From: an uncultured cyanobacterium
GTDB lineage: Bacteria > Cyanobacteriota > Cyanobacteriia > Cyanobacteriales > Geitlerinemataceae
Length of the DNA stretch: 38,173 nucleotides
NCBI GenBank assembly: GCA_937899645.1
Contig: CALCCD010000101.1
Span: 1-38,173 of the forward strand
Direction of reading: 5' to 3'
Position numbers and translations under genes: made by a program. The notes under the pieces were generated by a model. That model was not told the DNA's origin and did no database searches. It saw nothing but the letters and a program-made list of their open reading frames with translations. This document shows, in pieces, positions 1 through 38,173 of this stretch (its first letter is position 1; each line of letters opens with the position of its first letter).

Positions 1-772
1 TGACGGTCGATCGTGGTTGGTATTTTCCGGTGGCGCGATCGGTCTCGGGTGTTTGAAAATCCCTGTAGGGGCGCATGGGATCGCCAACGGCATAGATCCA
101 CGCTTGGACTTCAGTGGTATCGTCCAGCGCGATCGCCTCGGTGTCGATTTTGACGAGAATATGGCGCAACGCCCCGGCTCGTGACGCTGGCGCTGGCGGA
201 AGCTGAGACTTCAGCGCAGCGGGGTCGAGGTTTTGGCACTGGAGGTAGGTCGCGCAACGCTCGCGAAATTCAGCGGCAAGGTCGGTGTAGTAGTGGAGGT
301 AGGTCGCAACGTAAGCGATATTGCTATCGTTTTTCCAGGTTGTCGGAGCGCTACGATCGCGAGCAAAGAGCGCAAGGCGATCGCGCAGCCTTCCCTGATG
401 TTCGATCCGAGCGTCGGTGAGGAGCGTATTCATGGCGTCGAGGATTTTGCGTTCGGAAGGAACTTGCAAATTGAGCCGATCGAGTTCGACCGCATCTGCG
501 AAATTCTGAGCCGCGATCGCCTGAGGAAGACGGTAGCGCCGATTCTCTCGGCAAAATTCGTCGTACAAGTCGTCGAGCCGAACTTGCGATTTCGCTTCCT
601 CAATGACCTCGTGACATAGGCTCCCCAATGCGTCCGGCGCTGCGATCGACTCTAGAGACCAATCGAGGAAATCAGACACAAACATCTGAAGTCGGCTGGG
701 TTTGCGATACATGTACTCCAACGCCTTACGAAATTCTCGCTTACTGTTCCTCGTCCAGATTGGGCGCTGCAT
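1..772 (-). CDS. Partial protein with EAD1-like N-terminus and VMAP-C-like region
   Basis: An open minus-strand frame runs from an ATG at 772 off the left edge, giving at least 257 residues with no stop; the C-terminus is missing. Residues about 10-75 are all-helical with the spacing of hydrophobic and acidic positions of effector-associated domain 1 (an F..AL motif, then FV.DFLDWSLESIA, VIEEAKSQ and RLDDLYDEF). A helical middle follows, and residues about 205-257 begin a strand-rich part (ILVKIDTEAIA, EVQAWIYAVGDP) resembling the start of a VMAP-C (vWA-MoxR-associated protein) domain. Such proteins are known parts of NTP-driven conflict systems, where EAD domains recruit effectors. I infer membership from pattern only. 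TTG codons lie 3 and 12 bases upstream, after a GGAAG, so the start is uncertain. The plus-strand frames here are shadows. The 192 bases to the next gene hold nothing I recognise. Confidence 0.55.
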   Translation of the reverse strand, partial: MQRPIWTRNSKREFRKALEYMYRKPSRLQMFVSDFLDWSLESIAAPDALGSLCHEVIEEAKSQVRLDDLYDEFCRENRRYRLPQAIAAQNFADAVELDRLNLQVPSERKILDAMNTLLTDARIEHQGRLRDRLALFARDRSAPTTWKNDSNIAYVATYLHYYTDLAAEFRERCATYLQCQNLDPAALKSQLPPAPASRAGALRHILVKIDTEAIALDDTTEVQAWIYAVGDPMRPYRDFQTPETDRATGKYQPRSTV

Positions 773-964
773 CAACTGTTTCAACCGTCTTCCAAATCAA
801 CTATACAAACCTGGCAGCAAAGGATGGCTATGGATGATGACGCCTCGTAACAATCTCCGGATAATTATGGTCAAACCCTGAAGTTTGTTGATTATGCGCC
901 GCCTCGCCCGCCCAATCGCAGCGCCGCACCCCGATCGCCCATCCGACACGCTTCCAGGTTGTAT

Positions 965-2995
965 ATGCCGCTTTTTTGGCTCGGTTACTTTCGGCTCGGT
1001 CAGCTCAAACTCCGCACGGCGCTGGTCGTGCCGCTAATGCTGCAAATCGTCGGCACGGTGTCGCTGGTGGGCTGGCTGTCGTTCCGCAGCGGCGAGCGAT
1101 CGGTCAGCGAGCTGGCTTCGCAGCTCCACCTCGAGATCGCCGAGCGCGCCAGCGAGCGGATTCGGACTTATATCGAAGAACCCCAGCGGGTCAATCGCGC
1201 CAACGTCAATGCCGTGGAGCTGGGTCTGCTGGACTTTGATGAAATCGCGGCAGCGCGCGAATATTTCTGGCGGCAGGCGCAAACGCAAAACTCGATCGGC
1301 TACGTGGGCTTTGCCAATGCCGAGGCCCAGTCGCTGCGGGTGGGCTGGGTCAATCGCCTCGACCCGAGCGATCGCCCCCAGGTGGCCGAGCAGCTAACGC
1401 CCGAGGGAGGCGCTCTGGAGTTTTATAACCTGGACGCCGAGGACAAATGGGAAACGGAGCGGGCGCGGGCCGTTCCCGACTACGACGTGCGCGTGCGTCC
1501 GTTTTATCAGGTCGCCGAAGTCGCTCGCCAGCCCACCTGGAGCGATGTGTACTTCAACTACAGCTACCCCGACCTGCTGCAAATGAATGCCACCTCGCCG
1601 TACTACGACGAGACGGGCGCATTGCGCGGCATCCTTACGGCCCAGCTCGGGCTGAACCAGATCGGCGAGTTTTTACAAACCCTTAGCTCGCTCAAATCCG
1701 GCCAGGTGTATATCCTGGAGCGCGACGGCAGCCTGGTCGCCAGCTCGATCCGCGAGCAGCCGCTGGTGGTGGCCGATGGCGACGATCGAATGCGGCTCAA
1801 GGCAGCGGACGGGCGCAACGACGCGCTGCTACGATCGAGCGCCGAATTTTTGCTAGAAGAAGTGGGCGACCTACGGGCGATCGCCGAGCCGCTCCAGCTC
1901 AGCTTTGAGGCCGATGGCGAGCATAACTTGCTCTACATCTCACCGTTCCAGGACGAGTACGGCCTCGACTGGCTGATCGCGATCGTCGTGCCGAAGTCGG
2001 AATTTATGGGGGCCATCGAGTCGAATACGCGCAATACGGCGGTGCTGTGTGCGGTGGCGCTGGTAGTGGCGATGAGCTCGTGCTGGGTGTTTTCCCGCTG
2101 GATTACCGACCCGGTATTGCGCGTGGTGGACGCGTCTCAGGCGATGGCGGAAGGCAGACTCGAGCAGTCGATTCCGCCGAGCCGCTTGATCGAGGTCAAC
2201 ACGCTGGCAAATTCGTTTAACTGGATGTCGGTGGCGCTGAAACGATCGTTCGACGAACTCGAGGAGCGCGTCGAACAGCGCACGGCGGAGCTCAACCAGG
2301 AAAAGGAGCGGGCGGATATGCTGCTACGCAACGTGCTGCCGGAGACGATCGTCGATCGCCTGACCGAAGAGCGCACCAACGACAAATATTTCGCCGAGCA
2401 GTTCGACGAGGCGACGATTTTATTTGCCGATCTGGTTGGGTTTACGCCCCTGGCAGCGAAGCTGGAGGCCACAGAACTCGTCAGCCTGCTCGATCGCATC
2501 TTTTCCAAATTCGACAGCTACTGCAGCCACTACGGCCTCGAGAAAATCAAGACGATCGGCGATGCTTATATGGTCGCCAGCGGAATTCCGGCTCCGAACC
2601 CCAACCGGGTCGAAGCGATCGCGGAGATGGCGCTGGCGATGCAGCGCTATATGGACGAGCTGGAGCCCATCCACGGCCAAACGCTGCAAGTGCGGATCGG
2701 CATCAACACCGGCGCGGCGATCGCGGGCGTCATCGGCACCAAGAAATTTATCTACGATGTCTGGGGCGATGCGGTGAATCTAGCCTCGCGGCTCGAATCC
2801 CACGGTATTCCCGGACGCATTCAGGTTTCGGGCTGCGTGTACCAGCACCTGAAGGACAGCTACCGCCTCGAAAAGCGCGGCAATATCAATATCAAAGGTC
2901 GCGGCTTTATGACGACCTACTGGCTGACGGGCAAGGCGACCCCGGACGCCGAATCGCATCTCCAGGATTCTCACGCCCCGGCATCGTGCAAATAG
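965..2995 (+). CDS. Membrane-bound class III adenylate cyclase (Cache-HAMP-cyclase)
   Basis: This likely makes cAMP at the inner face of the plasma membrane in response to an extracytoplasmic signal. Numbered from the ATG at 965: membrane segment about 18-40, a large periplasmic dCache-like sensor about 41-345, a second membrane segment about 357-378, HAMP about 379-430, a coiled coil, then the cyclase domain about 480-645. Catalytic residues are visible: metal-binding D489 (FADLVGF) and D533 (TIGDAYM), adenine-selecting K527 and D598 (YDVWGDAVN), and transition-state residues N605 and R609. The Lys/Asp pair argues for ATP rather than GTP. A TTG at 959 is in frame, but the AGG at 955-957 is well spaced for the ATG. 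The sensor ligand is unknown. The gene converges on hslO. Confidence 0.9.
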   Translation: MPLFWLGYFRLGQLKLRTALVVPLMLQIVGTVSLVGWLSFRSGERSVSELASQLHLEIAERASERIRTYIEEPQRVNRANVNAVELGLLDFDEIAAAREYFWRQAQTQNSIGYVGFANAEAQSLRVGWVNRLDPSDRPQVAEQLTPEGGALEFYNLDAEDKWETERARAVPDYDVRVRPFYQVAEVARQPTWSDVYFNYSYPDLLQMNATSPYYDETGALRGILTAQLGLNQIGEFLQTLSSLKSGQVYILERDGSLVASSIREQPLVVADGDDRMRLKAADGRNDALLRSSAEFLLEEVGDLRAIAEPLQLSFEADGEHNLLYISPFQDEYGLDWLIAIVVPKSEFMGAIESNTRNTAVLCAVALVVAMSSCWVFSRWITDPVLRVVDASQAMAEGRLEQSIPPSRLIEVNTLANSFNWMSVALKRSFDELEERVEQRTAELNQEKERADMLLRNVLPETIVDRLTEERTNDKYFAEQFDEATILFADLVGFTPLAAKLEATELVSLLDRIFSKFDSYCSHYGLEKIKTIGDAYMVASGIPAPNPNRVEAIAEMALAMQRYMDELEPIHGQTLQVRIGINTGAAIAGVIGTKKFIYDVWGDAVNLASRLESHGIPGRIQVSGCVYQHLKDSYRLEKRGNINIKGRGFMTTYWLTGKATPDAESHLQDSHAPASCK

Positions 2996-3037
2996 CCGCC
3001 ACATCGCTGCCAAGCCGCGCAACCCAGACGCACCACC

Positions 3038-3946
3038 TCAGCCGTTGCTGCCGTCGCCTTCTTCCATACTTTCAATAATCCGCATCAGTTCTTCGCTGTC
3101 GGCGTGGTACACCGTCCGGCAAAACTCGCAGGTCGCTTCCGCGCCGCCGTCAGTTTCGATCATATCCAGCAACTCCTCGCGACCGAGCATCTTGAGCGAC
3201 CCCAACATGCGCTCGTGCGAGCAGGGACAGTGGAAGCGCAACATCTGCACCTCCGGCAAAATCTTCAGATCGAGATCGCCCAGCAGGTCGTTAAAGATCG
3301 CCGGGAGCGACTTACCCGTTTGCAGCAGCGGCGTAAAGCCCGTCAGGCCGCCCAGCCGCGACTCCAGCAGCTCCACCAGCGACTCGTCACGCGCCGCTTT
3401 CGGCAGAACTTGCAGCAGCATCCCGCCCGCTGCCGTGACGCCTTCCGAACCGACGAAGACGCCCAGCAGCAGCGCTGAGGGCGTCTGCTCCGAGGTGGCC
3501 AGATAGTGTGTCAAATCGTCACCGACCTCGCCGGTGATCAGCTGCGTCGTACTCGAGTAGGGATAGCCGTAGCCCACGTCGCGAACCACGTAGACGTAGC
3601 CGTTGCGACCGACGGCAGCGCCTACGTCCAGCTTGCCCTTCGCGTTCGGCGGTAGCTCCACGTGGGGGTTGGCGACGTAGCCACGCACCGTGCCATCGAG
3701 CCGCGCGTCGGCCAACACTTGCCCGAGGGGGCCGTCGCCGTTGAGGCGGATATTCACGCGCGACTCGGCCCGCTTCATGCTGGAGACAAATAGCAGCCCC
3801 GCTGTCATCGTGCGACCGAGCGCTGCCGTCGCCACGTAGGAAAGATCGTGGCGGCCTCGCGCTTCTTCGACCAGGTTTGTGGTGATTGCCCCAACGCAGC
3901 GGATACCACCGTCGGCAGCGGTCGCCCGAATCAGTCGATCTGTCAT
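3038..3946 (-). CDS. hslO: Redox-regulated chaperone Hsp33
   Basis: Hsp33 is a cytosolic holdase that is inactive when reduced and zinc-bound, and is activated by oxidative unfolding of its C-terminal switch. The 302-residue length is usual for the family. The N-terminal domain begins with the familiar DRLIRATAADGGIRCVGA stretch. The redox switch is complete: C240 and C242 (HCPCSHERM) plus C273 and C276 (CEFCRTVY), the four zinc-binding cysteines. The tail is acidic. The gene stands alone between the convergent cyclase gene and a response regulator on the same strand, with a gap of about 110 bases to the latter. Confidence 0.95.
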   Translation of the reverse strand: MTDRLIRATAADGGIRCVGAITTNLVEEARGRHDLSYVATAALGRTMTAGLLFVSSMKRAESRVNIRLNGDGPLGQVLADARLDGTVRGYVANPHVELPPNAKGKLDVGAAVGRNGYVYVVRDVGYGYPYSSTTQLITGEVGDDLTHYLATSEQTPSALLLGVFVGSEGVTAAGGMLLQVLPKAARDESLVELLESRLGGLTGFTPLLQTGKSLPAIFNDLLGDLDLKILPEVQMLRFHCPCSHERMLGSLKMLGREELLDMIETDGGAEATCEFCRTVYHADSEELMRIIESMEEGDGSNG

Positions 3947-4059
3947 GGATGGGAGTACTCGATCGAAGTTGAACTTTCTTCACGAAATATTCTCATCCTA
4001 CGGGCGCTGCGGCTATCCCCGCTCGGGGGTGTGGGCTGGGACGCGATCGCGCGATGCTC

Positions 4060-4611
4060 TTAAGATGCGTTCGGGATAGAGGGAAAGGCGATCGAGGGGG
4101 GTGCGGCGGGGCCGGAGCTGGAGCTGGAGCCGATCGCGGGGCTGGCGTTCGGGAGGGCGTCGGCGGCATCGGTAGGCAAGGCGCGATCGGCGAGCTGCTG
4201 CTGGATCAGGGCGATAAACGCGCCGTGGTCGATAATCGGCTTGGGAACGTACTCGTCTGCGAGGCTGACTTCTAAAAAGCGCTCGCGATCACCGACCATC
4301 GCATTGGCCGTCACGAGCACGACCGGTATCGCCTGGGTTTGCGGGTCGGTCTTAATGGTTTTGGCGATCCACAGCCCGTCTACGGGTTTGTTGTCAAAGG
4401 CGCTGTTGGTCAGCGAAACGTCCATCAGTACGATGTCGATCTCGCCCGAGGCGGTGAGGCGATGGATCTCCGAAACGTCTTCGGAATGGATGACGTTGAA
4501 GTTCCCGCGACGCTCCAGGACCTTGCGAAAAATCCGAACGTTAATCGGATCGTCTTCGACGACCAGCACGGTCGAGCCAGAAGTCGCGGAGCTGGGTGTA
4601 CGTTCGGGCAT
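4060..4611 (-). CDS. Single-domain response regulator with a disordered tail
   Basis: A receiver domain fills residues about 14-140: acidic pocket E19-D20-D21, phospho-acceptor D64 (VLMDVSL), the T/S position in VLVTANA, and K124 (YVPKP). The remaining 40 or so residues are Ala, Ser and Pro rich with a run of serines and carry no recognisable output domain, so it probably acts by protein-protein contact, like CheY or DivK. The VLVTANAM and YVPKPI surroundings resemble receivers of cyanobacterial hybrid kinases. No kinase gene is adjacent. The 270 bases upstream, towards ndhL, would hold divergent promoters. Confidence 0.85.
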   Translation of the reverse strand: MPERTPSSATSGSTVLVVEDDPINVRIFRKVLERRGNFNVIHSEDVSEIHRLTASGEIDIVLMDVSLTNSAFDNKPVDGLWIAKTIKTDPQTQAIPVVLVTANAMVGDRERFLEVSLADEYVPKPIIDHGAFIALIQQQLADRALPTDAADALPNASPAIGSSSSSGPAAPPSIAFPSIPNAS

Positions 4612-4881
4612 TTTCGGGTGACCTCCGTCGCGCCATAGTGTCAGCTCCGATCGTCATAGACCTGCTATCTCATCAGGCTTTTTATCGGAACCGCTGTGTA
4701 ATCTTTTCGCAGGGCATCGGAAAATGTCCGGAGATTTTTTGCATCCTTTGCTATACCAGTGCGATCGCGTCGAACCGGGCGGAGACTGAAAAGATTGCGA
4801 TACAATCAGTAACATTGCGCATCGGGCCTCGGCGCAGCGCAATCGTTCGATTACAGAATTCGATCGCCTACTAGCCAAGCT

Positions 4882-5112
4882 ATGACCCTGACCCCCAACA
4901 TTCTGGCGCTGCTGCTCTACGCAGTGCTTGCTGGCACGTATCTCGTCGTCGTTCCGCTGGCGCTCTACTTCTATCTCAGCAAGCGCTGGTACGTCGCCGG
5001 TTCGATCGAGCGCTTTTTTGCCTACTTTCTGGTCTTTATGTTCTTTCCCGGCATGATCGCCTTCGCGCCGTTCTTGAACCTGCGCCCGCAGAAGCGCGAG
5101 CTGGGCGCGTAG
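4882..5112 (+). CDS. ndhL: NAD(P)H-quinone oxidoreductase subunit L
   Basis: NdhL is a small membrane subunit of the photosynthetic NDH-1 complex, specific to cyanobacteria and chloroplasts, needed for inorganic carbon uptake and cyclic electron flow. The 76-residue product has two membrane helices (about 7-31 and 43-63) linked by the conserved KRWYV loop, and ends in the typical [10 protein letters not shown]. Length and pattern match the family throughout. A DUF3007 gene follows 51 bases later on the same strand, a common cyanobacterial arrangement. No strong Shine-Dalgarno sequence precedes the ATG, as is frequent in cyanobacteria. Confidence 0.95.
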
Positions 5113-5163
5113 CTGCCGTCCCGCTGAAATTGTTCGCTCTATTTGCTTTAAAGGCCAGAGAAC

Positions 5164-5517
5164 ATGCGACGACTTGACGTATTTAGCATCGGCATCGGCG
5201 TCTTTTTAGCCGGTGGCGCGATCTACTTTTTGCTTCAGGTGCTCGGCGTCGAGTCTACGAACGCTGGGGTCTGGAGTCAGGCACTGCTGGTGGTCGGGCT
5301 GGTCGGCTGGGTGCTGACCTACTTGGTGCGCTTCGCAAGCAGCAACTTGACCTACAACCAGCAGCTCCGCGACTACGAAAACGCCATCGTCGAGAAGCGC
5401 TGGGAGAAAATGACGCCGGAGGAGCGCGAGAAGGTTTCGCAAGAAGTCCTAGCGGAACAACAAAAGTCGGAAGCCGCGACTTCGGAGGCCAGCGCCGACG
5501 GCGACTCGGCAGCATAG
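5164..5517 (+). CDS. DUF3007 family membrane protein
   Basis: The 117-residue product has two hydrophobic helices (about 6-26 and 37-57), then the conserved NLTYNQQLRDYE stretch and an amphipathic charged helix (KRWEKMTPEEREKVSQEV), ending in a low-complexity Ala/Ser/Glu tail. This matches DUF3007, a family of unknown function in cyanobacteria and plastids that is often encoded next to ndhL. Its position suggests a thylakoid role connected with NDH-1, but no activity can be assigned. AAGG lies about nine bases before the ATG. An intrinsic terminator follows at 5566-5600, so ndhL and this gene likely form a two-gene unit. Confidence 0.88.
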   Translation: MRRLDVFSIGIGVFLAGGAIYFLLQVLGVESTNAGVWSQALLVVGLVGWVLTYLVRFASSNLTYNQQLRDYENAIVEKRWEKMTPEEREKVSQEVLAEQQKSEAATSEASADGDSAA

Positions 5518-5565
5518 CGCCAGGTCGCGCGAGATCGGGCGATCCAATTCGAGCTAAAATTCCTG

Positions 5566-5600
5566 ACGGTCAGCTTTGCGGCTGGCCGTTTTTGTTGTTT
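5566..5600 (+). terminator. Rho-independent terminator (possible attenuator) before trpA
   Basis: A nine-base-pair stem (ACGGTCAGC with GCTGGCCGT, one G-U pair) with a TTTGCG loop is followed directly by TTTTTGTTGTTT. It lies 49 bases after the DUF3007 stop and ends 25 bases before the trpA ATG. It most simply ends the ndhL-DUF3007 transcript, but the short distance to trpA leaves room for an attenuator. Confidence 0.8.
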
Positions 5601-5625
5601 CAGCTCGATCGCCGCCATCTCTGCC

Positions 5626-6420
5626 ATGACCTCGATTTCCGACCGTTTCGCCCAGCTCCGCAGCGAAGGACACTGCGCGCTGATTCCCTTTATCACGGCG
5701 GGCGATCCCGATCTCGAGACGACGGCAGCGGCGCTGAAGGCACTCGATCGCGCCGGGGCAGACATTATCGAGCTGGGCGTGCCCTACTCCGACCCGCTGG
5801 CCGACGGCCCGACGATCCAGGCCGCCGCCACCCGCGCTCTGGCGAAGGGAACGCACCTCGAAGACGTTCTCGATCTCGTCGAGCGCGTCAGTCCCGACCT
5901 CTCCGCGCCGATCGTGCTATTCACGTACTACAACCCGATTCTCTATCGCGGCATCGACGCCTTTATCGAGAAGATCGCTGCGGTCGGTGCAAAGGGTTTG
6001 GTGGTTCCCGACCTGCCGCTCGAAGAGTCCGAGACGCTGATCGCCACGACGGAGAAGTACGGCATCGAGCTGATTCTGCTGGTTGCGCCGACGAGCCCGA
6101 GCGATCGCATCCAGGCGATCGTCGAGAAGTCGCGCGGCTTTATTTATCTGGTCAGCGTTACGGGTGTGACGGGAATGCGGACGACGGTGGCCTCGCGCGT
6201 CGAGGAGCTGATCGCCGACATGCGACAGGTGACGGACAAACCGATCGGCGTGGGCTTCGGGATCTCCTCGCCCGAGCAGGCCAAGCAGATGCGCGACTGG
6301 GGCGCGGACGCGGCGATCGTCGGCAGCGCCGTGGTCAAGCGGTTGGCGGCGGGGACGCCTGAGGAAGGTCTGGCAGCGATCGAGGCATTTTGCTCGGAAC
6401 TAAAAGCCGTCCTGGTGTAG
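5626..6420 (+). CDS. trpA: Tryptophan synthase alpha chain
   Basis: TrpA cleaves indole-3-glycerol phosphate to indole and glyceraldehyde 3-phosphate, and passes indole to TrpB. The 264-residue TIM barrel carries catalytic E49 and D60 in [18 protein letters not shown], with the same numbering as the Salmonella enzyme. The flexible loop (GVTGMRT) and the phosphate-binding GFGIS are also present. Other trp genes are not nearby, which is normal for cyanobacteria. It lies directly behind a terminator and so needs a promoter within or just after the DUF3007 gene, unless transcription reads through. Confidence 0.96.
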
Positions 6421-6460
6421 CGCCCCGGCGCGACCCTTAAAGCGGCTCGGATGATGCGAT

Positions 6461-7639
6461 TCAGAGCACACCCCGACTCGATCGCTCCCGCGCGATCCCG
6501 ACCGCCTTGGCGTACTGGTTAGTCACCGTCCGAATCGTAAAGCGATCGAGCCATGCCTTGGGCGTCGGTGCGGGCGGATCGGCCAGGGTCGCGGCGATCG
6601 CATCGGCCATCGCCTCGATATCCCCGACGGGGACGAGCTTGCCGTAGCGCCCGCGATCGAGCACTTCGCTCGGGCCGCTGGGGCAGTCCGTCGAAACCAC
6701 CGGCAGCCCCAGCGCCATCGCCTCGACGAGCACGTTACCAAACCCTTCGTTACTCGAGGCGAAGGCAAACAGGTCGGCGCGCTTCATATAGGCATAGACG
6801 TTCTCAACGAATCCTGGCATCCAGACGCAGTTCTCCAGGCCCAGTTTTGCGACCAACTGGCGAACCTTCGGGCGTTCGACGCCGTCGCCGAGCAGCACCA
6901 GCCGAGCGGGGCGATCGCGCACGACCTTTGCAAAGGCCCGCACGATCGCATCGAAGTTTTTGTGCGGCACGAAGCGACCGCAGCTAAAGACGATCGGGTA
7001 GTTTGGGTCGGGCTTCCAGGGAAACTCGGCGACCGCCGCCGCCCGCTGATACAAGTCATCGTCGATAATCGGGTTGTAAATGACTTCGATCGTGCGGCGC
7101 TCGAGGCCGTACCGACGCAAGTCGTTCGCGACGCCGTGGGACACCGCCACAATCCAGTCGGCCAGCGGATGCATCACGCGCGTCGTTAGCGGGATAAAGC
7201 GGTTGCTGGCGCGCACGCCCTGGCCGATTTCCTGGGAGACGTTGACGTGCTCGGAGACGACGACGCGGGTCTCGACGCGGGCCAGCAGCTTGGCGAGGAT
7301 AGCGATTTCGTTGATGTAGTGGGTGGCGGCCAGCAGCGCGCGCGGCCTCTCGCGCTGTAGGTAGCCCACCAGCTTCAACAGACTGCCCACAGATTGCAGG
7401 CTCAGCGTCAAAATCTTCTGGAGCCTCGATGTCTGCGTGCCGAAATTCACGACGCGCACTCTTTCGTGAAGGCTGGCTAGGTAAGCACCGCGCGCGTTCA
7501 GCAAGATCAGGTCGACTCGGAAGCCCTGCCGAGCGAAGCCGTTGGCGAGGTTGACCCAGATGCGCTCGACCCCCCCGATCCCCAGGTCGCGACAGATCAA
7601 GGCCACATCGGGACGGTCGAAACGGGAGGGATGCGCCAC
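6461..7639 (-). CDS. Family 4 glycosyltransferase (GT-B fold)
   Basis: The 392-residue product has the two Rossmann-like halves of GT-B enzymes. The N-terminal half has the acceptor-side GGVER (22-26). The C-terminal half has the hinge FSCGRFVPHKN and the donor-binding E-x7-E motif (E298 to E306, NEGFGNVLVE), followed by GLPVVSTDCPSGPSE. This places it in GT4, retaining enzymes that move sugars from nucleotide-sugar donors to polysaccharide, lipid or glycan acceptors. Donor and acceptor cannot be told. It converges on trpA and has no surface-polysaccharide neighbours. The 279 bases upstream, towards the transaldolase stop, hold no clear gene. Confidence 0.9.
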   Translation of the reverse strand: MAHPSRFDRPDVALICRDLGIGGVERIWVNLANGFARQGFRVDLILLNARGAYLASLHERVRVVNFGTQTSRLQKILTLSLQSVGSLLKLVGYLQRERPRALLAATHYINEIAILAKLLARVETRVVVSEHVNVSQEIGQGVRASNRFIPLTTRVMHPLADWIVAVSHGVANDLRRYGLERRTIEVIYNPIIDDDLYQRAAAVAEFPWKPDPNYPIVFSCGRFVPHKNFDAIVRAFAKVVRDRPARLVLLGDGVERPKVRQLVAKLGLENCVWMPGFVENVYAYMKRADLFAFASSNEGFGNVLVEAMALGLPVVSTDCPSGPSEVLDRGRYGKLVPVGDIEAMADAIAATLADPPAPTPKAWLDRFTIRTVTNQYAKAVGIARERSSRGVL

Positions 7640-7918
7640 GAAACTGCTTGGGGGTGGGGTTGAATGCGAAAACTTGCGTTATAAAACTGCGTCGCGCGAT
7701 CGCCCCTTTCCGGACGGCGATCGCGCTGGCTTCAGCATATTCTCACTAGACCTATACTGGGGCGCGTCGCGGTCGCGATCGCTCAGACCGCAACGTACAG
7801 GCGATCGACCGCGCGTGTCTGCGTTGCGGCAGTGAAGATCGTCGCAACGATCGTCGCAATGTTCGAGCCCGATCGTGACTGCGCCCCCCCTGGCATCTGC
7901 AACGCAAAGTCTGGAAAC

Positions 7919-9088
7919 TTAGGCCAGGTGAGCTGCACCGAGCCCGGCGGCCATCTCGTCCGGTGCGATTTTGCCGTCGTGGTTGGTGTCGAGCGCATCG
8001 AACACCGCGTCGGTTCCCGCCCACTCTTCGCGAGTGATAAAGCCGTCGCCATCCAGGTCGTAGATATGGAAGATGTCCTCGGCAGCGTGGGAGACGATTT
8101 CTTCACCCTCCAGACGCGCGAGGCGCTGCTTGAGCAGAGTCTCCAGACTTTCGAGCGCCTTCGAGAAGCCGGAGATGCCCTCACCGAGTTTCTCGTTCGC
8201 CATGGCGTCTTCGGCGTGCATGCGATCGAACGCTTCCTTATCCATCGCGATTTTCTCGACGTCGCTGGCCTCGGCGGACTCGACCGACAGCTTGCGGGGT
8301 AGTTCCTCTTCAGTGGACTTAAGGATATCGAGCAGCTTCGGCGAAATCGTCAGCAGGTCGCAGCCCGCCAGTTCGGTAATCTCGCCGATATTGCGGAAGC
8401 TCGCGCCCATCACTTCGGTCTCGTAGCCGAATTTCTTGTAGTAGTTGTAGATGCTCGTCACCGACAGCACGCCGGGATCTTCGGCGGCGGGGTACGAGTC
8501 GCGGCCGGTGGATTTTTTGTACCAGTCGAGGATGCGGCCGACAAAGGGCGAGATCAGCGTCACTTTCGCCTCGGCGCAGGCGATCGCCTGGTGCAGGCCG
8601 AACAGCAGCGTCAGGTTGCAGTGGATGCCTTCGGTCTCGAGTTGCTCGGCGGCCTTGATGCCCTCCCAGGTGGAAGCGATTTTGATCAAGATGCGATCGC
8701 GCGCGATGCCTACGGCTTCGTACTGGGCGATGATGTCGCGGGCGGTCGCGATCGTCGCCTTGGTGTCGTAAGACAAGCGTGCATCGACCTCAGTCGAGAC
8801 GCGACCGGGAATAATTTCGAGGATCTTGCGACCGAAAGCCACGGCCAGCCGCGTAAAGGCGCGGTTTGCCACGTCGTCGGCGCTGGCGTTCGCTCCCAGG
8901 TCGGCGCGGGCTTCTTTGAGGGTGTCGTCCACAATGCCCTGATATTCCGGCATCTGCGCGGCGGCGGTGATTAGCGAAGGGTTCGTCGTCGCGTCGCGCG
9001 GCGTAAAGGTCTCGATCGCGTTAATGTCGCCCGTGTCAGCAACGACGACGGTCATCTCGCGGAGTTGTTCGAGCAGCGTCTTACTCAT
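7919..9088 (-). CDS. tal: Transaldolase with C-terminal EF-hand pair
   Basis: Transaldolase moves a dihydroxyacetone unit between sugar phosphates in the pentose phosphate pathway. The barrel fills residues about 1-320, with the Schiff-base lysine at K136 ([18 protein letters not shown]). About 60 residues follow that are absent from E. coli TalB: two EF-hand loops, D344 to E355 ([12 protein letters not shown]) and D367 to E378 ([12 protein letters not shown]), each with acidic residues at positions 1, 3, 5 and 12. This suggests calcium binding in the cytosol. Such a tail is known from cyanobacterial transaldolases; its regulatory effect is not established. The gene diverges from the CcmM-like gene. 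Confidence 0.93.
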
Positions 9089-9515
9089 GAATCCAAGCTA
9101 AAAGAACGATTTCAACCGATTTCAACCGAGGCTGCACTGGCCAAATTAAGCCGCGCGATCGCGTACCTGTGGCCTCGTGCTTGCAGTCTACTGCGATCCC
9201 CGAAATTGGCCTGGAATCTACGGATTGACTCAATACTTTCAGCCTTATGACGCTGGGATTCACGTCTCGATCGCGCCGAAGATTTACGCCTCGATCGCCA
9301 GCCGATAAACCTACTCGTAAGGTTCTGCGCGAACAAAAGTGTCGTGTTGTCCGATAATAGTCGCGGTCGCCCTGTGGGGTGGTCTTGCCTAGAGTCGTCG
9401 ATAGCCCCCGGACTCTCACCGTTACGGAAGACGCCAAGACGCTCGACCCCCTTGACTCCATCGCTGTCTATGGAATGCGCCGAATCCAAATCAACTTTGA
9501 ACCGAAGTACAGTAC
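9089..9515. other. 427-base divergent intergenic region
   Basis: This lies between the divergent transaldolase and CcmM-like genes and should contain both promoters. The frames open across it are rich in Arg and Ser, have no recognisable motif and look like chance. I see no hairpin with a T-run, no tRNA-like structure and no coding remnant of further SSUL modules. Confidence 0.5.
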
Positions 9516-10424
9516 ATGCCACTGCGTAATCAACCCGCCCCGCCGACGCCCTGGGATAGCGATCTAGACCAGCCCAGCATTGCGGCGTCTGCTTACGTCC
9601 ATCCCCAGTGCAGCCTGATTGGAGACGTACAGCTGGGTGAGAACGTAATTGTCGCTCCCAATACTTCTATCCGGGCGGATGAAGGGGCTCCTTTTTACAT
9701 CGGTGCGAATACCAATATTCAAGATGGCGTGGTCATCCACGGGCTGGAGCAGGGGCGCATCTTCGGGGACGACCAGAAAGCCTATTCGGTGTGGATCGGG
9801 AACGACACCTGCATCACCCACATGGCTTTGATTCACGGCCCTGCTTACGTTGGCAACGGCTGTTTTATTGGCTTTCGATCGACGGTGTTTAACGCCCAGG
9901 TGGGTCACGGCTGCATTGTGATGATGCATGCCTTGATTCAAGATGTGGAAATCCCTGATGGTAAATACGTCCCGTCGGGCGCTGTGATTACGACTCAGCA
10001 GGCTGCCGATCGGCTACCGGACGCGCAAGATGAGGATCGCGCTTTCTCGGAGCACGTCGTCCAAGTCAATCAGTCTCTGCGAGCTGGATATCGCTGTTCT
10101 AGTGGCCTTGAATGCGATCTCTCCCTGCAGAGTTCTGCCTCTCACAATGGGACGGCTCAGTCTCTACAGGCAAATATCGCAGACATCGTCCGACAACAGC
10201 TCCGCCAGGGGCATCGCATTGGCCTGGAGTTTGCCGATGCGCGACGCTTTAAGGCCGGTTCCTGGCAGAGTGGCCCCGCGATCGCGAGCGATCGTGAAAC
10301 TCAGGTACTTGCTGAGGTGGAGCAGTTTTTGGCTAGCCATCCCGATGATTACGTGCGGCTGCTGGGGGTCGATCCGAAGGCGAAACGACGCCAATTGGAG
10401 CAAACAATTCAGAGACCTGGGTAG
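9516..10424 (+). CDS. ccmM: Short CcmM-like protein: gamma-carbonic anhydrase domain plus one SSUL module
   Basis: CcmM organises Rubisco and carbonic anhydrase in the beta-carboxysome. Residues about 15-205 form the left-handed beta-helix gamma-carbonic anhydrase domain, with zinc ligands H75, H102 and H107 and the paired cysteines C194 and C200, which match the activating disulfide known from Thermosynechococcus CcmM. After a short linker, residues about 216-302 are a single Rubisco-small-subunit-like module ([33 protein letters not shown]). Usual CcmM proteins carry three to five modules. The module lacks the cysteine found in some SSULs (SWQSG, not SWQSC). No further module follows the stop in any frame, and no other ccm gene is nearby. 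It is either a specialised paralog or a truncated CcmM. The ATG has only a weak ribosome site. Confidence 0.88.
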
Positions 10425-10640
10425 GGCGAGTAAGCCGTCCGTCAACTCAGACATGAGTACCAGACATAGGTGTCTGACATAAGTAGCCGAACCGTTGCTG
10501 ACGGATTGGTACGACGAAACCGATACGTTTTCGGTCAGCCGCTGAGTGACATCGCGTGTCGAGGGTTTGTGTGGGGGTCGGGAAGTTCACCTTTGGCGTT
10601 TCCCTAAAGCACGACTTCTGAGGCCGTTGAAGCCCTTGCT

Positions 10641-12833
10641 TTAAGTTGCGATCGGGCGAGATTGAGTCGTGGCGTCGTCACTTGTGCCTTCCACCCAGTG
10701 CTCGATGACGCCTTTCAGATCGTCGATCGAACAGGGTTTGCTCAGATAATCGTCCATTCCCACGTTTAGGCACTTATCGCGATCGCCCGCCATCGCATAC
10801 GCCGTCAGGCCAACGATGGGAATTTGGCGCGTGCCGCTCCTGCGAATCTCCTGGGTGGCGCTATAGCCATCGATTACAGGCATCTGACAGTCCATCAGAA
10901 TGAGCTTGCAGGTGGGATGGCTCCGGTGGATCTCGATCGCCTCCGCACCGTTTTCGGCAATCACGCAGTCGTAGTTCAAATGTTGGAGCTGGTTGACAAT
11001 CACGATGCGATTGGTGGGGTTATCTTCCGCCACCAGAACCGTTCCCTTAGAAGAGGTAGGGGCATCTAGCAAAGTTCGATCGTCGGCCATGGCGATTTCG
11101 GATTGTAGGGGTGCGGAAGGAATGCAATCGAGGATGATGTCAAACCAAAAGGTAGAACCGTGCTGGGGCTTGCTCGTAACGCCAATTTGACCGCCCATAA
11201 GCTGGACGAGATTCTTGCAAATTGAGAGCCCGAGCCCCGTTCCTTCATAGGACTTGGAGGCGGACACATCAACCTGCTCGAACGGCTGAAACAGCTTTTT
11301 TTGGGACGCGAGCGCGATGCCGATGCCCGTATCGCGGACGCTAAAGCGTAAGACTTTGCGGCTCGGCTCGATCGCGGGCAATTTTGCCAGATGCTCCGCC
11401 GATGCCTCGAGCTCGACGCGCACCTCAACTCCGCCATCGCAGGTGAACTTGATGGCATTGCCGACGAGGTTGAGCAGAACTTGCTTGAGGCGATAGGCAT
11501 CGCCGGAGTAACTCCCGCGGCACTCCGGTGCGCTCGTAACGCTCAGCGTCAGACCTTTCGCCTCTGCGGCAGGCAGCAGCAGCCCGCGAATCTCCGCGAG
11601 GAGAAGGTCGGGCTCGAACTCTTCGAGCTTAGTCTCGACTTTACCTGCCTCGAGCTTAGCAAGATCCAAGATGCTGTTAATCAAGTTCAGCAGATGTTGT
11701 CCCGAATTTTGAATTGTCTGTGCGAATTCCTCGCGCGCTTCGTCCAGGCCCGACATCAGCAGCAGCTCGGTCATGCCCAAGATGCCCATCATCGGCGTCC
11801 GGATTTCATGGCTCATATTCGCCAGGAACTCGCTTTTGGCCTGAGTCGCTCGGTTCGCCCGATCTCGCTCGGCCTTAATTTCCGCGACGAGGAGGCTCTG
11901 CCGGACGGCGATCGCGATTTGCAGCGCGAGCTTGTCGAGCAGGGCAATCTCGTGTTCGCTCCACGGGTGTGCGTCCCGGCAGCGGTGCAGAATGAGCAAC
12001 CCCCACAGACGAGAGCCGTCCCCTTCTAGCTCGATCGGTGCGGAGATACAAGACTTGACCTGTAGCCCCCGCAAAAAGTTAGCGTGGCAGGGGTCGATTT
12101 GCGCCGTCTCCACATCGTTGACGACGGTACGGCGGCAACTGCTCGCATACTCGATACGGTTGTGCTGCTCTTGGAAGAAGGTCTCTGTCACGGTGATGCC
12201 CAGCGTCGCCGGGACGCTGTTGTCCCGCGACTCGGCAACGATTCGACCTGTGCTGTCTGCCGCCGGTCGGTAGATGAGCGCCCGATCGCAGCGAACTGCT
12301 TTGCGGATCTCGCGTACGGCAGTATCGACAACCCCCTCTAGATCGAAATTCGCGCGCATGCTCAGGCCAATGCGCGACAACAAGCCCTGCTGCTGCTCGA
12401 TGCGAGCGAGCCGCTGCCGCGTGCGCGTGCTCGCGAGGTTGCTCGTGATGGTTTGGCACAGGCGCTCGGCATCGATCGTATCTTTCGAGAGATAGTCGGA
12501 AACGCCGCTCTTCATCACTTCGACCACGAGGCGCTCGCTGCCCTGCCCCGTCATCATGATGACGCAAGCATCCTCACACGCTCGGTCGAGTTCGCGCGCC
12601 GCCTTGAGGAAGCTCAGACCGTCCATATCCGGAAGGTAGTAGTCGAGTACGATTACATCGAACGTCCGCTCCGCCAGCATCTCCAGTGCTCGAGTGGCAG
12701 TGTGCGCTACGCAGACGTCGAAGCGCTGGGCGGGATCTCGCTCCAGAAACGTGCGATAGATTTCCGAGTCGTATTCGGAGTCATCGAGCAAAAGTACGCG
12801 GACGATGTCGAGCGCTCGCCAGGGTAAACGCAT
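10641..12833 (-). CDS. Hybrid histidine kinase REC-GAF-HisKA-HATPase-REC, candidate cyanobacteriochrome
   Basis: Domains of the 730-residue product in order: N-terminal receiver about 11-130 (phospho-acceptor D64), GAF about 160-310, HisKA with H342 (SHEIRTP), HATPase about 445-565 (NAIKF, DTGIGI, GTGLGL), and C-terminal receiver about 597-715 with D648. It lacks membrane segments and should be cytosolic. The GAF domain is of the phytochrome superfamily: C249-H250 in [14 protein letters not shown] sits where cyanobacteriochromes attach their bilin, and [10 protein letters not shown] follows. Chromophore binding is inferred, not shown. It is the last gene after the phytochrome and two response regulators, with a 255-base gap carrying a long inverted repeat that includes its first codons. 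It probably works in a light-signalling phosphorelay. Confidence 0.9.
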
Positions 12834-13120
12834 CTAATTTAGTTAGCCACTATACAGAAAAATATCTTCATCCTTGAGATTCGATGAGTTCACCCGCTTT
12901 CCCACCCCATTTAGCCATCGACACTCTGTAGATCCTGTTCCGATCGCCTCAGCAGGTGGAGAAAATCTAAAAAGCAAGCTCTTTGTTAAGCCGAGTGGCG
13001 CAAGAGATGCCGAATTACTCCACAATTTGTTGTTTGGAGGCATTTGTTTTGGCTTTCGGACAATTTTTCTGTATGGAAAGATACGAAATTAGATGCGTTC
13101 ACCCTGGAGCGCTCGCGACG
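12806..13120. repeat. Long imperfect inverted repeat around the hybrid-kinase start
   Basis: The left arm (about 12806-12866) and the right arm (about 13060-13120) are reverse complements over roughly 60 bases. Shared blocks include GAGCGCTC, CAGGGT, AACGCATCTAATTT and ATACAGAAAAAT, separated by a 10-base unmatched stretch of equal length in both arms and a 2-base offset. About 190 unrelated bases lie between. The left arm covers the ATG and first codons of the hybrid kinase; the right arm covers the last codons and stop of the upstream response regulator. A perfect CGCGACG-CTG-CGTCGCG hairpin (13114-13130) adjoins the right arm. Confidence 0.75.
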
Positions 13121-13553
13121 CTGCGTCGCGTCGTTCTTCGAGCGTCGCGATCGCCGTATGGATGACGCGAACGAAAGCCTCGAAGCTCAGCTCGCCTTTC
13201 ACGAGATAGTCTTCGATATTTTGCTTCATCGCTTGGAGTGCGATCTGCGGGTTACCATTGCCAGTCGTCATCACGACCGGTACGTCTGCGAGTTGTGGCA
13301 GCGACTGGAGCTGAGCGATCAGCGACAAGCCGTCGATGTCAGGCAATGAGAAGTCCACAACCATCAGGTCGGGCGAGCGACGGAGGATGCTCTCGATCGC
13401 CTCTTCGCCGCTCTGTGCTAGCCGCACATCGTAAGCGTAGGTAGGATCGTTCTTGAGATAGTGTCGATACAGATCGGAGTCGGCCTCGGCGTCTTCGATC
13501 AGCAGTACCGTATAGTACGGACTATCAACTTCGAGCTGGCGTTTTATCAGCAT
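13089..13553 (-). CDS. Response regulator, single receiver domain
   Basis: The 154-residue receiver has an acidic pocket at E20-D21, phospho-acceptor D67 (LMVVDFSLPDIDG), the T position in VVMTTGNG, and the lysine in DYLVKGE. No output domain follows. It resembles the N-terminal receiver of the hybrid kinase downstream (both have [18 protein letters not shown] and DYLSK/DYLVK), so the two may be related by duplication. It lies 13 bases after the preceding response regulator and is probably co-transcribed with the phytochrome. Its last codons lie in the inverted repeat shared with the start of the next gene. Confidence 0.88.
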   Translation of the reverse strand: MLIKRQLEVDSPYYTVLLIEDAEADSDLYRHYLKNDPTYAYDVRLAQSGEEAIESILRRSPDLMVVDFSLPDIDGLSLIAQLQSLPQLADVPVVMTTGNGNPQIALQAMKQNIEDYLVKGELSFEAFVRVIHTAIATLEERRDAASRALQGERI

Positions 13554-13566
13554 TGCAAGTAGAGAA

Positions 13567-14040
13567 TCACGTCAGTTGCGAAACTTCGTAGGATTGTGCG
13601 TTGGCAAACAGCCAGTGTTTGAGTATGACCTCGACGCGATCGCGCAGCTCTCGGACGTTCATGGGTTTGATGATGTAGGCATTCGCACCGTTTTGGTAGC
13701 TTTCTTCGATGTCAGCAGGTTGCGTTGACGTACTGAAAATCACGATCGGAACTTGAACGAACTCGGGCAACTCGCGCATCTGCCTGAGCACTTCACGACC
13801 GTCCGTCCCCGGTAGATTCAGATCCAGGAGAATCACCTTCGGAATACTGCTCGGTTCGCGATCGACGCCCGTAAGCGTTGATAGATGCTCCAAAGCCAAG
13901 TCACCCGTCTCGAAGTGCCGAATGTCAATGCCAATTCCGAGCTTTTCCGTGCAACGGACGAACATGTCGTAATCTTGTTCGCTATCTTCCACCACAAAAA
14001 CTAGGCGATTGCGAGGCATTTCGTCGGTTGAAGGTGGCAT
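13567..14040 (-). CDS. Rcp1-type phytochrome response regulator
   Basis: The 157-residue receiver has E18-D19, phospho-acceptor D73 (VILLDLNLPGTDGREVL), STST, and the lysine in YIIKP. DLNLPG.DG.EVL and the long insertion before it are typical of the Rcp1/CheY family paired with cyanobacterial phytochromes, so the adjacent phytochrome kinase is the likely phosphodonor. The gap to the phytochrome stop is 21 bases and contains nine consecutive C on the coding strand, just before the ATG. No ribosome site is evident. A second ATG at codon 8 is an alternative start; a short direct repeat (GGCATTTCGTCGG) covers both starts. Confidence 0.9.
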   Translation of the reverse strand: MPPSTDEMPRNRLVFVVEDSEQDYDMFVRCTEKLGIGIDIRHFETGDLALEHLSTLTGVDREPSSIPKVILLDLNLPGTDGREVLRQMRELPEFVQVPIVIFSTSTQPADIEESYQNGANAYIIKPMNVRELRDRVEVILKHWLFANAQSYEVSQLT

Positions 14041-14061
14041 TTCGTCGGGGGGGGGAGATGG

Positions 14062-16320
14062 TCATTCTGGTGAGAGCGTGAAGTAGAAAGTGGAGCCCTG
14101 TCCTTGCTCCGATTGGAGCCAGACCTGGCCACCGTGGCGTTCGGCGATTTTTTGCACGATCGTCAAGCCCGCACCCGTGCCTTCGCCGTATTGGCGCGGG
14201 CCGTTCAGTCGCTTGAAGATGCGGAACACGAGCTCTTGATGCTGCTTTGCAATTCCGATGCCGTTATCTCGGACGTAGAAAACGGTTTGAGAAGAGCGTT
14301 CTAGAACGCGCGTGCAACCAATTTCAATCCACTTGTCGGCGCTTTTATTGTATTTCAGGCCATTTGCAATGAGGTTGGTCAAAAGCTTTTCGACGAGCAC
14401 TCTGTCCGCCCGCACTTCGGGCAGACGCTCGGGCAGGCGAATATCGAGAGGTTCCCGTCTGGAAGTTTCTAGGACGGTCTGAATCTCTTCGCGGACGAGC
14501 GCGACCAGATCGACCGGGACGCGCGCGAGACTCTGACGCCCCAGCCGTGAATAGTAGAGCAGCGTATCGATCAGTTTTTCCATGCGCTTGGTCAGCGTCA
14601 TGAGAGTTCTGAGCTTTTTCGTGCCACCCTCGTCGAGACTGTCTTCATAGTCTTCGAGGAGTAAGTACGAGTAGTTATAGATGCCGCGCAGGGGTTCTTT
14701 GAGGTCGTGGGAGGCGACATAGGCAAACGAGTCGAGTTCGGTGTTGCTACGCTGAAGCTCGATGTTGATTTCAGCGAGTTCGTCGGAGGCTTTGAAAATG
14801 ATGTCGACGAGCAGGTTACGGAACTCTCGAATCTGCTGAATTTCGCAGGGGAGCCACGGTCGCGATCGCCCGACGACAGTTTGTTGCCACTGTGCGAAGG
14901 ACTGGCGCGGCGAGAGCGTTAGTGTCCCGTCGGTCTCGCGTTTGGCGTCCTTGTTCGGGTTGCCTGCCCAGCGCACGGATTGCACGATCTCCGGACGGAA
15001 CCAAATGATGTAGGAGTTCTCAGTGCGGCTGAGGTAGAGCAACATCGCGCCGCTGGCGACATCTTGAAAGCTTGCTGCTCGTGGATAGCGCTTGCGGGTG
15101 CAGTCGGTGTACAGGAGGTCGCGATTTGGCTCGGCTTCGCTCCAGTTTTGGATGAAGTCTATAACGTCGCTCGGTTCCGGCGTCGTGCCGAACAGCTCGA
15201 TCTGGCCTTGAAAACAAATCCCGAGCCCTTGGGCGTTGACGAGCTGCCGCAGTCGGTCGCTGTTGGCGCGTAGGTCGGCCGGGATATCGATCGAGACGGA
15301 GAGGGTGTCGATCAGTGTTGCGAGGATGTCCTGAATGCGAAGCTGGTATTCCAGGCTGGCGCGGTCTTGCTTCGAGACCAGGTTCAGCGACATCACCTTG
15401 CCGAGAAACTCGCAGGCCGTTCGTACTTCGTAGGGAACATACTTTGGGGCGGCATAGTTGTGGCAAGCCACTAGACCCCAGAGTCGGCCTTCATGGACGA
15501 GCGAGATCGACATCGAAGCGCGCACGCCCATGTTTTGGAGATATTCGATGTGAATCGGCGAGACGCTGCGTAGGTTGGCATGGCTGAGATCGAACGGCTC
15601 GCCAGTTTGCGGATGGGGCGGCAGGGCAGCGGTTTTGGAATTGACGTCGGCGATCGAACGGATGTAGTTGAGCAGGTATAGCGCGCGGGCGGGCTTGGGG
15701 ACATCCGTTGCCGGGTAGTGAAGGCCGAGCAACGGCTCGAGGTCGTCGTTTTTGGCTTCGGCAATGACGTGGCCGGAGCCGTCGTCGTCGAACTTATAGA
15801 CGAGCGTGCGATCGAAGCCGGTGATGCTCCGCACGTGCCGGACGATAACTTCAGACAGGGACTCGAACGTACGAGCGTTCTGGATCTCGTCGATGACCGT
15901 TCTGGTGATGTTGTAGAACGAGAGAAAGTCGTTGCGATCTTTCGGGTCGAATGGTTCGAGTTCCAGAAAAAGAAAGCCGCCGTGCGTGTGAACGCTCGCG
16001 CTCGTGGGTCGTTCGCAAACGAGGACACGTAGCGGATTGATGCGCAGAAAGTCGCCAGAACAGCCTCGGATGCGGCCGACCGTCTCGGGGTCGAGCAGCG
16101 CGCAGAGAGTGCTGCCGAGGATGTCTTCGCGATCGCGATTGAAGAAGTCTTGCAGGTTATCGCTGGCCTGGACGATTGTCAGCGTATCCGGCTCGGCAAC
16201 GATGAGGCAGCCGTGGTTTTGAATCGCGTTGGGGATGTGGATTCGCTCGCGATCGCAGTTCGTGAGATCGACATCCTTTGCCGTAACGAGTTGAACCTCT
16301 CGCCTTGTGTTGTTTTGCAT
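14062..16320 (-). CDS. Bacteriophytochrome histidine kinase (PAS-GAF-PHY-HisKA-HATPase)
   Basis: This is a soluble red/far-red photoreceptor kinase of 752 residues. Domains: PAS about 20-125, GAF about 145-310, PHY about 325-505 with the tongue motif PRQSF (471-475), HisKA with H538 (SHDLKEPLRG), and HATPase about 640-750 (DNGIGI, GTGAGL). Chromophore clues: C22 in LTNCDRERIHIP is the N-terminal cysteine that binds biliverdin in bacteriophytochromes, while the GAF position that is Cys in Cph1 is Ile here (SPIHIEYLQNMGV, I256-H257). PATDVP (203-208) supplies the conserved Asp, D206. It should therefore use biliverdin, like cyanobacterial CphB/BphP proteins. It heads a four-gene operon with two response regulators and a hybrid kinase. 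Confidence 0.95.
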   Translation of the reverse strand: MQNNTRREVQLVTAKDVDLTNCDRERIHIPNAIQNHGCLIVAEPDTLTIVQASDNLQDFFNRDREDILGSTLCALLDPETVGRIRGCSGDFLRINPLRVLVCERPTSASVHTHGGFLFLELEPFDPKDRNDFLSFYNITRTVIDEIQNARTFESLSEVIVRHVRSITGFDRTLVYKFDDDGSGHVIAEAKNDDLEPLLGLHYPATDVPKPARALYLLNYIRSIADVNSKTAALPPHPQTGEPFDLSHANLRSVSPIHIEYLQNMGVRASMSISLVHEGRLWGLVACHNYAAPKYVPYEVRTACEFLGKVMSLNLVSKQDRASLEYQLRIQDILATLIDTLSVSIDIPADLRANSDRLRQLVNAQGLGICFQGQIELFGTTPEPSDVIDFIQNWSEAEPNRDLLYTDCTRKRYPRAASFQDVASGAMLLYLSRTENSYIIWFRPEIVQSVRWAGNPNKDAKRETDGTLTLSPRQSFAQWQQTVVGRSRPWLPCEIQQIREFRNLLVDIIFKASDELAEINIELQRSNTELDSFAYVASHDLKEPLRGIYNYSYLLLEDYEDSLDEGGTKKLRTLMTLTKRMEKLIDTLLYYSRLGRQSLARVPVDLVALVREEIQTVLETSRREPLDIRLPERLPEVRADRVLVEKLLTNLIANGLKYNKSADKWIEIGCTRVLERSSQTVFYVRDNGIGIAKQHQELVFRIFKRLNGPRQYGEGTGAGLTIVQKIAERHGGQVWLQSEQGQGSTFYFTLSPE

Positions 16321-16634
16321 AAGCTAGTGAGGCGCGATCGTAGGACGAGATGCCGTAGATGCGAAGAATCCGGCAATTTTGACGTACTCCGGAGGCAGCA
16401 AATCACCACAGTCAACATCTTGACACAAATTTCAACACTAGCCGAAGAGCGTTTGGCGTGCGGGTCGAGCGACGAGTTCGTACCCGCCTGAACCTCGCCA
16501 AATGACAGGAACCGAGCACCTCCGCTTCGAGGGCGATTAATGCTCTCGGCTTAGAGAATCTCGGTTCCTCAAAACCTCATTTCAACTTCTAGTCAGGCAA
16601 ACGAGAGGATCTGAAGTCTGTCACGTGCGACAAG
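16321..16634. other. 314-base intergenic region with a 10-base inverted repeat
   Basis: This separates the ATPase cluster from the phytochrome operon on the same strand and should hold the phytochrome promoter. AGGAACCGAG (16507-16516) and its perfect reverse complement CTCGGTTCCT (16560-16569) are 43 bases apart. There is no T-run on either side, so it is not a standard terminator; it could be a weak hairpin or a protein site. Nothing else is recognised. Confidence 0.5.
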
Positions 16635-16820
16635 CTAGTCGATCGCGCTGAAGCAGAATGCGGCGACGAGCAGGAACGGCGTCCCCGGAATTCCGGGCAG
16701 CATCAGGCCGATCGCGCCGATCGCCGCACAGGCCACGCCGACAACGCGCAGAGCGGTATTTTTCAAGTCGTTGGCGAAGTCACCGAAATTTTGGCTGAAG
16801 TTTTGAGTGCAGGTGTTCAT
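16635..16820 (-). CDS. Short DUF454/YbaN-like membrane protein
   Basis: This 61-residue product has a soluble N-terminal stretch, then one long hydrophobic region (about 26-58) containing GAIGLMLPGIPGTPFLLVAAFCF, which matches the conserved core of DUF454 inner-membrane proteins (LP.LPTTPFLLLAA.CF). Family members are about twice as long; here the frame stops right after the core, and no continuation is seen in other frames. It is either a minimal version or a truncated gene. It starts 73 bases after the ATPase gene on the same strand, so it could be co-transcribed and assist that transporter. Function unknown. Confidence 0.6.
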   Translation of the reverse strand: MNTCTQNFSQNFGDFANDLKNTALRVVGVACAAIGAIGLMLPGIPGTPFLLVAAFCFSAID

Positions 16821-16893
16821 GATTTTTGTGATTAGAGAATATGTTTGGTAGAGAACGCGAAATCTCGGTTGCAGCGTCGATCGAGGCTAACGG

Positions 16894-19326
16894 CTAGCCG
16901 ACGCGCAGATCTTCAAAGGTAGTTGGCTCATCCGGCTTGCTGCTGTTACTGAAGCCTTTCGTCTCCGATTTCTTCTCGGCTTTCGTACTTTTGCGCCCGC
17001 TCTTTGCCGTGCTGCTTTTCTGCGGTTTCGGCGACGACTTCGGTTTGTCGGGCTTGGGCTTGGGCTTGGATGCGGCAGGTGCGATCGCCTGGGCTTTAGA
17101 CGGCTTCCCGACGATCGTCGGATCTTTCACGAAGTCCGGGACGTTGTCGGGGCCGAGCAGCGGACGCAGGCCGTTGAGTTCCGCCACGATCGCCGAGCCG
17201 TTGTTGATCGCCACCGCCAGCACCGGATCGAGGATGAAGAACACCCCGAACAGCATGGCGCTGAGGTTGGGAACCGCGACGACTGCCGTATTTTGCCAGA
17301 CCACGTCCATCGTCTGTTTAGCGATGCGGATCGCCAGAATCAGGCTGGCGATATTGTCGTCCATCAGGACGATGTCGGCGGTCTCGCGCGCCATGTCCGT
17401 CGCGGAGGCGAACGAGATCGACACGTCCGCGTGCGCCAGCGCTGCCGAGTCGTTGATGCCGTCGCCGACGAAGGCGATCGTCTTGCCGCTCTCGCTCAGC
17501 CCCTTAACGACCTCGACTTTGCGCTCGGGGAAGGCTCCGGCGTAGACGTTGTGCGACTCGATGCCCAGCTCGGAGGCGATCGCTTCGGCCACCGGCTGCA
17601 CGTCGCCGCTGAGCATGTAGGGCTCGATGCCCTCGCGGTGCAGGTCGGCGATGACCAGATGGCTCTCGGGGCGTGGCGGATCGCGGTAGAGAATCGCGCC
17701 GATGACCTCGCGATCGGTGGCGACGTAAACCATCGAGTTGCCGCCGCTGAGGATTTCCGGGTGGCGGCGGTGCAGCCCGTCTAGTTTGATGTTTTGCTTG
17801 CGCATCAGGCTGCCGCTACCGACGAACACCGGCCGCTTGTCGATGCGTGCCGAGATGCCGTAGCCGACCAGGTAGTCCCAGTCCTCGCATTCGCGGTGGT
17901 CTACGCCGTTTTCTGCGGCGTGGCGGACGATCGCCTCGGCCACTGGGTGGGTCAGCCCCTGTTCGGCGGTGGCGGCGATCGCCAGTACGTCCGCTTCGGA
18001 ATAGTCGCGGTCGATCGAGCAGACCTCGACGACTTCGGCGTGGCCTTGGGTGAGCGTGCCGGTCTTGTCGAAGACGATCGTATCGACCCGCGCCAGCATC
18101 TCGATCGCCCGACCGCTGCGAATGAATACCCCTTGCCGCGCCGCGTAGGTCAGCGCCGAGAGGATCGCCGTGGGGACTGAGACGCGAATCCCCGTCCCGA
18201 AGTCGAGTGTAATCAGCGAGATGCCGCGCGCCGCGCTGCCTGTCGCCGCCCAGACCGCGCCGCCGAGGAACAGCGTCGGCAATACCGCCTGGTTGCCGAT
18301 CTTCTGGGCGTAGTTTTCGATGCGCGTGTCGTGAACCGGTGCGGCTTTCATCAGTGCCACGACGACGCCAGCACGGGTATTTTCGCCGGTTCGCTCGACT
18401 TCGATGCGGAGCGTGCCGTCCACCACCAGCGTTGAGGCGAACACCTCATCGCCCACATCGCGGGTGACGGGAACCGACTCGCCGGTGAGTTTTTGCTGGT
18501 CGATCGTCGCTGTGCCGCTGCGGATGTTGCCGTCGATCGGGATTTGGTCGCCGGGAAAGACGACAACGATATCGCCGACGACGACCTCTTTAAGCGGGAT
18601 TTCTTGGGTATCGCCGTCGCGCTCGACGCGGGCGGTCTTACCGAGACAGTCGAGCAAATCGAGGTTGGCGCGCGCCGTGCCCCGTGCGGTCAGGTCGCGA
18701 ATCACTTCGCCGGACTCGAGCAGACCCAGCATAAAGGCGGGCGGGAAGAAACGGCCTTCGATCGTGTGGAGGACGATCGCCAGCGAGTCGAGGAAGTCAA
18801 CATTCAACTCGCCTTCCTCTTCAATGCCCTCCCAGGCGCGCAGGAAGGCCGGAACCGACCCGGCGATGATGACGCCAGCCAGCAGCCAGATGGGAACCGG
18901 CATCCCGGCGATCGCGCCGAGGCTGAGCAGCAGGCTCAATCCCGGCATTCCCAGCCGCTCGACGTAATCGATTTCTCCCAATTCTTCGGGCGCGTCGGCG
19001 ATCGTAATTTCCGTCGAAAGCTCTGAATTCGTGGCGTCTTTCAAGCAGGCGACGATGTGGTTCTGAAGCTTGCGCGGCGAAATTTCGGTCGCGTCGTAGC
19101 TGACGATTAGAGACTTTGCTGCCGAGTTGACGCGCGCTTCGGCCACGCCAGTCAGATGCCCCACCAGCCACTCGAGCCGCGTGGCGTAGTCTTCGTCCCA
19201 ATTCAATTGCGGAATGCGGAGGCGGAACCGTCCGGGAATGGCATGGACGATTTCGTACGCGGGCAGGTACGTGGCGATCGCGGCACTATCTGCCGCCACG
19301 AGGGAATTGGGGCGATCGGCTAACAT
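16894..19326 (-). CDS. P-type ATPase, catalytically intact, lacking CPC, with Lys/Pro/Ser tail
   Basis: The 810-residue product has an N-terminal HMA2-like domain without metal-binding CxxC (about 23-96, IPGRFRLRIPQL), membrane helices about 126-165 and 175-205, an actuator with T281-G282-E283-S284, and TM helices about 345-400. The position of the usual CPC reads LDFGTGIRVSVP (374-385). The ATP domains are complete: D420-KTGT, H460-P461, and GDGINDSAAL (621-630). A final membrane pair ends near 715. Residues about 740-795 form a Lys/Pro/Ser-rich, probably disordered cytosolic tail. Overall it is closest to P1B heavy-metal ATPases, but without CPC the ion cannot be predicted. It follows three small helical-protein genes and a pseudo-ATPase gene that has the same LDFGTG motif. 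Confidence 0.9.
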   Translation of the reverse strand: MLADRPNSLVAADSAAIATYLPAYEIVHAIPGRFRLRIPQLNWDEDYATRLEWLVGHLTGVAEARVNSAAKSLIVSYDATEISPRKLQNHIVACLKDATNSELSTEITIADAPEELGEIDYVERLGMPGLSLLLSLGAIAGMPVPIWLLAGVIIAGSVPAFLRAWEGIEEEGELNVDFLDSLAIVLHTIEGRFFPPAFMLGLLESGEVIRDLTARGTARANLDLLDCLGKTARVERDGDTQEIPLKEVVVGDIVVVFPGDQIPIDGNIRSGTATIDQQKLTGESVPVTRDVGDEVFASTLVVDGTLRIEVERTGENTRAGVVVALMKAAPVHDTRIENYAQKIGNQAVLPTLFLGGAVWAATGSAARGISLITLDFGTGIRVSVPTAILSALTYAARQGVFIRSGRAIEMLARVDTIVFDKTGTLTQGHAEVVEVCSIDRDYSEADVLAIAATAEQGLTHPVAEAIVRHAAENGVDHRECEDWDYLVGYGISARIDKRPVFVGSGSLMRKQNIKLDGLHRRHPEILSGGNSMVYVATDREVIGAILYRDPPRPESHLVIADLHREGIEPYMLSGDVQPVAEAIASELGIESHNVYAGAFPERKVEVVKGLSESGKTIAFVGDGINDSAALAHADVSISFASATDMARETADIVLMDDNIASLILAIRIAKQTMDVVWQNTAVVAVPNLSAMLFGVFFILDPVLAVAINNGSAIVAELNGLRPLLGPDNVPDFVKDPTIVGKPSKAQAIAPAASKPKPKPDKPKSSPKPQKSSTAKSGRKSTKAEKKSETKGFSNSSKPDEPTTFEDLRVG

Positions 19327-19530
19327 ACGCGAACTCGAGAGTCGTTAAGTTTTGGCGAACGGGAGCGAGGCGGTAGAGCGAACCCTGAAAGCGGGACTGG
19401 AGATGGTGTTACGTCGAAGCAGACATTCGGAATCTTCTGGTAGCAGCGCACAGCAGTGCGCCATATTCGGGCGTCAATCGCGACAGATCCGAGGAAAACT
19501 CCAACCCCAACATTGCGTGCTGGCGCTGCA

Positions 19531-19833
19531 CTAATCCGAGGAGATATCCACGCGGCGGGGCGATCGGCCCGGTTCGCGCGAGGTTTTGGCTTCAGCGCGG
19601 GCTTCTTCGATCATTTCGTCGAAGTTGAGGCGGGCTTCATCGAACGACTCTTTCGCATCGTCGAAGGCTTTGACGGCGACGACGAGACCGCTCTTGGTGG
19701 CGTCGCGGAACGAGGCCGACAGGTCGTCGCAGATTTTCTGCGTTTCTTCCTTCGATTTACCAAAAACCGAGCCGACTGCACTGGCAGCGACGAGGCCGAG
19801 GCCACCGAAAATTGCGATTTCTACGGGTTCCAT
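19531..19833 (-). CDS. Small helical membrane-associated protein, DUF5132-like (copy 1)
   Basis: The 100-residue product starts at the ATG at 19833; an upstream extension of the frame to 20211 is Arg/Pro-rich and overlaps the next gene, so I reject it. Residues 1-25 are Gly/Ala-rich and hydrophobic (EIAIFGGLGLVAASAVGSVFG), suited to membrane insertion. Residues about 28-88 form an amphipathic helix ending NFDEMIEEARAEAK. The last residues (RRVDISSD) resemble the acidic tails of the two sibling proteins upstream. The pattern resembles DUF5132, a family without known function that I recall near P-type ATPases in cyanobacteria. The ATPase gene starts 204 bases downstream. Confidence 0.75.
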   Translation of the reverse strand: MEPVEIAIFGGLGLVAASAVGSVFGKSKEETQKICDDLSASFRDATKSGLVVAVKAFDDAKESFDEARLNFDEMIEEARAEAKTSREPGRSPRRVDISSD

Positions 19834-20068
19834 AGTCTTCTGTGGGGGAGTTCTGTAGGGGATCGATCGACTCGGGCGCGCACCGCAATGTGTGACAGCG
19901 CGCCCAGTGAGCGCATCGGTCGGCGCATCGGTCGGCGCAGGCGCTCGCTGTGCTCCATTGTAGCTAAGGGGGGTGAAACGTCTTCCCCCTGACAGGCTCG
20001 AAGCGCAGAGCCCGCGACGAATGGCGGAAAATATCGATCGAAAACCGGCGCGATCGCCCGAAACCGAC
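19834..20068. repeat. Spacer with GC hairpin and tandem 12-base repeat
   Basis: The spacer contains GGGCGCGC (19874-19881) and its perfect reverse complement GCGCGCCC (19898-19905), forming an eight-pair stem with a 16-base loop. Two tandem copies of GCATCGGTCGGC follow at about 19913-19936. They sit upstream of the minus-strand small gene and could affect its transcript. No gene is seen. Confidence 0.5.
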
Positions 20069-20359
20069 CTATTCTGTGTCGATCTCGACTTCTGTCGGCG
20101 GCGGCGTCTCGGGCTGAGAACTGCGCGCCTCGCGGACGGCACGGGCTTCGGAAACGAGATCCTGGAACGCTTCGCCCAGCTCGGCGCTGGCGACTTTAGC
20201 CTTCTCCGCAAGCCCCAGGCTCATCACGATCGTCGACTTTGCCAGACCCCGCGTCGCCCTGGCGATCGCGTTGCCGAAGACGCCGTCGATCGCGTTGACG
20301 ACGGGCGCGAAAACAAGTCCGCCAAGCAAAAAGGCGAAGAGCAGTGGGCCGAATTCCAT
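20069..20359 (-). CDS. Small helical membrane-associated protein with EVEID tail (copy 2)
   Basis: The 96-residue product has a hydrophobic N-terminus (FGPLLFAFLLGGLVFAPVV, about 3-21), then an Ala-rich helix with AFQDLVSEARAVREAR (about 64-79), a Pro-rich linker and the C-terminal peptide TEVEIDTE. The helix lines up with NFDEMIEEARAEAK and SFNDLMAEARLEAN in its two neighbours, and the tail is nearly the same as PKEVEIDAD in copy 3, so I consider all three paralogs although the N-termini have diverged. Membrane anchoring is likely. Function unknown; context implies partnership with the flanking ATPase-like proteins. Confidence 0.75.
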   Translation of the reverse strand: MEFGPLLFAFLLGGLVFAPVVNAIDGVFGNAIARATRGLAKSTIVMSLGLAEKAKVASAELGEAFQDLVSEARAVREARSSQPETPPPTEVEIDTE

Positions 20360-20423
20360 GAGTGTCTGTGGCGATGTGGTGCGGTGTCTTTGCGAAATTG
20401 CGAGACCCCGAAGATTTTCAAAA

Positions 20424-20439
20424 CCTCAGAGATCTGAGG
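20424..20439 (-). terminator. Weak hairpin with U-run between small genes
   Basis: CCTCAGA-TC-TCTGAGG on the minus strand is followed by TTTTGAAAATC. The seven-pair stem has only a two-base loop as written (so really about six pairs), and the T-run is short. It could partly terminate transcription between copies 3 and 2. Confidence 0.35.
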
Positions 20440-20456
20440 ATATGGCTTCGAGCTGG

Positions 20457-20597
20457 CTAGGGGCTGTCATCAATTACATTCAATTACATTTACAACCCTT
20501 ACCCAGGTAGGATCTAAGCCCCTAGCTTTACTTGCGGGTCGGGCGCTCAACTGCTCAGCCTATAAGGAGTCTGGCTTTAATTGATGACGCGCCCTAG
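20457..20597. mobile_element. Candidate MITE with 20-base terminal inverted repeats
   Basis: The left end CTAGGGGCTGTCATCAATTA (20457-20476) and the right end (20578-20597) are reverse complements at 17 of 20 positions. The 141-base element has no coding capacity. TA (or CTAG) at both edges could be the target duplication. An internal AGCCCCTAGC (20517-20526) repeats the left tip in inverse orientation, so a nested 73-base element (20454-20526) is also possible. The right end overlaps the TAG stop codon of the small gene 20594-20875. The ends resemble some IS5-type tips, but the parent transposon is not in the window. Confidence 0.65.
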
Positions 20598-20875
20598 TCC
20601 GCGTCGATTTCGACTTCCTTCGGCGGCGCAGCGGGCTGCTTGGCCTGATTCGCTTCGAGGCGCGCTTCGGCCATCAGGTCGTTAAACGATTCGCTCGCTT
20701 CGGCGATCGCGCCCTGGGCGTTGTCCATCGCCTCCATCGACCAGGCCAAACCTTGCTTCATCGCTTCGCGCACCGGGTCGTCCGAGTCTTCGGTTTCTTT
20801 ACCCAGCGCCGTTCCGACTGCGCCCATTACGGTTCCCGCGCCGAAAGCCAATGCCGATACGATTGCAAATTCCAT
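20594..20875 (-). CDS. Small helical membrane-associated protein, DUF5132-like, EVEID tail (copy 3)
   Basis: The 93-residue product has a Gly/Ala-rich hydrophobic start (IVSALAFGAGTVMGAVGTALG, about 5-25), an acidic linker, an amphipathic helix (about 33-78) ending SFNDLMAEARLEANQAKQ, and the tail PPKEVEIDAD. It is the sibling most like copy 1 in its GxxxG-type N-terminus and most like copy 2 in its tail. The stop codon lies in the end of a putative MITE. The gene starts 98 bases downstream of the pseudo-ATPase. No enzymatic motif is present; a membrane-bound scaffold or regulatory subunit is the plainest guess. Confidence 0.78.
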   Translation of the reverse strand: MEFAIVSALAFGAGTVMGAVGTALGKETEDSDDPVREAMKQGLAWSMEAMDNAQGAIAEASESFNDLMAEARLEANQAKQPAAPPKEVEIDAD

Positions 20876-20973
20876 AGCGTCCCGAACGTTAAAACATCAC
20901 ACTTTTTCATGATATCTCATGGGTTTCCGGGGGCTTTCGGGTCGTTGGGCGAGACTCGCGGGGGAGCGGGGAC

Positions 20974-23349
20974 TCAAGCGGTGCGGATATTGGCGCGAGG
21001 TTCCGGCGGACGATCGCCAAACAACGCCTCGAGGTCGCGATCGTCCGGAGCCGTTTCGATCTCATCCAAAACCCGCTGCGGCCAACGGTGCGACTTCGCC
21101 CGACCCTGGCGCAACTGCAAGCCGTTGAACTCCGCCAGCAGCACCGCGCACTGATTGATCGTCACGGCCCAAATCGGATGCAGCCCCAAGAACGTCCCCG
21201 AGAACACCGCCATCAGATTCGGCAGCGCCACCATCAGGGCGTTGAGCAGCGCGGTGTCGCTGGCCTGGCGGGCGATCGCGATCGCGTGGGGCAGATCGCG
21301 CAGGTCGCCGTCGATCGCGACGAGATCGACGCGGCGATCGGCCAAGGTCACATCGAGCGTCGGGCCGATATCGGCAAGCAGGCCGTGGGGATTCCGAGGC
21401 TTGTCGCCTGCCGGATCTTCTGGAATCTCGAGGGGGATTTCAACAGGAATCTCGCCTGGTATCTCAAAATCGCGATCGCGGCTCACCCAGAGGATCTCGC
21501 CGGTGCGCGGTACGGACGAGCCGCCCAGCCGCTCGAATAGCGCCAGGCGATCGTCAGGCGTGGCGGCGGCAATCGTCTTCTCCGGCATGATGCCGAGCTG
21601 CGTCGCGATCGCGCGGACGAGTTCGGGGCGATCGTCGCCGACAAAGTGGGTCGCGATGCCCTGGCTTTTCAGCGCCGCGATCGCCTCGCGCGCTGTCGGG
21701 CAGATCTGGACGCTGAACCCGAGCGCACCGAGCAGCTCGCCATCACAGGCGATCCACAGTAGCCGCTCGAAATTTTCGGCATTTTCAGCGCCATCGAGTG
21801 GGTGATGCGCCGCCAAGATATGGGGATAGCGCGATCGCAGCGGTTCGCAGTCGATGCCCTGCTGACCCAGCCACGTCGCCGAGCCGATGCAGACGCGCCG
21901 AACGCGATCGAGTTCTTCGGTATCGGCTTCAATGCCGCCGCCGGGGACGAGGTGGTGGCGATCGCAGCGAAGCCGGGCCGCGCCGCAGGTTTTGCCGTAG
22001 CGCTCGATCGCGCCGCTAACGCCCAGATCGAGCCCGTCGCAGACCGACACCGCCAGCGAAGCCAGCCGCACCCCCGACGCTACCGACTCTGGCCCCACCG
22101 GATATACCTGCGTCACCGCGATCGGCACAACGACGCTCGACAGCTCGAACACCGCCACCGACACACTTGCCAGCCGCTCCAGCACCCGCGCATCCCGCAG
22201 ATAGATGCCCTGGCGCGCCGCCCCGATCGTGGCGCTCAGCGCGGTGGTCGGCAGCACCGAAGACAGCCCCGTCCCGAAGTCCAGTTGCAGCAGCGGCGCG
22301 GGCGACATCCCCATCGCTAGCAGCGCCCCCGAAGCAGCTAAGGTTGGCGCAACTAGCGCGTTTGCCGCCGTCTCGATCCGCGCGCCAAACTGCGTCGCGG
22401 TGAGCGTCGCGGTGTCGGCGAGATGTCGCACGATCGCCGCGTGGGTCGCCCGCCCGCTGCGCCGCGCTCGCACCCGAATCTTGCCGCGCGCGACCAGCGT
22501 TCCGGCATCGATTTCCCGTCCGAGGCTGGGCGCGATCGCGCTGGCCGATCGACACCAGGACGGCGCTTCGAGCTGCGTCCCGGGGGCGAAGCTGACGATC
22601 TCGCCATCGATCGGCAGGCGATCGCCCGCGCCGATCGCGGCCACGTCACCGATCCGCACCGACGGCACTTCGACCGCAGCGAGCCGACCGCCGCGATCGA
22701 TCCAGGCGTGGCCGCGCGTCTGGCGATCGAGCAGCGCCGCAATCTCCTCGCGCTCCTCACGGCGGGTGCGATCGCGCACGGCGATGTTCGTCTCGGTGAA
22801 GGTCGCCAGCAGCGCCGGAGCGACAAACTGCCCCTGCGCCACGAGCCACAGCATCCAGAGCGTATCGAGCAAATCGACCGTCAGATTGCCAGACAGCTCG
22901 CTCGACTCCGGGTCGGTGAGTCCGGCCAGTCCGCGCTCGACGATCGGCCATGCCGCCACGCCGATCGCCCCGGCGACGATCGCGATCGGTAGCTCGGCAA
23001 CGGTGGCCACTCCCGCGATCGCCAAGCTCGTCAGCGGCGCGGCCAGCGGCTCCCAGTCTTCTGCGAAGTCCACCGCCGGAAACTGCGGCGCGAACTCTCG
23101 TGGCTTCGGCGCGGGCGTCGCGATCGCGGCGTCGATGCGGGCGAACAGCTCGCCGAGCAGATCGTCTTCGTGGGGCTCGGGGCGGTATTCGATCGTCAGC
23201 GATCGCGCGGCGGGATTGAAGCGAATAGACTTAAGGCGATCGAGACCTTCGAGATCGCTTTGCAGCCGCGCGAAACTCTCTGGCGACTCCAGTTCGGGAA
23301 GCCGCAGGCGAATGCGTCCGGAGATATGGTGAACGATTTCGTGCTGCAT
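20974..23349 (-). CDS. Degenerate P-type ATPase-like protein (predicted pseudo-enzyme)
   Basis: The 791-residue product follows the order of the intact ATPase downstream: HMA2-like start (EIVHHISGRIRLRLPEL, 4-20), membrane helices about 105-135 and 158-190, an actuator region (RLPIDGEIVSFAPGTQ), the shared LDFGTG motif (356-361), AARQGIYLRDARVLERLA, and a final pair of helices about 700-740. Every catalytic motif is changed: DKTGT reads FELSSVV (401-407, Glu402 for Asp), TGES reads RSAS, the N-domain HP is gone, and no GDGxND is present; that area holds a repeat, EIPGEIPVEIPLEIPED. The long frame is intact with HIP1-rich coding sequence, so it is not a decayed gene. I infer a non-pumping partner or regulator of the active ATPase. 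Confidence 0.88.
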   Translation of the reverse strand: MQHEIVHHISGRIRLRLPELESPESFARLQSDLEGLDRLKSIRFNPAARSLTIEYRPEPHEDDLLGELFARIDAAIATPAPKPREFAPQFPAVDFAEDWEPLAAPLTSLAIAGVATVAELPIAIVAGAIGVAAWPIVERGLAGLTDPESSELSGNLTVDLLDTLWMLWLVAQGQFVAPALLATFTETNIAVRDRTRREEREEIAALLDRQTRGHAWIDRGGRLAAVEVPSVRIGDVAAIGAGDRLPIDGEIVSFAPGTQLEAPSWCRSASAIAPSLGREIDAGTLVARGKIRVRARRSGRATHAAIVRHLADTATLTATQFGARIETAANALVAPTLAASGALLAMGMSPAPLLQLDFGTGLSSVLPTTALSATIGAARQGIYLRDARVLERLASVSVAVFELSSVVVPIAVTQVYPVGPESVASGVRLASLAVSVCDGLDLGVSGAIERYGKTCGAARLRCDRHHLVPGGGIEADTEELDRVRRVCIGSATWLGQQGIDCEPLRSRYPHILAAHHPLDGAENAENFERLLWIACDGELLGALGFSVQICPTAREAIAALKSQGIATHFVGDDRPELVRAIATQLGIMPEKTIAAATPDDRLALFERLGGSSVPRTGEILWVSRDRDFEIPGEIPVEIPLEIPEDPAGDKPRNPHGLLADIGPTLDVTLADRRVDLVAIDGDLRDLPHAIAIARQASDTALLNALMVALPNLMAVFSGTFLGLHPIWAVTINQCAVLLAEFNGLQLRQGRAKSHRWPQRVLDEIETAPDDRDLEALFGDRPPEPRANIRTA

Positions 23350-23583
23350 TTTCGTGCCGACTTTGGCTGCGGCGAGGCGATCCGGGCACAGCGGCCGACC
23401 TGGAAGCGGCTAACCCGCTCTCCCTACGATAGACCCGTTGTCAAAGAGTCGTCCGCACGATGAAAACACGGCTCGTTTGTGGCTCTGTGTTGGGGCGCTT
23501 TACGAGAGGTGTGGGAGCTGAGCGGGAGAACGATCGGCGACGCTGCTGGAGACTGCGCTGGCCCTATCCCCGACCGAGTCGTC

Positions 23584-25161
23584 TCACCAGTCCTCGTCGT
23601 AGTCGGGGTACTGCGGCGGCGGGTCGCCCTTGCCGCCAATTTTCAGCGCATTGAGTTCGAGCCGCGTCTGTTCGTCGAGTTCGTCGATCGACTCTAGCAA
23701 CATCTCGAAGTGCCAATCGTCGCCAAAATCGAAGTTGAAGTCGAGCCGCGCTCCGGGCCGAACGGGCAGGTCACCCAGTTGCACGTCCGGAGCCTTCGCG
23801 ACTCCGAAATCGGCGTACTGATGGACGATCGAGATCGGTACACCCACCTCGTTCGCAAAATTGAACGCATATAGGTGCGCCATATCTTCAAACTCGAACG
23901 CATCGAGGATAACGTGTGCCACCCCGTCGAGCCCCCACATGCTGGGAATCGCCAGCCGCCGCCACGCCTTGCCCAACGATACTTTGAAGATAAAAATCCC
24001 CTCGATAAATTCTGGCACTTGCAGCGCCAGGGTCTTTTCCAGACCAGGCACGAACTCACGGAAGCTGTCGTAGTAGAGGTCGAAGTCGGTCGCGCGATCG
24101 GAGTCTACGCCGCGCGCCAGCAAGCCGCGCACTCTTTCCGAGCGAGCCTCGTCTTCTTCAGCGGCTTTCTCCATAATCGATCTCAGCGCCTCTTCGCCAT
24201 GCGCACTGTTCTCGACCGCCGCCTTCAGCTGGCGCTGGGCTTCTTCCGGCTCGATCGTTCCCATCGCCTGACGCTCCATTAGCAAAGACAGCGTTTCGAG
24301 CAGTTGGTACTCGTCTGACTCGGGCGCGAAGGGAATGGAACTGAGGGGTGCTTCGGGCTGCGGCTCGTCCGGTTCGTCTGGCTCGTCTGTCGGCGATCCG
24401 AACAGTCTGAAGAAAAACGGCTGTCGCGATTCTTCGAGGTACATTTGCCCCAATGCCGCGAAGATCGCATCGCCAAACTCGGTCAGCGCGATCGAGCGAA
24501 TACTCCAAGCTTGCCCCTCCTTCGGTTCGACGGCCTCCACTCGAATCAGCCCGAACCCATCGAGCAGCGCCACGTTGTACAGGGTGGGACGGTAACTCAA
24601 GCCCTGTTCTCGGTTTCGCGGGTCGCAGTCCTCAACCTGCATGAAGCCGTCAGTCTTCAGAAATCGTTTGAAGAAGTCGAAGCAGCGTTCGACCGGACAT
24701 AGCCCGCGATCGCCGAGGAACCTGTGGTCAGACTGGTGAAGCCAAGCGGCCAACAGGCTGAAATATTGCTCTTCGGGTTTCAGCGCCGTCCAGGATTCGA
24801 GATGTCCCGGCGCGATCGTCAGGCAGTTTTTCCGTTTTTCGTCCGGGCGCGTGAAGCCCATCGTCCGCGCGACCCAAAACAGTCCGATCGCGTAAACGTA
24901 GTGTTTCTGGTTGGCGCGTTTGAGCCTGAGGCGCGTCGGGCGCGAGAGCGTCTCGTTAAACTCGGCGAGGAATTTGAGGCTGGGGAGCTGCGATCGGGCG
25001 GTGATGGGGATGCCGTCGTTCAGGCGATCGAGCAGGGCTTGAAAGTCGCTCGAGACCGGCCCCGGTGTCATGCCGTCAAATTGCTGCTGGGAGAGGCACG
25101 CGATCGTCTCTGGGCTGAGCGTACTGGCGTCGAGTGGGTCGGGCGGCGAGGGAGTGAACAT
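23584..25161 (-). CDS. Plasmid pRiA4b ORF-3-like (IS1096 TnpR-like) domain protein
   Basis: The C-terminal part of this 525-residue protein (about 360-505) matches the pRiA4b ORF-3 domain: a first strand FIFKVSLGKAWRRLAIPS, then LDAFEFEDMAHLYAF, the conserved RPGARLDFNFDFGDDWHFEM, and a Pro/Asp-rich end (PPPQYPDYDEDW). The N-terminal 300 residues are helical and acidic without a domain I know. The family is widespread and often annotated after a transposon passenger; its biochemical role is unsettled. No transposase or terminal repeats are visible here, so I do not read it as mobile. It stands alone, 87 bases after the GH57 stop if co-transcribed. Confidence 0.8.
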   Translation of the reverse strand: MFTPSPPDPLDASTLSPETIACLSQQQFDGMTPGPVSSDFQALLDRLNDGIPITARSQLPSLKFLAEFNETLSRPTRLRLKRANQKHYVYAIGLFWVARTMGFTRPDEKRKNCLTIAPGHLESWTALKPEEQYFSLLAAWLHQSDHRFLGDRGLCPVERCFDFFKRFLKTDGFMQVEDCDPRNREQGLSYRPTLYNVALLDGFGLIRVEAVEPKEGQAWSIRSIALTEFGDAIFAALGQMYLEESRQPFFFRLFGSPTDEPDEPDEPQPEAPLSSIPFAPESDEYQLLETLSLLMERQAMGTIEPEEAQRQLKAAVENSAHGEEALRSIMEKAAEEDEARSERVRGLLARGVDSDRATDFDLYYDSFREFVPGLEKTLALQVPEFIEGIFIFKVSLGKAWRRLAIPSMWGLDGVAHVILDAFEFEDMAHLYAFNFANEVGVPISIVHQYADFGVAKAPDVQLGDLPVRPGARLDFNFDFGDDWHFEMLLESIDELDEQTRLELNALKIGGKGDPPPQYPDYDEDW

Positions 25162-25248
25162 AAGAGCGCGCCGTTTGAAACATAGCTGTTCGCAGACATA
25201 TGTTAGAGCGTATTTCCCCTGTTAGGGCTGGCGCACGCTCATACGGGA

Positions 25249-27489
25249 TCATGGCATGCAAAGCGAAATCAACCCCGCTTCCGGCAAACGATCCTTAAAC
25301 TGCTCGTCCTCCGCCAAAATTGCCGTCAAATTCAGCGTCCAATCTGGCTCCATCGGCAGATCGCCCCAGGGAATCGCAATCTCCAAACACTTGTCCAGAC
25401 TCGCCCGCACGCCCGACAGTCGCGAATGCCAAACGTCGTTTTCCCACGACTCCTGGAACGTTACCGACTCGCTGCGTAAGTCGATCGCCACGTGGTGCGC
25501 AAAGCGATAGTTCAGCGGCTCCACGTCCGGCAGCGAGCCGAGCGGAATCGGACTCGTACACATCGGGCGATCGGGGTAATACCAGAGCAAATGCAGCTCC
25601 GGCGGGCAGTCCTTACGCGGATCGACACCGGCCCCAAAGTCGAGCCGCAGGTAGAAATTGCGGTGGTCGAAGCCGTAGAAGATTCGCTGGATAGCGCTGC
25701 TGCGGTGCATCGTGCCGCGCGAACCGCCGACCTCGATACGTCCCGCGTGCGACCAGTCCTGCTCGTCGCCAACGCCGTCGATCGTCGGGTGGATAAAGCT
25801 TTGCGGCACGCGATCGCCGACATTGTCGTGAACCTCGACGGGCTGCTTCACCTCGTCGGGAATCGGCTCGTCGAGGGCAGTGTAGAGCGCCGCCAAATGC
25901 TCGCGAAATAGCGCATCGAAGATCGCATCCTGCGCCGACGAGTGACCGACGCCAAACCACCAAAACCAGTCAGATCCCTCAGCGGCGTAAAGCGCTTCCC
26001 AGGCGTCGGGGTTGGCTTCTTCCGTGGCTTCGGGGTGGTTGGCGAGGGTTTGGCGGGCGTCGTAGAGCAAGTCCCAGGCGCGGTTTTTCGCCGGGTCGCC
26101 GATCCAGGTGGTGAAGTTGCCATCGACCCAGGAGCCGCTGTGAAGCTTGTCGGCGGGCAGAGTTTCGGTGGTGGGGTTGGCGTCGAGGAATTCCGAAACG
26201 GTCACGAGCTTGATGTCTTCGCGATCGCTCAGGCGGCTGTAGAGCGCGTCGAGGAACGGCACGCCGTCTTTTTCGTAGAATTCCCAGCAGTTTTCGCCGT
26301 CCAACGCGATCGTCACCAGCCAAGGATTTTCGAGGCCGGTCGAGCCCTGGCCGTGTTTGAGCGATCGCGCGATCGCCTCCAGGTGACCGATCAGATCGGC
26401 AGCGGCCTGCTTCGGCGGCATCGAAGCATACGTGAAGCCGATCAAATCCGAGAGCCGGTGATCGCGAAAGACGATGCTCAGGTCGCCGTTGGGCGTTTCC
26501 AGCCGGTAAGGCCGATACATCAGCTCCGGCTCGAAGACGTTGCCCGCGCCGTCACGATGGAAAAAGTGCTGCAACGTCCAGCCCAACACGGCTTCGTCGG
26601 AGACGATCCAGCTAAAACCCGCTTCGGCGATATCGGGCAAAATCGCCGGACTGACGGACTGCTCCGACGGCCAAAGCCCACGCACCGGGCGATCGAACCG
26701 CGCTTCGTACATTTCTTTAGCTTTGTTCAAGTGGCGCGGAATATCCTCCGGCCACTGGAAGCGCTTCTTCGGCAAATCCATCTCCGGTACGGCAACGCGC
26801 CCCGAGTTCGTGTCGGCCAGCAGCGGCAAAATCGGGTGCGTGTAGGGCGTTGTCGTCACCTCGAGCTGGCCGCGATCCTGCATCTCCTTGTGCTTGGCGA
26901 CAATGCGTCCGAGGATTTCGCGCTGCTTGTCGTAGATTTTCCGGCGCGTCTCTAGATCGTAGCCCGACTGCTGCGCGAACCAGCCCGCGATCTCCGGGTC
27001 ATCCCAAAACAGCGGATCGAACCACGCGAGGTTGTGCCAGGTCGCCACATCAACGAAGTCCCGATCGGACCAGCGATCCATGCACCAATCTTTTCCGTTT
27101 TCCTGGCGCTGTTCGTAGAGCTTGCGGTAGTGCGGGTGTGGATCGATCAGGGTGTGGTGATTGCCGTCGAAGCAGCGATCGAGGGCGTACTGTTTGTCGG
27201 CAACTTCGTAGTCTTCGATCGGCTTGAGCAGCAGTTCGAGATAGGGGTCAGCGGCCTTGCCCGCCACGTAATCTTCAATTTGCAGGATCAAAGACGGCAC
27301 GAGATTGACCGTTTGATGCAGGCTCGGGTAGCGATCGAGCATCAAAATCAGGTCGAGATAGTCCTTAATTCCGTGCAGCCGCACCCAGGGCAGACGGTAC
27401 TCTTCGTGGGTGGGCGTACTGGCCGCGCGGCTTTTGTACAGTGGCTGGTGTTGGTGCCAAATAAAAGCAACGTAAAGCGGATGAGACAA
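25249..27489 (-). CDS. GH57 glycoside hydrolase (alpha-amylase/4-alpha-glucanotransferase type)
   Basis: GH57 enzymes act on alpha-glucans such as glycogen by a retaining mechanism. The characteristic HQHQPLYK is near residue 12. The nucleophile region GLWPSEQS has E276, and FRDHRLSD supplies the acid/base D343 (numbered from the TTG start). DGENCWEFY lies near 397-405. A C-terminal beta-rich part (about 520-746) resembles a glucodextranase/DOMON-like domain. I chose TTG at 27489 because it gives the usual short start (M)SHPLYVAF and has GGGAG ten bases upstream; the frame extends to a GTG at 27564. No signal peptide is seen, so it is likely cytosolic, in storage-glycan metabolism. Exact specificity cannot be assigned. 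Confidence 0.88.
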   Translation of the reverse strand: MSHPLYVAFIWHQHQPLYKSRAASTPTHEEYRLPWVRLHGIKDYLDLILMLDRYPSLHQTVNLVPSLILQIEDYVAGKAADPYLELLLKPIEDYEVADKQYALDRCFDGNHHTLIDPHPHYRKLYEQRQENGKDWCMDRWSDRDFVDVATWHNLAWFDPLFWDDPEIAGWFAQQSGYDLETRRKIYDKQREILGRIVAKHKEMQDRGQLEVTTTPYTHPILPLLADTNSGRVAVPEMDLPKKRFQWPEDIPRHLNKAKEMYEARFDRPVRGLWPSEQSVSPAILPDIAEAGFSWIVSDEAVLGWTLQHFFHRDGAGNVFEPELMYRPYRLETPNGDLSIVFRDHRLSDLIGFTYASMPPKQAAADLIGHLEAIARSLKHGQGSTGLENPWLVTIALDGENCWEFYEKDGVPFLDALYSRLSDREDIKLVTVSEFLDANPTTETLPADKLHSGSWVDGNFTTWIGDPAKNRAWDLLYDARQTLANHPEATEEANPDAWEALYAAEGSDWFWWFGVGHSSAQDAIFDALFREHLAALYTALDEPIPDEVKQPVEVHDNVGDRVPQSFIHPTIDGVGDEQDWSHAGRIEVGGSRGTMHRSSAIQRIFYGFDHRNFYLRLDFGAGVDPRKDCPPELHLLWYYPDRPMCTSPIPLGSLPDVEPLNYRFAHHVAIDLRSESVTFQESWENDVWHSRLSGVRASLDKCLEIAIPWGDLPMEPDWTLNLTAILAEDEQFKDRLPEAGLISLCMP

Positions 27490-27850
27490 AAGCCTAAACT
27501 CCCAAACTGTCGGCAGGATGCGAGCGAGCGAGGTAAGGTGCGATCCGTGCAATCTAACATGCACTTTGAGTCGGTCGCTCGACGAACGGCATCAGCCGTA
27601 TGCTATCGCGATCGCGGCGGCTTTTACGGACTCGGCATCGCACGGCAACGATCTGTCAAAATATCGGTCAACATCGTCCGACATTACGCCAAAATTCTGT
27701 CATCTGCCGCACAATAGCGCCATAAAAAAACTCCCCTCAGGCGCAAACCTAAGGAGAGAATTAAAGTTAAAAGAGGACACGAACTGAAACTAACTCAGCA
27801 TCACGACGAGGCGATCGTCTAGACGATCGAACGCCGCAACCTTCGCGAAG
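27490..27850. other. Intergenic region between hpf and GH57
   Basis: About 360 bases separate the hpf stop from the preferred GH57 start. It contains the hpf terminator (27723-27758) and should contain the GH57 promoter. Nothing else is recognised. Confidence 0.5.
27723..27758 (-). terminator. Rho-independent terminator of hpf
   Basis: On the minus strand CTCTCCTTAGG, a TTTGCG loop and CCTGAGGGGAG form an eleven-pair stem with two G-U pairs, followed by TTTTTTT. It lies 92 bases after the hpf stop. Confidence 0.85.
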
Positions 27851-28468
27851 CTAGGAAGCACGCGAGATAGCCTCGAACGAGCGTCCGAGAACTTCTTCGC
27901 CCGCCTTGCGCGGCTGGATCAAACCGTAGCCGCCGTGGTTGCGCTCGTAAACCACGTTCATCTCGCCACTTTCAGCATTGAGGAACATATAGAAGTCGTG
28001 ATCGACGAGCTGAAGCTGTTCCACCGCCGCCTCGACCGTCATTGGCGTCATCGCGAAATACTTCATCCGCACGACTTCGCGGGGCAGCTCCGGCTCGCGG
28101 GCGACATCGAGATCCGAGATGGATGCTAGGGAAACCGTGGCCTCTTTAGGCGAGGCAGCAGCTTTTTTTGAGAAGCGTTTTTCTTTATATTTCCGAAGCT
28201 GTCGGGCAATTTTATCCGCGACGAGGTCGATGCTGGCATACATCGATTCGCTGATTTCATGGGCGCGAATCACCGTGCCGTTGGCATAAATCGTGACCTC
28301 TGCCGCTTGGTTGGCGGAGATACGCGGATTCTTGGAGATTGAAAGGTGAACGTCTACTTCCGTGGTGATGTTTTGGAAGTGGTTGACGGCCTTTTCAACC
28401 TTTCGATCGACATAGTCGCGCAGCGACTCGGTAATGTCGATATTTTTGCCTTGAATAACTAGCTTCAT
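27851..28468 (-). CDS. hpf: Long-form ribosome hibernation promoting factor (LrtA/HPF)
   Basis: This protein binds 30S subunits near the decoding site and joins ribosomes into inactive 100S dimers in darkness or starvation. The 205-residue length marks the long form: the N-terminal S30AE domain about 1-105 ([56 protein letters not shown]), a linker, and the C-terminal dimerisation domain about 130-190 ([42 protein letters not shown]). In cyanobacteria the gene is known as lrtA, a dark-induced transcript with a long leader; a 527-base spacer upstream is compatible with that. Confidence 0.95.
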
Positions 28469-28995
28469 ACTCTAAAATTCCCGCTAAATACTGTTGCGCT
28501 CGTCGAATCGAGCTTGGAAATTAAGTTGAAAGCCTCCCATTTATTATCTCGCGATCGTCGAGTCGTATACTCTCGGATTGAACTCTGCGGGGCGGGTACA
28601 TGCCGCGTCATTCAGCCCCATTTTCCGCATAAGTTCGGTGCGGCAAGGAGATGTCTATCGATCGCGTTTCGAGTTTGCTGATTTCTCCTTAACCTCATTT
28701 TAGAGTGCGTAGCCTTTCGCCTCTCCCTTGCTTAACTTTCCTTTGCATTACTTGAGAGACCTTGACTCACGTTCTTCCTGCATTTTGTTAGGTATATTTC
28801 CCGATGCGCGCACGCTAAAAGCTGACTTCAGCTAAATTTCTGCTGAATCTCTGAGATTTTTTATTCGCGTGCGACGGGGCGCGCTTTGCTGCAACACGAC
28901 GCTTTGCCGCAACACTATATATAGTTATTGCCCTTTCATTGCTGCTCTCTCATTGCTGCTCTATTCTTGCCGACCGCGCGCCATTTCAATCGCCC
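28469..28995. promoter_or_regulatory. 527-base divergent region between hpf and lipB, with tandem repeats
   Basis: No gene is recognisable. It is more AT-rich than its surroundings and should hold both promoters and the hpf leader. Close to lipB are two tandem 18-base units (CGCTTTGCTGCAACACGA, about 28882-28916), then TATATATA (28916-28923), which could be a -10 region, then two copies of TCATTGCTGCTCTC (28936-28949 and from 28950). Confidence 0.5.
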
Positions 28996-29697
28996 ATGAC
29001 TCACGCCGTTCGCTGCTTCTACGTCCGCCCGCTCGTTCCCTATGCCGTCGCCTGGGCATGGCAGCGGAGACTGGTGGAGCAGCGCCGCCAAAACCCAGAG
29101 CTGGAGGACGTGCTGATTTTGCTCGAACATCCGCCGGTCTATACCCTCGGGCGGGGGAGCAACCCGGCGTTTCTGAAGTTCGACCCGGCAGCGAGCGACG
29201 ACGAGGTGCACGAAATCGAGCGCGGCGGCGAGGTGACACACCACTGTCCGGGACAGCTCGTGGGCTATCCGATTCTGAATCTCAAGCGCTATCAGCCCGA
29301 CTTACATTGGTATCTTCGGCGGCTGGAGGCGGTGGTAATGGGCACGATCGCGGCGTTTGGCGTGACGGGCGATCGGGTCGAGGGCCTGACGGGCGTTTGG
29401 GTGGGCGATCGCAAGCTGGCCGCGATCGGCATTAAGGTCAGCCGCTGGATTTCGATGCACGGTTTCGCGCTGAACGTCTGCCCGGATTTGAGCGGGTTCG
29501 ATCGCATCGTGCCCTGCGGAATTTCCGATAAGCGAGTGGGCAGCCTGGCACAGTTCGTGCCGGGGGTGACGGTGGCGAATGCGATCGAGCCGGTGGTACG
29601 AGCGTTTGGCGAACGCTTCGAGGTGGCGGTGACGGTGGAAGAGATTATGGCGCTCGACGATTCGCGGTTGCCCGCGATCGAGCTGACGGCAAGTTAG
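28996..29697 (+). CDS. lipB: Octanoyl-ACP:protein N-octanoyltransferase
   Basis: LipB transfers octanoate from ACP to lipoyl domains, the first step of lipoate synthesis. The start at the ATG at 28996 gives 233 residues, normal for the family; the frame is open 57 bases further upstream through repeats and is not needed. Family motifs are present: [17 protein letters not shown] (76-92), catalytic K147 ([13 protein letters not shown]) and C174 ([14 protein letters not shown]), with SMHGFALNV between. It lies 205 bases before bioB on the same strand, linking two sulfur-cofactor pathways. No clear ribosome site. Confidence 0.94.
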
Positions 29698-29889
29698 CAG
29701 CGGGCTGGCAGCCGCCCGATTGGCAAACGTCGAAAGCGAGAGTTCGAAACCTGCGTGATAGAATGCCCCGGCAATCTGAATCGCGTAAAACCCAAGCACA
29801 GCGAAGGATTCGTGAAGTTTTACGAAGAACTTACGGAGTCCGCTGACGGGTCGTTGCGCGCGATATTGCCGCACGTCAGCGTTTTTCTC

Positions 29890-29894
29890 GGAGG
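29890..29894 (+). promoter_or_regulatory. Ribosome binding site deciding the bioB GTG start
   Basis: GGAGG ends eight bases before GTG at 29903. It is among the best Shine-Dalgarno sequences in the window and supports the GTG as the true start. Confidence 0.8.
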
Positions 29895-29902
29895 AACCGA
29901 TC

Positions 29903-30985
29903 GTGGTTCAAACCCCCATCAAGCCTCAGGACACCGCCCCCGCCGCAAGCGACCTCGAGGCTCTCGAAGTCTGGCTCGGCAATCTGAGCGATCGCGTTAT
30001 CGCCGGGGAAGGTCTCGATCGCGACACCGCCCTGGAAATCGTCGAGCGCGTCACTGGCGAAGCAGCGATCCTGAAGCTCTGTGCTGCTGCCGATCGCGTC
30101 CGCCACGCTCGCTGCGGCGACACCGTCGATCTGTGCAGCATCGTTAACGTCAAGTCCGGCGGCTGCTCGGAGAACTGCGGCTTCTGCTCGCAGTCGGCCC
30201 ACCACCCCGGCACGGCCTCGCCCGTCTACGGCCTCAAGCCCCAAGACGAGATTCTGGCCCAGGCGCGGGCGGCAGAAGCGGCGGGCGCAAAACGCTTCTG
30301 CCTGGTGTCCCAGGGGCGCGGGCCGAAGTACGGCGGGCAGCAGTCAAAAGAGTTTGAAGAAATCCTCGAAACCGTCGGCAAAATCATTCGCGAGACTTCG
30401 ATCAAGCCCTGCTGCGCCCTCGGTGAAGTGACGCCGGAGCAGGCCGAGCGGCTGGCTGAGGCGGGCGTAACGCGCTATAACCACAACCTCGAAGCCTCGG
30501 AAAATTTCTTCCCCGAAATCGTCACGACCCACACCTGGCAAAACCGCGTCGAGACCGTCAAGAATCTGAAGGCGGCGGGAATTCAAGCCTGCACGGGCGG
30601 AATTTTTGGGATGGGCGAGAGCTGGAACGATCGCGTCGATCTGGCGTTGGCGCTGCGCGATCTCGAAGTCGAGTCGATTCCGCTGAACCTACTCAATCCG
30701 CGCGAGGGGACGCCGCTGGCCGATCGCGATCGACTCACGCCTTACGAAGCGCTAAAAGCGATCGCGCTGTTCCGAATGCTGCTGCCGAACCGCATTTTGC
30801 GCTACGCCGGTGGCCGCGAGGTGGTGATGGGCGAGCTACAGGATATGGGGCTGAAGGCGGGACTGAATGCGATGCTGGTCGGCCACTATCTGACGACGAT
30901 GGGTCAGCCGCCGGAGCGCGATCGCGAGATGCTCGCCAGCCTCGGCCTCGAGGGCGGTGAGGCGACCGTTCCCCAGTTTCACTAG
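29903..30985 (+). CDS. bioB: Biotin synthase
   Basis: BioB is a radical-SAM enzyme inserting sulfur into dethiobiotin. The CxxxCxxC motif for the 4Fe-4S cluster is C88, C92 and C95 (GGCSENCGFCSQSAHH). Further family motifs are CLVSQGRGP, ALGEVTPEQAERLAEAGVTRYNHNLEAS, GGIFGMGE and LRYAGGREV. The 360-residue length is normal. Start is a GTG with a strong ribosome site. It is cytosolic and the last step of biotin synthesis; other bio genes are absent here, as is usual in cyanobacteria. Confidence 0.96.
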   Translation: MVQTPIKPQDTAPAASDLEALEVWLGNLSDRVIAGEGLDRDTALEIVERVTGEAAILKLCAAADRVRHARCGDTVDLCSIVNVKSGGCSENCGFCSQSAHHPGTASPVYGLKPQDEILAQARAAEAAGAKRFCLVSQGRGPKYGGQQSKEFEEILETVGKIIRETSIKPCCALGEVTPEQAERLAEAGVTRYNHNLEASENFFPEIVTTHTWQNRVETVKNLKAAGIQACTGGIFGMGESWNDRVDLALALRDLEVESIPLNLLNPREGTPLADRDRLTPYEALKAIALFRMLLPNRILRYAGGREVVMGELQDMGLKAGLNAMLVGHYLTTMGQPPERDREMLASLGLEGGEATVPQFH

Positions 30986-31059
30986 AAGTCAGCGAGCGCC
31001 GAGCGGAGTCGTTGGTACTTTTGTGACGGTATCCACTAAAAATCGATCCTCTTTCACAA

Positions 31060-31656
31060 ATGAGCGACTCTTCTCTCGCTCCCTGGCGATCGCTACTCGC
31101 CGGGGCGCTGCATCGCAATCGCAGTCTGGTGTACGCCCGCTACTTCCAGCTCGCGACGATCGCGCCCGACGGCTCGCCCACCAATCGCACCGTGGTGTTT
31201 CGTGGCTTCCTCGATCCGGGCGATCGGGTGCAAATTATCACCGACGCCCGCAGCGAGAAGATCCCCCAGCTCGCCGCCGATCCGCGCGCCGAAGTCTGTT
31301 GGTACTTCCCGAAAACTCGCGAGCAATTCCGGCTAACCGGCACGATCGAGGTCGTCACCGCCACCACCACCGACGCAGCGCTGCAAAAGGCCCGCCGTCA
31401 GATCTGGCACAACGTCTCCGACGGGGCGCGATCGAGCTTTGCGTGGCCGGAGCCGGGAGCCGATCGCGCGGACGCCGCCGCCTTCGAGGTCGCACCACTG
31501 GACAAGACCACGCCGCTCGATAGCTTCGTGCTGCTGGTGCTGAGCGTCGATCGCGTCGATCGCCTGCAACTGCGCGGCGAGCCCCAGGCGCGGCAGATCT
31601 TTACGCGCGGCAGCGACGAAAAGTCGGGCTGGGACACCCGCGAGGTCAATCCATAA
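31060..31656 (+). CDS. PPOX-type FMN-binding flavoprotein (Alr4036 / Npun_F5749 family)
   Basis: The 198-residue product has the split-barrel fold of pyridoxamine-phosphate-oxidase-like proteins: RYFQLATIAPDGSPTNRTVVFRGF followed by VQIITDARSEKIPQL and AEVCWYFPKTREQFRLTG, which form the FMN site in this family, and a C-terminal strand LLVLSVDRVDRLQL. This is the cyanobacterial/plant Alr4036-type subgroup, distinct from true PdxH, so I give no symbol. The role is unproven. It starts 74 bases after bioB on the same strand, and both handle cofactors, but co-transcription is only possible. Confidence 0.88.
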   Translation: MSDSSLAPWRSLLAGALHRNRSLVYARYFQLATIAPDGSPTNRTVVFRGFLDPGDRVQIITDARSEKIPQLAADPRAEVCWYFPKTREQFRLTGTIEVVTATTTDAALQKARRQIWHNVSDGARSSFAWPEPGADRADAAAFEVAPLDKTTPLDSFVLLVLSVDRVDRLQLRGEPQARQIFTRGSDEKSGWDTREVNP

Positions 31657-31982
31657 CCATCAGCGTGGGATGCATTAATTGAGTGCCAGGACTGTAAGCG
31701 AGCCTCGTCACGTCGGAATGTCGGCCAATACAGCGACTGTAAGAGCCCTCCACAAATATATTTGTCCAGAAGCCGCCAATGAAAGCTGAGCTTGTCGAAG
31801 CCTGGGTGTGACGCACTTCGACAAGCTCAGTGCTCGAATCCTGAATGCTGGACATTTATTTCCGTGGAGTACTCTAAGCAAATCGCCGCAGTCCGTACGC
31901 ACGTGAGTCGCCCAATGGCAGCGTAGTAACTTCGGACAGGTGCACCACTCTCGCAGCTCGCTCGAGCTTTCACATCCATGTC
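31657..31982. other. 326-base intergenic region
   Basis: Contains the palindromic repeat at 31787-31831 and otherwise no gene. The minus-strand frames across it give short peptides (STELVEV, ALSLSKC) that are translations of the repeat, not proteins. Confidence 0.55.
31787..31831. repeat. REP-like palindrome, CTTCGACAAGCTCAG arms
   Basis: CTGAGCTTGTCGAAG (31787-31801) and its perfect reverse complement CTTCGACAAGCTCAG (31817-31831) enclose a 15-base loop. From memory, this arm sequence occurs as an intergenic repeat in genomes of many unrelated bacteria. A second copy is not present in the window. It could form a strong hairpin at the end of the PPOX transcript. Confidence 0.8.
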
Positions 31983-32300
31983 ATGGATTACTCAATTGAA
32001 GCTTGCACTGCTGAGAACGGAGCCTGCCCTTACCAAGACTGGCTGGCTTCTCTCGACAAGAAAACCCGAGGCCGCGTTGAAGCACGAATTTTGCGCCTTC
32101 GTATGGGTAACTTTGGCGATTGGAAAGCAGTCGGAGAGGGAGTTTCTGAGTTGCGCTTGCCTTTTGGCGCTGGATATCACGTGTACTATGAGATTGTCGA
32201 AAATCGGGTCGTTCTTTTGATTTCAGGTGGGTCAAAGCGAACCCAAAAGCGGGATATTCGAGCCGCGCAAGAGGTCTGGAAAAACTACCAAAAAAGATAA
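31983..32300 (+). CDS. RelE/HigB-superfamily toxin (HI1419 type)
   Basis: The 105-residue product follows the addiction-module killer family: PYQDWLASLDKKTRGRVEARILRLRMGNFGDWKAVGEGVSELRL, then YHVYYEIVENRVVLLISGGSKRTQKRDIRAAQEVW. Basic residues on the final strand-helix (GGSKRTQKRDI) are typical of this RelE-fold group, which inhibits translation through ribosome-dependent mRNA cleavage. A TA pair is supported by the next gene, whose ATG overlaps this stop by one base (TAATG). Toxin-first order is usual for HigBA-like and HI1419/HI1420 loci. Confidence 0.85.
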   Translation: MDYSIEACTAENGACPYQDWLASLDKKTRGRVEARILRLRMGNFGDWKAVGEGVSELRLPFGAGYHVYYEIVENRVVLLISGGSKRTQKRDIRAAQEVWKNYQKR

Positions 32301-32572
32301 TGGCGGCACTTGATTGGCAACAGAGCCTCAGACAGCGTTTGCAGGACGACGACGAAGAGGCCAAGTTTTATCTCGAGGCCGTGCTGGAAGATGCCGACGC
32401 GGACGGTTATACAGAGGCGATCGCACCTGCCGCCGAAGATGTGGCGATCGCCTGCGGTCACGAACGAGCCCTCAAAATTGTTCGAGGTTTGGAAGCAGGG
32501 CGAGCGCAACACCGGGCAATAATGCTTGATGCGCTGAGTGCCGCGACTCCGCTCGACAGCAGCACGCCGTAA
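32300..32572 (+). CDS. Probable antitoxin partner of the RelE-like toxin
   Basis: The 90-residue product begins with a helical acidic stretch (LRQRLQDDDEEAKFYLEAVLEDADADGYTEAIAPAAEDVAIACG) that matches the N-terminal half of HI1420-type antitoxins (YL..ALE.GD....A..D.A.A.G). The expected helix-turn-helix (ALYKAL-type) that normally follows is not recognisable; instead there is an Ala/Arg-rich helix and a short tail. It may therefore bind toxin without binding DNA, or be a diverged form. No frameshift restores an HTH in the other two frames. Translation is coupled to the toxin. It converges on the GH116 gene with a 6-base gap. Confidence 0.65.
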   Translation: MAALDWQQSLRQRLQDDDEEAKFYLEAVLEDADADGYTEAIAPAAEDVAIACGHERALKIVRGLEAGRAQHRAIMLDALSAATPLDSSTP

Positions 32573-32578
32573 ACGCCA

Positions 32579-35080
32579 CTACTGCACCATCCAGTACATC
32601 GCCCAAATCGCACAGGCGCGCAGATAGAAGATTGCCCGGAACTTTCCAGTGGCCGTAATCGCCTCCGGCGTGCGGAACTGCAAACCACCGGTGTAAATTT
32701 GCTGTACCACCGCCTCGGTCATCTCCCAGGCTTTATCGTGCATCTCCATCTGCATCAAAAACGCCGCAATCCCGAAATTGATCCCCGCCCAGACCTCCAG
32801 CGGGTGCGTTGCGTTCGGATCTTCCGGCGAGCCGTCGCGCATGACGCCGTTGACCGCGCCGATCGCCTCGTCTAGCGTGGCGTTGTAGCGCGCAAAGCAA
32901 GAGTCAAACACCGCATTCAGCGCTGACTTGGCGCGATCGCCGGTAACCACATCCGGCAATCCCAGCAGCCGCGCGTAAAACTGCCCGCAAAGCTGGTCGG
33001 CCATCACCACGTCCGAGCCGCTCTCGCTGTCGAGCTTGTAGTATTCGCCGTTCCAGAGGGTTTTATCGTAAAGCGCGCGGGATTGGGTCAGCCAGTCGCG
33101 GTAGGTGGCGATCGCGTCGTCCGGGTCGGGATAGTCGATCGGCTCAGCCTCGGGGTTGAGTTCCGTTGGGAACACCGGTGGCGGCGCGGAATCCTTGAGG
33201 CGATCGGCGATCGCGATCGCCGCCTCCAGCGCCGCAATCCACAGCCCACCGCAGTAGGCGCTAATGCCCTTCAATCGCCAGTCGTCGAACGTCTGATCCG
33301 GTGCGCCACTGTTCTCGGGAATGCCGTCGCTATCCAAATCGAAGGTCTTTAGATACGCCAGCGCCTCCACCACCGCAGGCCAGCACTCCCAGAGAAAATC
33401 GGTGTCGTCACCGTCGATCAACAAGTAGTCGCGATACACCTGCAAAACAAAATCGCTGGGCAAATCCTTCCAAAGGTTGCAGTCCTGGTAGCTGGTGTAA
33501 TTCGTCTGCGCCCAGGGGTGTTCGTTGGCCGCGCCGAGATCGTGGGGCGTCGCGCCAGCAGCTTTGCGGATGGCGTCCGCACCGTTGTAGCCGATAACGC
33601 GCGGGGTGTCGTCGCCCGTGGGAATCGCTCGCGCGAAGCCGAGAACGACATTTTTCTCCAGCTCCGGCCAAAGTTGCAGCAACCCGAACGAACCGTAAAG
33701 CCGCACGTCGAGGCTTTCGTACCACCGATAGTCGAGGCTTTCGAGCGTGGCGAAGCGCCCCTTCGGATTGTCGCTGTCCGCCGCCGTCCACAGCGCCCCG
33801 CCCGCCGTGAGCTGATACAGCTCGTTAAAGAGTCCCATCTTGAACCAGTCGGGCAGGTCTTCGCGTTTGAGAATCGGGTTCTGCCATTCTTCGATCGCCT
33901 CTTTCCAGGTGTCCGAGTGTTTCAGCGCCGTCCGCATCACCGACCAAGCGTTCTGGCCGCTGCGCCCGAAAAAGTCCGTGTAGCGGCGGTAGGCTTTGAT
34001 TCCCTGCTTGAACTCAGTAACGGGCAAGTCCCAACTTAAGAAGAACGGAATTTTGCGCGTTTTTCCAGGCTCGAGCGTGAATTTCACCGCGATCGCCGCG
34101 CCGATCCGCTCGCCCGCCTTCGCCGGAGTTTCGTCGCCCTCGTTCGGCAGCGTGCCATCGGTGGCAAAGCTCGCCCACACGTCATCGCCGTCGCCTGCCG
34201 GGTTCCAGCGATTGTGGTACGTCACCTCGACGATCGGGTTCGTGACGGTGGCGATCGCCCACTGGCCGTCGCCCTCCTCGGTGGCCTCCGAATCAAACTC
34301 GCCGCCCTGCATCACGCAACCCAGGCGCGAAAAGTCTTCCACCCAGCGATTGCGGTTGCCTTCGCTGTTGCCCCAGCGAGATTTGTAGTCGTAGTAGGGA
34401 CTGCCGTCGTCGCGGACGGTGATTTCCGGCGTGGCGATCGTGTTGGTAAACCAGCGGGCGATATTCTCCCAGGTGAGCATGATACTCAGCTCGATGGGCT
34501 TGTTGGTGGGGTTGTGCGCCGTCCACTCGAAAATTGCGATCGGGTAGCTGGTTTCCTGATAGTTCTTCGGAACGATCGGCGTAAACTGCTCGCAAGTCAG
34601 CTCAGCTTTAAAAACATTTTGATACTCGAACCAGCTTCGCGGATAGAGCGCGCTGTAGGTTCCGGTGGTGGTGTCGTTGTTAGCAACGGAGGCGGGATAC
34701 CAATTCCACTCGCTTAGCGTGCCGTCTTCCGGCGCTTCGGTTGCCAGTGCGCGCGCCTGACTTTCGACACCGGTGTTCTCAGGGCGGGTCTTTTCATACA
34801 CCGAGAACTGACAGCCCGGTAGCGTCTGAAACTCGTGTTCGCCACCATCGAGATGCCAGAGGTTAAAGTCACCGCGCGACGATCGCCCGATGCAGCCCGC
34901 CCCAAAGCCTCCCAGCGGCATCCCGTGCCACGGCCCGTCATCCAAGTTACTGGGGTAACGGACGGTGTAGGGGTTGTCCCAATCGAGGCCGATCGCGCGG
35001 CTCCAGGCTTGGGCGGGGATTTGCGGGCGGGGAATGGAGAAAACCACAGGGCGACACCGTTCGGAGACGATCGCTAGCAT
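32579..35080 (-). CDS. GH116 beta-glucosidase/glucosylceramidase-like enzyme (GBA2 type)
   Basis: The 833-residue product (ATG at 35080) has the GH116 two-domain layout. N-terminal beta-sandwich: AWSRAIGLDWDNPYTVRYPS, LDDGPWHGMPLGGFGAGCIGRS, GDFNLWHLDGGEH. C-terminal (alpha/alpha)6 barrel: TLESLDYRWYESLDVRLYGS, where the nucleophile region of characterised GH116 enzymes lies, and SDGIPENSGAPDQTFDDW with the conserved acid/base Asp region. Retaining enzymes of this family hydrolyse beta-glucosides, including glucosylceramide in animals; the cyanobacterial substrate is unknown. No signal peptide is seen. An in-frame ATG at 35155 would add 25 basic residues not expected from the family. Confidence 0.9.
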   Translation of the reverse strand: MLAIVSERCRPVVFSIPRPQIPAQAWSRAIGLDWDNPYTVRYPSNLDDGPWHGMPLGGFGAGCIGRSSRGDFNLWHLDGGEHEFQTLPGCQFSVYEKTRPENTGVESQARALATEAPEDGTLSEWNWYPASVANNDTTTGTYSALYPRSWFEYQNVFKAELTCEQFTPIVPKNYQETSYPIAIFEWTAHNPTNKPIELSIMLTWENIARWFTNTIATPEITVRDDGSPYYDYKSRWGNSEGNRNRWVEDFSRLGCVMQGGEFDSEATEEGDGQWAIATVTNPIVEVTYHNRWNPAGDGDDVWASFATDGTLPNEGDETPAKAGERIGAAIAVKFTLEPGKTRKIPFFLSWDLPVTEFKQGIKAYRRYTDFFGRSGQNAWSVMRTALKHSDTWKEAIEEWQNPILKREDLPDWFKMGLFNELYQLTAGGALWTAADSDNPKGRFATLESLDYRWYESLDVRLYGSFGLLQLWPELEKNVVLGFARAIPTGDDTPRVIGYNGADAIRKAAGATPHDLGAANEHPWAQTNYTSYQDCNLWKDLPSDFVLQVYRDYLLIDGDDTDFLWECWPAVVEALAYLKTFDLDSDGIPENSGAPDQTFDDWRLKGISAYCGGLWIAALEAAIAIADRLKDSAPPPVFPTELNPEAEPIDYPDPDDAIATYRDWLTQSRALYDKTLWNGEYYKLDSESGSDVVMADQLCGQFYARLLGLPDVVTGDRAKSALNAVFDSCFARYNATLDEAIGAVNGVMRDGSPEDPNATHPLEVWAGINFGIAAFLMQMEMHDKAWEMTEAVVQQIYTGGLQFRTPEAITATGKFRAIFYLRACAIWAMYWMVQ

Positions 35081-35334
35081 ACGGCGATCGCGGCGGATTT
35101 GGACGGGGGAGTTCGCACGGAGTCGCGTGTCGCGATGGTCGTGCAGCAATTGCATGGAGTTTCGCCGGAGTCGTCTGCCGCTGCAGTCAATGTCGTCAAT
35201 GCGGGCGAGCTGACGTTATCAGAAGTCGTCGATCGCGATGGCCAAGCCCGGGCCGAGGAAGTCATGGGAGCGCAAAGCGCGGATGGTTTACCGTAGGACT
35301 CGAGTCCCGTCGTTGTTTCGCCGTCTGAGGCCCG

Positions 35335-36924
35335 ATGCTTTCATTTTTCCCGAGCGTGCTACCGACCGAGTTTCTGCTCGCGAGCGAAGCCGTCGCCGAG
35401 AGTGCCACGATCGAAGACGGCCTCGAGCGCTTCTTGCTCGTGCTGGCCGTTTCGCTCAGCGTCGCCACGCTCTCCCGCACTGTCGGCGTTCTGCGCGACA
35501 TTCCCTACACGCTGCTGCTGACGATCGTCGGTACGTTCCTGGCCTTCGAGAACGTTCGCCTCGTCGATCTCTCACCCGAGCTAATCCTGGAGATTTTCCT
35601 GCCGCCGCTGCTGTTCGAGGCGGGCTGGAACCTGCGTTGGAAAGACCTGAAGCGCGACTGGCTGCCGGTGGCGACCTTCGCGGTGGTGGGTGTGGTGGTC
35701 TCGGTGGTGGGGATTGCTCTGGTGTTGCAGCGCTTTGCGGAGATTCCGCTGCCGGTGTCGCTGCTGATCGGCGCGAGTCTCGCGGCCACCGATCCGGTCT
35801 CGACGATCGCGCTATTCCGCGAGCTGGGCGTCGAGAAGCGGCTGACGACGCTGATGGAGGGCGAGAGCCTATTTAACGACGGCGTAGCGGTGGTCGCCTT
35901 CGGGCTACTGGTGGGCATCGCCACTGGTGTCGAGCAGTTCAGCCCGCAGCAGACGGTCGCCGATTTCGCAGTGTTCGTCGGCGTCGGCGTCGGTATGGGC
36001 AGCGCGATCGGCTTCGGGATTTCGTACCTGACGCAGCGCTTCGATTTGCCCTTGGTCGAGCAGTCGCTGACCCTCGTTTCGGCTTACGGAACCTACGTTA
36101 TTGCGGAAAATCTCGGCGGTTCGGGTGCGATCGGCGTCGTCACGACCGGTCTGATTTTGGGCAATTTCGGCTCGCGAATTGGTATGAATCCGCGCACGCG
36201 ACTGGTCGTGACAGAATTTTGGGAATTCATCGCATTTTTCACGAATTCCATTGTCTTTTTGCTGATTGGCGACAGTATTCGCTTTGATTCGCTGCTCAGT
36301 CACGGGCGCTCGATCGGCGTCGCGATCGTGGCGGTGGTCGTCACCCGCGCGATCGTTATCTACGGCCTTGGTGCCGCTAGCAATGCGATCGCCGAGCAGC
36401 CGATCGTCCTGTCGCAAAAGACGGTGCTGTGGTGGGGTGGGCTACGCGGGTCGGTGTCGATCGCGCTAGCGCTGAGCATCCCGACGATCCTCGAACAGCG
36501 CGACGAGGCGATCGATATCGTCTTCGGCGTCGTGCTATTCACGCTGTTGGTGCAGGGTCTGAGTATTAAAAGCCTGCTGCAAAAGCTGGCGCTGCTCGAC
36601 GAGGGCTCGCGCAAGGCCGAATATTCCGAAGCCATCGCCCGCCGCCGCGCCCTACAAAAAGCCGCTGATCGCCTGGCGTCGATCGATGCGCCGGAAGTGG
36701 ATGCAGAATTCCTCCGCTACAAACGCGAGCAGGTGCGCGGCGAGATCGCCAGTCTCAACATACTCATCGCCAAAATCTGCAAGGAAGATCCAGACGTGGC
36801 CGAGTACGCCTCGCAGCGGATTACCGACGAGCTGTGCGCGATCGAGGCGGAAACCTATGCCGAGCTAGTGCGTACCGGCCAGCTCAACGAAGACCTCGCG
36901 CCGTTGTTGCAAGGGGGCGAGTAG
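35335..36924 (+). CDS. CPA1-family Na+(K+)/H+ antiporter
   Basis: The 529-residue product has about twelve membrane helices (about 32-425) and a soluble C-terminal helical tail (about 430-529) without a TrkA domain. The transport site is visible: ATDPVS (151-156, D153) and FNDG with the N181-D182 pair that marks electroneutral CPA1 exchangers such as NhaP; PPLLFEAGWNL (90-100) is also conserved. It exchanges sodium or potassium for protons across the plasma or thylakoid membrane in pH and salt homeostasis. Ion preference cannot be read. It stands alone, diverging from GH116. Confidence 0.92.
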   Translation: MLSFFPSVLPTEFLLASEAVAESATIEDGLERFLLVLAVSLSVATLSRTVGVLRDIPYTLLLTIVGTFLAFENVRLVDLSPELILEIFLPPLLFEAGWNLRWKDLKRDWLPVATFAVVGVVVSVVGIALVLQRFAEIPLPVSLLIGASLAATDPVSTIALFRELGVEKRLTTLMEGESLFNDGVAVVAFGLLVGIATGVEQFSPQQTVADFAVFVGVGVGMGSAIGFGISYLTQRFDLPLVEQSLTLVSAYGTYVIAENLGGSGAIGVVTTGLILGNFGSRIGMNPRTRLVVTEFWEFIAFFTNSIVFLLIGDSIRFDSLLSHGRSIGVAIVAVVVTRAIVIYGLGAASNAIAEQPIVLSQKTVLWWGGLRGSVSIALALSIPTILEQRDEAIDIVFGVVLFTLLVQGLSIKSLLQKLALLDEGSRKAEYSEAIARRRALQKAADRLASIDAPEVDAEFLRYKREQVRGEIASLNILIAKICKEDPDVAEYASQRITDELCAIEAETYAELVRTGQLNEDLAPLLQGGE

Positions 36925-36983
36925 TCCGTAACATCATTCGACAAAGCAGGCCAAAGACTACACGCATCACCCCAAATATTCTC

Positions 36984-38141
36984 ATGCATCTGAAATCCGT
37001 ACAGAAAATAGTATCGAGTCTTCATAAAATCGCCAGTAATTCTGAAGGTTTTGCGAGTGGTGATGGGAAATACTCTCGTTATATACATGAGGAAATTTCT
37101 TACGCTCTATCTCCAGAGCTTCAAGCTCTTTTCTCAGAACAGGTGAGTAGCATCCTGAATTACTCAGACATTTCTGAAAAATTCACAGAGAAGTATATCT
37201 CCAAGCAACTTAGAGAAATTGTTGTTGAGCTATTGAGAAATTCTTCCTTCAATGCCGAGGGAGGTATACAGCATATAATCCTAGAGCTAGAAGCACAGCA
37301 GAAACAGTACTCTGTATATTTGGCACTCAATGGCGTTAAGACTAATTCTCGAATCAATCTAGGAGCAGTTTCGATTATTCCTGGTGGCTCAAGCTTCATA
37401 TCTGACTTGAATCACAAGCTTGAGCTAATATGTCTGGACTCCAAACTTGAAGAAGACTATATATCTGATGTACAGAAACTTGCTCGAGAAGGCTTTGAGC
37501 GAGAGTTCAGTACCTCCGCCGTGATTGAATTTTGTGTCAGAGCTGAGCCTTCACGTGCGAAGGAGAGAGCCCGAGAAGAAAGCCAGTTCGCTGTTGATAT
37601 TTTACGACTAATTTCTAAGTGCTGTCTGCCAATGGGTGACGATATCCGAATAGGTGTACGTGGTGAAAAGTTCACAACCCCCAGATACAGCGCAGCCTTT
37701 TCCGAGGACTCATTCCATCCCAGTAATGATTTCGTTGGTTCTTCCTATTGGTTGGACTTAAACGAAAGGAATCTGGGTAAGGCTAGAGAGCTTGGGATTA
37801 TCCAGCTTGCGGATCGTTACCATGAAGATAGGCTAAGTGCCTTGGATGAAGTATTGCTCAGAGCCATACACTGGCTTTCAGTTGCAATCTCACAAGATGA
37901 GCCAGAGACGTCACTTATAACTCTTTTTGTAGCTCTGGAATGCATTTTTAAGCAGTCTCATGGTAGCTCAATATCTTCGGTAGTTTGCGAGTCTACTGCA
38001 TTTCTGATTTCCGACTCCCTGGAAGGCAGATGCCGAATTTCCCAAGGGGTTAGGAAGCTTTACGGAAAGCGTAGCGCCGTTTCACACGGGGGCAAGAAAC
38101 GGGTCACAGAAGGGGACAAGCTGATTGACGGACAAAAGTGA
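36984..38141 (+). CDS. Apea-like HEPN-domain protein, AT-rich, possibly truncated
   Basis: The 385-residue product (ATG at 36984; the frame open back to 36834 overlaps the antiporter and is rejected) has a helical N-terminal half I cannot place. A C-terminal HEPN domain (about 310-385) contains LITLFVALECIFKQS and the RX4H nuclease motif R-SAVS-H in RKLYGKRSAVSHGG. This fits the Apea-like HEPN family, which includes the anti-phage protein ApeA. Codon use and base composition are clearly AT-richer than every neighbour, and HIP1 palindromes are absent, so transfer is likely. The frame ends in TGA at 38139, but reading on gives LEKLVKPDSV up to the window edge, which resembles the expected last helix; a premature stop is possible. 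Confidence 0.72.
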   Translation: MHLKSVQKIVSSLHKIASNSEGFASGDGKYSRYIHEEISYALSPELQALFSEQVSSILNYSDISEKFTEKYISKQLREIVVELLRNSSFNAEGGIQHIILELEAQQKQYSVYLALNGVKTNSRINLGAVSIIPGGSSFISDLNHKLELICLDSKLEEDYISDVQKLAREGFEREFSTSAVIEFCVRAEPSRAKERAREESQFAVDILRLISKCCLPMGDDIRIGVRGEKFTTPRYSAAFSEDSFHPSNDFVGSSYWLDLNERNLGKARELGIIQLADRYHEDRLSALDEVLLRAIHWLSVAISQDEPETSLITLFVALECIFKQSHGSSISSVVCESTAFLISDSLEGRCRISQGVRKLYGKRSAVSHGGKKRVTEGDKLIDGQK

Positions 38142-38173
38142 TTAGAGAAGCTTGTAAAGCCTGACAGTGTGGC

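Follow-up and report, generated by a model that had tools for sequence, protein, structure and literature searches.

Six consecutive minus-strand genes in the 38,173-nucleotide window (the whole stretch of DNA analyzed here) pair a P-type ATPase whose catalytic motifs are intact (ACT) with a paralog from which they have been lost (PSE), together with three small DUF5132-type proteins (S1-S3) and a DUF454 hairpin protein (D454) (Table 1). Shown are this gene content, its order within the genus, the loss of catalytic motifs under purifying selection, the recurrence of active and degenerate ATPases in other genomes, and the co-occurrence of DUF5132 proteins with the ATPases. P-type ATPases are usually regarded as one-chain motors. 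The candidate multi-component gene set put forward in the original prediction is confirmed and extended as to gene content; assembly, transport and substrate are inferred.

Table 1. Open reading frames of the block at positions 16635-23349, all six of which are present in the window
Gene	Position	Strand	Product
PSE	20974..23349	-	791 aa; P-type ATPase paralog dead by motifs, HMA_2-like N-terminus
S1	20594..20875	-	93 aa; DUF5132-type small tailed protein, ending EVEIDAD
S2	20069..20359	-	96 aa; small tailed protein, DUF5132 above the Pfam cut-off, ending EVEIDTE
S3	19531..19833	-	100 aa; small tailed protein, distant DUF5132-type relative, ending RRVDISSD
ACT	16894..19326	-	810 aa; HMA2 P-type ATPase with intact motifs
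D454	16635..16820	-	61 aa; DUF454 hairpin protein

The order PSE-S1-S2-S3-ACT-D454 was found in all three genomes of the genus compared (the window, G386 and G387), on one contig in G386 and spread over two in G387, and the prediction that the six genes form a coherent set thus held. The block stands above chance because its genes and their order recur in G386 and G387 when no window ORF of at least 60 aa outside the block matched the stretches of these genomes examined. The genus sample consists of only three genomes, two of which are 82-86% complete. A scan of positions 16400-23800 for the sigma-70 consensus found no site (mean of 1.1 in shuffles), which carries little weight for a cyanobacterium, and a promoter and terminator scan yielded nothing exceeding shuffles.

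Two ATPases, one without catalytic motifs

ACT matches the heavy-metal P-ATPase model TIGR01525 (E 1.5e-149) and HMA_2, both above cut-off, and contains TGES, DKTGT and GDGIND, meeting the motif and family criteria for a catalytically active P-type ATPase. PSE matches the same two models below their cut-offs (E 7.4e-41 and 1.5e-5) and meets none of the catalytic criteria: the DKTGT site reads ELSSV and TGE is missing in 3/3 orthologs, and GDGxND is missing in both orthologs readable at that site. Neither protein meets the criteria for P1B heavy-metal ATPases (a CPC/SPC-type TM4 motif and an N-terminal HMA domain with CxxC), as CxxC is absent from the first 120 residues of each and LDFGTG occupies the CPC position in TM4 of ACT and, still retained, of PSE. 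The TM4 Asp is present in 64/64 aligned active relatives (LDFVTG, LDFATG, LDLCTG, FDLGTG and others); LDFGTG-like motifs are therefore typical of the whole ATPase branch and not peculiar to this pair. The predictions of an active ATPase beside a pseudo-ATPase, judged on motifs, and of LDFGTG in place of CPC in both were upheld; the description of the motif as unusual was not supported in that form.

Within the genus, dN/dS is 0.05-0.12 for ACT and 0.16-0.33 for PSE, the latter indicating purifying selection at roughly two to five times the ACT value in the same comparisons, in which dS was mostly near or above 1. Random decay of PSE was considered, and the dN/dS values argue against it. The reading frame is open over 838 aa in G386, as it is over its full length in the window, and the G387 copy was read as two overlapping frames. 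Between the window and G386, 34/71 residues are identical in the HMA_2 part, and 60/93, 41/66 and 38/60 in membrane parts. The TM6 NN position reads NQ in PSE. For a predicted structure of PSE (mean pLDDT of 52), the 50 PDB matches considered had TM-scores, normalized by query length, no higher than 0.33, and P1B ATPase matches had low E-values; the similarity of this model to P1B ATPases offers weak support only. Three weak CPC-type ATPases recovered by the contig scan with PSE were used solely as extra rows for structure prediction.

Origin and recurrence of degenerate partners

PSE does not stem from a recent duplication of its neighbor. In a tree of 37 representatives, PSE and seven ATPases with a GEG motif fall on one side of a branch and 28 others on the opposite side (support 98/92), and a tree constrained to join PSE with its own ACT was rejected (p-AU 0.0009), which along with a further placement tree led us to reject recent local duplication of ACT. 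The partner ATPases with which PSE groups are either full length, with GDG changed to GEG, or shortened to about 600 or 500 aa; those of about 500 aa have A and N domains largely missing and NG at the TM6 NN position. When the two shortened classes were added, 16 partner rows separated from 20 active rows (99/95; 36 rows). The GEG partners retain DKTGT and GxGxND-like spacing and are called degenerate from sequence; their inactivity has not been shown. The partner rows form long branches, so that mutual attraction is possible, as was flagged by the tree tool. The 37-, 36- and 22-23-row trees are built from chosen representatives, and an 82-row tree excluded duplicates, fragments shorter than 600 aa (including the G387 rows) and one 945-aa ATPase of G382.

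Wherever an ATPase sharing 55% or more identity with ACT was found among the genomes examined, a dead or degenerate partner was found too (14/14 genomes); the partner lacks all three motifs in 11 and was seen only as the GEG type in three (G089, G085 and G241). One of the ATPase sets behind this count left out CPC-type ATPases and proteins shorter than 590 aa. The partner is often not adjacent to the ACT relative; in the f23 and f24 genomes it lies far from ACT, around which the regions examined revealed no DUF5132-type protein. One genome, G235, has a shortened partner and no ACT-like match at E 1e-90. Because scoring was limited to the two or three best candidates in each genome, a genome without a listed partner or ATPase may still have one elsewhere; in G382, for example, the scoring missed an active ATPase that adjoins a DUF5132 gene (locus L202). 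Outside family f25 the TM4 Asp is retained in 19/19 partner rows, and a Glu close to where TM6 ends occurs in 26/26 readable partner rows, 2/2 ACT rows and 6/64 other active rows.

Cyanobacteria with small genomes have loci assembled from the same types of component as the window block. In family f25, DUF5132-like tails and DUF454-type hairpins occur in the region of all seven genomes with the ATPase, and a dead ATPase in six; the contig of the seventh ends about 500 bases beyond its ATPase. The f25 dead ATPases could possibly be of local origin instead of belonging to the PSE lineage: placed by themselves, they sit beside the active ATPases of f25, though poorly supported, the next fork scoring 31 (22-23-row trees).

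The DUF5132-type proteins and the DUF454 hairpin

Of the small proteins, S2 alone exceeds the Pfam cut-off for DUF5132 (PF17195); S1 scores 15.0 bits against a cut-off of 25, and S3 has no Pfam DUF5132 match. A profile of 75 small proteins from which the genus rows had been removed nonetheless finds S1 (E 2.2e-11), S2 (4.8e-13) and S3 (2.2e-6), the best of 3000 shuffled controls reaching E 2.8. Because S1-S3 were among the seeds of the profile that gathered those 75 rows, this test retains some dependence on them. The S1 model comprises helices at residues 3-27 and 34-78 and a C-terminal tail (mean pLDDT of 64, about 48 in the first helix). In each of S1-S3, Glu and Ala make up 30-38% of residues 41-80 and one GXXG lies within the first 30 residues; none contains any His, and hence none has a His-rich metal motif. 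Membership in DUF1490 is unsupported (S1 14.1 bits against a cut-off of 28.4; S2 and S3 unmatched), and a scan of 32 small proteins at E<=1 yielded no DUF6110 match. A C-terminal V-x-[IV] motif was found in 16/77 tails against 2.4% by chance; it is real in some lineages and was rejected as a general feature.

DUF5132 occurs in 48/52 genomes carrying this ATPase branch, and 35/81 DUF5132 matches have no listed ATPase within 8 kb, the 70 ATPase places used for these distances having come from best-candidate lists. D454 matches positions 3-38 of the 115 in DUF454 (YbaN) at 39.9 bits against a cut-off of 35.1, and the whole domain is not present. It is conserved in the genus, with a dN/dS of 0.10 between G386 and G387. 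The hairpin profile drew its seeds from f25 and the genus of the window, and other hairpins may have been missed. The literature searched held no paper on DUF5132 and nothing on the function of DUF454/YbaN.

The original prediction had placed three paralogous small proteins between the ATPases, which held in that S1-S3 are DUF5132-type proteins found by one profile, and a DUF454-like protein, which held for a partial match. It would have been refuted by homologs scattered without co-occurrence; checking of gene neighborhoods did not find this, because the block is conserved in the genus and DUF5132 and the partner ATPase recur at the frequencies given above. The specialized membrane assembly that it proposed is supported by co-occurrence, with co-transcription and physical assembly inferred.

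A proposed assembly, its relatives and its rivals

On balance, we favor a reading in which the products of all six genes belong to a single assembly for membrane transport; the complex, the docking, the role of PSE and the direction of transport are all inferred. In this reading, ACT, of the CPC-less HMA2 branch, would be motor and pump, and PSE a non-catalytic subunit of P-type ATPase descent, dedicated to the assembly, that has kept its HMA_2-like domain and membrane helices, perhaps as scaffold, regulator or second ion path. S1-S3 would be PacL-like scaffolds, each with a membrane helix, a Glu/Ala-rich cytosolic helix and an acidic tail, that may bind one another within the membrane and attach to ACT and PSE through the HMA_2 domains of both, drawing the two ATPases together in a cluster and stabilizing the pump. 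D454 would contribute a small membrane hairpin.

The nearest known system is the mycobacterial PacL/Ctp effluxosome, to which a motor-less P-ATPase partner would be a new element. In Mycobacterium tuberculosis, the DUF1490 proteins PacL1-3 act with CtpC, CtpG and CtpV (PMC9374683, PMC13043812), binding ATPase N-terminal domains through Glu/Ala repeats and each other through GXXG (PMC13043812). Shared features are several small proteins per organism, each with one N-terminal membrane helix, GXXG near the start, a Glu/Ala-rich cytosolic part and a C-terminal tail, encoded beside an HMA-type P-ATPase. S1-S3 meet this layout, although the first helix of S1 is modeled with low confidence. Unlike PacL, they are of DUF5132 type and lack the C-terminal His/Asp metal-binding motif; LDFGTG replaces CPC in the present ATPase; and the set includes a dead P-ATPase and a DUF454 hairpin. 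The main texts of both papers mention neither DUF5132 nor cyanobacteria, "pseudo" is absent from that of PMC9374683, and "pseudo-ATPase" from that of PMC13043812. PacL-like DUF6110 proteins accompany P1B6 ATPases in Firmicutes and others (PMC9374683, PMC13043812), and are similar in being small and helical and in lying next to a little-characterized P1B branch whose TM6 carries an HN motif; in the present branch, HN or NN occupies that position in many of the ATPases. The relevant sections of those papers mention no dead ATPase partner. KdpFABC likewise joins a P-type ATPase to other membrane subunits, and KdpB models or structures match ACT or PSE weakly, but no KdpA-, KdpC- or KdpF-like gene is found in the block by Pfam or NCBIfam, and the partner here is another P-type ATPase.

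Among cyanobacteria, a plasmid locus of Gloeothece verrucosa PCC 7822 (NC_014533.1) carries an ATPase 56% identical to ACT (WP_013334282.1), a DUF5132 protein (WP_013334280.1) and a 522-aa remnant of an ATPase from which the catalytic motifs are missing (WP_013334278.1), annotated as an HMA2 domain-containing protein. It differs in that the A and N domains of the partner are largely missing, there is a single tail protein, a DUF1345 protein is part of the set, and no DUF454 hairpin was found by profile. Literature searches on pseudo, inactive, degenerate or heterodimeric P-type ATPases returned nothing relevant in titles or abstract openings.

By weak inference, the substrate is likely to be a hard divalent cation, for example Ca2+ or Mn2+. 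In a survey of 95 partly overlapping regions, G382 proved to have Ca2+/H+ antiporter-type genes close to both ACT and the shortened partner; one such gene lies 4.5 kb upstream of PSE in G386, GDT1 occurs in 3/7 f25 genomes, and bestrophin adjoins the GEG partner in four genomes. Some neighbor identities were checked by Pfam, others by blastp. None of these genes was found in the window, and the neighbors, which may point to Ca2+/Mn2+, are too inconsistent for a claim.

Of the rival explanations, one holds that ACT and S1-S3 (and D454) form a PacL/Ctp-like pump cluster and that PSE is a bystander, either a decaying or a separately used operon paralog. The elevated dN/dS of PSE relative to ACT, the split G387 copy and the distant f23 and f24 partners speak for it; dN/dS well below 1, the long open frames and the partner found in every examined genome with a close ACT relative speak against it and make it unlikely. 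PSE might otherwise be a regulator or sensor and not a structural subunit, its HMA_2-like and membrane domains binding an ion and changing ACT activity. Retention of that domain and of the TM4 Asp after loss of the motor would fit, and pseudoenzymes frequently act as regulators (PMC5106787, PMC10211241), but there is no direct evidence and the HMA_2 part is less conserved than the membrane parts, so this too appears improbable. Least plausible is a phosphorylation-free channel or carrier linked to ACT as pump for the same ion: the membrane domain with its TM4 Asp outlasts the motor, most of all in the 500-aa partners, and antiporter-type genes lie near the G382 and G386 loci, but the TM6 NN position is altered in PSE and in the 500-aa class, and no bacterial P-type membrane domain is known to us to act as a passive channel.

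The favored assembly can be extended to a bolder reading, for which the evidence falls a little short: that cyanobacteria possess a class of P-type transporters that are heteromeric, DUF5132 proteins bridging an active HMA2 P-ATPase to one or two dedicated pseudo-P-ATPase subunits. These would stem from an old duplication and have lost the motor stepwise (GDG to GEG; then DKTGT, TGE and GDGxND; then the whole A and N domains), keeping the HMA_2-like and membrane domains. If true, such subunits would constitute a first family of P-type pseudo-ATPases, in which the dead copy serves as a second ion site or docking platform. Motor-less partners may be hidden under bland names such as that of the Gloeothece remnant. 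The analysis suggests a specific, hypothetical role for the DUF5132 proteins and the DUF454 hairpins, both of unknown function in Pfam, and, if the assembly is real, would carry the effluxosome idea beyond mycobacteria (DUF1490) and Firmicutes (DUF6110) into cyanobacteria (DUF5132). A selected, motor-less P-ATPase lineage beside an active one provides a natural experiment on the function that a membrane domain has once its motor is gone.

The six-gene block and its conservation within the genus

The original prediction of six minus-strand genes at 16635-23349 held, and all six are real (see table); the cyanobacterial genome that contains them (G000, contig C101) is 4.55 Mb in size. ACT, an HMA2 P-type ATPase, has the motifs TGES, DKTGT and GDGIND. 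Its paralog PSE lacks TGE, DKTGT and GDGxND, with ELSSV at the DKTGT site and GDGxND unrecognisable, and is dead by motifs. As was also predicted, both proteins carry LDFGTG at the CPC position of canonical P1B ATPases, and CxxC is absent from the first 120 residues of each. A family profile places S1, S2 and S3 in the DUF5132-type small-protein family; only S2 passes the Pfam DUF5132 cut-off. S1 is predicted to fold as two helices with a loose end, at a mean pLDDT of 64.

Features of the block and its neighbours in the window
Feature	Coordinates	Strand	Description
GH57	25249-27564	minus	glycoside hydrolase, upstream of block
PRiA4_ORF3-domain protein	23584-25161	minus	525 aa, upstream of block
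PSE	20974-23349	minus	paralog of ACT
S1	20594-20875	minus	small tailed protein
S2	20069-20359	minus	small tailed protein
S3	19531-19833	minus	small tailed protein
ACT	16894-19326	minus	ATPase with intact motifs
D454	16635-16820	minus	61-aa DUF454-type hairpin
Phytochrome-type histidine kinase	14062-16320		PAS_2-GAF-PHY-HisKA-HATPase, downstream of block
Response-regulator-like gene (by eye)	13567-14040		beside the histidine kinase, downstream of block

Of the other two genomes of the genus, G386 has the order PSE-S1-S2-S3-ACT-D454 on a single contig, identical to the window, and G387 has the block over two contigs (PSE-S1-S2-S3 and ACT-D454). Outside the block and spurious overlapping frames, no window ORF of at least 60 residues matched the stretches compared at E 1e-8, which covered 20 kb in G386 and two stretches of 5.2 and 9 kb in G387; neither the PRiA4_ORF3-domain protein nor GH57 had a match in the G386 stretch. 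Identities to the window proteins (blastp) were 83% for ACT in G386 and 80-83% for two G387 fragments, and over both genomes 76-78% for S1, 66-70% for S2, 60-64% for S3, 57-62% for D454 and 52% for PSE. Values of dN/dS (Nei-Gojobori, own script) were 0.16-0.33 for PSE and 0.05-0.12 for ACT, and between G386 and G387 0.09 for S1, 0.13 for S2, 0.04 for S3 and 0.10 for D454. By these low ratios PSE and D454 behave as protein-coding genes under constraint. As a caveat, most dS values approached or exceeded 1, and two of those for S1 were not computable. PSE of G387 (L064:1895-4389) occupies two overlapping frames, and an assembly error cannot be distinguished from a real break.

G000 also has a second locus (C108:78000-92000), of a common cyanobacterial type, comprising a DUF5132-type protein, a 214-aa short HMA2-type protein and an 813-aa ATPase with intact motifs and LDFVTG.

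Degenerate partners of ACT relatives

Of 386 genomes searched, 57 had DUF5132, 52 had the ATPase branch (E ≤1e-90) and 48 had both (Fisher odds ratio 433, uncorrected for relatedness). At least 44 of 70 ATPase places had a DUF5132 match within 8 kb, and at least 46 of 81 DUF5132 matches had an ATPase place within 8 kb, both being lower bounds because the ATPase search scored only two candidates per genome. Many of these loci also encode short HMA2-type proteins (~180-450 aa), which were identified because they match the ACT N-terminus.

Searches with PSE across the phylum (386 genomes) and the family (14 genomes) returned nothing near the 55-56% identity of the genus orthologs, the best others being ~30%. 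Dead or degenerate ATPases ("partners") of three other classes were found. In seven full-length ATPases (G280, G089, G179, G247, G085, G241, G382) GDGxND has GEG for GDG; all seven retain DKTGT and two have SGEV replacing TGE-x, so these GEG partners are degenerate and not proven to be inactive. Four partners of 592-617 aa (the 600-aa class; G382, G280, G179, G247) miss all three motifs, and five of 496-522 aa (the 500-aa class; Gloeothece verrucosa PCC 7822, G357, G097, G237 and, in pieces, G235) have mostly lost the A and N domains.

Among the genomes examined, 14 encode an ATPase that shares 55% identity or more with ACT (G000, G386, G387, G247, G382, G089, G179, G241, G280, G085, G237, G357, G097 and Gloeothece), and a partner was found in all 14. 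Eleven have one missing all three motifs; the other three (G089, G085, G241) have, as far as seen, the GEG type only. The partner is near ACT in the window genus (sharing its contig in G000 and G386), G382 and Gloeothece, distant on the same contig in G247, G089, G179, G241 and G085, and on a separate contig in the remainder. G235, with a shortened partner and no ACT-like match at E 1e-90, is a counter-case to strict pairing.

A second arrangement was found in seven genomes of 2.3-3.0 Mb from one family (f25), which we take to be probably picocyanobacteria. All seven ATPase regions contain DUF5132-like tails and DUF454-type hairpins, the latter with an additional stretch on their N-terminal side whose likeness to HMA2 was judged by eye only. 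A dead ATPase of ~700 aa is present in six; in the seventh (G342) the contig stops ~500 bases past the ATPase. G372 and G378 each have two different dead ATPases, which flank the active one. Taking f25 and the window genus together, ATPase and hairpin occur in ten genomes and the dead ATPase in nine of these (in G387 on the other contig). Relatives of two further proteins, one a DUF1345 protein and the other with an ArsA_HSP20 domain, are present in all seven f25 regions. The arrangements are thus linked, since in G382 an ArsA_HSP20-type relative adjoins both the 592-aa partner and an antiporter-type gene, and DUF1345 relatives recur in the regions of G382, G085 and Gloeothece.

The G382 genes lie in a ~27 kb island (C1 ~7555000-7583000) with three antiporter-type genes, Usp, an active ATPase, the GEG ATPase, the DUF1345 relative, an HMA2 plus glycine-rich protein, the ArsA_HSP20-type relative and the 592-aa dead ATPase. 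Near the ATPase set on Gloeothece plasmid NC_014533.1 (L206:13944-15446) is an annotated YegS-type lipid kinase with a C-terminal HMA2-type stretch.

Descent of the partners

Grouping of PSE with its own ACT was rejected in a 37-row tree (p-AU 0.0009). In that tree PSE and GEG rows form one side of a branch (support 98/92), and a tree of 36 rows separates 16 partners from 20 actives (99/95). Every partner row has a long branch, and their grouping could therefore be artefactual in part. When partner sets were placed singly, one per tree, PSE and the 600-aa class attached between the ACT clade and other actives, and the 500-aa class between a group of f25 actives, Gloeothece type and ACT clade and the rest; none of the three joined its own genome's ACT. 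The f25 dead rows fell beside f25 actives with poor support.

An Asp in TM4 is present in 19/19 partner rows outside f25 and in only 3/8 f25 dead rows. A Glu near the TM6 end is found in all 18 readable partner rows outside f25 and in all 26 when f25 is included, in both ACT rows, and in 6 of 64 other actives. This common Glu hints at one lineage for the dead proteins of f25 and the other partners; the single-set tree, weakly, points instead to a possible local origin. With the Glu set against that tree and the 3/8 TM4 Asp count, neither descent can be preferred.

A putative cluster with a non-pumping member

S1-S3 have the same layout as PacL (DUF1490), mycobacterial small proteins that cluster Ctp P-ATPases, binding the ATPase N-terminal domains through Glu/Ala repeats and one another through GXXG (PMC13043812). 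Each of S1-S3 carries a single GXXG within its first 30 residues. Unlike PacL, they have no His-containing metal motif, and none of them passes the threshold for DUF1490. If the analogy holds, S1-S3 would attach to the HMA_2 domain of ACT and to that of PSE and so keep the two ATPases together in a cluster, PSE being its non-pumping member. The substrate may be a hard divalent cation. The pointers to this are weak: LDFGTG has no Cys and HMA_2 no CxxC, TM4 has the Asp, and some loci have Ca2+/Mn2+ transporter-type genes nearby. The nearest system in working is, by analogy, the PacL/Ctp effluxosome; since S1-S3 are not DUF1490 by the tests made, the system is not classed as a member. No paper on DUF5132 or on pseudo-P-type ATPase subunits was found in the open-access literature searched, a search outside which most subscription papers lie. 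The new element is the motor-less P-type ATPase partner, and the bolder reading, in which such partners make up a family of P-type pseudo-ATPase subunits, falls a little short of probable once the long branches are taken into account.
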